From assembly GCA_027451445.1 (NCBI GenBank), contig DAIDJG010000096.1, forward strand, positions 1-44,134: a stretch of DNA of 44,134 nucleotides. Direction: 5' to 3'. The notes under the pieces were generated by a model, which saw only the letters and a program-made list of their open reading frames with translations, searched no databases and was not told the origin of the DNA. Position numbers and translations under genes: made by a program. The stretch's first letter is position 1. Each line of letters begins with the position of its first letter. Shown here one piece after another: positions 1 to 44,134 of this stretch. This stretch comes from Singulisphaera sp. (lineage in GTDB: Bacteria > Planctomycetota > Planctomycetia > Isosphaerales > Isosphaeraceae).

Positions 1-822
1 CACGATCTCCGCGGTCCTTGCCTGGCGCCCATTGCCGCATGTGCGACGGGCCTCGTCGCGGCGCTTCAGGCCGCGGACTTGATTCGCCGGGGCGTGTGCG
101 ACATCGCGCTCGCCGGCGCGGGAGACGCATCCCTGGAACCGCTGGTCCTCGGAGCGTTTCGCAAGATGGGTGTGCTGGCCCACGCCGACGCTGACCCCGC
201 GCGTGCCCTTCGTCCCTGGGACGAAGCGCGAACCGGCTTCCTCGTAGGCGAAGGGGCGGCCGTACTCGTGCTCGAGCGTGCGGGCCACGCCAGGGCGCGC
301 GGCGCGCAACCTTACGTTCAGTTCGCCGGTGGCGCCTTTGGGGCCGACGCGTATCATGAGACCAACCTGAACCCGGATCCCTCGGGCCTCGCCGCACTGC
401 TACGCCGAGCGCTCGCGATTGCACGCGTTGAGCCGGCCGAGATCGATCACGTCAATGTCCACGGGACGGCCACCCGTTCCAACGATCCGCTGGAATGCCG
501 CGCTCTGCGGTGCGCGCTGGAATCCCGCGCGGACGACGTGTCGTGTTCGGCCAACAAAAGTCAAATCGGCCACCTCCTCGGCGCGGCGGGGGCCGTGGAA
601 CTGGCTCTCACCTGCCTTGCGGTGCGCGACGGGTTCGTGCCTCCCACGCTCAACCTCGACCAGCCCGATGCGGCCTGCGACCTGGACGGCACCCCCCACT
701 GCGGGAAGCCGCGACCGATCCGCGCGGCGCTCAAGGTCTCGATCGGGTTTGGGGGCCACATTGCGGCAGCCCTCGTCCGCAAGGTCGAAAAAGGACGCGT
801 TTGCGGGAGCACACCCCGATGA
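1..822 (+). CDS. beta-ketoacyl-ACP synthase, FabF-like (5' end outside window)
   Basis: This is the C-terminal part of a condensing enzyme that elongates acyl-ACP with malonyl-ACP in fatty-acid or related acyl synthesis in the cytoplasm. The reading frame is open from base 1, so the start lies upstream of the window. The full catalytic triad of the KAS I/II class is visible: Cys in ACATGL (codon 40-42), His in VHGTAT (460-462), and Lys plus His in NKSQIGH (556-558 and 571-573). The usual HGTGT is HGTAT here. The C-terminal SIGFGGHIAA matches the usual family glycine-rich end. The stop overlaps the next start (ATGA, 819-822), so the two genes are translationally coupled. The family call is firm. 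Whether it is the housekeeping FabF or a dedicated synthase for the pathway of its bioF-like neighbour cannot be settled from the sequence. Confidence 0.93.
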   Translation, partial: HDLRGPCLAPIAACATGLVAALQAADLIRRGVCDIALAGAGDASLEPLVLGAFRKMGVLAHADADPARALRPWDEARTGFLVGEGAAVLVLERAGHARARGAQPYVQFAGGAFGADAYHETNLNPDPSGLAALLRRALAIARVEPAEIDHVNVHGTATRSNDPLECRALRCALESRADDVSCSANKSQIGHLLGAAGAVELALTCLAVRDGFVPPTLNLDQPDAACDLDGTPHCGKPRPIRAALKVSIGFGGHIAAALVRKVEKGRVCGSTPR

Positions 823-1985
823 GCGACCCCTTACTCTGGATCGACGACGAGTCGCACCGCTGGGCCGCCCGCGGCTTGAGGCGCCAACTGCGCTCCCGAG
901 GACCGACGACTGCCAGGCGATTCCAGCTCGAAGGCCGAGAGGTTGTCAATTTTGGCTCGAACGATTATCTGGGACTGGCGGCGGACGCCCGCGTTGTTGC
1001 CGCAGCGCATTGCGGGGCGGAAACTTACGGGTGGGGCGCCGGGGCGTCGCCGCTCGTCTCCGGCTGGACCGAAGCCCACGAGGCGCTTTGTCGAGATCTG
1101 GCAGAGTTCGAACAGACCGAGGCCGTCGCGCTGTTCCCCACCGGATTCGCCGCGAACCTTGGCACCATCGCTGCGCTGGTCAACAAGGACGACGGCGTCT
1201 ACTCCGACCGGCTGAATCACGCGTGTCTGATCGACGGGATCCGCCTCTCACGAGCGGCGCTGCGGATCTATCCTCATCGTGATGCCGATCGTCTCGCCTC
1301 GCTCCTGGAACGTGATCCCGGCCGGTTTCGCCGTTCCCTGATCGTCACCGACGGCGTGTTCAGCATGGACGGTGACCTCGCACCCCTGGACCAGCTCGCC
1401 GACCTTGCAGAGCGCCACAGCGCCATGCTGCTCGTGGATGAGGCCCACGGAACCGGCGTCTTCGGACCGGACGGTCGCGGTGCGGCTTCGGCCCTCGGTG
1501 TCGCGGAACGCGTCTCGATCCGGGTCGGGACCTTATCAAAAGCGTTGGGATCACTGGGTGGGTTCGTCGCTGGCTCGCGACGCTTGATCGAGTGGCTCGT
1601 GAACCATGCACGACCTCTGATCTACTCGACCGGCCTTCCGGCGGCCGCAGCGTGTGCCGCACGCGAAGCGCTTGCCATCGCGTGCTCGGAGCCCTGGAGA
1701 CGCGAGCTTCTCTTTTCGCACGGTCATGGCCTGCGGACCGCATTATCGGCGGCGGACTATGAAACCGGCTCCTCCAGCGGGCCCATCGTGCCTGTTCTGC
1801 TGAACACACCCGAACAGGCTCTCCAACTCGCGGAGCAACTCCTGCGGCGCGGATTTTTCGTGCCCGCGATCCGGCCGCCGACCGTTCCCGAAGGTACTTC
1901 CCGGTTAAGGATTACCGTCACGGCAGCGCACAGCGAAGAGGACGTCGCAGGACTGGTCGACGCGCTCGTAGCCGCTCGGGACTGA
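819..1985 (+). CDS. bioF: 8-amino-7-oxononanoate synthase (alpha-oxoamine synthase family)
   Basis: A PLP-dependent enzyme that condenses an acyl thioester with an amino acid and releases CO2; BioF itself joins pimeloyl-ACP/CoA and L-alanine in biotin synthesis. The 388-residue length is normal for BioF. Visible fold-type I signatures are NFGSNDYLGL (44-53), His134 in RLNHACLIDG, the DEAHGTGVFG loop (Asp207 and His210), and TLSKALGSLGG with the PLP lysine at about Lys241. The ATG at 819 overlaps the upstream stop and has GGGAG at 805-809, nine bases away. Relatives with the same fold (2-amino-3-ketobutyrate CoA ligase, serine palmitoyltransferase, CqsA) cannot be excluded by motif alone. The coupled ketosynthase favours an ACP-bound acyl substrate, and no other bio gene lies in the window. 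Confidence 0.85.
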   Translation: MSDPLLWIDDESHRWAARGLRRQLRSRGPTTARRFQLEGREVVNFGSNDYLGLAADARVVAAAHCGAETYGWGAGASPLVSGWTEAHEALCRDLAEFEQTEAVALFPTGFAANLGTIAALVNKDDGVYSDRLNHACLIDGIRLSRAALRIYPHRDADRLASLLERDPGRFRRSLIVTDGVFSMDGDLAPLDQLADLAERHSAMLLVDEAHGTGVFGPDGRGAASALGVAERVSIRVGTLSKALGSLGGFVAGSRRLIEWLVNHARPLIYSTGLPAAAACAAREALAIACSEPWRRELLFSHGHGLRTALSAADYETGSSSGPIVPVLLNTPEQALQLAEQLLRRGFFVPAIRPPTVPEGTSRLRITVTAAHSEEDVAGLVDALVAARD

Positions 1986-2147
1986 ACCCGTGCCGGAGCG
2001 AACCCCACCCAAGGAATCTCGGCAGCGTCAAAACACGCTCGATTGTCATTTCCCGTTTCGTCGATATTGACCACAATGTCGCCGCGACGATTCTGCCGCG
2101 TTGCAGAAGCGACCAGTCGCGACCGCAGGGATGGCGGAGCGCGTTTG

Positions 2148-3320
2148 ATGGATCTTGAAAACGGCTCGATTACAACGACAACGCCGGATCCCAATGGGAA
2201 ACTGCCGAGCCGGCTCACGTTGTGGCGCAAGGTCCGCCTGCTTGTACTCATCAACATGGTCTCGTTTCTCGTCTTGTGCGCGCTTGCGGAAGTGGGCCTT
2301 CGGCTCTTCTGGCACCCCAGGTTCTGGGTCCATGCCGACGGAATCGGGGTCGGGTCGGCATTCGGACCCGCGGGAAAGAAGTGGTGGCCCGAGTCGCGGT
2401 TCCGAATCGAGGGGAAGGAATTCTTCGTTCACTTCCAGAGCGACGCGCGCGGCTATCGAGCCAGACCCGCGCCACCAACGACTGCCAATCCGTGGCGAGT
2501 TGCCTTCGTCGGCGACTCGTTCACCGAGGCGATGCAGGTCGAGTATTCCCAGAGCTTCGTGTCCCGGCTCGAACACGAACTCACGATGCGAACCGGCCAC
2601 GAGGTCATGTGCGAGAACTATGGCGTTGCTGCAACCGGGCTCTTCGACTACTGGCACCGCATCACGCACGACGTGTTCCGTCCCGGCGTCCCCGCGCCGA
2701 GTCTGCTCGTCCTCTGCGTATTTCCCGAGAACGACTTCACCGACCACTGCCCGGACGATGGCTTCGAGCCCGACGGTCAACCCCGGCGCGATTATTTCCG
2801 GGCTCCGCACTGGACGCGGCACATACTGGCCTGGTGCGACACCAAATCGAAGCTCGCACATTTTCTGTTCACGTCCTACCACATCGCCGCGGATCAAATC
2901 GGTCCCCCTCAACGGAACGCCCCCGATCACTGGTGGAACGAGCCGGCCGTCGCGCTGGCGGAGGCGGAACGCCCGGGACATGTTGCGCATCTCCGGTCCC
3001 TGTTCCGCGCAATCGAAGCCGAGTGCGGCCGTCATGGCACCAGGCTCGCCGTCCTTGTGGTCCCAGCCCGAAACTACGCAGGGAAAGGAGATCCCAGCCC
3101 AATCCCGCGAATCCTCCGCGCATGGGGCGTCAACGCCCCCGTTCTCGACGTCGCGGCCGCGGCCAACGCAATCCCGCGCCCGTCGCGTTTGGTGTTTCCT
3201 CTCGACGGCCACCTGAACCCGTCAGGACACGAGTTCGTCGCGCATTCCGCCGTGGGGCCGCTCGCCGCGGAACTTGCTCCCGAAACCGCAGGTCTCGCGG
3301 ATTCGGTGGTTCCCAAGTAG
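2148..3320 (+). CDS. membrane-anchored SGNH/GDSL hydrolase-like protein
   Basis: A 390-residue protein with a cytoplasmic N-terminus, one transmembrane segment at about 29-54 (VRLLVLINMVSFLVLCAL) and a periplasmic SGNH-fold domain. Block I is FVGDSFTEAMQ with the nucleophile at Ser124. Block V is DGHLNPSGH near the C-terminus, with a catalytic Asp353/His355 pair. Family members are esterases or O-acetyl transferases/hydrolases acting on envelope polysaccharide or lipid. The actual substrate here is unknown. I chose the ATG at 2148 because GGAG at 2136-2139 sits eight bases upstream; a longer frame from 2043 has no such site and looks non-coding. It is separated from bioF by 162 bases. Confidence 0.75.
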   Translation: MDLENGSITTTTPDPNGKLPSRLTLWRKVRLLVLINMVSFLVLCALAEVGLRLFWHPRFWVHADGIGVGSAFGPAGKKWWPESRFRIEGKEFFVHFQSDARGYRARPAPPTTANPWRVAFVGDSFTEAMQVEYSQSFVSRLEHELTMRTGHEVMCENYGVAATGLFDYWHRITHDVFRPGVPAPSLLVLCVFPENDFTDHCPDDGFEPDGQPRRDYFRAPHWTRHILAWCDTKSKLAHFLFTSYHIAADQIGPPQRNAPDHWWNEPAVALAEAERPGHVAHLRSLFRAIEAECGRHGTRLAVLVVPARNYAGKGDPSPIPRILRAWGVNAPVLDVAAAANAIPRPSRLVFPLDGHLNPSGHEFVAHSAVGPLAAELAPETAGLADSVVPK

Positions 3321-3413
3321 TCTTGGGAACAACGCGACCACGCCCGGTCCTCGCGGTCACATTCGATCGAGGTTGGGGGACGGGTTGCCTTTCATTCTGT
3401 GGGGAGCGAAGCC

Positions 3414-4544
3414 GTGGACTGGGGTGCGCTGCGTGCCCGCGAATTTCCTGTCACTGAGCGCTGGGCCTACTTCGACCATGCCGCCGTCTCGCCTCTCCCT
3501 CGCCGCGCCGGCGACGTTCTCCGCGCGTGGACCTTGGATCAAGAGCAGAACGGAGCTGTCAACTGGCCGGCCTGGGAGCGAAAGCTCGAAGGCATCCGCG
3601 GGGACATTGCCCGCTTGATCGGTGCGAACGTCGACGAAATCGCATTCGTGAGCAATACGACCCACGGGATCGGCCTGATCGCTGAGGGTTTTCCCTGGCG
3701 CGCAGGCGATAACGTGGTCACGGCCGAGGAGGAGTATCCTTCCAACCTCTACCCGTGGATGAACCTGGCGAGCCGGGGCGTCACGCTGCGACGCGTACCC
3801 AGCCGCGAAGGGCGCATCTGGTTACGCGACCTTGCTGACGCGATCGACAGCAGGACGCGTGTCTTGACCATCAGCCACGTCGAATTCGCGTCAGGATTCC
3901 GTAACGACCTGGACAACCTGGTCGAGCTCTGCCAGGCCAGGGGTGTCGCTCTGTTCGTGGATGCGATTCAGGGGTTGGGGCCGCACGTGATCGACGTCTC
4001 GCGGACACCGATCGACTTTCTCGCGGCCGACGGCCACAAGTGGTTGCTCGGTCCGGAGGGGGCCGGCCTGCTCTACGTGCGCCGCGATTGGATCGAGCGG
4101 TTGCGGCCGATCGGCGTGGGATGGCATAGTGTGGTGGGCTCATACAACGCCCCCGAGAACGCGTTCGCCCTGAAGCCGAACGCCCAGCGCTGGGAAGGGG
4201 GTTCGTTCAACATGGCAGGTCTGCACGCCTTAGGTGCCAGCATCGGGCTGATCCTCGAGCTCGGCCCCGAGACCGTGTCGCGCCGGATTCTGGCGCAGGC
4301 GGATGCCGTGCGTGCCTGCGCCGAGGCTGCCGCCTGGACTGTCTACGGCTCGAGGGAGCCGGACGACTGCTCGGGGATTGTCGCGCTCGAGCGCCCAGGC
4401 GTCGATCCCAGCGCCTTGGCCCGCGCCTTGCGGTCCCGAGGCGTCGTCGTCGCCAGCCGCCGAGGGCGGTTGCGGGTCAGTCCCCACGTGTACAATGACG
4501 GCAACGATCTGGAGCGACTGGCCGCCGGACTGCGGATTTCCTGA
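3414..4544 (+). CDS. class V aminotransferase (NifS/isopenicillin-epimerase-like fold), not a desulfurase
   Basis: A 376-residue PLP enzyme of the aminotransferase class V family. The start region YFDHAAVSPLP, SNTTHGIGLIAEG (PLP phosphate loop), VDAIQGLGP (Asp183/Gln186, cofactor ring contacts) and ADGHKWLLGPEG (Schiff-base Lys209) are all present. The C-terminal part (RGVVVASRRGRLRVSPHVYND) has no catalytic-cysteine loop of the IscS/SufS type, so sulfur mobilisation from cysteine is unlikely. An epimerase, lyase or transaminase role is more likely, with substrate unknown. GTG at 3414 is preferred because GGGGAG (3401-3406) lies seven bases upstream. An in-frame GTG at 3399 is the alternative. 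It lies about 50 bases before coaD on the same strand. Confidence 0.82.
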   Translation: MDWGALRAREFPVTERWAYFDHAAVSPLPRRAGDVLRAWTLDQEQNGAVNWPAWERKLEGIRGDIARLIGANVDEIAFVSNTTHGIGLIAEGFPWRAGDNVVTAEEEYPSNLYPWMNLASRGVTLRRVPSREGRIWLRDLADAIDSRTRVLTISHVEFASGFRNDLDNLVELCQARGVALFVDAIQGLGPHVIDVSRTPIDFLAADGHKWLLGPEGAGLLYVRRDWIERLRPIGVGWHSVVGSYNAPENAFALKPNAQRWEGGSFNMAGLHALGASIGLILELGPETVSRRILAQADAVRACAEAAAWTVYGSREPDDCSGIVALERPGVDPSALARALRSRGVVVASRRGRLRVSPHVYNDGNDLERLAAGLRIS

Positions 4545-4592
4545 CGGGAGCCGCGTTGCCCCGAGATTCTTATCGACGCGAGGTTGCCACCC

Positions 4593-5114
4593 ATGTCTCA
4601 ACCCTTTCCGAATCCCTCGCACACCGCAGTGTTCACCGGTACTTTCGATCCGCTGACCCTGGGTCACCTCGATGTCATCCGCCGGGGGCGCATGCTCTTC
4701 GATCACCTCATCGTCGGCATCGGCGTGAACCCAAACAAAACCGCCCTCTTCAGCATCGACGAGCGCGTGGAGCTGGCCCGGCGCGTGGTTGCCGACTTCC
4801 CGAATGTATCCGTGGAGTCGTTCGAGGAACTGACGGTTCAGTTCGTGCGGCGCATCGGAGCGAGGGTGATTCTTCGAGGTCTGCGCACCCTTTCCGATAT
4901 GGAATATGAATTCGGCATGACCCTGACCAACCAGCGCCTCGACCCGTTCATCGAGACCGTCTTCCTGATGGCCGATGGCGAGTATTCTCACGTCTCCAGC
5001 TCGCTGATCAAACAAGTGGCGGCTTATGGTGGCGCGAACGCTTTGACTCGGTTTGTCCCGAACGAGCTCATTACTCCCATTCTTGCGAAGATGAACCTGG
5101 CCGAAATCGTTTAA
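4593..5114 (+). CDS. coaD: phosphopantetheine adenylyltransferase
   Basis: It transfers AMP from ATP to 4'-phosphopantetheine to make dephospho-CoA, the penultimate step of coenzyme A synthesis. The 173-residue length is typical. The nucleotidyltransferase signature is GTFDPLTLGHLD (Thr22 and His25 of the T/HxGH motif). Further family marks are GIGVNPNKTALFS, VILRGLRTLSDMEYEFGM, and the ATP-binding HVSSSLIKQVA near the C-terminus. ATG at 4593 is taken as start; GAGG about nine bases upstream supports it, and an in-frame TTG at 4584 is a poorer choice. It is the last gene of the 5' run before the giant surface protein. Confidence 0.97.
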   Translation: MSQPFPNPSHTAVFTGTFDPLTLGHLDVIRRGRMLFDHLIVGIGVNPNKTALFSIDERVELARRVVADFPNVSVESFEELTVQFVRRIGARVILRGLRTLSDMEYEFGMTLTNQRLDPFIETVFLMADGEYSHVSSSLIKQVAAYGGANALTRFVPNELITPILAKMNLAEIV

Positions 5115-5153
5115 TGCCGCCGCTTAATGCCTCCGGTGCATCTCAGAAGAAGA

Positions 5154-5170
5154 CATGAATTATATTCATG
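5154..5170. promoter_or_regulatory. 17-bp AT-rich palindrome upstream of the giant gene
   Basis: CATGAAT-TAT-ATTCATG is a perfect seven-base inverted repeat around three bases, in locally AT-rich DNA in the 236-base gap between coaD and the giant surface-protein gene. It lies about 180 bases before that start codon. It has the form of an operator for a dimeric regulator, but no such role is shown. Confidence 0.3.
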
Positions 5171-5350
5171 GATTCAGTCGATCTATGCAATTCCTTTCCG
5201 GAGGCGGTCTCACCTTCATCCCAAGATCGAAGTGGCCGACAGGACATCCGTGTCTTAGACTGGGATGTGACAGAACTCATCAAGGGGGTCGAGGACCATG
5301 ACCCCGAAGCATTGACGCCTTCTTGAACAATACGAGCGGAGTGGGGCACC

Positions 5351-8300
5351 ATGCGTATCATCACGAGGTGTCATCGGCGCTGGCTTCAGAGGCATCCCGC
5401 GCGGCGAGAATTCCTCGCGGTTCGGCGCGCGGTGACCCGTCTCGAGGAGCTGGAAGCACGCGTCCTGCTGAGTGGCATTCCGCTCACGGCGAGTTCGACG
5501 GCTGGGTCGACGTACTATCAGCTCCCCTTGAGCTTCGCGGCTAACCAGGGACAGGCCGCGCCCGAGGTTGGCTACGTCGCGCGCGGACACGGTTACTCGC
5601 TTCTCTTAACGGCGAGCACTGCCGCACTCGAGCTTCAATCCACCTCCAGCACGGGGACCATGAGCACGGCCTTGAGCATGCAGGTCGTCGGTGCCAGCAG
5701 CGAGGCCTCCTCGACAGCGCTCAACCCGCTGCCCGGTGTCGTCAACGACTTCACGGGCAACGACCCCAGCCAGTGGCATACGAATATCGCGACCTATGGC
5801 ACGGTCAGCTACCAGAACGTCTACCCCGGCGTAAATCTCGATTATTACGGGAACCAGGGCGAGCTCGAGTACGACTTCACGGTCGCTCCCGGCGCGAGTC
5901 CAGGAGTGATTGCGCTGTCGTTCCAGGGCGCGACCTCAGTCTCGCTCGACTCCGCGGGAAACCTTGTTTTGGCGACACCCGCGGGGAACCTGACCGAGCA
6001 CGCGCCCGTCGTTTACCAGAACGTCAACGGCGTGCGCCAGAGCGTAACCGGGAGTTTTGTGCTCCAGGGAAATGGTGACATTGGCTTCCAGGTAGGCACG
6101 TACGATACCTCGCTCCCCTTGATCATCGACCCGACCCTCTCTTACTCGACGTTTCTCGGTGGCGACTTCTCGTCGGACGCGTTTGCCGTAGCCGTCGATA
6201 GCCAGGGGAACGCCTATGTGACGGGCGATACGGGCGCGGACACGTTTCCGACCACGACCGGGGCGTATAACCGGTTACTCAACGGCAGCGGATCGCCCGG
6301 GAACACCGTCACCGACGTGTTCGTCACCAAGTTCAGCCCATCGGGGACGCTGGTCTACTCGACCTTCATCGGCGGGACGACCGACGATCATGGCACGGGG
6401 ATCGCCATTGACAGCCAGGGCAATGCGTATGTCACCGGCTGGACCGACTCCGGCGACTTCCCGACCACCCCGGGCGCGTTCCAGGCGACGGCGAGCTTTG
6501 GTGAGAACGGGTTCGTCACCAAGCTCAACCCCTCGGGCACTGCACTGGTCTATTCCACCTACCTCCAGGGTTCGAGCGACGACCAGCCCCACGCCATCGC
6601 CGTGGACAGTCAGGGCTTCGCTTACATCGCGGGCGACACATTCTCCAACGACTTTCCCACGAAGAACCCCATCCAGGGCCAGAACAACGGCAATGATGAG
6701 GCGTTCGTGACGAAACTGAATCAGGCCGGGACCGGACTTGTCTACTCCACATATCTGGGGGGGAGCCAGAGCGACGGCGCGTCGGGAATCGCGGTCGACA
6801 GCGCCAACGAGGCGATCGTCGTGGGCTACACGGATTCCATCGATTTCGCCACGACCCCCAATGCCTTCCAGCCAAATCGCGGGGGTGACCCTACCCAGAA
6901 TGTCACGAACACGTTTGTCACCAAGATCAATGCCGCGGGCTCGGCATTTGTGTATTCGACGTACCTCGGGGGATCCGTCGGCGCGCTCAACAACCTGAGC
7001 AGTGGAGGGCCTGCGGTTGCCACCGATAGCGCGGGGGCTGCCTACGTCACGGGTGACACGGCCGATCCGGACTTCCCCACCACCATCAACGCCGCAGAAC
7101 AAACCAAGAACTTTACGGACACATACGGACTCTTTGACGCGTTCGTCGCCAAGTTCAATCCTGCAGGCGGACTCGACTACTCAACGTTCCTCAGCGGCGG
7201 CGGCCTAAACGCGTCGTCCGCCGGACGGGCTATTGCAGTCGATAGTCAGGGCAACGCGTTCGTCACCGGGTTCACCGAGGACACCAGTACGCCCTTCCCC
7301 CTCGACTTTCCGATCCAGACCACCCCCGGCCAGCCCGCGAGCTACACCAAGCCTGGCTTGACGGATGCGTTCGTCACTGAAGTATCGCCGGACGGCTCCC
7401 ACTTTTTGTATTCGAGCTACCTCGGGGGCCAGACCGACGACCTGGGCTATGGTCTTGGGATCGATGGCAATGACAACGTCTACGTTGTCGGAACCACGAA
7501 TAGCATCGCAGCCGCGGGCGCAGGAACGCCGTCCACATTCCCGACGCTCAACGCCATCAATTCCACACCCCCCAACGCGGCCTTTGGTGAAGTTGACGGC
7601 TTCGTTGCCCGCGTCAATCTCCTGGAGCCCGGCGCGGGGACATTCTACTTCCCGTACGAGACGTACGAGACCACCGAGGCCGGCAAGTTCGTCACGGTCA
7701 CGGTCGCCCGGCGCGACGGCGATTCCACGGCCGCTAGCATCAATTACTCAACCAGTAACGGCACGGCAAAGAACGGTACGAACTATCAAACCGTCTCGGG
7801 TACGCTCAACTTCCCGGTAGGCGTTCACGAGAAATCCTTCAACGTGCCGGTCCTCGATGACGGGGTCAACGACAATACGCCCTACCTGGTCGTCGACCTC
7901 ACTCTCAGCAGCCCCACGGCGGGCGCGGTGCTCGACAACACGGCGTCGACCGCCAACGTTCACATCTACGACATCGAGACGACCAGCACCAACAACGACC
8001 TGTGGGACAACGCGATTCCGCTTGCGGGAGCCAGCCCCTCTGCAACCGGAAGCAACGTGAACGCGACCACCAACCAGGGTTTTAACGGAGGCGACCCCAA
8101 CGATATCTACGACTTTCCCGTCACCGACGGTAAGTCGACGACGAGCCCGAAGAACGACGGCGGTGCCTCAGTCTGGTGGATCTGGTCCCCACCGGTCACT
8201 GAGGTCGCAACGGTCGACACCTTCGGAAGCGACTTCGACACGATGGTCACCGTCTTTGGGCCCAATAACCACGTGGTCCAGAATGACGACGCCCTGGGCC

Positions 8301-11300
8301 GCACGGACGGCGCAAGTGCGGTGACCTTCCTCGCCGAGGCCGGGTTCACGTACCGCTTCTGCGTGCAGGGGTACGATTTCGGCGGTGGCGCGGCGACAGG
8401 CAACATCGTACTTCATATCAATGGGCAACCCTCGGCAGGGTCGCTTCAGTTCGGCGATCAGACCTACGACACTTACGAGCAGGCTGGCAGTATCGTCATC
8501 CCAGTCACGCGCACCGGCGGTAGTTTCGGGGCTGTCTCCGTCGTGGTGAGTACGGGGGGCGGCACAGCGGTCCCCGGCGTTGACTACACCAGCGTTAACA
8601 CCACACTCAACTGGGCCAACGGGGACACGAGCACCAAGGATGTTGTCATACCGATCCTCAACTCCGGGGCCTCGGGGAATAGCCCCACCTTCAACGTCAA
8701 CCTGAGCAAAGTCACCGGGTCCGCCAGCATCGGCAACCCCTCGAGCATACCGATCGTCATCTTCCAAACCGCGGTGTCTTCAACGTCCGTTCAGTTTCAG
8801 TTGGCTCAGTTCACCGTGAACGAGAATGCCGGCAGCGTCGCCATCCCCGTGTCGCGTTCGATCGGTAGCGATTTTGTCACCATTTCCGTACAGGCCAGCA
8901 CCAGCAACGGCACGGCGGTGGTCGGCACGGACTACGGGGCTGTGACCCAGACGCTCATCTGGGGTGATAACGACACGGCGACCAAGTATCTGGTCATTCC
9001 CATCATCGACCGGGGCCTTACCTCGGGGACGAAGACGGTCAACCTCACGCTCTCGACTCCTCGAGGCGGCGGTGCCCTGGGGAGCCCCAGCACGGCGGTC
9101 CTCACGATTCAGGACAACGACGGTTCCGCCAGTCCGGCGGGCTCGCTGACGTTCGGGACATCAACGTTCAGCGGCAACGAGAACAGCGGCAACGTTACTG
9201 TCCCGGTCATGCGGACTGGGGGGAGCACCGGCCCTGTCTCGGTCATCGTCAGCACGAGCGATGGCACAGCAGTGGCCGGACTTGATTACACCGCACAGTT
9301 CCAAACACTCAACTGGGCGAGCGGCGATACGAGTGCCAAGGACATCACGATCCCTGTCACGGACCGAGGCTTGACGAGTGGATTGAAGACGCTCGGCCTG
9401 ACGCTCACCTACGCGACCGGCGGTGCGGTCCTTGCCAGCCCAAGCACGGCGGTCCTCACGATTAACGAGAACGACGCTCCCGTCGCGGGCGCGATTTCAC
9501 TGGGTGCCGCGACGTACAACGTGAATGAAAACGGGGGGAGCATCTCCATCCCCGTTTCGCGCACGGGTGGCAGCGCCGGCGTCGTTTCGGTTCAATTCTC
9601 GACGGGAGGCGGTACAGCAACCGCCGGCACCGATTACACGGCTGTCAACCAGACCGTAAGCTGGAGTAACGGACAGACCAACACGCAGAACATCGTGATC
9701 CCCATCCTCGACCCGCATCTGACGAGCGGTTCGAAGACGGTGAACATCGCACTCTCAGGCCCGACCGGCGGTGCGACGCTCGGCAGCCCGAGCAGCGCCG
9801 TGCTGACAATTGCCGACAACGACTCCGCGGGCTCGATCCAACTCGGCTCGGCCACGTTCAGCGTGAATGAAAACGGTGGCAGCATCCAGATTCCGGTGAC
9901 GCGCACCGGGGGCACCGCGGGCGCCGTGTCTGTACAGTTCGCGACCGGTGGCGGCACAGCCACGGCCGGGACGGATTACGCGTCGGTCAATCAGACCGTG
10001 AGCTGGACCGACGGGCAGTCGAACACGCAAAACATCACGATACCCATTCTCGACGCTCATCTGACAAGCGGCTCGAAGACCCTCAACATCACGCTCTCCA
10101 GCCCGGCGGGCAACGCGACCCTGGGGACCCCAAACACGGCTGTTCTGACGATTCAGGACAACGACTCGGCCGGTTCGATTCAGCTCGGGGCCGCGACGTT
10201 CAGTGTGAACGAGAGCGGAGGGAGCATCTCCATCCCCGTCTCCCGCACCGGCGGGACCACCGGCGCGGTCTCGGTACAATTCGCGACCGGTGGCGGCACG
10301 GCCACGGCTGGGACGGATTACACGTCGGTCAATCAGACCGTGAGCTGGACCGACGGGCAGTCGAACACACAAAGCATCACGATACCAATTCTCGACGCTC
10401 ACCTCACGAGTGGCTCGAAGACCGTCAACATCACGCTGTCCAACCCGACCGGCACGGCCACGCTCGGCACGCCGAATACCGCCGTGCTCACCATCCTGGA
10501 TAACGACGCCCCCGCCGGCACGATCGAGTTGGGGTCCGCGACGTTCAGTGTGAATGAGAACGGCGGCAGCGTCTCGATCCCGGTCTCTCGCACCAATGGC
10601 ACCGCCGGCGCGGTCTCGGTGCAATTCACGACTGGTGGTGGCACGGCCACAGCAGGGACAGACTACACTGCCGTGAACCAGACCGTGAGCTGGACCGACG
10701 GGCAGTCGAACACACAAAGCATCACGATACCGATCCTCGACGCTCACCTGATCGGCGGTTCGAAGACCGTCAACATCACGCTCGCGAGCCCAACAGGCAA
10801 TGCCACGCTCGGGACCCCGAACACGGCCGTTCTGACAATTCAGGACAACGACTCGGCCGGTTCCATTCAACTCGGGGCCGCGACGTTCTCTGTGAATGAG
10901 AGCGGTGGGAGCATCTCCATCCCCGTCTCGCGCACCGGCGGGTCCACGGGAGCGGTCTCGGTACAATTCGCGACTGGTGGCGGTACGGCCACGGCCGGAA
11001 TGGACTACACGTCGGTCAATCAGACCCTGAGCTGGACCGATGGGCAGTCGAACAGCCAAAACGTCACGATACCGATTCTCGACCCTCACCTGACAAGCGG
11101 TTCGAAGACTGTGAACATCACGCTCTCCAACCCGACCGGCTCGGCAACCCTCGGGGCGCCGAACACCGCCGTGCTCACGATTCTGGACAACGACACGCCT
11201 GCCGGCACGATTGGGCTTGGTGCCGCGACGTTCAGTGTGAATGAGAACGGCGGCAGCATTTCGATTCCAGTCTCGCGGGCCAGTGGCAGTTCGGGCGCAG

Positions 11301-13405
11301 TGTCTGTCCAGTTCAGCACCGGAGGCGGCACGGCAACCGCCGGGACGGACTATACCGCCGTTAATCAGACCATCACCTGGAGCAGCGGCGATAGCAGTTC
11401 AAAGACTGTCAACATCCCGATCATCGATCGTCAACTGACCAGCGGGTCGTTCGACTTCAACGTCACGATCTCGAGCCCGACCGGGGGCGCGTTGCTTGGG
11501 ATTCCCGCGTCGGCTACCGTCACGATCAACGACAACGACGTGCCGGTGCCCACCGCGCCGTCGGCTCCCCAGCTTGCGCCTCAAAGCGACACGGGTCTTG
11601 TGAATAACATGCCTGGCCTTACGAAAGATAACGGCTCGGCGAACGCGCCGTTGACCTTGACTGTCGGCGGCGTGAACCCCGCGAACGGCTTTGTGCAGCT
11701 CTACGACGGCAACGTTCCGCTCGGGAGCCAGGTGCCGGCGGTCGGCGGAACCGCAACGATCACGCTGAGCGGCCTCGCACAACCGCTGTCGGATGGCGTC
11801 CATGAAATCTCCGCGACGGTGGCCGCGACGTTGGGAGGGACGCAAAGCGCCGCGTCGACATCGACAACGATCACAATCCAGACCAGTCTGAGGGTGCTCA
11901 GCATCAGCCCCAATCCGGGTACGAACGTCCTGACGAGTCTCGCGAACAACCAGATCGTGATCACATTCAACCACCCGCTCGCGGGGCTTGTCGCCGACGA
12001 TCCCAGTACCGACTCGCTGACGCATCCGAGTAGCTTCCGGAGCAATCCCTTCGCGGTCATGCTCTTGCCCAGCGGTCCTGATGGGCAGGTGGTCAATATC
12101 CCTCAAACCGGCTCGTTGTGGACGGCACCGTCGGGGTACGATAGCGGCAACTTGCCCGTCCCCGCCACGCTGCTCTATCAAGTGAACAGCGCTAATGGAA
12201 CATCAACCATCACGCTCACGCCGGACCAGCCACTGGCGTCGGATGTCTACCTGGTGTCGGTCAACGGCCTGTTGAATGACCTGGCGGGCAACCCGTTGGC
12301 CAACCAGAACGGGACGATCGGCACGGTTTTCGAGAACTTCATCTACCGTCCCACTCCGATCAACGCGTCACCTTTGCGTGTCACCTCGATCACCACGGAG
12401 GACGGTATGGTTCCGATCACCAATGGCGCCGCGATCGCGCAGCCGGACACGATTGGGATCGCCTTCAACAAGCCGCTCGACGTGTGGCAGGCGAACTCGA
12501 GCACAGTCCACCTGTTTGCGAACGGTGCGCTACAATCGTCGGTCGCTGCCTACAGCCCCTCGACGGATACGATTTATCTGACACCGGAGGTCCGTTTGTC
12601 GCCGGGTACGACGTACACGATCGCGGTCGACGGAACTCTTAGCGACGATCAAAACTTCCCCGCACCTGGCAACTCCCTGGAGCAGGCATCGATCACGAAT
12701 TTCACCGTTACCGGTCCCGGTGTGAGTGCGGGGGGCGGCAGCGGGTCTCTAACCGTGACGGCCACGAACCCGCCCAGTGGTGCCGGCTTCGTCAACGGGC
12801 TCGGCTATGGCTCAGTCACGTTCAACGAGGGAATCACCCTATCCGCGAACAGCGTGGGACGCTTCTCAGCGATGCTCATTCCGCAAACGGGAGGAGTGAC
12901 AACTGGTGCGTTCGCGGGAGTGCCGTACAACGAGAAGCTGGCGTTTAATCCCAACACGAACCAGTTAATCATCGTGCCGACGACCGTTCAGCAGCCGGCG
13001 TCGCCTCAGCTCAACTTCAACGGTGTGGAGCTGTTTGCGATCTCGAATATCCAGGCGACGAGCGGGGACCGGTTCGTGGGCAACACTCCGGATCACTCGA
13101 CGTTCTACGCGACGTTCCGCCTCCTGAGCAACTCGGCGCCTCTGGTGACAATCCCGTCGAGCGCGAATGCACTTCTGAGCTCCGTGCCCGTGCCCACGAT
13201 GTCGGTCGCGTCCGCAGCTGCGACGCGCGGTGCGCCGTCGGCGACGAAGGGTGTTCTACCCGCGGTCCGTGTGTCCCCCGCGGTCACTCGGAGCAGGCCC
13301 GCGCAGTCGCTCCACACGGTCGCCCCTTTGCTCATCAAACGCGCCGACGTTCACCCGGGCGCCGGCGAGCTCCACAAGCTTTCAAAGCGGTCATGGGGGC
13401 GTTAA
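5351..13405 (+). CDS. giant secreted/surface protein: LEPR-XLL-like N-terminus, DUF7948-like domain, 7 SBBP blades, 10 Calx-beta domains, Ig-like C-terminus
   Basis: A 2684-residue protein, probably exported and cell-surface or extracellular. The N-terminus is Arg-rich and carries RLEELEARVLLSG (30-42), a variant of the planctomycete LEPR-XLL motif, instead of an ordinary signal peptide. Residues ~55-260 (LSFAANQGQ...) resemble the DUF7948 domain that often precedes SBBP repeats. About 262-757 holds seven SBBP repeats (pattern VYSTYLGG...AIAVDSQGNAYVTG), enough for one beta-propeller. A Calx-beta domain (~759-875), a PPC-like segment (~876-1027) and nine further Calx-beta domains (to ~2065, each ending in a DND-type turn) follow. 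The last ~620 residues look like Ig-like/SbsA-type domains. GGAG at 5338-5341 is nine bases before ATG. Calx-beta domains commonly bind calcium and occur in adhesins; an adhesion or matrix role is inference. No enzymatic motif is evident. Confidence 0.9.
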   Translation: MRIITRCHRRWLQRHPARREFLAVRRAVTRLEELEARVLLSGIPLTASSTAGSTYYQLPLSFAANQGQAAPEVGYVARGHGYSLLLTASTAALELQSTSSTGTMSTALSMQVVGASSEASSTALNPLPGVVNDFTGNDPSQWHTNIATYGTVSYQNVYPGVNLDYYGNQGELEYDFTVAPGASPGVIALSFQGATSVSLDSAGNLVLATPAGNLTEHAPVVYQNVNGVRQSVTGSFVLQGNGDIGFQVGTYDTSLPLIIDPTLSYSTFLGGDFSSDAFAVAVDSQGNAYVTGDTGADTFPTTTGAYNRLLNGSGSPGNTVTDVFVTKFSPSGTLVYSTFIGGTTDDHGTGIAIDSQGNAYVTGWTDSGDFPTTPGAFQATASFGENGFVTKLNPSGTALVYSTYLQGSSDDQPHAIAVDSQGFAYIAGDTFSNDFPTKNPIQGQNNGNDEAFVTKLNQAGTGLVYSTYLGGSQSDGASGIAVDSANEAIVVGYTDSIDFATTPNAFQPNRGGDPTQNVTNTFVTKINAAGSAFVYSTYLGGSVGALNNLSSGGPAVATDSAGAAYVTGDTADPDFPTTINAAEQTKNFTDTYGLFDAFVAKFNPAGGLDYSTFLSGGGLNASSAGRAIAVDSQGNAFVTGFTEDTSTPFPLDFPIQTTPGQPASYTKPGLTDAFVTEVSPDGSHFLYSSYLGGQTDDLGYGLGIDGNDNVYVVGTTNSIAAAGAGTPSTFPTLNAINSTPPNAAFGEVDGFVARVNLLEPGAGTFYFPYETYETTEAGKFVTVTVARRDGDSTAASINYSTSNGTAKNGTNYQTVSGTLNFPVGVHEKSFNVPVLDDGVNDNTPYLVVDLTLSSPTAGAVLDNTASTANVHIYDIETTSTNNDLWDNAIPLAGASPSATGSNVNATTNQGFNGGDPNDIYDFPVTDGKSTTSPKNDGGASVWWIWSPPVTEVATVDTFGSDFDTMVTVFGPNNHVVQNDDALGRTDGASAVTFLAEAGFTYRFCVQGYDFGGGAATGNIVLHINGQPSAGSLQFGDQTYDTYEQAGSIVIPVTRTGGSFGAVSVVVSTGGGTAVPGVDYTSVNTTLNWANGDTSTKDVVIPILNSGASGNSPTFNVNLSKVTGSASIGNPSSIPIVIFQTAVSSTSVQFQLAQFTVNENAGSVAIPVSRSIGSDFVTISVQASTSNGTAVVGTDYGAVTQTLIWGDNDTATKYLVIPIIDRGLTSGTKTVNLTLSTPRGGGALGSPSTAVLTIQDNDGSASPAGSLTFGTSTFSGNENSGNVTVPVMRTGGSTGPVSVIVSTSDGTAVAGLDYTAQFQTLNWASGDTSAKDITIPVTDRGLTSGLKTLGLTLTYATGGAVLASPSTAVLTINENDAPVAGAISLGAATYNVNENGGSISIPVSRTGGSAGVVSVQFSTGGGTATAGTDYTAVNQTVSWSNGQTNTQNIVIPILDPHLTSGSKTVNIALSGPTGGATLGSPSSAVLTIADNDSAGSIQLGSATFSVNENGGSIQIPVTRTGGTAGAVSVQFATGGGTATAGTDYASVNQTVSWTDGQSNTQNITIPILDAHLTSGSKTLNITLSSPAGNATLGTPNTAVLTIQDNDSAGSIQLGAATFSVNESGGSISIPVSRTGGTTGAVSVQFATGGGTATAGTDYTSVNQTVSWTDGQSNTQSITIPILDAHLTSGSKTVNITLSNPTGTATLGTPNTAVLTILDNDAPAGTIELGSATFSVNENGGSVSIPVSRTNGTAGAVSVQFTTGGGTATAGTDYTAVNQTVSWTDGQSNTQSITIPILDAHLIGGSKTVNITLASPTGNATLGTPNTAVLTIQDNDSAGSIQLGAATFSVNESGGSISIPVSRTGGSTGAVSVQFATGGGTATAGMDYTSVNQTLSWTDGQSNSQNVTIPILDPHLTSGSKTVNITLSNPTGSATLGAPNTAVLTILDNDTPAGTIGLGAATFSVNENGGSISIPVSRASGSSGAVSVQFSTGGGTATAGTDYTAVNQTITWSSGDSSSKTVNIPIIDRQLTSGSFDFNVTISSPTGGALLGIPASATVTINDNDVPVPTAPSAPQLAPQSDTGLVNNMPGLTKDNGSANAPLTLTVGGVNPANGFVQLYDGNVPLGSQVPAVGGTATITLSGLAQPLSDGVHEISATVAATLGGTQSAASTSTTITIQTSLRVLSISPNPGTNVLTSLANNQIVITFNHPLAGLVADDPSTDSLTHPSSFRSNPFAVMLLPSGPDGQVVNIPQTGSLWTAPSGYDSGNLPVPATLLYQVNSANGTSTITLTPDQPLASDVYLVSVNGLLNDLAGNPLANQNGTIGTVFENFIYRPTPINASPLRVTSITTEDGMVPITNGAAIAQPDTIGIAFNKPLDVWQANSSTVHLFANGALQSSVAAYSPSTDTIYLTPEVRLSPGTTYTIAVDGTLSDDQNFPAPGNSLEQASITNFTVTGPGVSAGGGSGSLTVTATNPPSGAGFVNGLGYGSVTFNEGITLSANSVGRFSAMLIPQTGGVTTGAFAGVPYNEKLAFNPNTNQLIIVPTTVQQPASPQLNFNGVELFAISNIQATSGDRFVGNTPDHSTFYATFRLLSNSAPLVTIPSSANALLSSVPVPTMSVASAAATRGAPSATKGVLPAVRVSPAVTRSRPAQSLHTVAPLLIKRADVHPGAGELHKLSKRSWGR
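9485..11545 (+). repeat. tandem Calx-beta coding repeats, 342/345-bp units in a 687-bp higher-order repeat
   Basis: Six consecutive Calx-beta units start at 9485, 9827, 10169, 10514, 10856 and 11201. Spacing is 342, 342, 345, 342 and 345 bases, so every second unit is offset by exactly 687 bases from 9827 onward. Units at 10169 and 10856 both begin AGSIQLGAATFSVNESGG. Units at 10514 and 11201 both begin AGTI.LG.ATFSVNENGG, and the preceding units end LDNDAP/LDNDTP against QDNDS for the others. Shared DNA words include ACCGACGGGCAGTCGAACA. This indicates duplication of a two-domain block and recent homogenisation. Earlier Calx-beta domains (7624-9484) are more diverged. Confidence 0.92.
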
Positions 13406-13462
13406 CGCGGGCTGCGAATGGGCGGCGCTCTCAGGGGCACATATGGTCTCCGGGGCACACGC

Positions 13463-14365
13463 TCAGAGGCTCATCATCTCCCGATACTGTTCGAGCCGGT
13501 GATTGATCTCGGCCCGATCCGTGCGCTGGAAACGCCGGAGACTGAAATCCTCGACGTTGAAGCTGGCCAGGATCGTCCCGTACGCCATCGCGGTTTTCAG
13601 GTTCGCCGGGTCCGGCTTCCCCGTCGAGGCCAGATAGCCCATGAACCCACCCGCGAAGCTGTCGCCGGCGCCGGTCGGGTCAACGACCTCACCGAGCGGG
13701 AAGGCCGGCATCACGAAGGTCTCGCTCCGGCTCAGGAACAGCGCGCCGTGCTCGCCTTTCTTGATGATGACGAACCGCGGGCCGAGTTCGAGCACTTTCC
13801 ACCCCGCGCGCACGAGGTTGATCTCCTCGGTCAGCATCCGCGCCTCGCCGTCATTCAAGACGAGGCCGTCCACTTCGCGCAAGAGCGCCAGCAGCTCGTC
13901 TCGCTGCGTTTCAATCCAGAGGTTCATCGTGTCCGCCACGATGAGCGTTGGGTTCTTGACTTGCTCGAGCACCTTGCGCTGAACGACGGGACTGCCGTTC
14001 GCGAGGAAAACGAACGGGGTCTCGCGAAACGCCGGCGGGACTTCGGGATCGAACGCGCCGAAGACGTTGAGGTGGACCTCAAGGGTCTCGGCCATGTTCA
14101 TATCGCCCGTGTACCGCCCTCGCCAGCGGAACGTCTTCCCGTGCGTCTCGATTTTCAGCCCTGACGTGTCGATTCTGCGCCCTTCGAGCATCTCCCGGTG
14201 CGCGGACGGAAAGTCCTCACCGACGACTCCCACAAGCCGAACCGGCGTAAAGTAACTCGCGGCATACGAGAAAAACGTGGCGGATCCACCGAGCGCGTCC
14301 GTCACAATCCCGTGCGGCGTCTCCACCGAATCGAGTGCGATCGAGCCTACAACCAAGAGAGACAT
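13463..14365 (-). CDS. PfkB-family carbohydrate (ribokinase-like) kinase
   Basis: A 300-residue cytoplasmic ATP-dependent kinase of the ribokinase/PfkB family. The N-terminal LVVGSIALD and LGGSATFFSYAA form the substrate-side glycine motif. KNPTLIVADTMN and VDGLVLNDGEA are core strands, and VVDPTGAGDSFAGGFMGYLA is PfkB signature 2, with the catalytic base at Asp235 and the anion hole. GGAG seven bases upstream on the minus strand supports the start. The substrate could be a sugar or nucleoside and cannot be read from the sequence. It converges on the giant gene with 57 bases between stops. A small membrane-protein gene lies 99 bases upstream on the same strand. Confidence 0.88.
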   Translation of the reverse strand: MSLLVVGSIALDSVETPHGIVTDALGGSATFFSYAASYFTPVRLVGVVGEDFPSAHREMLEGRRIDTSGLKIETHGKTFRWRGRYTGDMNMAETLEVHLNVFGAFDPEVPPAFRETPFVFLANGSPVVQRKVLEQVKNPTLIVADTMNLWIETQRDELLALLREVDGLVLNDGEARMLTEEINLVRAGWKVLELGPRFVIIKKGEHGALFLSRSETFVMPAFPLGEVVDPTGAGDSFAGGFMGYLASTGKPDPANLKTAMAYGTILASFNVEDFSLRRFQRTDRAEINHRLEQYREMMSL

Positions 14366-14464
14366 CGAGATACTCCACGAAGCAGGGACGCAGTGAGGAG
14401 TGCAACGAAGGCGGTAATCGAACGGTTCGCAGTCTCGTTTTCCGCCGAGGCGCTCGCCGTTTCG

Positions 14465-14923
14465 TCAAGGTCCGTTGGACGCCTTTGGTGCCTCAACGAG
14501 ACCGCGCGCCTTGCCATACAGCCGGCCGAGCGCACCGGGTCTTTCGTCAGGCTCGACGTAACGGGCGACCTCGTTGGGGCGGACCTCGAGGACCAAAACG
14601 CTGCCCTCTTGACTCAGTTTGCGAGCGTCGAATTCCGGGACAACGAAATCGGACAAAGGGTTGTTGAGCTGATTGAATTTCAAGGCAAGCGGAGTCTTCC
14701 CGTAGCTGCTCAAGAGAAAGACGTGCGCCTGCTGGGGATCAATCCGGTCGACGAAACTGCTCTCGGCCCCGACAGTGATCTCGACATTCAGAAGCGGTTC
14801 TTGCCCGCCATTGACGATCTTCACCAGGACCTCGGAGGGCTTGAGCACATTGAGGCCAACCTCGGCTGCGATCAGCAGCAAAACGACGCCGAGAGCAACC
14901 CACTTCCACCGCGACCGGACCAT
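14465..14923 (-). CDS. small single-pass membrane protein, unknown function
   Basis: A 152-residue protein that I do not recognise. Residues 1-6 are basic and 7-26 (WKWVALGVVLLLIAAEVGL) form a signal-anchor helix. The rest is a soluble, probably periplasmic, beta-rich domain with patterns such as VKIVNGGQEPLLNVEITVG and VLVLEVRPNEVARYVEPDE, resembling a small immunoglobulin-like fold. GAGG six bases before the ATG supports the start. It lies 27 bases downstream of gltX on the same strand, so cotranscription is likely. Confidence 0.65.
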   Translation of the reverse strand: MVRSRWKWVALGVVLLLIAAEVGLNVLKPSEVLVKIVNGGQEPLLNVEITVGAESSFVDRIDPQQAHVFLLSSYGKTPLALKFNQLNNPLSDFVVPEFDARKLSQEGSVLVLEVRPNEVARYVEPDERPGALGRLYGKARGLVEAPKASNGP

Positions 14924-14950
14924 CGGCCACCTCGCGCGAATCTCGGCGCA

Positions 14951-16411
14951 TCAACTCGTTTGGAGCATGGCGAGCGTTTCGGCGATGCGTCTCCGGCACG
15001 ACGCGCGCCCCAGAATCGCGAGGCAGTCATACAGTCCGGGGCCCACCCCCTGCCCCGTCGTGGCGACGCGCAAGGGATTGACGACTTGACCCATCGGATG
15101 ACCGTGCGATTCGGCGTAATCGTGAATCGCCTTCTCCAAACTGGGTACATCGAACGGTTCAACTGTCTCGAGCACCTGGTCGAGCTCGGCGAGCAGTTGG
15201 GGCACGCCATCCTTGCGCAACCGTTTCTTCACGGCGTCAGGGTCGTGGGTCAACGTCTCTGTGAAGAAATAGCGGCCGAGCGTCAGGATGTCGCCGAACA
15301 CCTTGAGTCGGTCGCCCAGCGCCACGACAACCGCCTCCACCCGCTGGCGGAATGCGTCGGAGATCGGCTCCTCCGCCAGTCCCTCTCGCTTCAGAAACGG
15401 CAGTACGCCGTCGACTTTCTGTTCGAGAGGGAGCTTGCGCATCCACTCGCCCTGAATCCAGAAGAGCTTGTCGGGATCGTGGCTGGCCGGCGAACTATTG
15501 ACCCGGTCGAGTGAGAACTTTTCGATCAACTCTTCGCGACTGAAGATTTCCTGGGTGTCGTCGTAGCTCCAGCCCAGGCGCGAGAGGTAGTTCATCATCG
15601 CCGAGGGCAGATACCCTCGGTTGATGTATTCGTCGAGCCCCACCGCGCCGTCCCGTTTCGACAGCTTCTTGCGCGAGCCCGGCGCGGCGACAAACGGGAC
15701 GTGCGCAAACGCCGGCAGTTGATACCCGAGCGCCTCGAAGATGAGCATTTGCGGAAACGTGTTCGTCAGGTGCTCTTCGGCGCGAACGACGTGTGTGATC
15801 TGCATGTCGGCGTCGTCGATCACGCTGGCGAAGTTATAGAGCGGTGTGCCGTCCGGCCGGACGATCACGAAGTCGCCGATTTCGTCCGTCTTTTGCTCGA
15901 CGGGGCCTTTGATCAGGTCGTTGAGCACCAGTGTGCGGCCGAGCGGAACCTCGAAGCGCAGGCCGTAGGGCCGGCCTTCGGCCTCGAAGCGGGCGAGGTC
16001 GGCATCGCTCACAGGCTTGCGCCGGAAGCGGTAGGCACGTTTGAAGGCCTCGGCCTCGCGGCGATCGGCGTCGCGTTCTTCCTGCGTCGAGTAGTCTCGG
16101 TACACGTGACCGCCGGCGATCAGCGCCTCGGTGGCTTTTCGGTAACGATCGGCACGCTGCGATTGGAAGTAAGGACCGTGCGGACCACCGGCCTCGGGGC
16201 CTTCGTCCCAGTCCATCCCCATCCAGCGGAAACCGTCGAGAATGAGCGCGACCGCCGCCTCCACGTGGCGCTGCTGGTCGGTGTCATCGATCCGAAGAAT
16301 GAACTGGCCGCCGTGGTGGCGGGCCAGAAGCCAGTTGAAAAGCGCTGTCCGCACCCCGCCGATGTGGAGAAAGCCCGTCGGGCTGGGTGCGAATCTTGTA
16401 CGTACGATCAT
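14951..16411 (-). CDS. gltX: glutamyl-tRNA synthetase
   Basis: A class I aminoacyl-tRNA synthetase that charges tRNA-Glu. The 486-residue length is normal for bacterial GluRS. The start MIVRTRFAPSPTGFLHIGG carries the HIGH-type motif (H16-IGG), and KKLSKRDG (~248-255) is the KMSKS loop. LYNFASVIDDADMQITHVVR is the conserved core. The cysteine zinc-binding set of some GluRS is absent (sequence around YSTQEERDADRREA). I start at 16411, where the conserved N-terminus begins; 13 extra in-frame codons upstream look untranslated. Whether the enzyme also charges tRNA-Gln, for a GatCAB route, cannot be judged. Confidence 0.97.
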   Translation of the reverse strand: MIVRTRFAPSPTGFLHIGGVRTALFNWLLARHHGGQFILRIDDTDQQRHVEAAVALILDGFRWMGMDWDEGPEAGGPHGPYFQSQRADRYRKATEALIAGGHVYRDYSTQEERDADRREAEAFKRAYRFRRKPVSDADLARFEAEGRPYGLRFEVPLGRTLVLNDLIKGPVEQKTDEIGDFVIVRPDGTPLYNFASVIDDADMQITHVVRAEEHLTNTFPQMLIFEALGYQLPAFAHVPFVAAPGSRKKLSKRDGAVGLDEYINRGYLPSAMMNYLSRLGWSYDDTQEIFSREELIEKFSLDRVNSSPASHDPDKLFWIQGEWMRKLPLEQKVDGVLPFLKREGLAEEPISDAFRQRVEAVVVALGDRLKVFGDILTLGRYFFTETLTHDPDAVKKRLRKDGVPQLLAELDQVLETVEPFDVPSLEKAIHDYAESHGHPMGQVVNPLRVATTGQGVGPGLYDCLAILGRASCRRRIAETLAMLQTS

Positions 16412-16792
16412 CGTCTCAGGAACCGTGCCTTTGTCGAAACCGCTTACCAATGAACGGATTGGGACTTACGATAGGCGGTTCCGACGGCGCTGTCAACCAT
16501 GCGCGGAGCGAGGTGAACGCGGGCGGGGCGGTATTACAGCGGTTTACGGTCGCGTAGCGCACAGCCGGGAGGGCGAGGCTTCGTCCGATCTATCGGCGAG
16601 TCTTCGAGCAGATGGATCATCGCGTGCCGCCTAGGGGGCCGCGTCATCACACGCGATGTTCAGAGGACTCGAAGACTCGTCCTCCGAACAAGGCTGGCTC
16701 GGACGGAGCCTCGCCCTCCCAAAAACATGTAGACTCGAAACATGGAATGATGTCGGGTGGTGCGGGTGTGCGCAGCGCGAAGGAAAACCGCT
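16412..16792. other. non-coding stretch upstream of gltX
   Basis: These 381 bases lie between the gltX start and the stop of a small minus-strand gene. They contain the nested palindrome described separately (16567-16720). I see no convincing gene. Short frames here that encode strings such as WEGEAPSEPALFGG come from the palindrome arm; that peptide string is familiar as a repeat-derived artefact in planctomycete annotations. Confidence 0.55.
16567..16720. repeat. 154-bp nested imperfect palindrome (MITE- or REP-like)
   Basis: Three pairs of inverted arms nest around a centre near 16638. The outer arms 16567-16587 and 16700-16720 match at 20 of 21 bases. The middle arms 16597-16608 (CGAGTCTTCGAG) and 16668-16679 are perfect, as are the inner arms 16618-16626 (CATCGCGTG) and 16650-16658. 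Spacers between arms are unequal, 9 against 20 bases between outer and middle. The outer arm (GGGAGGGCGAGGCT...) is a word I associate with dispersed repeats in planctomycete genomes. It could be a non-autonomous mobile element or a structured transcript. Confidence 0.7.
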
Positions 16793-17188
16793 CTAAGGTT
16801 GCGTGGAGACGGGTCCTGTGCCCGCTGTGACGCATCTCAACCCGCGCGTGACGGCGTCATGATCGTTGCGAACTTGGAGCGCGCACAACTCGGTCGTCTG
16901 TTTTCGGTATCCCAACGACTGCAACACCTCGAGGACCTCGCACCACGTTGGGAACATGCGGCCGCTCTTGATCTTGTAGTCGTGCATTGCCTGCATGAAC
17001 TCCCGTTCGTCGTCCGAATCCTTGACCTGATTCTCGCCCCGGCGTCCCCGTGTTTTTCCCGCCGCCCGGCGAGTGCGAGAGGCCGGGGTACTGGGGATTG
17101 TTGAAGCGCGATCGAATCGATTCGGGCATGATTCAGGAGGGACTGCGGACTGAGTGGCATCCGGCTTCGGTGCAAGCGGTTTGCGCAT
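16793..17188 (-). CDS. small conserved-looking hypothetical protein (131 aa)
   Basis: A 131-residue protein with a Pro/Lys/Arg-rich disordered N-terminal half and a compact segment [38 protein letters not shown] recall similar segments in short planctomycete hypothetical proteins, without a known function. The segment looks like a small helical domain. The ATG at 17188 is chosen because GGAG (17199-17202 on the plus strand as CTCC) lies ten bases upstream. A longer frame from 17311 has no such signal. No signal peptide or membrane segment is visible. It is isolated, with sparse DNA on both sides. Confidence 0.55.
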
Positions 17189-17695
17189 GACCGGGGTTCT
17201 CCGATGATCGAGCCGCAACCACAGTGCGAGTCCCGGAACTTCAAGCGCTCGAGCTACGCCTGGAAGGCAATGCCGTAGGACTCGATCTGGGTAAGGGCGA
17301 GCAAGCACCACACCTGGTGAAGGGCAGGTCCGTGTCGGTCGGTGGACCCGTCGGAATCGTCTTTGATCCCATATCCCTCATGAAGACGGCAAGTTGAGCC
17401 ATGCGTGACGCCGCGATCACCGCGGTGTTGAGCAATCACAACGAACCGGCGTCCGCGTAGCCCAAAAACAACGCGATGAGCGAACGCTCCTCTACGGAGC
17501 CCTTCCGTCGACGTCGGCAGTCAACCATCGCTGCTGTCCCCGATCGGTCCGATGTCGACACACTATCGAGGGTTGCGGCGGAGGGGCCGTGTGATAAGAT
17601 AGCAATCTCGTCCGACGCATGTCCGGAATCATGTTTGATACTCTATTAACCGCGCGCCGGACCCATCACTCTCCTGGGAAAAGGTTGTCGCCCCC
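17189..17695. other. 507-base stretch without recognisable gene
   Basis: Both strands were read for this stretch. Short open frames exist (around 17241-17435 on the minus strand) but have no start signal and no recognisable motif. They could be remnants of a decayed gene. The 3' end must hold the promoter of the kinase gene at 17696; TTGCGG and TAAGAT 16 bases apart near 17575-17602 are a weak candidate. Confidence 0.4.
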
Positions 17696-19195
17696 ATGGC
17701 CGATTTCGACGCCGAAACCCTGGCCGAGCAGGCTTGCCTGCTGGGTCTGATCACTCGTGAACAATCGCGCGAAGCCATTGCCGACGCGGACGACCTGAGT
17801 CTGGCGGCGTTGATCCGGTCGTTCCTGCGCAAAGGGCTGTTAACGAGCTGGCAGCTCGAGAGACTCCAGAAGGACGACCCGAGCGGTTTCTTTTACGGCG
17901 GCTACAAGGTCCTTTTCCACTTGGCTGAAGGGACATTTGCGCGCGTTTACCGCGGCCAGAAGGTCGACTCGGGGCAGCCGGTCGCGATCAAGGTGCTCCG
18001 CCAGCGATTCGTGTCCGATCCGGTTTCGGTCGAACGGTTCAATAAAGAGGCTGAGGCCGGTATGCGGTTGCGGCACCCAAACATCGTCCAGATCCTCGAC
18101 TTCGGGGAACAGGATCGCCGTCATTATATGATTATGGAGTATGTCGAAGGGTCGAACCTGCGCGACTTCCTCAAGTTGCGCGGCCGTCTCGACTCCAAGA
18201 CGGCGCTGCCGCTGATGATCGGCCTGGCGAAGGGCCTTCAGTATTCGATCGCGAGCGGCGTGACCCACCGTGACATCAAGGGGACCAACATCCTCATTTC
18301 CAACAGTGGTGCCGCCAAGCTCGTCGACTTCGGTCTCGCTACGATCGAAGGGGATGAGAAGAGAACCATGCAGAGTCAGCGCACCGTCGACTACTCGGCG
18401 CTCGAGCGTACCTGCGGCAGCCAGAAGGGCGACCCTCGCTCCGACATCTATTTCCTCGGCTGCGTCTTCTACCAGATGCTCACCGGCCAGCTTCCCCTCC
18501 CCGAGGTCGAGAGCAAGGACATGATGGCCAAGATGCTCAAACGGAGCTTCGGCGCCATCAAGCCCCTGAGCGAGCATAACTACGCCCCGGATCCGCAACT
18601 CTCGGCCATCATCGAACAGATGATGAAGATGGACCTGAGATCGCGCTATCAGACCCTCGACGAAGTGGTCGACGCGCTCGATGCCTACAAGGCCCGCAAG
18701 GAAGCCCCTGTCGACGCGACTGCGGAAAGCGAGGAGGATCATTTCGCAGACATCTTCGAGCGCAGGCCCGCCGATGACGAACAACCCGGCACCGGACCGA
18801 CCGCAGTCAAAGCTGTCGCGTCGAAGAAGGTGCTCTGCGTCGAAGCCCAGAACGAGATCCAGGAGGCCTTCCGGAAGACTCTCTCCAAAATGGGCTATCG
18901 CGTCTTCCTCATCGGCAATGCCGAAGTTGCCGCGGAACGCTACCGCGAACAGACTCCGGACGTCGTGATCTTCGATGTCGACGGCCTGGGTCCGGATGCC
19001 GTTGACGCCTTCATCGACATGCACGACAAAGCCCATGAAGATGGACTTACGCTCTCCGCGCTCGTCCTGCTCGGCCCCAAACAAAAGACCCTGCACGAAA
19101 AGCTCCCCACCGACGACCGCCTGATCGTGCTGAATAAGCCGATCAAGATGAAGGACGTCCAGGATGCCATCACTCAACTCGCGCCGATCACGTGA
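17696..19195 (+). CDS. Ser/Thr protein kinase fused to a C-terminal receiver-like domain
   Basis: A 499-residue cytoplasmic protein. Residues 1-65 form a helical N-terminal extension (LAEQACLLGLITREQ...LLTSWQLERLQ) seen in planctomycete kinases. Residues ~70-335 are a Hanks-type kinase: LAEGTFARVYRG glycine loop, VAIK Lys99, HRDIKGTN with catalytic Asp193, DFGLA with Asp211, and GDPRSDIYFLGC. After an acidic linker (~338-375), residues 377-497 have the CheY pattern: KKVLCVEAQNE, PDVVIFDVDG with a phospho-acceptor at Asp427, and LNKPIK with Lys481. The acidic pair is reduced to Glu-Ala (383-384), so phosphorylation may be altered. There is no transmembrane segment. The AAAAGG-type site upstream supports the start. 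Joining eukaryote-like and two-component signalling in one chain is the notable feature; partners are not visible. Confidence 0.88.
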   Translation: MADFDAETLAEQACLLGLITREQSREAIADADDLSLAALIRSFLRKGLLTSWQLERLQKDDPSGFFYGGYKVLFHLAEGTFARVYRGQKVDSGQPVAIKVLRQRFVSDPVSVERFNKEAEAGMRLRHPNIVQILDFGEQDRRHYMIMEYVEGSNLRDFLKLRGRLDSKTALPLMIGLAKGLQYSIASGVTHRDIKGTNILISNSGAAKLVDFGLATIEGDEKRTMQSQRTVDYSALERTCGSQKGDPRSDIYFLGCVFYQMLTGQLPLPEVESKDMMAKMLKRSFGAIKPLSEHNYAPDPQLSAIIEQMMKMDLRSRYQTLDEVVDALDAYKARKEAPVDATAESEEDHFADIFERRPADDEQPGTGPTAVKAVASKKVLCVEAQNEIQEAFRKTLSKMGYRVFLIGNAEVAAERYREQTPDVVIFDVDGLGPDAVDAFIDMHDKAHEDGLTLSALVLLGPKQKTLHEKLPTDDRLIVLNKPIKMKDVQDAITQLAPIT

Positions 19196-19315
19196 TACCG
19201 AGTCCGGTTGCGCGATGTTGCAAAAAAGCATCTGGATTGCGGGCTCTGTCAGCACCCGATTACTATTGAGCCGACGCGATACTTCGAATTCCTTAAGGAC
19301 GAGTTGACGGCGAAG

Positions 19316-20089
19316 ATGAACCATTGGATGGGCCGTCTCGTTTTTGTGGCTGCGCTCGTTGTCACCGGAAGCGTCCGCGCGGACGTGACCGTGTTCAACA
19401 GCCAGGACGCCGGCGCGGGGCCGCTGGACGCGCATCCCAATACCGACGCGGCGGCCACGGCTTTCAACACGACGGCCGGCAGCCTCGGAACAGGGCTTTC
19501 CTTCAATTTCGAAGGTCTGCCGCTGGGGGCTCCCGGGAACAACAACCCGCTCACCGTTGCGCCTGGCGTCACGCTCACACTCCAGAACACGTCGCCCTCC
19601 ACCATTCCCAACTTTCCGTTCGGGATCAGTAACAACTCTCCCAACCCCGTTCTCGACGGTTACAACACCACGCTCGGGGGAAGTCAGTACTTAGAATTTG
19701 TCCCCCAACTGGGTGCTTCCTCGGCCAGCCTGACCTTTCAGTTCGCCCAGCCCATCTCCGCGTTTGGTGCGAACTTGACCGGCGTTGGCACGGCACCTGG
19801 GGACCTTCACTTGCTTTTCAATGACGGCGCCGCTCACGACCTTCTCGTCTCGGGCTCATCGCTCGGTGGCATCCAGTTCCTCGGCTTCACGGATCCTGGT
19901 GCGTCGATCAGCTCCATCACGCTTCAGATGAACAACGTCCCCACCACGACCCGCGACGTGTTCGGCGTCGATGACGTCCGCTTTGTGCCGGTCCCCGAAC
20001 CTGCGGCGTGCGTTCAGCTTGCGCTGGGAGGAATGGGGCTGATTGCTGGTGGGTTGTGGTCGCGCCGTGAGCCTCGTGGCGACCGCTGA
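19316..20089 (+). CDS. PEP-CTERM sorted exported protein
   Basis: A 257-residue protein with an N-terminal signal peptide (MNHWMGRLVFVAALVVTGSVRA, cleavage near ADV). It has a beta-rich body with Asn/Gly/Ser/Thr-rich stretches and the C-terminal tripartite PEP-CTERM signal: VPEP, a hydrophobic helix (AACVQLALGGMGLIAGGLW) and SRREPR. Such proteins are processed by exosortase and linked to exopolysaccharide or the cell surface. No exosortase gene is in the window. ATG at 19316 is preferred because the signal peptide begins there; a longer frame from 19208 adds 36 residues without a signal sequence. The body shows a sandwich-like pattern (SFNFEGLPLG ... GVDDVRFVPVPEP) common to this class. Function unknown. 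Confidence 0.85.
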   Translation: MNHWMGRLVFVAALVVTGSVRADVTVFNSQDAGAGPLDAHPNTDAAATAFNTTAGSLGTGLSFNFEGLPLGAPGNNNPLTVAPGVTLTLQNTSPSTIPNFPFGISNNSPNPVLDGYNTTLGGSQYLEFVPQLGASSASLTFQFAQPISAFGANLTGVGTAPGDLHLLFNDGAAHDLLVSGSSLGGIQFLGFTDPGASISSITLQMNNVPTTTRDVFGVDDVRFVPVPEPAACVQLALGGMGLIAGGLWSRREPRGDR

Positions 20090-20151
20090 CGTTCCAGCCG
20101 GTAGCGCGAACGCAGCGCGTCTCGAGCGTCGTAGCCCAAGGAACGCTTGCG

Positions 20152-20748
20152 TCACCCACCCTCGGGCATGTCGCCCACAATGGCCTCGAGAATGTCGTGC
20201 AGGGTCAGGAACCCTCGTACGGAACCGTACTCGTCTAGCACGACCGCAACGTGCATCCCCGTTTTCTTGAACATCTCCAGGACCTTCAGCGCCGGAGTCC
20301 CCTCGTATATAAGGAGCGGCATCTTCAGGAGGCCTTTGAGCGTGAACGGTTGTCCGGTAAAGCTGTGGACGAGCAGGTCTTTGACGTGGATGATCCCAAG
20401 GACCGCGTCGATGTTCCCTTCGCACACAGGAAAGCACGAGTGCGGATGAGCCGCGATCGCCTGCTGGAGCGTGGCGAGCGGGTCGGTTACGTCGAGCCAG
20501 ACAACGTCCTTCATCGGCGTCATCAAGCTATTGGCACGGTGATCTCCAAGCCGAAGCACCCGCTCCGCGATCTGGGACTCGGCCTCGACGAATGTTCCCG
20601 ACTCGATCCCCTCCTGGAGCATCGCCTTGATTTCCTCGGCGGACGGCCGAATGCCGAAGCGCCGAAGCAGGATGCCCATCGATCCGCTGAGAAGTCGGGC
20701 AATGAGGGGCTGTGACGTCGAGTCACTCCGGGACGAAGCTAAGCTCAT
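20152..20748 (-). CDS. CBS-pair protein resembling the middle of CorC/CNNM transport proteins
   Basis: A 198-residue protein with two CBS motifs (residues ~70-190). The string AEEIKAMLQEGIESGTFVEAESQIAERVLRLGD...SLMTPMKDVVWLDV and FPVCEGNIDAVLGIIHVKDLL match the linker and CBS domain of the CorC/HlyC/CNNM family. These are magnesium/cobalt-transport-related membrane proteins of usually more than 400 residues. Here the N-terminal DUF21 membrane domain is missing, and the chain stops at LEAIVGDMPEGG where a CorC_HlyC domain would follow. AAGG eight bases before ATG 20748 suggests it can still be translated. It could be a cytosolic nucleotide-sensing CBS protein or a two-sided gene remnant. I found no missing domain in other frames on either side. 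Confidence 0.7.
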   Translation of the reverse strand: MSLASSRSDSTSQPLIARLLSGSMGILLRRFGIRPSAEEIKAMLQEGIESGTFVEAESQIAERVLRLGDHRANSLMTPMKDVVWLDVTDPLATLQQAIAAHPHSCFPVCEGNIDAVLGIIHVKDLLVHSFTGQPFTLKGLLKMPLLIYEGTPALKVLEMFKKTGMHVAVVLDEYGSVRGFLTLHDILEAIVGDMPEGG

Positions 20749-21066
20749 GGAGATTGCCTTGCGGGAACCACTCACGGACGCGGAGCGCGGTTCGCGGTGT
20801 GTCGATTCCGATGTCCGGCTCTCGCCTCCGGCGTGTGCATCACTCGCTTGCCGGCGCGTGACAACGTGGGGCGTTGCGCTCGAAGCGGGGCGAAGCGAGT
20901 CCGTCGTTGGCTTGACTTCTCCCCCATGGGCTGGAATCCTGCGGGAGGCCCTGTGGCCGCAAAGTCGTCAGTCCATTACGCCCAAGATACAAACCAGTGG
21001 GCCAAACCCGACAGGCCATTCCCGACGCTCCACCGGGTTTTTGCCCTCCTCCCCGAGGAACCGCCC
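20749..21066. other. divergent intergenic region between CBS and DUF488 genes
   Basis: These 318 bases separate two divergent starts, so promoters for both are expected. Short open frames here have no recognisable motif. The DUF21 domain expected upstream of the CBS gene is not encoded here. Confidence 0.45.
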
Positions 21067-21594
21067 ATGCCAACCGCTGCCGTCTGGACCGTTGGCTACG
21101 GCGCATGGCCCACAGCGCGACGCGCCGAGCGACTCGTCGAGGCGCTCTCGTCGCGCGGAGTGACGCGTTTGGTCGACGTGAGGCTCAATCCTTGCGCCTC
21201 AGCGGTCAAGCCGGGACCGTACGGGCCCAAACCGTGGACCTTGCAGACGGGCGCGGCCGGCATCGCGTCAACCTTGAACGCTGCCGGGATCGCGTACGAA
21301 TGGCTCGTCGAGCTCGGCAATCCCCAGCGACACGACAGGTCCATGACGATCTTGCGGGCACACCTCGCCGATGTGAAAGGGGATTGGCCGGTGCATCGAG
21401 GACTCGTGCGGCTCGCCACGCTCGTTCAGACGTCAGGAGACGTCGTCGCCTTACTCTGTGCTTGCGCCGATTACCACGCGTGTCATCGGACCTTGATCGC
21501 CCGCGCGCTCGCGCATCTTCATTTCGACGGCGCGCTCGAGATCTTCGATACCCGGACCGGCAAACTGATCACGTTAGACGGCGACGTGGCGTGA
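21067..21594 (+). CDS. DUF488 family protein
   Basis: A 175-residue cytoplasmic protein of the DUF488 family, for which no firm biochemical function is known to me. Visible marks are WTVGYGAWP at the start, VTRLVDVRLNP, the middle YEWLVELGNP, and the family signature near the C-terminus, LLCACADYHACHRTLIARAL, whose Cys/His set suggests metal or substrate binding. ATG 21067 is preferred over longer frames because GAGGA (21055-21059) lies seven bases upstream. It converges on def with 23 bases between stops. Confidence 0.85.
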   Translation: MPTAAVWTVGYGAWPTARRAERLVEALSSRGVTRLVDVRLNPCASAVKPGPYGPKPWTLQTGAAGIASTLNAAGIAYEWLVELGNPQRHDRSMTILRAHLADVKGDWPVHRGLVRLATLVQTSGDVVALLCACADYHACHRTLIARALAHLHFDGALEIFDTRTGKLITLDGDVA

Positions 21595-21617
21595 TGTCGC
21601 CGCAGGGCCGTCTCAGG

Positions 21618-22145
21618 TCAGCGAATGCATTGTTTCTGAAATTCCTTCTCACTCATAACATCGCGCGAATCCTCGAGCCGGTCGAGAAAAACGATCCCGT
21701 GCAGATGGTCGTACTCATGCTGGAAGATGCGGGCGACAAAGGCGTGGAACTCACGTTCGACCTCGCCCCCCTGAGCGTTCTGGTAGCGCACCCGGATTGA
21801 CCGGTGCCGCGGAACGTTCCCACGAATTCCGGGGATGCTGAGGCACCCTTCCCAATCTTTGTCGAGCTCGGCCGAACGCGCCAAAATCTCGGCGTTGAAC
21901 ACGGCCTCCGGCTCCATCAAGGGGGCACTCGGGTACCTTGGATTCGGCCGAGAGGCGACGATGAAGAGGCTCAGCGACTCGTAAACCTGTGGCGCCGCGA
22001 TCCCCACGCCGTTCGCGTCTCGCAGGGTGACCAGCATGTCGTCGACGAGCGCAAGTAGCGACTCCGAGGCGGGCAGCGCGACGCGGTCGACTGGAGCACG
22101 GAGTACAGGATGACCCAGTTGGGCAATTTGTCGCAGGACGGGCAT
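21618..22145 (-). CDS. def: peptide deformylase
   Basis: It removes the N-formyl group from nascent proteins. All three metal-site motifs are present in order: GVGIAAPQ (46-53), EGCLS (99-103) with the metal cysteine, and HEYDH (143-147) with two metal histidines and the catalytic glutamate. The 175-residue length is normal. No formyltransferase gene is adjacent. It follows a signal-peptide protein on the same strand after 52 bases, so the two may be cotranscribed. Confidence 0.97.
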   Translation of the reverse strand: MPVLRQIAQLGHPVLRAPVDRVALPASESLLALVDDMLVTLRDANGVGIAAPQVYESLSLFIVASRPNPRYPSAPLMEPEAVFNAEILARSAELDKDWEGCLSIPGIRGNVPRHRSIRVRYQNAQGGEVEREFHAFVARIFQHEYDHLHGIVFLDRLEDSRDVMSEKEFQKQCIR

Positions 22146-22197
22146 GACACACTCACTCAGCGCAAGGTCGGGTTATCGAACGCGGTCACGGTACCAC

Positions 22198-23229
22198 TCA
22201 TTTCGCGAACTCGGCGTGCGGGTGCGTCGTGTAGAAATGCAGTCCAGTTCGAGGCTCGACGAACCGGTAGAACGCGACGGTCCCCGGCTGTGGTGCCGAG
22301 TACAGGAAGCAAGCGACCCCCTCGCCCCGGTAGCCGTACTTGTTGGCCCCTTCGCCGTCGGCCGCGGTCGTGTAGAAATGGTCCCAACGGCTCCGCCAAC
22401 GATAGAGTGGCACCGTCTCCGAGGCGGGCCGGGCAAAGACATAACCGGCGATCCCCTCGTTGCGAAAGATCCGCTTGTCCGGACCGACCGGGTTGATTGT
22501 GTACACATGCTCCCTGCGCCGCATGTGAACCCAGCGGTACAACGGCACCGTTCCCGGCAGTGCCGTCGGGTAAAGGTAACCCGCGACCCCCTGGAGCGTG
22601 TAGCGTGAAACGTCGAAATGGAGCGCAATGTCGTTGGCCGTGTAGTCGATCCCGTAAAACACCCCATAGTCCTGGAACATCTTCGTGTGCTTCAGAATCT
22701 CGGCGTTGAGCTTTTCGTTGAGACGCGACGTCTTCCCTTCGGCGACTTGTTTCACGAGTGAATCGAACGACTTGCCCAGCACCTTGGCCAGCGTGCCCGC
22801 GAACCCCTCGAGCTCCCGGCGCTTGACCTCCTCGACCTCGACCCGGAACCGCGGCGTGCCGTCGCCGGCGGCTTCGATATTGATGCCGGCGCGTACGTCG
22901 AATCGGAAGCTGCGCCAGTGCTCCTCGGGGTGGCCATTGCGTGGGTCGGTCTCGATATGAGGCGCAGGGATCGGCGGGCGGAATTCACCCGCCACCTGGC
23001 AGTCCACGAGCAGCCGTCGCAACTTGGGGTCGATGCCGTGCAGCCGGTAGGAAGAGACCGTCCCGCGGTAGTGCCCGTCCTTCTGGAAAGGGATCGGCGG
23101 GAGCTTTTCAATGACGCCTGTGAGGAAGTCCTTGTCGAACTTCACCTCCGCCGCACCCCAGCTCGGCGCGGTTAACCAGAGCACCAAACCGCCGCAAACC
23201 AATACCCAGCGCAGCGGCGCGCGATCCAT
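22198..23229 (-). CDS. secreted protein with C-terminal DUF5648-type repeats
   Basis: A 343-residue exported protein with signal peptide at about 1-26 (WVLVCGGLVLWLTAPSWGA). Residues ~30-210 form an unrecognised domain with a charged helical stretch. Residues ~214-343 contain three related blocks with the pattern VPLYRW...HVYTI or HFYTT (GTVPLYRWVHMRRREHVY, ETVPLYRWRSRWDHFYTT, GTVAFYRFVEPRTGLHFYTT), typical of DUF5648. Such repeats occur in secreted and peptidase-associated proteins; their ligand is not established. The start is supported by AAGGTGG before the ATG. It precedes def by 52 bases. Confidence 0.75.
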   Translation of the reverse strand: MDRAPLRWVLVCGGLVLWLTAPSWGAAEVKFDKDFLTGVIEKLPPIPFQKDGHYRGTVSSYRLHGIDPKLRRLLVDCQVAGEFRPPIPAPHIETDPRNGHPEEHWRSFRFDVRAGINIEAAGDGTPRFRVEVEEVKRRELEGFAGTLAKVLGKSFDSLVKQVAEGKTSRLNEKLNAEILKHTKMFQDYGVFYGIDYTANDIALHFDVSRYTLQGVAGYLYPTALPGTVPLYRWVHMRRREHVYTINPVGPDKRIFRNEGIAGYVFARPASETVPLYRWRSRWDHFYTTAADGEGANKYGYRGEGVACFLYSAPQPGTVAFYRFVEPRTGLHFYTTHPHAEFAK

Positions 23230-23417
23230 GTCGCCACCTTATCCCGAAAAGGGTTGCCGCAAGACGCGAAAGGGAAGTGGGTTCGTGATGGGAGGTCCGT
23301 ACGCCGTCGCGGCGACTTCAACATGGGACTCGCGCACTCTCCTACCAGCGCCGGGGGATTCTGACCAGACGAGTCTTAGGCACACCAGTGCACAGCCGAT
23401 CCCACCCTCAACACCCC

Positions 23418-24419
23418 TCAGTCCGTTCGTTTACCCTCGATCAGGCAGACTTCCTGAGCGGTTGGCACGATTCTCGTAAGCCGGAACCCTGTCTGCTCGA
23501 AGAGTTGACGAAACTCAGCCTCCGTGCGTTCGAGACCCCCGTGGACCACGAGCATCGTCAAGTCCTGGAGCTTTCCGAACAACGGGTCATTCCCCGGCGG
23601 AATGATGCGTTCGACGACCAGCAGTTTCGCCCCAGGGTCCATCGCATCGCGGGTGTTCCGCAGGATTTGCTCCACGCTCGGGTCATCCCAATTGTGGAGG
23701 ATGTGCCGGAAGAGATAGACGTCCGCGCCCTTGGGGACGGAATCGAGAAAACTGCCGGACGACACAACGCAGCGATGCGCGAGCCCAGCGAGTTCGAGCC
23801 CCAATCGCGCCCGGCCAGCAACTTCGGCAAGGTCGAACAGTACGCCGTAAAGTGCCGGGTAGCGCTCGAGAATGCGGATCAGCGTCGAGCCGTTCCCGCC
23901 GCCGATATCGGCCAGCAAACGGACGTCCGAAAAGTCGTAGACGTCGAGAATCGCCTGCGTCTTGCGGTCATTGAGCGCCGTCATGGCCTTATCGAAGTTC
24001 TCGCCTTGCGCCGTGTGCGACGCGAGAAACTCGAAGCAGGTCATGCCGTTAAGTCTCGGGAATGCGGGCTCGCCAGTGCGGATGCTGTTCAGAAGGTCCC
24101 CCCACGCATGATAAAACTCACCACCCATCATCAGTGCTGTGGCCCGTTGCGCGTCGGACCGAAGCTCTTCCGCGGTAGCGGTCATCGCAAAGCGCCCGTC
24201 GTCTTCTTCCTGGAAGATGCCGAGGCTCGCCAGGGCGCGAAGCAGCCGGTAGAGGGAGCGGGGGTGCGTGCCGGTCGCGTGAGAGAGATCGTCGACGGTC
24301 CGCGGTCCCATGGTCAAATGATCAGCCAAGCGAAGCTCGGCCGCGACGTACACGCACTGCGAGGCGAAATAGCCGGTGATATAGCTCGCGAGACGTTCAC
24401 GAGGCGACAGCTCGGACAT
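23418..24419 (-). CDS. SAM-dependent O-methyltransferase (acetylserotonin/plant-OMT-like fold)
   Basis: A 333-residue methyltransferase of the PF00891 type. An N-terminal winged-helix dimerisation part (~1-80, VDDLSHATGTHPRSLYRLLRALASLGIF) precedes a Rossmann domain with SAM motif I LLADIGGGNGS (D171-G177). FRHILHNWDD follows with a catalytic-type His242. Family members methylate hydroxyl groups of small aromatics or polyketides; no pathway partner is adjacent. The start is uncertain. ATG 24419 (MSELSPRERL) begins where the conserved domain begins. An in-frame ATG at 24524 has a stronger GGGGAGA site, but its 35 extra codons use AT-rich third positions unlike the rest of the gene, so I prefer 24419. 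Confidence 0.8.
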   Translation of the reverse strand: MSELSPRERLASYITGYFASQCVYVAAELRLADHLTMGPRTVDDLSHATGTHPRSLYRLLRALASLGIFQEEDDGRFAMTATAEELRSDAQRATALMMGGEFYHAWGDLLNSIRTGEPAFPRLNGMTCFEFLASHTAQGENFDKAMTALNDRKTQAILDVYDFSDVRLLADIGGGNGSTLIRILERYPALYGVLFDLAEVAGRARLGLELAGLAHRCVVSSGSFLDSVPKGADVYLFRHILHNWDDPSVEQILRNTRDAMDPGAKLLVVERIIPPGNDPLFGKLQDLTMLVVHGGLERTEAEFRQLFEQTGFRLTRIVPTAQEVCLIEGKRTD

Positions 24420-24568
24420 TTGCGACACCCCAGGTACCTGATTTCGGATTCTTCGTGCGAGCAAGTTGCCTGCCCGTGGTTTATTCTTGTGTATCTTCGG
24501 ATCACGTCCTGAGTGAATGGCCATGGACTTCTCCCCTCCCATGGCCTGCCTGCGTCCAGGAGTTGACG

Positions 24569-24865
24569 ATGGGTAGTGGTCTCGCGAGCGTCCGACGCCG
24601 GGTCAAAATCGTCAACGAAAAGGGCCTGCACATGCGGCCATCGAGCAAATTCGTGAAACTGGCAATGACGTTTCAGTCGGATGTGGCGGTCGAGTGCCGC
24701 GGCACACGCGCGAATGGAAAGAGCATTCTGGACATGACAGGCCTCGCGGCCGAGTGCGGCCTGGAGCTCGACCTCGAAGCCAATGGAACGGACGCCGAGG
24801 CGGCCCTCGACGCCCTGGTTGAGCTTGTCGCGGCGGGCTTTCACATGGATGACGAGAAGACGTGA
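24569..24865 (+). CDS. HPr-family phosphocarrier protein
   Basis: A 98-residue HPr-like protein. The active-site histidine is His21 in KGLHMRPSSKFV (canonical GLHARPA). The regulatory-serine region is NGKSILDMTGLAA with Ser52 (canonical KSIMG). AGGAG at 24558-24562, seven bases before ATG, supports the start. HPr transfers phosphate from enzyme I to sugar-uptake enzymes or is phosphorylated by an HPr kinase. None of those partners is in the window, so the role here, transport or regulatory, is open. Arg11-Lys13 at the N-terminus is slightly extended relative to classic HPr. It is divergent from the methyltransferase gene. Confidence 0.9.
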   Translation: MGSGLASVRRRVKIVNEKGLHMRPSSKFVKLAMTFQSDVAVECRGTRANGKSILDMTGLAAECGLELDLEANGTDAEAALDALVELVAAGFHMDDEKT

Positions 24866-24880
24866 CCGCCGCTCGCCTTC

Positions 24881-26203
24881 TCAAGACTTCTTGTCGCCCG
24901 TGTAGGCGATCCGCCAGACTGTTCCTGAACCGTCGTCGGTGACGATCAAGGCTCCGTCCTTCGCGACCGTAACCCCGACGGGCCGGCCCCAGACGTTTCC
25001 GTCGGGCGTCACGAATCCAACCATGAAGTCTTCGTATTCCCCGGTGGCCTTGCCGTCGCGCAAGGGGACGCGGATCACCTTGTAACCGGTGCGCCGGGAG
25101 CGGTTCCACGAACCGTGCTCGCAGGCAAAGCCGTCGAGCGTATATTCCTTGGGGAACGATGCGCCGTTGTAGAACGTCATGGCGAGTGAGGCGGAGTGCG
25201 ACTGGAGCAAGACGTCCGGGACGATTGCTTTTTCCGCCAGCTCCGGGTGCTTGCCCTTGTGACGTGGATCCTGATGCGCTCCGATGTAGTACCAGGGCCA
25301 GCCGTAGAAGCCCCCTTCTTCGACATGCGTGATGTAGTCGGGGACGAGGTGGTCGCCGAGGCCGTCGCGTTCGTTGACCGAGGCCCAGAGTTGACCGGTC
25401 TTGGGATGAATGGCCAGCCCGACCGCGTTGCGCAGACCCGAAGCGTAGAGTTGCTCGTTTTTTCCATCGGGGTTGAAGACGAGAACATCGGCCCGACGCT
25501 TCTCGCCGTCGTCATCGCTGACGTTGGATCGCGAGCCTACCGACACGAACATGCGCTTGCCGTCGAGCGAGAACACCACGTCGCGCGTCCAGTGCCCGCC
25601 TCCTTGGAGGCGGCCGCCGCCGGGGATATCGGCGACCATCACGGTTGGCGGCGCCGAGGCTTTGGTGTCGCCCCGCGTATAAGGAAAACGCACGACGGAG
25701 TCCGTGTTCGCGACGTAGACGAAGGTTGGCTCGGGCCCCGGCGGATAGAACGCGATCCCGAAGGGCTGCTTCAAATTCGTGGCAAAGGCCGAGGTGACTT
25801 CGGGCTTTCCGTCCCCATCGGCATCACGGAGGACGCGGAGCCGTCCCGGAGCACTCTCGGCGATGAACAGGTCGCCGTTGGGCGCCGTGACGACGACGCG
25901 CGGCTGCTCGAGCTTGGTGCCGAACTCGGTCACCTCGAACCCTTTGGGAACCTGGGGCCAGGCCCCCTCCGGCCGAGGGATCACTTTCGGCCCGTTGTTC
26001 GCCGAAGGCGTGTCGAAGGGCTTGGGAAGGTCGGCGGCGGTGAGATGCCGCCGGACGCCGGGCGCATCGGTGGTCCAATCGCCGAACGCGTCCATTCCTT
26101 TCAGAGCCTTGGGTGCGGACTGTGGATCATCAGCACGCACTGCGGCCGCCGAGAGCGACAGTGTCGTGGCCAGGGCCAAGGTCCAGCGCAGGTGGAGACA
26201 CAT
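24881..26203 (-). CDS. exported PQQ-dependent sugar/L-sorbosone dehydrogenase-like beta-propeller
   Basis: A 440-residue periplasmic protein with a signal peptide (~1-25, MCLHLRWTLALATTLSLSAA). The body has propeller repeats typical of the glucose/sorbosone dehydrogenase family: VTAPNGDLFIAESAPGRLRVL, NLKQPFGIAFYP, GGGHWTRDVVFSLDGKRMFVSVGS, SGLRNAVGLAIHPKTGQLW, GGFYGWPWYYIG, and FACEHGSWNRSRRTGYKVIRV. The family oxidises sugars with PQQ; many planctomycete members have no proven substrate and may lack activity. ATG 26203 has GAGAGG eight bases upstream; the longer frame from 26398 adds 65 residues without a signal sequence. It is divergent from the PIG-L gene, with 197 bases between. Confidence 0.87.
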   Translation of the reverse strand: MCLHLRWTLALATTLSLSAAAVRADDPQSAPKALKGMDAFGDWTTDAPGVRRHLTAADLPKPFDTPSANNGPKVIPRPEGAWPQVPKGFEVTEFGTKLEQPRVVVTAPNGDLFIAESAPGRLRVLRDADGDGKPEVTSAFATNLKQPFGIAFYPPGPEPTFVYVANTDSVVRFPYTRGDTKASAPPTVMVADIPGGGRLQGGGHWTRDVVFSLDGKRMFVSVGSRSNVSDDDGEKRRADVLVFNPDGKNEQLYASGLRNAVGLAIHPKTGQLWASVNERDGLGDHLVPDYITHVEEGGFYGWPWYYIGAHQDPRHKGKHPELAEKAIVPDVLLQSHSASLAMTFYNGASFPKEYTLDGFACEHGSWNRSRRTGYKVIRVPLRDGKATGEYEDFMVGFVTPDGNVWGRPVGVTVAKDGALIVTDDGSGTVWRIAYTGDKKS

Positions 26204-26400
26204 CAAGCGTTCCTCTCCAGGGCCTTTTTCCGTCGTTTGGAGTGCCAAAGTTCCCAAACCGCGATCATACCGGCGCGACGCGGGGACGGAAACCACGCCC
26301 TCGACCGGGGCTCGATCGGACTCCTTTTCGTTCGACTTCGCCTCCCTGTAAGGATACAACGGGATGGCCCCCGAATCGCGACTTAAATAAGGAATCAAAC

Positions 26401-27288
26401 ATGCGACCGACCGTATTGCTGGTCCTCTGCTCGCTCATCGCTCCCGCGCACTCCGCACTTGGCGACGAGCCACTGCACGTCATTGTCTTCGGCGCTCATC
26501 CCGATGATTGCGAGCTGAAGGCCGGCGGCACGGCCGCGCGCTGGGCCAAGCTGGGCCACAAGGTCAAGTTCGTGAGCGTCACCAACGGCGATATCGGCCA
26601 CCACGAAATGGCCGGCGCCCACCTGGCACGCCGCCGCACCGCGGAGGTGAAGAAGTGCGCCGAGATCCTCGGGATCGCCACCGAGGTGCTCGATAACCAC
26701 GACGGTGAGCTGATGCCCACCCTCGAAAACCGCCGCACGCTCACCCGCCTGATCCGCGAATGGAAGGCCGACCTCGTCCTCTCGCCCCGCCCCAACGATT
26801 ACCACCCGGACCACCGCTACACGGCGATCCTCGTCCAGGACGCCGCGTTCATGGTGATCGTCCCGAGCTTCTGTCCTGACGTCCCCGCGCTCCGCAAGAA
26901 CCCCGTCTTCATGTACCTGGAGGACGGCTTCAAGAAGCCCAACCCCTTCCAGGCCGACGTCGTCGTGCCGATTGATGCGACAATCGAACAAAAGCTGCAA
27001 TGTGTCGACGCCCTCGAATCGCAGTTCTACGAGTGGAACCCCTGGCTCTTCGGCTACCTCAACGAGGTCCCCAAGAACAAGGCGGACCGCATGGCCTGGA
27101 CCCGGGAACGCTCAGGTGCACGTTTCGCCTCGACCGCGAATCGGTTTCGCAAGGAACTGACTGCGAAGCTGGGGGACGAGAAGGGAAAGGCCGTTAAGTA
27201 CGCCGAGGCGTTCGAGATCTGCGAGTACGGGTCGCAACCGTCGCCCGCCGACCTGGCGCGGTTGTTTCCTTTCTTCGGCGAGAAATGA
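26401..27288 (+). CDS. exported PIG-L family deacetylase
   Basis: A 295-residue LmbE-type zinc hydrolase of the PIG-L family, which removes acetyl groups from GlcNAc-type or related amides. The zinc motif AHPDDCE (33-37) and the second motif NDYHPDHRYT (~132-141) are both intact, with the fold's core KVKFVSVTNGDIGHHE between them. The N-terminus (MRPTVLLVLCSLIAPAHSALG) is a signal peptide, unlike the cytosolic thiol-pathway homologues, so the enzyme probably acts in the periplasm. AAGGA about nine bases upstream supports ATG 26401. The divergent PQQ-type dehydrogenase suggests a carbohydrate-related theme, which is inference. Confidence 0.9.
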   Translation: MRPTVLLVLCSLIAPAHSALGDEPLHVIVFGAHPDDCELKAGGTAARWAKLGHKVKFVSVTNGDIGHHEMAGAHLARRRTAEVKKCAEILGIATEVLDNHDGELMPTLENRRTLTRLIREWKADLVLSPRPNDYHPDHRYTAILVQDAAFMVIVPSFCPDVPALRKNPVFMYLEDGFKKPNPFQADVVVPIDATIEQKLQCVDALESQFYEWNPWLFGYLNEVPKNKADRMAWTRERSGARFASTANRFRKELTAKLGDEKGKAVKYAEAFEICEYGSQPSPADLARLFPFFGEK

Positions 27289-27498
27289 CGTGAGCCGATC
27301 GTGCGAGTGCAGCGGACGCCCCGCGGAACCGCGGCTGGCTCCGTCGAGAAAACTTTGAATCGCTGCCGGTGTCCGTCGAATAGCGTGACGGTCTGGATCG
27401 TCTCAAAGGGTTGGGAACAAGAAAACGGGAGCAGAGCAACTCAACGCTCTCCTCCCACCTCGTCGCCATCGAGCTGACCCGGAGGGAGGATCGGCAGC

Positions 27499-27876
27499 AT
27501 GTTTCATCGTCTCGTCTTCGCGCTTGCGTTCGGTGCCATTCTGTCGATCCCGGCGGCTGCGCACGCGCAAGGCGTCGTTCCCGGCGGTTGGTCTTCGCAG
27601 TTCGGTTATCAGGCTATGGCGGGACCGGGGGCGGTGGGCTTCGGTGCCAGCGCGGGTTACGGATATGGCTTCCCGGGTTACGGCTATGGTGGCTGGGGCT
27701 ACGGCATGAATCCGTACGGGACCGGATTCGGGATGGGTTATTCCCAAGGGATCGGGGGTATGAGCGGCTTCTCGAACGGAGTAACCTATGGACCGGCGCC
27801 GGCGCAGTCCGTCAATGCGATGAATCCGCTGATCGACTCGGTCCGTCAAGTGACCAAACGGCGCAGAGCTCGTTGA
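27499..27876 (+). CDS. small secreted Gly/Tyr-rich protein
   Basis: A 125-residue protein with a clear signal peptide (LVFALAFGAILSIPAAAHA, cleavage after AHA-Q at ~24). The mature part is rich in Gly, Tyr and Met (YGYGFPGYGYGGWGYG) and ends with a basic tail KRRRAR. The ribosome site is very strong (GGAGGGAGGA at ~27480-27489). Low-complexity Gly/Tyr proteins of this kind occur in the planctomycete envelope; no function is known to me. It lies 27 bases before the phosphodiesterase gene, which could be cotranscribed. Confidence 0.75.
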   Translation: MFHRLVFALAFGAILSIPAAAHAQGVVPGGWSSQFGYQAMAGPGAVGFGASAGYGYGFPGYGYGGWGYGMNPYGTGFGMGYSQGIGGMSGFSNGVTYGPAPAQSVNAMNPLIDSVRQVTKRRRAR

Positions 27877-27903
27877 TCCGACCCGAGTTCCCACCGTTTC
27901 TCC

Positions 27904-28857
27904 ATGACGCCGCCCCCCTTCGATACGAACCGATTTCGTGCGCTCTTCCAGTCAGCGCGAGTCCGCCCGCTGATCATCGCGCATCGCGGCGATTCCGCGC
28001 ACGCTCCTGAAAATACGCTCGAAGCGGCCGAACTTGGCTTCGAGGCTGGAGCCGACGTATGGGAGCTCGACGTTCACCTGACGCGTGACGGCGTACCGGT
28101 CGTGATTCACGACGAATCGCTCACCCGCACAACTAACGTCGCGCGCCGGTTTGCGAACGACGCGCGCCGAGCGACTGGCTACCGCATTTGCGATTTCGAC
28201 CTCGATGAGATCCGCGTGCTGGATGCGGGCTCCTGGTTCGTCGACCCGTCCGGAGGCCCGCGCTCAGCCAACGCGTTCGGAACGCTCGAGACGTTGCCCG
28301 ATTCCGATCAAAAACACTTCGCCAGCGGCGCAATCCGTGTCCCGACGCTACGAGAAGCCCTCCAATTGACCGAACGTCTGGACTGGCTCGTCAACGTCGA
28401 GCTGAAGTCGTTCCCTTGTGCGAATCCTAATCTCGTCGGTGCGGTTCTCCGCGACATCGACGCCGTCGGCTGTGCGTCGCGCGTGTTGGTTTCTTCATTC
28501 GATCATGCCGATCTGGCGAGGCTGGCGGGCCTGCGGCCAACACTCCCCACGGGTGTGCTCACAACAACACCGTTGTTTCATCCGGACCGGTACGTTCGCG
28601 AATTGTTGCAGTGCGAGGCGTATCACCCGTCGGCCCAGGCCCTGGGATCGGAATCGGAGGCCTACCTGCGCGCGCCGGGCGCCAACTCGCTCCGTGTCGA
28701 TGACCTTCTAAGGCTTAAGTCGGCACACGTCCCCGTTCTCGTGTACACGGTCAACGACGGCCGCCCCGACGGCCTTGCGGCCCATCTTATTGAGGCCGGC
28801 GTCTCAGGATTGTTCAGTGACTCGCCCCAGGCGCTCCGGTCACTCCTTGGGTCGTAA
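27904..28857 (+). CDS. glycerophosphodiester phosphodiesterase
   Basis: A 317-residue GDPD-family TIM barrel that hydrolyses glycerophosphodiesters to an alcohol and glycerol-3-phosphate. IIAHRGDSAHAPENTLEA (His27 and Glu37 region), WELDVHLTRDGVPVVIHDE (Glu54, Asp56, His69) and VNVELKSF are the metal and catalytic motifs. The C-terminal VLVYTVND and GVSGLFSDSP are family-typical. An insertion at ~100-135 (ARRATGYRICDFDL ... DSDQKHFASGAI) enlarges the domain. There is no signal peptide, so it is cytoplasmic as seen. Substrate head group not determined. Confidence 0.93.
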   Translation: MTPPPFDTNRFRALFQSARVRPLIIAHRGDSAHAPENTLEAAELGFEAGADVWELDVHLTRDGVPVVIHDESLTRTTNVARRFANDARRATGYRICDFDLDEIRVLDAGSWFVDPSGGPRSANAFGTLETLPDSDQKHFASGAIRVPTLREALQLTERLDWLVNVELKSFPCANPNLVGAVLRDIDAVGCASRVLVSSFDHADLARLAGLRPTLPTGVLTTTPLFHPDRYVRELLQCEAYHPSAQALGSESEAYLRAPGANSLRVDDLLRLKSAHVPVLVYTVNDGRPDGLAAHLIEAGVSGLFSDSPQALRSLLGS

Positions 28858-29129
28858 GTGGGACGAGGATTGCCTTCAAGCTAGAATAAAACACGCGGGT
28901 CGTCTTACTAAAACCAACACACGAGGGTCGCGGGAGCCGATTCTATTCCAGCGAAGTCCTCAATCCCAGGTTTTCTGTGGACCCTGGCGCTGCCTCGAAG
29001 TTCGGCCCCTCACGATGTCTCACTCGCGTTTACGGGCCCACTTCGTTATCTAGGCAGCGGGTTGAAACCTTATTGAGCCAATCAGAATTTCCTTGAGGCC
29101 GCCAGAACTTTATCGGTATTCTGGGAAAT
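28858..29129. other. 272-base intergenic region before the XRE regulator
   Basis: AT-richer than its surroundings, with no convincing gene. TTGAGG (29093-29098) and TATTCT (29117-29122) are 18 bases apart and would start a transcript close to the ATG at 29130. That would give a leaderless or near-leaderless message. This is a weak consensus match, noted only as a candidate promoter. Confidence 0.3.
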
Positions 29130-29540
29130 ATGGGATATGCAGCTAAATTGCAAAAACTCTGTTCGCTGCGAAATGTTGACCAGGCGTCCTTAGCGGTCGC
29201 GCTGGGGATCTCCAAGTCGACGATTTCGCGCATCATCAGCGGGGTTCAGGAACCGAAGCTGACGATGGCCGTTGAGCTCGCGCGCACGCTTGGGGTCACT
29301 CTCGACTATCTGGTCGACGATACGCTCGACCTGGACGCGACGCACCAGATGGTCGTTGTGTCGGAGGAAGAGGTGATGATCCTGAAGCTCGTTCGGCGGC
29401 TGGGACCGAGCGTTGCGATCGATCGGCTGCTTGACATTCACCGAGCATCGTCCGGGCAAGCGGATGCGCCGCTGAAGACCCGCGAAGAACCTGCAGCAAC
29501 ACGTCTCCAAGAGGCTCACGGGAGCCGGGTCGCGACCTGA
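29130..29540 (+). CDS. XRE-family helix-turn-helix regulator
   Basis: A 136-residue DNA-binding protein. An N-terminal HTH of the XRE type covers ~5-62 (KLQKLCSLRNVDQASLAVAL, GISKSTISRIISGVQEPK, LARTLGVTLDYLVDDTLD). A short C-terminal tail (~70-136) with EEVMILKLVRRLGPSVAIDRLL follows. Such proteins regulate mobile-element, toxin or metabolic genes. The two-gene exporter downstream on the same strand, 154 bases away, is a possible target, but no operator was identified. The start has only GGGA close upstream (see the intergenic entry). Confidence 0.85.
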   Translation: MGYAAKLQKLCSLRNVDQASLAVALGISKSTISRIISGVQEPKLTMAVELARTLGVTLDYLVDDTLDLDATHQMVVVSEEEVMILKLVRRLGPSVAIDRLLDIHRASSGQADAPLKTREEPAATRLQEAHGSRVAT

Positions 29541-29694
29541 TCCGGTTCCGACAGATTGGGGAGTCGCGGCCCATCGTCGGCAACCCAATCGCGAACCGCT
29601 CTAGCAACTGGCCCCCGGCCGATGAGAAACTCTCGACGGTGCGCGAAGGTACCCTCCTTGCGTAACGGACTCCGGGGCGAGAGGATCGCGGTCG

Positions 29695-30597
29695 ATGATT
29701 GTGACGGACGGTTTGACCAAGCGTTACGGGGAAACGACCGCGCTGAACAACCTGAGCGTCGAGATTCGCAAGGGCGAAGTGTTCGGGCTGCTCGGCCCGA
29801 ACGGCTCGGGGAAGACGACCACGATCCGCCTGTTGCTCGGCTTGCTCCGCCCCACAGCAGGCTCTGCCTCGGTCGCGGGATTCGACTGCTGGCGACAGAG
29901 CCTGGAAGTCCGGACCCTGGTTTCGTACCTCCCTGGCGAGTTGAGGATGTTCGGCTGGATGACCGGGGTCGGGATGCTCCGATTCCTCGCCTCCTTGCGC
30001 GGAGGCGTCGGTTTGGATCGGGCGGTCGCCATTGCCGAAAGCGTCATGCGGCTCGACCTCAGGCGCAAGGTGCGGACTTACTCGACCGGCATGAAGCAAA
30101 AGCTCGCCCTCGCCATGGCCTTTGCCGATCCCGTCGACATTCTGATTCTCGACGAACCCACATCCGCCCTCGACCCCTCGGCGCGTGCCCTGGTCCTCGA
30201 TCTCGTGCGAGAGGCGCGCAGGCTGGGGCAAACGGTGGTCTTCTCGGGCCATGTCCTTTCCGAGGTCGAACAGGTTGCCGATCGGGTTGCGATCATGCGG
30301 CTGGGCCACCTGGTCCACCTGGAAGATATGCACGAGCGCCGGCTCAACCTGCGCCTGCTCTTGATCCGCTTCGAAGACGAGCCGCCGCTGGTCTATCCCG
30401 ACGAGTTGGAGCTCAAGGAGCGCGAGCGCAACGGCCACACTGTGCTCCTGGAACATCGCGGACTCCCGGGCCCTTTGCTCAGGTGGTTGGGCGAACGGAA
30501 CGTCGCCGACCTGGCGATCGGCACCGATGATCTGCACTCACTCTATGACCGCTACCACGGTCCGAACGTCGACGGCGATGAGGATAAGACGCGATGA
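29695..30597 (+). CDS. ABC transporter ATP-binding subunit
   Basis: A 300-residue nucleotide-binding subunit of an ABC-2 type exporter. Walker A GPNGSGKTTT (34-43), signature YSTGMKQK (128-135) and Walker B ILILDEPTSALDP (148-160) are intact, with a switch histidine in FSGHVLSEVE. The ~80-residue C-terminal extension is typical of this class. GAGAGGA nine bases upstream supports ATG 29695. The stop overlaps the permease start (ATGA, 30594-30597), so the pair is coupled. Cargo is unknown. Confidence 0.95.
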   Translation: MIVTDGLTKRYGETTALNNLSVEIRKGEVFGLLGPNGSGKTTTIRLLLGLLRPTAGSASVAGFDCWRQSLEVRTLVSYLPGELRMFGWMTGVGMLRFLASLRGGVGLDRAVAIAESVMRLDLRRKVRTYSTGMKQKLALAMAFADPVDILILDEPTSALDPSARALVLDLVREARRLGQTVVFSGHVLSEVEQVADRVAIMRLGHLVHLEDMHERRLNLRLLLIRFEDEPPLVYPDELELKERERNGHTVLLEHRGLPGPLLRWLGERNVADLAIGTDDLHSLYDRYHGPNVDGDEDKTR

Positions 30598-31424
30598 GCG
30601 CATTCTGGGCCATGCTCCGGAAACAGTCGGGCGAGACGCGATGGAGCCTCGGGATCTCCGCGGTGGCATTGTTTTTTCTGAGTTGGTTGGGCGTCTACGC
30701 GACATCCTCGATTGAGTCCCGAATCCGTAAGGCGGCCACCGACGGAGAAGAGCCGCCCCGCATGCGTGTCCTGCGTGGGATGGGGGGACCGAGCATGGAT
30801 TTTTCCACAGTCGCGATCGAGTGCACGATGTGGAACCATCCTTTTATCCTTTTGCCAATCATCGTCTGGGCGATCGGACGTGGCTCGTCGGCCGTGGCGC
30901 GGGAGGTCGAACGGGGAACTCTGGATCCGATCCTGTCTCGACCCGTTTCGCGATCGTCCTATCTCGGAAGCCAAATACTGCACGCGTCCGTAGGATTGTT
31001 GGTATTGGGAGCGGCCCTGGTCGCCGGCAACCAGGCGGGCCGGTTGTACTACACGTTGGAATCGCCGCCAAGCGCCTGGTTGGTCGCCAAGCCCGCGCTG
31101 AACCTCGCCGCGCTGGGGTTCGCGATCTACGGCGGGACCACCCTTTTTTCCGCGGTTGATATCGTCAGTTGGCGCCCCATGCTCATCGGGTCGGCGCTCA
31201 CCCTGGTCGAATTCGTGATTCACGTGCTCGTCAACCTGCCCGCTTTCGAAGACTGGCAAAAATACGATCATCTCTCAATCTTTCGTGCTTACGACCCGGT
31301 CGAGATCGTTACGACGGGCGAGACGCTGAATTACAACGTCGCGGCGCTTTTGGCAGTGGCGATCACTCCGATCGTGATCGCGTTCGCGGCGTTTTCCCGG
31401 CGAGATTTGCCGGCAAACAGTTAG
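30594..31424 (+). CDS. ABC-2 type transporter permease
   Basis: A 276-residue integral membrane protein with about six hydrophobic segments: ~18-36 (LGISAVALFFLSWLGVY), ~82-100 (FILLPIIVWAIG), then VGLLVLGAALVAG, LNLAALGFAIYGG, SALTLVEFVIHVLV and LLAVAITPIVIAFAAF. The cytoplasmic string SAVAREVERGTLDPILSRPVSR is characteristic of ABC-2 permeases. It is translationally coupled to the ATPase and forms the exporter with it. The opposite strand also holds long open frames here, but they are shadows of this gene. Confidence 0.88.
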   Translation: MSAFWAMLRKQSGETRWSLGISAVALFFLSWLGVYATSSIESRIRKAATDGEEPPRMRVLRGMGGPSMDFSTVAIECTMWNHPFILLPIIVWAIGRGSSAVAREVERGTLDPILSRPVSRSSYLGSQILHASVGLLVLGAALVAGNQAGRLYYTLESPPSAWLVAKPALNLAALGFAIYGGTTLFSAVDIVSWRPMLIGSALTLVEFVIHVLVNLPAFEDWQKYDHLSIFRAYDPVEIVTTGETLNYNVAALLAVAITPIVIAFAAFSRRDLPANS

Positions 31425-31477
31425 GAGAAACCGTCGGCCGGGAGGCCCGCGCCGCGGCACCGCGATCGATAACCGAG

Positions 31478-32284
31478 CTATTCCTCATCACGCACATAGC
31501 GATCAAACCGAACGTACCGGGTGCGCTGATTCACCTGGACGATTCGGGAAATTGCGTCATCATCTTCGGCCGACAGGCCCTCGCGATAGCGAAACACCCA
31601 GCGCTCCTTGTGCGGCGGGCCGGCAAGTCGAAACACAAAAGTCAGCTCAGCAGGGCGAAGCGAGTGATCGGCGTCGAGCCTGCGCAACGTGTCGAGCGCC
31701 GCGAAGGGCGGCAGGATCTTGGGATCGCGCACGGCTTCGAGCTTCAGGAAGACCGCCAAGGCTTCGGCTTCCCGATGACGTCTCGACGCGTTGGAGTCAG
31801 ACTCGCCCAGAGCGTCGATCGTGACGCTGCCGTTCTTCAGCTTGAGACGGTTCTGTGCAGCGTCGAAGTCAATCTTGAGGTTCGGCTCGACCAGGTCGCG
31901 GCTCATCCCCGCGGCGAGCAGATTCGCGCGGCCCCCGGCTCGCTCAAGCTTCTCGATCGCCTCCGTCTTCGATTGCTTGACCTTCACGAACGCGGATTCG
32001 AGCTTAGGAAGCAAGAGCTCGGTATGGATCCTGCGTTTGAGGTCGAGCAGGGAAATCTGGCCGTCCGAAGAATCGTAGATGACCACCTCGTTTGATTCGG
32101 ACAGGAGCCAGAACGCCTGGCCTTTCCGCACCACAAGCTGCGCGCGGCGCACCGGTTCCTTCCGCACTCGAAAATAATCGATATTCACCTTGAACTCTGC
32201 CGCAGGCTCCAGGCGCGGCTCGTCGGCCCAGCCGGATTCGACGGAGAGCAGAAGAACGAGGACGAACACGAGCGCGGATTTCAT
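31478..32284 (-). CDS. secreted protein of unknown function
   Basis: A 268-residue exported protein with a signal peptide (KSALVFVLVLLLSVESGWA). The mature part has beta strands such as KVNIDYFRVRKEPVRRAQLVV and NEVVIYDSSDGQISLLDL. A helical part follows with LESAFVKVKQSKTEAIEKLERAGGRANLLAAGM. I know no function for it; LolA-like or lipid-carrier-like folds have this style of strand pattern but no motif confirms it. ATG 32284 is preferred over TTG 32287, with GAGGG nine bases upstream. It converges with the permease gene and lies 134 bases downstream of the M14 peptidase gene. Confidence 0.68.
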   Translation of the reverse strand: MKSALVFVLVLLLSVESGWADEPRLEPAAEFKVNIDYFRVRKEPVRRAQLVVRKGQAFWLLSESNEVVIYDSSDGQISLLDLKRRIHTELLLPKLESAFVKVKQSKTEAIEKLERAGGRANLLAAGMSRDLVEPNLKIDFDAAQNRLKLKNGSVTIDALGESDSNASRRHREAEALAVFLKLEAVRDPKILPPFAALDTLRRLDADHSLRPAELTFVFRLAGPPHKERWVFRYREGLSAEDDDAISRIVQVNQRTRYVRFDRYVRDEE

Positions 32285-32418
32285 CAAACGGAGCCCTCAC
32301 TTCAGGGGCGAGCGACATTCTCGCAGACGCTTCATCGTATTCTCATCGTCCTCAAAACAACAGCCGACACCGTCCAGGGTCAACGGGGCATTGGTATCTC
32401 AGCGTCGCCGGAGTCCGC

Positions 32419-35022
32419 TCAACGATTGCGCAGCGTCAGGGGCGTCGCTCTCGACATTTTCGCACTCAACAAGGCGTTGAACAGCAGCCGGAAGGTTCCG
32501 TGCGTCTGGGCACGGTTCTGGGGCGGGAATCCGAACAGAATCACTCGGCCGTCGCCGTGAGACAGATCGACCACGGCGGCTTTTCCCTGGATCTTCTCTG
32601 GTCCCAGAAGCCATCCGCTCTCGAGCACATTCGTGGCAGCGTAACGGAGAATGGTCGCTGGGGCGTGTTTGAGGTCGGTGGCTTCGAACGCCAGTGATCG
32701 GTCGAAATAGACGGAAACCTCACCGCGGACACTCTGGGCGGTCGGTCGAGAACCGTCAGAGACCTCCGCGCGGACAATCGAGCCCGGCCCGTAGAATTCC
32801 GAGGTCTTCAAACCAGCCACCGCGTTCTTCACTGGTAGCCCCAACTGCTCGATCGCGTAATCGGATGACTTCGCCAGGCAAATGAGCGTTCCGCCGGAAT
32901 TGACGAAGCTGCGCAACCCGGTAGCACCCTCGGCGCCCAGGCCTCCGGTGTAAGCGGGCTCGCTGTCGTTCGGGCCGTAGCCACTGCGCAGCATTCTGGG
33001 ATCGATCGAGGGGAGCACCAAGGCGTCGAACCGCGCATTCAGGTTGCCAGCGCGGATGTCGGAGTCATGCACCGTCGTGTACGCGAAATGGAACCGTTCC
33101 AGGACGAACCGAGTCCAACCTTCGTCCATGCTCGGGTTCCACGGTTGATAGAGTGCGACTCGGGGAAACCCGACCTCGAAGACCTGTCCAAGCGCGTACA
33201 GATTCGGGCCGAAATCCTCGACGTCACCCTCAATCTGAGAGCTGACCGTGGGCAAGACCCGGTTGAGCATGTCCCTGGCTTGGGGGGTGGCCTCGTAGAG
33301 GAACGTACCTTCGGGCTTCTCCTCCCGGCCGAGCAATCGCCGCACGGGCACCCTTATCTTGAGCAGTTCGTTGATCAGGATGAAATCGTCGTTCGCCTCC
33401 CCCTGGAGCTTGTAGACGCGTGCGTCTTCGGCGCCTTTGACCGTGCCGCGGATCGGGTCGATCGATTCGAGTGCACCGCGCTCGAACGCGAAGGGTTGGT
33501 CGATTGCCGCGGTCCGCACACCCATTTGGAGCGGCAACGTCCAGCCGGAGACGTCGTAGGGCGCTTCGGCGGCCCCGGTGGCTGTGAATCGTGAGGGATA
33601 GTCCTGTCGCTCCATCAGATCTTTGATGTGCGCGCGATAGGGCTGGGCGGCGGGCAGGATCCACGAACCTTCTGCAATCGAAACGCCGCCCACTTCGAGC
33701 GTCGTGCCGGCGCGGTGGACCTCGATCCCCGTCGCATGGAGGATGCGTACCATCTCCGCTGCGCGGGCGGGGTCCGGCTGGTCGCGCGGGATAGCCCACG
33801 CGAAGGGAGGTTCCTTGCTTCCTCGGTTCACAGCGTCGCGGGCCATGGCCTGAAGGTTGGTTTGGAACCGGTCCTTGTACCGCGCGGCCAGGGTCAAAAG
33901 GGAGTGGGCACAGATGAGCTCATAATCAACGATATCGCGAAGCCGCCACCAGCCGCCCGGCCAGGGGTCGATGAAGTTCACTGAGGGGCGATGGTCGGGA
34001 AACCCTCGCTGGCCGCCGACCAGTTCGGATTTGTCGATAAACAAAGGCGTCGCGAGCTTGACGCTCGCCGCTTCCGTAAGTACGGCGACGATGTTGTGCC
34101 GTTGGGGTGTCGTTCGGTTTCCGCCGTTCCACCAGTTGTCGTAGATCGCCTGGGTGGCGATGCCGCTCTTCCCGGCGGCGGCCAGTTCGCTGGCCATGTG
34201 CGCCCCGACCAGGAAGATGCCCTGTTCGACGCGGGGGTCGATGTTGGTATCGATCGGATCGTGGAACGGCGGCACGAACAAACGCGGACCGCGGGCCGAC
34301 ATCTGGTGGACGTCGTACAGGAGCGTGGGGAACCACTCTCGGTAGAGCACGCGCGACAGCAGCCGCGTCTCCACGAGGTTTAGCATAAACCAGTCGCGGT
34401 TCGTGTCGTGGCCAGCGTATTTGTGATAGAGCTCGGGCATTCCCGACCCTTCCCACGGCTGCCCTTTCGACCGCTCGTACCAGGCGGCGACCTTGTCGAT
34501 ACCGTCAGGATTGGCTGAGGGCACGAGGAGGAGGATGGTCTTGTCGAGGACCTCGCGCGTGTCGGGGTCGTCCTTCGTGGCAAGTTCGTGAAGCAGCTCC
34601 ATCGCCATGAACGTCGAGGCCGGCTCGGACGAGTGGATCGAGCAAGTGATCACGACAACGGCCTTACTGCGCCCGATGGGGTCGTCCGTTGGCGTGGTTG
34701 TACCGTCGAGGCGGGGGTCCGAGAGCCGATGCTGCAATTCCTGATAATCATGGAGCCGCGCGAGCGCCTCGGGGGCGGACACGATAGCCATGATGTACGG
34801 CCGATCTTCCGTGGTTCGGCCCAGCTCGCGCACCACGACGCGATCGGAGGTGCGATCGACCTTTCGGAAGTACTCGACCACGGCCGGCCAACGGGTCAGC
34901 CGGAAATCCGCACCCGGGCGGTAGCCAAGTTGCGACTCAGGAGTCGGAACTTCTTCGGCCGCGGATACCAGTGGAAAGGTCGCGAGCACGGTCGCGACGG
35001 CGATCAAGCTGTGTCGTGGCAT
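32419..35022 (-). CDS. exported M14-family zinc carboxypeptidase-like protein
   Basis: An 867-residue periplasmic or secreted metallopeptidase. A signal peptide (~1-22) precedes the M14 domain with CSIHSSEPAS (zinc His130 and Glu133), PSANPDGID, HDTNRDWF, and LLYDVHQM (third zinc ligand His239). VLTEAASVKLATP carries a plausible catalytic glutamate. The C-terminal half, from ~430, is a large non-catalytic part with a segment SGGTLICLAKSSDYAIEQLGLP like a class I glutamine-amidotransferase-type fold. Proteins of this layout are often annotated as zinc carboxypeptidases; substrate unknown. ATG 35022 begins the signal peptide; the longer GTG 35058 frame lacks one. Neither has a clear ribosome site. 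Confidence 0.88.
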   Translation of the reverse strand: MPRHSLIAVATVLATFPLVSAAEEVPTPESQLGYRPGADFRLTRWPAVVEYFRKVDRTSDRVVVRELGRTTEDRPYIMAIVSAPEALARLHDYQELQHRLSDPRLDGTTTPTDDPIGRSKAVVVITCSIHSSEPASTFMAMELLHELATKDDPDTREVLDKTILLLVPSANPDGIDKVAAWYERSKGQPWEGSGMPELYHKYAGHDTNRDWFMLNLVETRLLSRVLYREWFPTLLYDVHQMSARGPRLFVPPFHDPIDTNIDPRVEQGIFLVGAHMASELAAAGKSGIATQAIYDNWWNGGNRTTPQRHNIVAVLTEAASVKLATPLFIDKSELVGGQRGFPDHRPSVNFIDPWPGGWWRLRDIVDYELICAHSLLTLAARYKDRFQTNLQAMARDAVNRGSKEPPFAWAIPRDQPDPARAAEMVRILHATGIEVHRAGTTLEVGGVSIAEGSWILPAAQPYRAHIKDLMERQDYPSRFTATGAAEAPYDVSGWTLPLQMGVRTAAIDQPFAFERGALESIDPIRGTVKGAEDARVYKLQGEANDDFILINELLKIRVPVRRLLGREEKPEGTFLYEATPQARDMLNRVLPTVSSQIEGDVEDFGPNLYALGQVFEVGFPRVALYQPWNPSMDEGWTRFVLERFHFAYTTVHDSDIRAGNLNARFDALVLPSIDPRMLRSGYGPNDSEPAYTGGLGAEGATGLRSFVNSGGTLICLAKSSDYAIEQLGLPVKNAVAGLKTSEFYGPGSIVRAEVSDGSRPTAQSVRGEVSVYFDRSLAFEATDLKHAPATILRYAATNVLESGWLLGPEKIQGKAAVVDLSHGDGRVILFGFPPQNRAQTHGTFRLLFNALLSAKMSRATPLTLRNR

Positions 35023-35481
35023 GGCGAGGGCTGGCGCAGGATCGAAGAGAGAAAGCACGAGGCTTCATGGTATCCGAGCGGTTGTTGGCAAGCCACGAAC
35101 TCGAAAGGGCAACGCTTGATTCGCGACGGCTGACGAGCCGTCCGAGCCGCAAGATCGATTTGCCCCGCTCAAGGCGCGGGACACACCGCTCACGATGATG
35201 GACCGCGATACGAAATTCGTGAATCCAGAGGCGTATATTCGGAACGACTCCGGTGCAAAAGAAGTGGTAAAGACACGTTGAGGGTTGAAGAATCAGAAGC
35301 GTATCATCAACGCGGGACTTCGGAACATCGTGACGGGGGAAACGCGTCAAAGTCCTCAGACTTTTGTCGTGCATGGGTCGGGCTTTCGGAGTAGACTTTG
35401 AGTAGATGACATGTCTGGCCGCGATGTCGGAGATTTCTCCAGAGGCGGCGAGACGCTGGCGCTAGCTTTGGGAGCGCTACC
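35023..35481. other. 459-base divergent region with a possible transposase relic
   Basis: This stretch separates the divergent M14 peptidase and zinc-ribbon genes and should hold both promoters. The only gene-like signal is a short integrase-like relic at 35192-35281, entered separately. Nothing else recognisable was found. Confidence 0.45.
35192..35281 (+). pseudogene. short integrase-core (rve/DDE) remnant, tentative
   Basis: The plus-strand frame reads MMDRDTKF followed by YIRNDSGAKEVVKT before a stop at 35279. DRDTKF, and a following -VEVVKTP-like string, are typical of the integrase-core segment of insertion-sequence transposases. Only about 28 codons survive, with no start signal and no matching downstream sequence. 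It may be a fossil of an old insertion, or a chance resemblance. Confidence 0.35.
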
Positions 35482-36216
35482 ATGATTGAGGTGAGTTGCC
35501 CGAAGTGTGGTGGGGTCGGACAGGCACCGAAAGAGAAAATCAATACAGGGCTGACCTGCAAGAAGTGCCACGCGAGGTTTCACGTGTCGACCAGCGGTCG
35601 ATCGATCCTGGGCGAACCGCCCGTGATCAAGAACGGCAAGGATGCTCGCGGTCACGGTCACGCACACGACCCGATGGCCGCACCGCCCAAACCGGCGAGC
35701 GATTGGAAAGAGAGTTTGCCGGAATTCACGGTGACCGGTCGATCGGCGATCATCGCGCTGGTCGCGATCGTGCTCGGCGCCGGGGTCTATTTTATGATGA
35801 GCCGACCGACCGAGGGCCTGTCGGACTATGCCAAGCAGGTGGCACAAGCCTTCGCCGATGACGATCTCGGCCGTCTCAAGGGGTTTACGACATCGGCATC
35901 GGCGGACGACCTGGTCCAGTGGTATGGCACGGTGCGGCCGAAGTTCGAAGACTTGAAAAAGCAGTGGGTCTCCAAGGAGGTGCTGGTCGGCGTCCTGGTG
36001 ATCGAAGAAGATCTTCGGAAGCGCTCAGGGGAGGTCACCGCGATCATTGCCCCAACCAAGGCGTCAGAGCGCGACGCGTCGCTGAGCGGGAGCCGCGACA
36101 TGGGGATTGATCCCACCAAGCCGATGGAAATTACCCTTAAGTTCACCTCCGACCAATGGGGGAAGTGGCGCCTCGACGGCACGAAAATGAGGGATAGCGC
36201 GGCTCGTGCGCTTTGA
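35482..36216 (+). CDS. zinc-ribbon membrane protein, unknown function
   Basis: A 244-residue protein. An N-terminal four-cysteine zinc ribbon covers C6-PK-C9 and C26-KK-C29 (MIEVSCPKCGGVG ... CKKCHARF). A His/Gly/Pro-rich linker (~55-70, ARGHGHAHDP) and one transmembrane helix (~87-105, SAIIALVAIVLGAGVYFMM) follow. The ~140-residue outer domain has helices (SDYAKQVAQAFADDDLGRLKG) and strands ending KWRLDGTKMRDSAARAL. The cytosolic zinc ribbon plus an exported domain suggests a membrane sensor or assembly factor; that is inference. GGGAG nine bases upstream supports ATG 35482. Confidence 0.75.
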   Translation: MIEVSCPKCGGVGQAPKEKINTGLTCKKCHARFHVSTSGRSILGEPPVIKNGKDARGHGHAHDPMAAPPKPASDWKESLPEFTVTGRSAIIALVAIVLGAGVYFMMSRPTEGLSDYAKQVAQAFADDDLGRLKGFTTSASADDLVQWYGTVRPKFEDLKKQWVSKEVLVGVLVIEEDLRKRSGEVTAIIAPTKASERDASLSGSRDMGIDPTKPMEITLKFTSDQWGKWRLDGTKMRDSAARAL

Positions 36217-36283
36217 AAAGTTACTCAACGACCCGTCCCCTGCGCCGTTGGTCGTTGGCATCTACGGCACGGTCGCGAGACTC

Positions 36284-36430
36284 CGCATCCCTCACCCCTC
36301 CGCTGTGCAGCGACTCTCTCCCGCAAGGTGCGAGGGGTGTTTTTCACCTCTGCGAGCCGTAGCAGCTAAAGACACACCTCTCCCCTTGTGGGAGAGGTCG
36401 GCCCTCAACGAGGGCCGGGTGAGGGATGCG
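36284..36430. repeat. 147-bp element with 14-bp perfect terminal inverted repeats
   Basis: CGCATCCCTCACCC at 36284-36297 is perfectly complementary to GGGTGAGGGATGCG at 36417-36430. Inside lie two more hairpins: 36376-36398 (ACCTCTCCC-loop-GGGAGAGGT) and 36400-36416 (GGCCCT-loop-AGGGCC). The words CCCTCACCC and GGGAGAGG are common in dispersed REP-like repeats of several phyla. No gene of its own is present, so it would be a non-autonomous or structural repeat. Confidence 0.7.
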
Positions 36431-36519
36431 GGAAAAACCGTTCGCCGGCGGGTTGTGTAGACACCAATGCTCCTCGGCGGTGCGCGTGCCAGCCGCGTTT
36501 TGAGGCTGACCCGACTACG

Positions 36520-36565
36520 AACAAAAGGACCGGCCAACGACTGCGAGATAGTCGTTGGCCGGTCC
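36520..36565 (-). terminator. intrinsic terminator of the cytochrome/WD40 gene set
   Basis: Perfect 16-bp arms GGACCGGCCAACGACT (36527-36542) and AGTCGTTGGCCGGTCC (36550-36565) flank a seven-base loop. On the minus strand the stem is followed by TTTTGTT (36520-36526). It lies 32 bases after the stop at 36598, as expected for rho-independent termination of the last gene. Confidence 0.9.
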
Positions 36566-36597
36566 TCGTTGGCGCTTCCGCTGCCGCGATTGCGGGG

Positions 36598-38952
36598 TCA
36601 GGGCGCCTTCGGAGTGGCGGCTGTCGCCACGGCGCCGCGGGCAGCGTCGGCGAGTTTCTTGTCGGCCGCGAGCGCTTCGGCTTCGGCTTTCAATTCGTTC
36701 ACGCGGGCCGTCGCTGCATCGATGGCGGGCTTGTTCGCGGCCAGCGCCTGATCGGCCGCGGCTTTGGCCGCGTTCGCCTGATTCAACTCGGCCGTACGCG
36801 CTGCGAGTGCGGTGTTAGACGCCTGAAGGAGGTTGCGGATATCCGTGAGCGCCTTCGCCGCTCCGTTCTTGGCGTTGGTAGCGTTCTGGACGTCGGTTTG
36901 ACGTGCCTGGAGCGAAACGGTAGCAGCCTGAACCTGGGCCGTGGCGACGACGACGGTTTGAGCCGCGGCCGCCCGTTCCGCGGTGGGTTGTTGAAGGGCC
37001 TTTTGCGCGGCGGCGTGCCGGCCGTTCGCCGCGTTGAGTGCGGCGACGAGCTCGTTCTGACGCTGCGTTTGCTTGGTCGCTTCGGCCATCGCGGCGTTCT
37101 TGGCGTTCGCGTCCTTGGCGTTGTTCACCGCGGCCTGGGCCGTGGCGACGACCTGGTCCTGCGCGTTCTTGTCGGCCTGGGCCTTGGTGACTTCCGCCTG
37201 GACCTTGGCCAACGCGTCCGCGGCCGTTTTTTCTGCCGCGGCCTTGGCGGCGAGAGCCTGGTCAGCCGCGGCCTTCTCGGCGTTCGTCTTCTGGGCGATC
37301 GCCTGGACAGCCGCGAAAATCTCAGCGGCAATCTTCTCGTTGGCGGTTGTGTTGGTGAGCCCCTGCTCCGCCGCGGTGGCCTGGGCCGACTGCTGGGCCA
37401 CGGTTTGCTGGGCCGTGGTCAGGGCCTGTTGGGCTTTGGCGACGACAGCGGCCTTCTCGGCCGGTGCGTTCTGGATCGGCAGCAGTTGCTGGAGGGTTGC
37501 CTCAGCCTGCGCGAGTGCAGCCTTGTTTTGTTCCAGCCGGGTCGCGATGGGGCCGGGATTCGCGGCGAGGTTGGCGACCCGTTTACCTTCCTTCAATTCC
37601 CAGGCGCGGAGCTCGCCCGTCCAGTCGGCACCGATGACGCGGGTCTCGTCCTGAGTGAAAATCGCTTCGAGCGCCAGGTCGCCGAAGGCTTCGAAGTCGC
37701 GCTGTTTGTTGCCATTCTGATCCCAGAGCCGAACCACGCGGTCGCGGCCGGCGGTGACGATCCGGCCGTCCTTCGCGAACCGGACGGACGCGACACCCCC
37801 TCCGTGAGCACCCCACGTCTTGATCTGGCTGCCGTTCTGCATCTCCCAGAGCCGTACGCTGCCATCTTCGCTGGCCGTGGCCACCACGTTGGAGTCGAGA
37901 CGCCAACTGATGTCAGTGATGGCCGCCGTGTGCCCGCGGAGGTCATAGAACTCACGACCCGTCTGGGCTTCCCAGACCAGCAATCCGTTGTTGCGGTCGC
38001 CCGAGGCGAGCAGCACACCGTCCGGGCTGAACTCGATCGCGGTGACCCACTCGGTGTGCTTCTTCGACTCGTAAACCAGTTGGCCGTCGGCCGTGTTGTA
38101 GACCCGGAGAATCTTGCTCGGACCGCCCAGCGCCACGAGGCCATGATCCGGGCTGATGTCCGCAGCGAGGACGGAGTCGTACTCCTTGCCGATCTCGAAG
38201 ACTCGTTTTCCAGTCTTCACATCCCACACCACCGCAAGACCTGACTGTCCCCCACGCCCGCCGCCGGCGAGCAGCAGGTCGCCGTTCCGACTGAACTTGA
38301 GGACGTGGATCGTCCCTTCAGCGAACGGCAGCACGCCGACGAGGTGATTGTCCGTCGACCGATAGAGCAAGACCTGTTTGTGCCCTCCCACGGCGACGAG
38401 AGGAGCCCAGGGACTGCTTGCGAGTGCGACCACTGCCGTGGGCTTGGCACTCACCACGCTCGGCTCAGGAACCAGGCCCTGAGGCATCGCAGGTGGACCG
38501 GCGGGCTTGCCCATCGCCGACGGATCGAGCTTGAACTCGAACTTCGGCTTCGCCTTCACCATCGCCACGCTACCCGATGTCTCGAGCGCACCCCCTTCGA
38601 TCCATTGCCGGATCAGGGCGATCTCCGCGTCCGGGATCTTGGGCGAGTTCGGCGGCATTTTCGGCTCATCTTTGTGCGAGATTAGCTCAAAGAGACGGCT
38701 GCCGTCCGGGTCGCCGGGCTCAACGACCTTTCCCGAGCTCCCCCCCTGCATCGCGCCGCCGAAGCTTTCGAGGGTCAGTCCCCCCTTCTGCTTGTCGCCG
38801 TTGTGACACGAGTTGCAACGGTTCTTGAAGATACCCGAAACCTGGTCCTGGTAGGTGACCTTCGGCTTGGCCGCGTCGGCTGCCTCGGACAGTACGCCCG
38901 CAGCACACACCAAGAGCCCCGAAACGATCGCGCCGGTGACTTTCGCTCGCAT
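36598..38952 (-). CDS. exported cytochrome-c / WD40 protein with a long Ala-rich coiled-coil C-terminus
   Basis: A 784-residue protein. The signal peptide is ~1-27. A planctomycete cytochrome-c-type domain has haem motif CNSCH (46-50) and MPPNSPKIPDAEI with a plausible distal Met98. A linker is followed by WD40 repeats at ~170-470 (e.g. LASGDRNNGLLVWEAQTG, ATASEDGSVRLWEMQNG, TAGRDRVVRLWDQNG). Residues ~475-784 are almost all Ala/Lys/Glu/Gln (AEKAAADQALAAKAAAEKTAADALAKVQAEV), a long coiled coil. Cytochrome-WD40 fusions are frequent in planctomycetes; the ~310-residue coiled coil is unusual. Electron transfer with the upstream haem-motif protein is inference. GAGG before the ATG supports the start. 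It is the last gene of a three-gene set, followed by a strong terminator. Confidence 0.88.
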   Translation of the reverse strand: MRAKVTGAIVSGLLVCAAGVLSEAADAAKPKVTYQDQVSGIFKNRCNSCHNGDKQKGGLTLESFGGAMQGGSSGKVVEPGDPDGSRLFELISHKDEPKMPPNSPKIPDAEIALIRQWIEGGALETSGSVAMVKAKPKFEFKLDPSAMGKPAGPPAMPQGLVPEPSVVSAKPTAVVALASSPWAPLVAVGGHKQVLLYRSTDNHLVGVLPFAEGTIHVLKFSRNGDLLLAGGGRGGQSGLAVVWDVKTGKRVFEIGKEYDSVLAADISPDHGLVALGGPSKILRVYNTADGQLVYESKKHTEWVTAIEFSPDGVLLASGDRNNGLLVWEAQTGREFYDLRGHTAAITDISWRLDSNVVATASEDGSVRLWEMQNGSQIKTWGAHGGGVASVRFAKDGRIVTAGRDRVVRLWDQNGNKQRDFEAFGDLALEAIFTQDETRVIGADWTGELRAWELKEGKRVANLAANPGPIATRLEQNKAALAQAEATLQQLLPIQNAPAEKAAVVAKAQQALTTAQQTVAQQSAQATAAEQGLTNTTANEKIAAEIFAAVQAIAQKTNAEKAAADQALAAKAAAEKTAADALAKVQAEVTKAQADKNAQDQVVATAQAAVNNAKDANAKNAAMAEATKQTQRQNELVAALNAANGRHAAAQKALQQPTAERAAAAQTVVVATAQVQAATVSLQARQTDVQNATNAKNGAAKALTDIRNLLQASNTALAARTAELNQANAAKAAADQALAANKPAIDAATARVNELKAEAEALAADKKLADAARGAVATAATPKAP

Positions 38953-38973
38953 ATTCTCAGACCTCGGAGGGAC

Positions 38974-39102
38974 GCGGGCTCAGGGCAAGAGCCCGCGCGG
39001 GTGGGGTTGGGGAGGGATGGCGGATACAAGATGCGAGATGCAAAATGACACATTCAAGATAGCAGATGTCGATCCGATATGCCATTTGCCATCGCGCATC
39101 TT
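38974..39102 (-). promoter_or_regulatory. two hairpins between the DUF1549/DUF1553 and cytochrome/WD40 genes
   Basis: In the 157-base gap between the two coding regions lies a perfect 8-bp hairpin (38974-38981 with 38989-38996, GCGGGCTC/GAGCCCGC). A longer imperfect hairpin joins 39028-39047 with 39083-39102 (AAGATGCG-type arms). They could be intergenic stability or processing structures, or a dispersed repeat. No U-tract follows, so a terminator is unlikely. Confidence 0.45.
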
Positions 39103-39109
39103 GCATTTC

Positions 39110-41560
39110 TCAGTGATTGAACAAGAACTCACGGCTATTCAGCAGGGCCCAGAAGATGTCTTCGTACGCCTTCTGTTGGTTCGCTCCTTCACCCAGGGTG
39201 GGTAGAAGCTTATCGAGCTCTTCCTTGCTCGGCTTTCGGCCCAGGCAGCGGATGTAAAGCTCGAGGATGCGCTCCTCGGGGAACTTCTTGTTGGCGAGGA
39301 GCTGGGGAATAATCCCGCCTTGAATGATCTTGTTATTGACGGTGTCGCCGTTGAGCAGGTGGAGCGCCTGTGACAGGGTTGGCTCCATCTTGACCTCACA
39401 CGAGCAGACGGTTTCGCGCGTCGCGCGGCCGAAGGTGGTGAGGAAGTACGTCGTGCTGCCGCCGTCCGCAATCTGGACCGCCCGAGCACCGAGTGGGAGT
39501 CCCTGGAACTTGTCCTTGGTGTTGGTCACCATGCTGATCGTGTCGAGCAGGTTCTCGGCCTTGATCCGGCGCAGGTTGGCGTGGGCGAAGTTGCGCTCAT
39601 CGGTCATGTTGCTTTCGTTGCGCTGGCTCGACCGCTGGTAGGTGCGCGAATTGCAGATTTCGCGAACGAGGACCTTGAGGTCATACTTCGAGTCGGTGAA
39701 GTGCTTGCCGAGCGCTTCGAGGAGCTCGGGATTCGAGGCCGGGTTGCTGACGCGGAAGTCATCGACCGGCTCGACGATGCCCACACCGAAGAAGTGCTGC
39801 CAGACGCGGTTGGCGAACGACGTTGCGAACCAGGGGTTCTGCGGTGACGCGAGCCACTGCGCCAACACCACGCGCCGGTCCTTGCCAGCGGTGTCGGGCG
39901 TGTCGCCGCCGAGGTACTTGGGCTTCATCACGGCGCCGCCGACGGGGTGGGTGACCTCGCCGCCGCCGGAGTTGAAGATGATCGTCTCGCGGTAGTCTTC
40001 ACCCTGCTTGCGGCCGATCTGGGCGAAGAACGCGGCGAAGCCGTAGTAGTCGTTCTGGGTCCAGCGGTCGAACGGGTGGTTGTGGCACTGGGCACACTGG
40101 ATTCGCATGCCCATGAACACCTGGGCAACGTTCTCGCTCAGGAGCAGGGTTTGGTTGGTCGTCTGGTAGAAGGTGGTCGCCGGGTTCTTGAACATCCCGC
40201 CGCTGGCGCCGAGGAGCTCCTGGACCATCTGGTCCATCGGCATGTTCTTGGAGACCTTCTCCACGAGCCAGTTGTAGTAGAGGAACATCGCCTTCTGGCT
40301 GATGTTCCGGCCGGGATCGGAGCGCACCTGGAGCAGCTCGGCCCACTTGTTGACCCAGATCTCGGAGAACTCCTTGCGACCCAGCAGCTCGTCGATCAGC
40401 TTGCTCCGCTTGGCGGGGTCGGTCGAGGCCATGAAGTTCGTGTATTCCTCGACGGTGGGCGGCAATCCGACGATGTCAAAGAACACCCTGCGCACGAAGA
40501 CTTCATCGGAGCAAACTTCCGACGGAGCCATGCGAAGCTTCTTGAGCTTGTCGGCCACCAAGGTGTCGACGTAGTTCACCTCGGGTTCCGCCGGGTACGC
40601 GAACTGGAGGCCCTTGGGCAGAACGAGCATTTGCGACCCGACCGTATACGTCTCGAACCGGGCGAGCACAAACGCTTCGCCGCGGTCGCCCGCGGTGACG
40701 AGCCCGTCGGGGTTGATCGCGGCGGAGGTTTCATTGTTGGTGAGGAAGACGCACAGGCTGGTCACGTCGCGGTCGGTACCGTCGGAGTACTTCGCACGGA
40801 CGGTCATCTGCTGGGTCGCGCCCTTGCCGTCGAGCACGGCCTTCTTGGGGTAGAGGTCGACCGAGACGACCTTGGGCAGCTTGGTCAAGTCGTCGTTGGG
40901 GACGCCCGCTTCGATCCACTTGACGAGCGTCTGGCACATTTCGCTCGTGGGCTCGAACCGCTTTCCGCCACTGTGCTGGACGGTGCCGAGGGCTTTCTCG
41001 ACAACGGTGCTGTCTGCGGGAATGGCCAGGTTGATGCGCCGGCCGCTCATTTCACGCGTGAGGCGGAAGTGGTCGCCTTCGGGATCAAACCCGAAGAGCG
41101 AGAGCCGGAAGCCGTCCTTGCCGCGGGCGGCACCGTGGCAGCTCCCGGTGTTGCAGCCCGACTTCATGAAGATGGGCATCACGTCCAGCCGGAAACTGAT
41201 CGGCCGGGGAGCGGTGGCCTGCGCGACCGTCAGCGGCAACGTGACGGACTGACCGCCGAAGGCGACGGTCATCGTCGTGGCACCATCGGCCACGGGAAAG
41301 AGCGTGGCACCGTCGCGACGGGCGAGCGCGGGGTTGGCCAGGGTATAGGTTGCCTCCTTGGTGACATCGCGCGTGATGCCGTCGGCGTAAATGGCCTGCA
41401 CGACGACCGACTGGCGATCCTGGGCAGTTGTGAGCTGAACGTCGGCGGGGAAGACCTCGACCTTCGCCAAAGGTCCTTGCTGGGCCCTGGCCAGGCTGGG
41501 GATAAGGGCGAGCAAGAGCCACGCGCTGGCCGTCACTGGGCGGAATCTCGTCTTGCGCAT
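39110..41560 (-). CDS. exported DUF1549/DUF1553 protein with Ig-like domains and haem-type motifs
   Basis: An 816-residue protein of the planctomycete-specific DUF1549-DUF1553 class. After a signal peptide (~1-27), Ig-like domain 1 (~33-113) is followed by SGCNTGSCHGAARGKDG (C136-H142, a CX4CH-type motif normal for this family). Ig-like domain 2 (~231-315) and DUF1549 (~332-510), with CAQCHNHPFDRW (C489-H493), come next. DUF1553 covers ~560-800 (WQHFFGVGIVEPVDDFRVSNPASNPELLEALGKHF and the LNGDTVNNKI region). Family members are abundant, but no function is established to my knowledge. ATG 41560 is preferred, with GAGG five bases upstream; a longer frame from 41605 adds 15 codons without a signal sequence. 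It sits between the PPC-domain protein and the cytochrome/WD40 gene. Confidence 0.9.
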   Translation of the reverse strand: MRKTRFRPVTASAWLLLALIPSLARAQQGPLAKVEVFPADVQLTTAQDRQSVVVQAIYADGITRDVTKEATYTLANPALARRDGATLFPVADGATTMTVAFGGQSVTLPLTVAQATAPRPISFRLDVMPIFMKSGCNTGSCHGAARGKDGFRLSLFGFDPEGDHFRLTREMSGRRINLAIPADSTVVEKALGTVQHSGGKRFEPTSEMCQTLVKWIEAGVPNDDLTKLPKVVSVDLYPKKAVLDGKGATQQMTVRAKYSDGTDRDVTSLCVFLTNNETSAAINPDGLVTAGDRGEAFVLARFETYTVGSQMLVLPKGLQFAYPAEPEVNYVDTLVADKLKKLRMAPSEVCSDEVFVRRVFFDIVGLPPTVEEYTNFMASTDPAKRSKLIDELLGRKEFSEIWVNKWAELLQVRSDPGRNISQKAMFLYYNWLVEKVSKNMPMDQMVQELLGASGGMFKNPATTFYQTTNQTLLLSENVAQVFMGMRIQCAQCHNHPFDRWTQNDYYGFAAFFAQIGRKQGEDYRETIIFNSGGGEVTHPVGGAVMKPKYLGGDTPDTAGKDRRVVLAQWLASPQNPWFATSFANRVWQHFFGVGIVEPVDDFRVSNPASNPELLEALGKHFTDSKYDLKVLVREICNSRTYQRSSQRNESNMTDERNFAHANLRRIKAENLLDTISMVTNTKDKFQGLPLGARAVQIADGGSTTYFLTTFGRATRETVCSCEVKMEPTLSQALHLLNGDTVNNKIIQGGIIPQLLANKKFPEERILELYIRCLGRKPSKEELDKLLPTLGEGANQQKAYEDIFWALLNSREFLFNH

Positions 41561-41708
41561 CGCGACCTCAAAAGCCGGGGTCGAGGTATTTGGGTACAAG
41601 AACACGTTGAACTCCTCACCACGGAACGTCGTCGGGCGTCAGGCCCGTATGTCTTAATTGCGTCAAATCACAACGGTCTGCGGCGTTGTCTTATCGCTTC
41701 TGCGGTCT

Positions 41709-44134
41709 CTACTTGCCTCCGGCAGCCTTCGCTCGCTCCGCGTTTTCGAGCCGCAGCTTTTCAAGCCGGCTGAGCGGTTTGGGCGGTGCCGCGGCAGGCG
41801 CGGCGGCCACGGGCATGGGCATCGGCATGGGAGGCGGAGCCGGCGCGGCGTTGGGCTTCGGCGGCAACGGCACGTCGATCCGCAACTGACCGGTTCCCAG
41901 GTTATGAACGATCGGCTCGCCGTTCTGAGTTACCACGACCTGGCAGAACAGACTCGCATGGTTGCCAGCGGGCGAGATCTTGTCCGTCTTGATGTGGAAC
42001 ACCACGTCTGGCGTGTCCTTCGTGATCTTCAGTACGTCGGTCGTGACCTTGTTAGGAAGGCCGATTAACGTGACGGTCGCCTCGCCGGGGAAGTCGGTCG
42101 CCTTGTTCACCTTGACCGCCATGTCGACTTCCTTCCCCTGCTCGACGCTTGCGGCCTGAAAGCCCAGTGTAAGGAACTTCTCGGCGATGACCAAAGGCGC
42201 GAGCTGCGACGACACCATCACGGGGCCTTTGGGACCATTCGAGGAGCCGTTGACGACGATCTTCCAGGTCTTGAGTTCGGCTCCATCCGCCGCGTTCATC
42301 GGGATGACCGCTTCGTTCTGTTTCTCCGGAATCGAGATGCCACCTGCCGATCCCACACCGGGCGGATTCCAGGGAAGCGAGATCGCGATCGGTGCGGTGA
42401 ATCCCTCCTTGCGCTTGGCGACCACCTTCAGGTTCATCGAGCCGTTCCGCACCAGGGGAACCTTGGGTTCGACGATTTCGATCGAGAACGGGGCTTCCTC
42501 GGTGACCGCCACGGCAAGCGAATCGACCGATCGCGTCCAGAACGGGATGTTGTTTTGTCCGAGAACAAGCTCGATCGACTGGCTGAAGCTGCAAGGGACG
42601 TTCACCTTGGGATCAGTGTGTTTGCCCGTGAGAAGCGCCAGACCTGCGGCCAGCGGGGCGTCGGGCTTGGCGGAGAGCAAAACCGGGTAGGTCCCGAGGT
42701 TTGCCGCCATGGTGTCGGCTTCGAAGGTCACTCCGGCTGGGAGGCGATCCGCGGCAATGGCCAGGTCGCCCCCGAAGTCCGCGCGGGCGGCGTTGATGAG
42801 GATCGCCTGCCGGTTTCCTCGGGGGACCGCCGCGGCGATCGCTCCTGTCCCTCGGGCCATCGACTCCGGCGAAACACTCAGAGCAAGCTTCGCTTCGACC
42901 GGGCTGATCTCGATGCGGTATGCGTAGTCGGGCCCGCCTTTGCGGAGGTGGTCGTGGATCCAGAGAACGTAGTCGGTCTCTTCGGGGACGCCGAACCGAA
43001 TGTAACTGTCCGGACCGGGGCTGTCATCGTTCCCGGCGATGTACTGGGCACCTTTCTTCGCCAGGTGGAGCACCGAATCAAGCGGCGAGCGCAGGGTCCT
43101 GGCATAAACACGGATGTCGTAGGTCACGCCGGGCTTCGCGTGGAAGACGTAATAGTCTTCGTCGCCGGGCTTGCCGATGATCCCGTTCAGTGCCATCGGG
43201 GGCGTGAATGGCGTCGCGTGAGCCTGGTCGTCGTTCGGCTCGGCCTCGATCACATTGCCAAACGGCGAAAGCCGGAACGCATTCGGATAGGGAGCGATCC
43301 CTTTCTCATCCTGGGCAACGACCCCGAAATCAGGAGTCGGCGCGGGCGGGAGCGTGACCTTGGTTGTCTTCTCGCCGGCGACGTCGCCGATCCATTTCAC
43401 GTCGACTGCCTCGCCAACCTTGCCACCCACGGGGATGGTGGCTGTCGGTCTCGGGAAGTTGCCAACGTGTAGGCGGTAGAGACAGGCTCCGTTCCCCAGG
43501 TAGGCACTCTCACGCACCTGGATGACGTACTTGCCATCCTCAGGAGCGATGACGGAGGCTTGACCGTCCTGCCAAACGAGTGCGGCGTCGTCGCTGGAAG
43601 CGAGCTCGAACCGCTTGGCGTCCATGATCGCGACATAAGGATCGAAGAGCGTCACGCCGAGCCGAATTCCCTCGACTTCGGCCGAGATCCGGTCTCCTTT
43701 CTTCGCGTCGACCACGTAGAAGTCGACGTCCTCATTATCCGCGATCCCATTGACCGTCACATTCATGGGGATCGGCTGAGGAACCGCGAAGTCGTTGTTC
43801 GGCTCGACCTCGTTCACGTCCTTGAGCGCACCCACGCTGAAGGTCCGCACCTCGCTAATGCCCGAGGCGGTGCGGAGCCGCAGATCGTACAGGCCGAGCC
43901 GGCAATCAGGGGCGATCTTGAGCGTCACCTTGACCAGGTTGTCGTTGACGACCTGGAGCTTCGAGGTCGTGATCCCCGGTTGGTAATAGATCACCTCCTG
44001 CGCATCGGCGAGCCGTGCCCCGGTGAGGTTCACCTCGACCTCAGTTCCTCGCTGACCTCCCAGCGGACGGACCCCGCCGAGGTTGGGGGAAGACGCGAGA
44101 ACCGGGGTCGCGACGAGCAGCAGGAGGACGGGGA
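41709..44134 (-). CDS. exported protein with two PPC-type domains (start just outside window)
   Basis: Open to the window end. An internal GTG at 44033 is not the start, because the frame continues through VLLLLVATPVLASSPNLGG, clearly a signal peptide; the initiator lies a few codons beyond 44134. The protein has pre-peptidase C-terminal (PPC) domains, one at VEPNNDFAVPQPIPMNVTVNGIADNEDVDFYVVDAKKGD and one at EAEPNDDQAHATPFTPPMALNGIIGKPGDEDYYVFHA (both with EPNDD/EDVDFY marks). Beta-rich domains follow and a Pro/Ala/Met-rich end (NAAPAPPPMPMPMPVAAAPAA). No catalytic motif is visible. It is the first gene of the three-gene set; 148 bases separate it from the DUF1549/DUF1553 gene. Confidence 0.85.
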   Translation of the reverse strand, partial: PVLLLLVATPVLASSPNLGGVRPLGGQRGTEVEVNLTGARLADAQEVIYYQPGITTSKLQVVNDNLVKVTLKIAPDCRLGLYDLRLRTASGISEVRTFSVGALKDVNEVEPNNDFAVPQPIPMNVTVNGIADNEDVDFYVVDAKKGDRISAEVEGIRLGVTLFDPYVAIMDAKRFELASSDDAALVWQDGQASVIAPEDGKYVIQVRESAYLGNGACLYRLHVGNFPRPTATIPVGGKVGEAVDVKWIGDVAGEKTTKVTLPPAPTPDFGVVAQDEKGIAPYPNAFRLSPFGNVIEAEPNDDQAHATPFTPPMALNGIIGKPGDEDYYVFHAKPGVTYDIRVYARTLRSPLDSVLHLAKKGAQYIAGNDDSPGPDSYIRFGVPEETDYVLWIHDHLRKGGPDYAYRIEISPVEAKLALSVSPESMARGTGAIAAAVPRGNRQAILINAARADFGGDLAIAADRLPAGVTFEADTMAANLGTYPVLLSAKPDAPLAAGLALLTGKHTDPKVNVPCSFSQSIELVLGQNNIPFWTRSVDSLAVAVTEEAPFSIEIVEPKVPLVRNGSMNLKVVAKRKEGFTAPIAISLPWNPPGVGSAGGISIPEKQNEAVIPMNAADGAELKTWKIVVNGSSNGPKGPVMVSSQLAPLVIAEKFLTLGFQAASVEQGKEVDMAVKVNKATDFPGEATVTLIGLPNKVTTDVLKITKDTPDVVFHIKTDKISPAGNHASLFCQVVVTQNGEPIVHNLGTGQLRIDVPLPPKPNAAPAPPPMPMPMPVAAAPAAAPPKPLSRLEKLRLENAERAKAAGGK

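Follow-up and report, generated by a model that had tools for sequence, protein, structure and literature searches.

Planctomycete proteins that combine the PSCyt2 (DUF1549, PF07583) and PSD1 (DUF1553, PF07587) domains carry a CXXCH motif in DUF1549, have DUF1501 genes nearby and occur as many paralogues per genome. The "DUF1501 genomic module" of Kamneva et al. (2012), as described in papers that cite it (PMC4960237, PMC4452313), is highly conserved, consists of signal-peptide proteins and is found preferentially in compartmentalised PVC species. A periplasmic or cytoplasmic location is reported as predicted for such proteins in PMC5615132, and no function for them was found in print in the open-licence literature searched. 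The window analysed here, a 44,134-nucleotide contig of Singulisphaera sp. (DAIDJG010000096.1), ends in genes of this kind. Like the module of Kamneva et al. as the citing papers describe it, the locus is a conserved gene set with DUF1501 and with proteins that appear to bear signal peptides. Since a DUF1501 module of this conserved sort has been published before, the locus adds a better-resolved example to a known kind of module that is still uncharacterised.

Three genes on the minus strand make up the window's part of this locus: the PSCyt1-WD40 gene (P0001; 36598..38952, a 784-aa ORF), the PSCyt2/PSD1 gene (P0002; 39110..41605, an 831-aa ORF with two haem motifs that starts with GTG at 41605 or, alternatively, with ATG at 41560), and the PPC-domain gene (P0003; 41709..44132, with 807 aa present and the 5' end open). 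ORFs and Pfam matches confirm that they are consecutive on one strand, as the earlier note had described. The PPC gene is cut at the contig end. Its start codon lies on an adjoining contig (C384; first codons read by eye) that overlaps the window by exactly 141 bases (43994..44134, no strand assigned) and encodes, upstream of PPC and on the same strand, DUF4058, Uma2, and DUF1501 proteins. Because the adjoining contig supplies DUF1501 as a fourth conserved member, the unit in this genome runs DUF1501, PPC, PSCyt2/PSD1, PSCyt1-WD40, with the Uma2 and DUF4058 genes between DUF1501 and PPC; the three-gene set proposed earlier is thus real but one gene short. The N-termini, judged by eye, resemble Sec signal peptides.

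The intergenic gaps are 103 bp (PPC to PSCyt2/PSD1) and 157 bp (PSCyt2/PSD1 to PSCyt1-WD40), and the latter contains a strong, long, imperfect hairpin (39027..39103, no strand assigned). With such gaps and such a hairpin, a single transcript for the gene set is plausible and no firmer than that. The gap hairpin was also considered as a dispersed repeat, and this was rejected, as its exact 14-mer is found once in the genome by exact matching. A terminator-like hairpin follows the PSCyt1-WD40 gene (36525..36567, minus strand; 18 pairs, then TTTTGTTCG), with a minimum free energy of -38.2 kcal/mol versus -16.4 +/- 2.6 in shuffled sequences (z -8.5). Its strength bears out the terminator of the earlier note, for which "perfect" is slightly generous, since the outermost pair is G-U and the TTTTGTTCG tail is short. 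Terminator-like sites in the region are not above chance in number (12 versus 9.4 +/- 3.2 in shuffles); among them, this hairpin stands out singly.

In P0002, the PSCyt2 (40016..40570, minus strand) and PSD1 (39203..39877, minus strand) domains score 175.5 and 159.7 bits, respectively, above the curated Pfam cut-offs of 29.8 and 28.5. Alignments place the CXXCH motif CAQCH (aa 504-508; 40082..40096, minus strand) inside DUF1549. What sets the P0002 subtype apart is a PSCyt1-like cytochrome domain with a CX4CH motif, CNTGSCH (aa 151-157; 41135..41155, minus strand), between two Ig-like (Big_2-type) domains, together with its additional partners, PPC and PSCyt1-WD40. In many other PSCyt2 proteins of the same genome (e.g., C118 and C535), a match to PSCyt1 lies upstream of DUF1549 instead. 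Both motifs noticed earlier are real: all 20 own-genome proteins of alignment A1 have their Cys and His residues, and all six are invariant in the 64 proteins of alignment A3, which comprises P0002 and 63 of the 73 frames listed. PF07635 (PSCyt1) is absent from the Pfam matches reported for P0002, but its CX4CH stretch aligns with PSCyt1 when profiles are compared (hhalign 95.9-96.5%, 90 columns). By these comparisons, the stretch is a PSCyt1-type cytochrome in which the Met is usually lost (3 of the 64 rows of A3 retain one at the position concerned) and one His, His211 (40973..40975, minus strand), is invariant. We propose His211 as the second axial ligand of the CX4CH haem; haem ligation and the ligand change in this domain are sequence-based predictions.

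The partner P0001 combines PSCyt1 (PF07635; 61.5 bits, cut-off 22) with WD40. The CXXCH motif of its PSCyt1 domain, CNSCH (aa 46-50; 38803..38817, minus strand), is followed by an invariant Met99-Pro100, and C46, C49, H50, M99, and P100 are conserved in all 34 proteins of alignment A4, a chosen subset like A5. The C-terminus of P0001 is alanine-rich and coiled-coil-like, and the sole match in the NCBIfam scan was of the SMC type on this protein, weak and below the cut-off. In P0003, the PPC domain (PF04151) covers aa 135-207 (43512..43730, minus strand).

The DUF1501 partner has, by its model, the sulfatase/alkaline-phosphatase fold. Sulfatases, alkaline phosphatases, and LtaS-type enzymes lead the best 50 PDB matches of the model, made from the orthologue in L021 (pLDDT 83.7), with a best E of 1.7e-6 and prob 1.00, but with low TM-scores of 0.27-0.45 among the matches listed. 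PDB sequence searches returned no relative of DUF1501. Profile comparison with the sulfatases of the same genome (hhalign 91.9%) spans DUF1501 columns 175-430, leaving the N-terminal part outside, and no invariant motif of the C-x-P-S-R type is listed for alignment A5.

In 29 related genomes, 25 PPC hits were found, 24 at 43-88% identity and one at 35%; two genomes have no PPC match and two have paralogues only. In these relatives, PPC has DUF1501 upstream (24 of 24 cases) and DUF1549 downstream (23 of 23), and the gene after that is PSCyt1-WD40 (22 of 22); all are on the same strand with gaps of up to 820 bases, and loci cut by contig ends are left out of the denominators. One locus (L155) carries a second DUF1549 gene further from PPC. 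Among 47 loci of named genomes at least 50% identical to P0002, PPC is upstream in 36 of 41, a count from which L031 is missing only through an over-extended DUF frame (its PPC gene exists), DUF1501 is found in 36 of 40, and PSCyt1-WD40 is downstream in 33 of 43; genes were labelled with HMMs derived from proteins of the window's own genome. The genes thus do co-occur across genomes, and the lack of co-occurrence that the earlier note named as a refutation is not what is seen.

The recurrence of the arrangement described in the earlier note is strongly supported and extends beyond planctomycetes. The window's P0002 is the only own-genome copy (of ~20) in an orthologous clade of 70 rows (support 96; FastTree with long-branch warnings, midpoint rooting, and L016 left out). 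This clade includes 19 rows from Verrucomicrobiota, many with partner genes, which form one group with a support of just 75; 14 of these 19 have an extra N-terminal PSCyt1-like haem domain, with PF07635 found in both of the two scanned. Partners are missing nearby at four verrucomicrobial loci (L051, L057, L059, and L060), and the PSCyt1-WD40 gene is divergent at four loci of this phylum. Just outside the clade, a Hydrogenedentota contig (L066) has all four genes in order. Outside the class, the PPC orthologue has a patchy distribution: of 199 genomes sampled from the phylum, 34, the own genome among them, have it at E <= 1e-60.

Counting fragments, this genome has 84 DUF1549 and 122 DUF1501 matches, besides two matches to the cytochrome-c assembly family PF01578. 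Its paralogous modules diverge as units: distances between DUF proteins correlate with those between PPC proteins (r 0.82, n=12) and DUF1501 proteins (r 0.72, n=8), and none of 5000 permutations gave values as high. These distances were computed on whole frames, some with spurious N-terminal extensions. The first correlation took 12 of 13 pairs, without L013, where the PPC-like part is fused to the cytochrome; the DUF1501 genes found in L007, L014 (first cluster), L015, and L017 lie outside the n=8 set. Two paralogues are fusions: the 1705-aa PSCyt1-WD40 plus PSCyt2/PSD1 protein of L016 and, in L013, PSCyt1-WD40 joined to a stretch matching the PPC-protein profile. L014 has one PSCyt1-WD40 gene for two DUF1549 genes.

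We consider it about an even call that the module encodes an exported complex that uses haem c as an oxidoreductase or electron relay and acts on a substrate outside the cytoplasm. Its four proteins, three exported by Sec and DUF1501 by Tat, would form a single extracytoplasmic complex. The redox core would be the PSCyt2/PSD1 protein with two haems, that of the CX4CH domain, probably with two His ligands, and that of DUF1549; the His/Met-type PSCyt1 domain of the WD40 protein would be its electron partner. The WD40 propeller may serve as a docking platform and the Ig and PPC domains as scaffolding, and DUF1501 may act on, or bind, the substrate that the core oxidises or reduces. Of the two roles suggested in the earlier note, the redox one receives indirect support from the invariant haem motifs. 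Ig-like domains, haems, and a propeller occur in one complex in quinohaemoprotein amine dehydrogenase. The structures of that enzyme match the P0002 model (1jju, Z 9.5, rmsd 2.3, 92 aligned; 1jmx, Z 9.0, rmsd 1.8, 88 aligned), a likeness confined to the Ig-like part and lending no support to a shared cofactor or reaction.

A more specific and tentative version, which we hold to be possible but on the doubtful side, derives the module from another gene pair. A DUF1501-like gene (PF07394) adjoins DUF1800 (PF08811) in 18 of 18 loci examined, out of 26 strong matches listed, and the latter half of DUF1800 is similar to DUF1553 in profile comparison (hhalign 84-90%, 55-56 columns). The DUF1800-DUF1501 pair thus shares with the module a DUF1501-like neighbour and a remote, partial likeness to DUF1553. 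PF08811 hits on PSCyt2/PSD1 frames are weak, this family is not among the Pfam matches reported for P0002, and PDB sequence searches gave no credible relative of DUF1800. Unlike in P0002 with its haem motifs, the positions reported as conserved in the DUF1800 alignment include no Cys. The module might then be a haem-c elaboration of this pair in the PVC lineage, with an exported DUF1553/DUF1800-like core enzyme, a sulfatase-fold partner, and an added haem relay through PSCyt1 (His/Met), the CX4CH domain (bis-His), and DUF1549. It would represent an undescribed type of exported oxidoreductase, with the orthologue in a core envelope function.

Degradation of polysaccharides, in which the module would recognise sugars and oxidise or desulfate them, a role that has been suggested for PSCyt proteins in freshwater Verrucomicrobia, is an unlikely alternative. 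PMC5615132 reports sulfatases as neighbours, some PSCyt proteins with carbohydrate-binding modules, and an inverse relation to the density of glycoside hydrolases; the fold of DUF1501 points the same way. So do the matches of the first Ig-like domain to PF21461, the N-terminal beta domain of hyaluronate lyase, weak in P0002 (17.9 bits, cut-off 27) and above the cut-off in L048 (32.8 bits), and the alignment of hyaluronate lyase 1f1s on that domain of P0002 (Z 8.3, rmsd 2.3, 68 residues). PF21461 is a beta domain, however, not a catalytic one, and the window copy is conserved rather than varying among relatives. No glycoside hydrolase, polysaccharide lyase, carbohydrate-binding, or other CAZyme family was detected at E <= 0.001 in 20 ORFs that flank the module at 12 orthologous loci (part of those listed, chosen by length, of which some may not be genes), nor is there one among the Pfam families listed for the window proteins (for P0001, the best 25 of 41). 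Seven of these 20 ORFs match no family, and one (L165) is an alpha/beta-hydrolase with PF12740 "PETase" just above the cut-off among its weaker matches. Polymer degradation, the other role suggested earlier, thus draws no support from these neighbours.

Equally improbable, in our view, is that the proteins provide a scaffold for the structure or assembly of the planctomycete envelope, with haem motifs that stabilise folds or regulate rather than catalyse. Ig-like, PPC, and WD40 domains do dominate, the PDB matches listed for the P0002 model fall on its Ig-like part, where the closest solved folds, some of them from phage and other proteins, include the Ig domains of LigA and of S-layer proteins, and Kamneva et al., as cited in the papers above, connect the DUF1501 module with PVC cells that are compartmentalised. 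The invariance of all six motif residues and of the partner cytochrome's Met argues against this, and the extra haem domain of most verrucomicrobial orthologues is a better fit to electron transfer. An extracellular electron transfer conduit of the porin-cytochrome type, suggested by an operon-like gene set with several c-type haem motifs in exported proteins, is very improbable: the motifs number three in total, no porin or multihaem family is among the Pfam matches listed for the four proteins, and no recurring fifth gene appears among the 20 flanking ORFs scanned. That the genes are independent and neighbours by chance, for which the gap lengths, the hairpin between the PSCyt2/PSD1 and PSCyt1-WD40 genes, and the interposed Uma2 and DUF4058 genes might speak, has next to no likelihood. 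The synteny counts, with the order intact in every relative with room for it, already refute it as a general explanation, and the module-wise divergence of the paralogues and the fusions also speak against it.

For the exported haem-c complex that we favour, the conservation of the window copy among relatives would suggest a general envelope function, with the paralogues possibly diversified for other substrates. One conserved copy with its partner set, the haem-ligand predictions, and the DUF1800-DUF1501 link would provide, as against scores of paralogues, a defined locus for functional tests.

The window contig, C96, belongs to a 10.9-Mb assembly, which gene content and relatives mark as planctomycete. 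At the right end it encodes, all on the minus strand, the PPC-domain protein P0003 (41709-44132, interrupted by the contig end), the PSCyt2/PSD1 (DUF1549/DUF1553) protein P0002 (39110-41605), and the PSCyt1-WD40 protein P0001 (36598-38952), whose gene is followed by a hairpin of 18 pairs and a short run of T residues. The final 141 bases of C96 match the start of contig C384 at 100%, and C384 carries the start of the PPC gene, a DUF4058 gene (L001:243-959), a Uma2 gene (L001:975-1589), and a DUF1501 gene, with one strand common to all; the DUF4058 and Uma2 genes are thus interposed between DUF1501 and PPC. An assembler of matching word length would produce such an overlap, so that the C96-C384 join is likely, as is also suggested by the matching gene order in relatives. 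A Uma2 gene lies between DUF1501 and PPC in locus L151 as well, and frames resembling Uma2 by eye are found there in L152, L158, and L164. Within the gap that separates the DUF1549 and PSCyt1-WD40 genes (38953-39109), a long-armed hairpin after the DUF1549 stop codon is followed by a GC-rich hairpin. The gap hairpin at 39027-39103 (MFE -61.7, z -5.0), an exact 14-mer of which occurs only once in the genome, is a possible RNA processing or attenuation site.

A search with the PPC protein, which provided a sample not picked by P0002, found matches in 28 of 30 genomes (its own and 29 relatives) and none in G007 and G011. Matches at 43 to 88% identity across most of the protein were found in 24 relatives, and one at 35% in G004. 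Around these 25 matches, the order DUF1501 > PPC > DUF1549 > PSCyt1-WD40 on one strand was unbroken wherever the contig reached (24/24, 23/23, and 22/22). The recurring set of haem-motif genes described in the earlier note is borne out, as a stronger pattern than had been claimed. Gaps in these modules extend up to 820 bases, and a Uma2-like frame is possible inside. Only paralogues were found in G023 and G025 (DUF1549 > DUF1501 > PPC in L175 and PPC alone in L176). An extra PPC copy (64 to 65% identity) is present in G001 and G018, with no module partners within the short flanks covered (L129 and L130); in G005, a second, paralogous DUF1549 gene and then a DUF1501 gene (L155:15012-17660) are separated from the orthologous module by ∼2.2 kb. 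In the phylum sample, the PPC orthologue was patchier (34 of 199 genomes, including its own, at E ≤ 1e-60).

From a scan of titled genomes, the best 80 of 585 loci were retained. Among the 47 of these that share 50% identity or more with P0002, PPC was upstream in 36/41, DUF1501 upstream in 36/40, and PSCyt1-WD40 downstream in 33/43; the respective counts for the remaining 33 were 18/28, 13/24, and 8/29. The PSCyt1-WD40 gene is upstream and divergent in four Verrucomicrobiales. The DUF1549 orthologue is also present in two MAGs titled Akkermansia muciniphila (L034 and L053), adjoined in L053 by PPC, DUF1501, and PSCyt1-WD40. PMC4960237 describes A. muciniphila as being without the DUF1501 module, and the species titles of these MAGs may be wrong.

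The own-genome sample comprised 20 fetched, mostly paralogue-bearing stretches, with genes labeled by profiles built on them. Within 4.5 kb, or fused, the 21 CX4CH-type DUF1549 genes are accompanied by PPC in 13 cases, by DUF1501 in 15 (16 if the window module's gene on C384 is counted), and by PSCyt1-WD40 in 8. PSCyt1-WD40 is fused to PSCyt2/PSD1 in L016 and to a stretch matching the PPC-protein profile in L013. L020:5878-9734 carries a PPC and PSCyt1-WD40 pair with no intervening DUF1549 gene. In a FastTree analysis of 124 proteins, a clade of 70 rows (support 96) brought together the window copy, the relatives' syntenic copies, titled planctomycetes, and 19 Verrucomicrobiota; the window copy was its sole own-genome member, the other 19 own copies being placed elsewhere, and the Hydrogenedentota protein from L066 was just outside. 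Among own-genome paralogues, DUF1549 distances correlated with those of PPC (r 0.82, n=12) and DUF1501 (r 0.72, n=8), values reached in 0 of 5,000 permutations. As all copies are within one genome, this correlation is not due to a common species tree.

P0002 consists of an Ig-like domain, the CX4CH domain, another Ig-like domain, DUF1549, and DUF1553. Profile comparison aligned 90 columns of the CX4CH domain with PSCyt1 at 96%; judging from sequence, it is a PSCyt1 domain with two extra residues separating the cysteines. Met99 of the P0001 PSCyt1 domain is kept in 34/34 proteins. The position aligned to the PSCyt1 Met in P0002 is F217, where Met occurs in just 3/64 proteins; six residues closer to the N-terminus, His211, which lines up with the majority-residue His of PSCyt1, is found in 64/64. 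From this pattern we infer bis-His ligation of the CX4CH haem, which would give it a lower potential. A third haem motif, within an added N-terminal PSCyt1-like domain (PF07635 in both orthologues scanned, L042 and L048), is present in 14 of the 19 Verrucomicrobiota orthologues, one of which is incomplete. Two matches to the cytochrome-c assembly family PF01578 were found in this genome.

The twin-arginine pair is present in 40/40 DUF1501 proteins. The predicted model of the L021 DUF1501 protein (pLDDT 83.7, good confidence) gave PDB matches with sulfatases, alkaline phosphatases, and LtaS-type enzymes at the top. The best E was 1.7e-6, although TM-scores were low (0.27 to 0.45), and the sequence-profile match to sulfatases (91.9%) is in agreement. 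DUF1553 matched DUF1800 in hhalign at 84 to 90% across 55 to 56 columns, and weak PF08811 matches were seen on PSCyt2-bearing frames, e.g., on C509; at the profile level, DUF1553 thus shows remote similarity to DUF1800. A DUF1501-like gene adjoins DUF1800 in 18/18 loci fetched (of 26 strong matches; L131-L150), which parallels the pairing of DUF1549/DUF1553 with DUF1501. Both families neighbor DUF1501-type genes and therefore use a similar partner.

The interpretation in the earlier note was half right. Its suggestion of polymer degradation drew no support from the flanking genes, which vary between genomes: no carbohydrate-degrading families were found among 20 flanking ORFs from 12 loci, although 7 matched nothing, one is an alpha/beta-hydrolase, and the first Ig-like domain of P0002-type proteins resembles a hyaluronate-lyase beta domain. 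Its other suggestion, a surface redox complex, is taken here more broadly as an exported redox complex, which has about an even chance. Extracellular electron conduits differ from this module, in which three haem motifs were counted and no porin was seen.

Modules of this kind are already known, given reports on PSCyt and PSD domains with frequent neighbors of no assigned role (PMC5615132), the Rhodopirellula PSCyt2/PSD1 protein RB10051, with a suggested redox role (PMC2754498), planctomycete WD40 genes near DUF1501 (PMC5587647), DUF1800-DUF1501 operons (PMC5122149), and the conserved DUF1501 module in PVC bacteria (Kamneva 2012, as cited in PMC4960237 and PMC4452313). What the present study adds, not found in the portions of open-licence literature searched, with Kamneva 2012 represented by citing papers, is the orthologue, the module-wise evolution, the relation of the CX4CH domain to PSCyt1, and the link to DUF1800.
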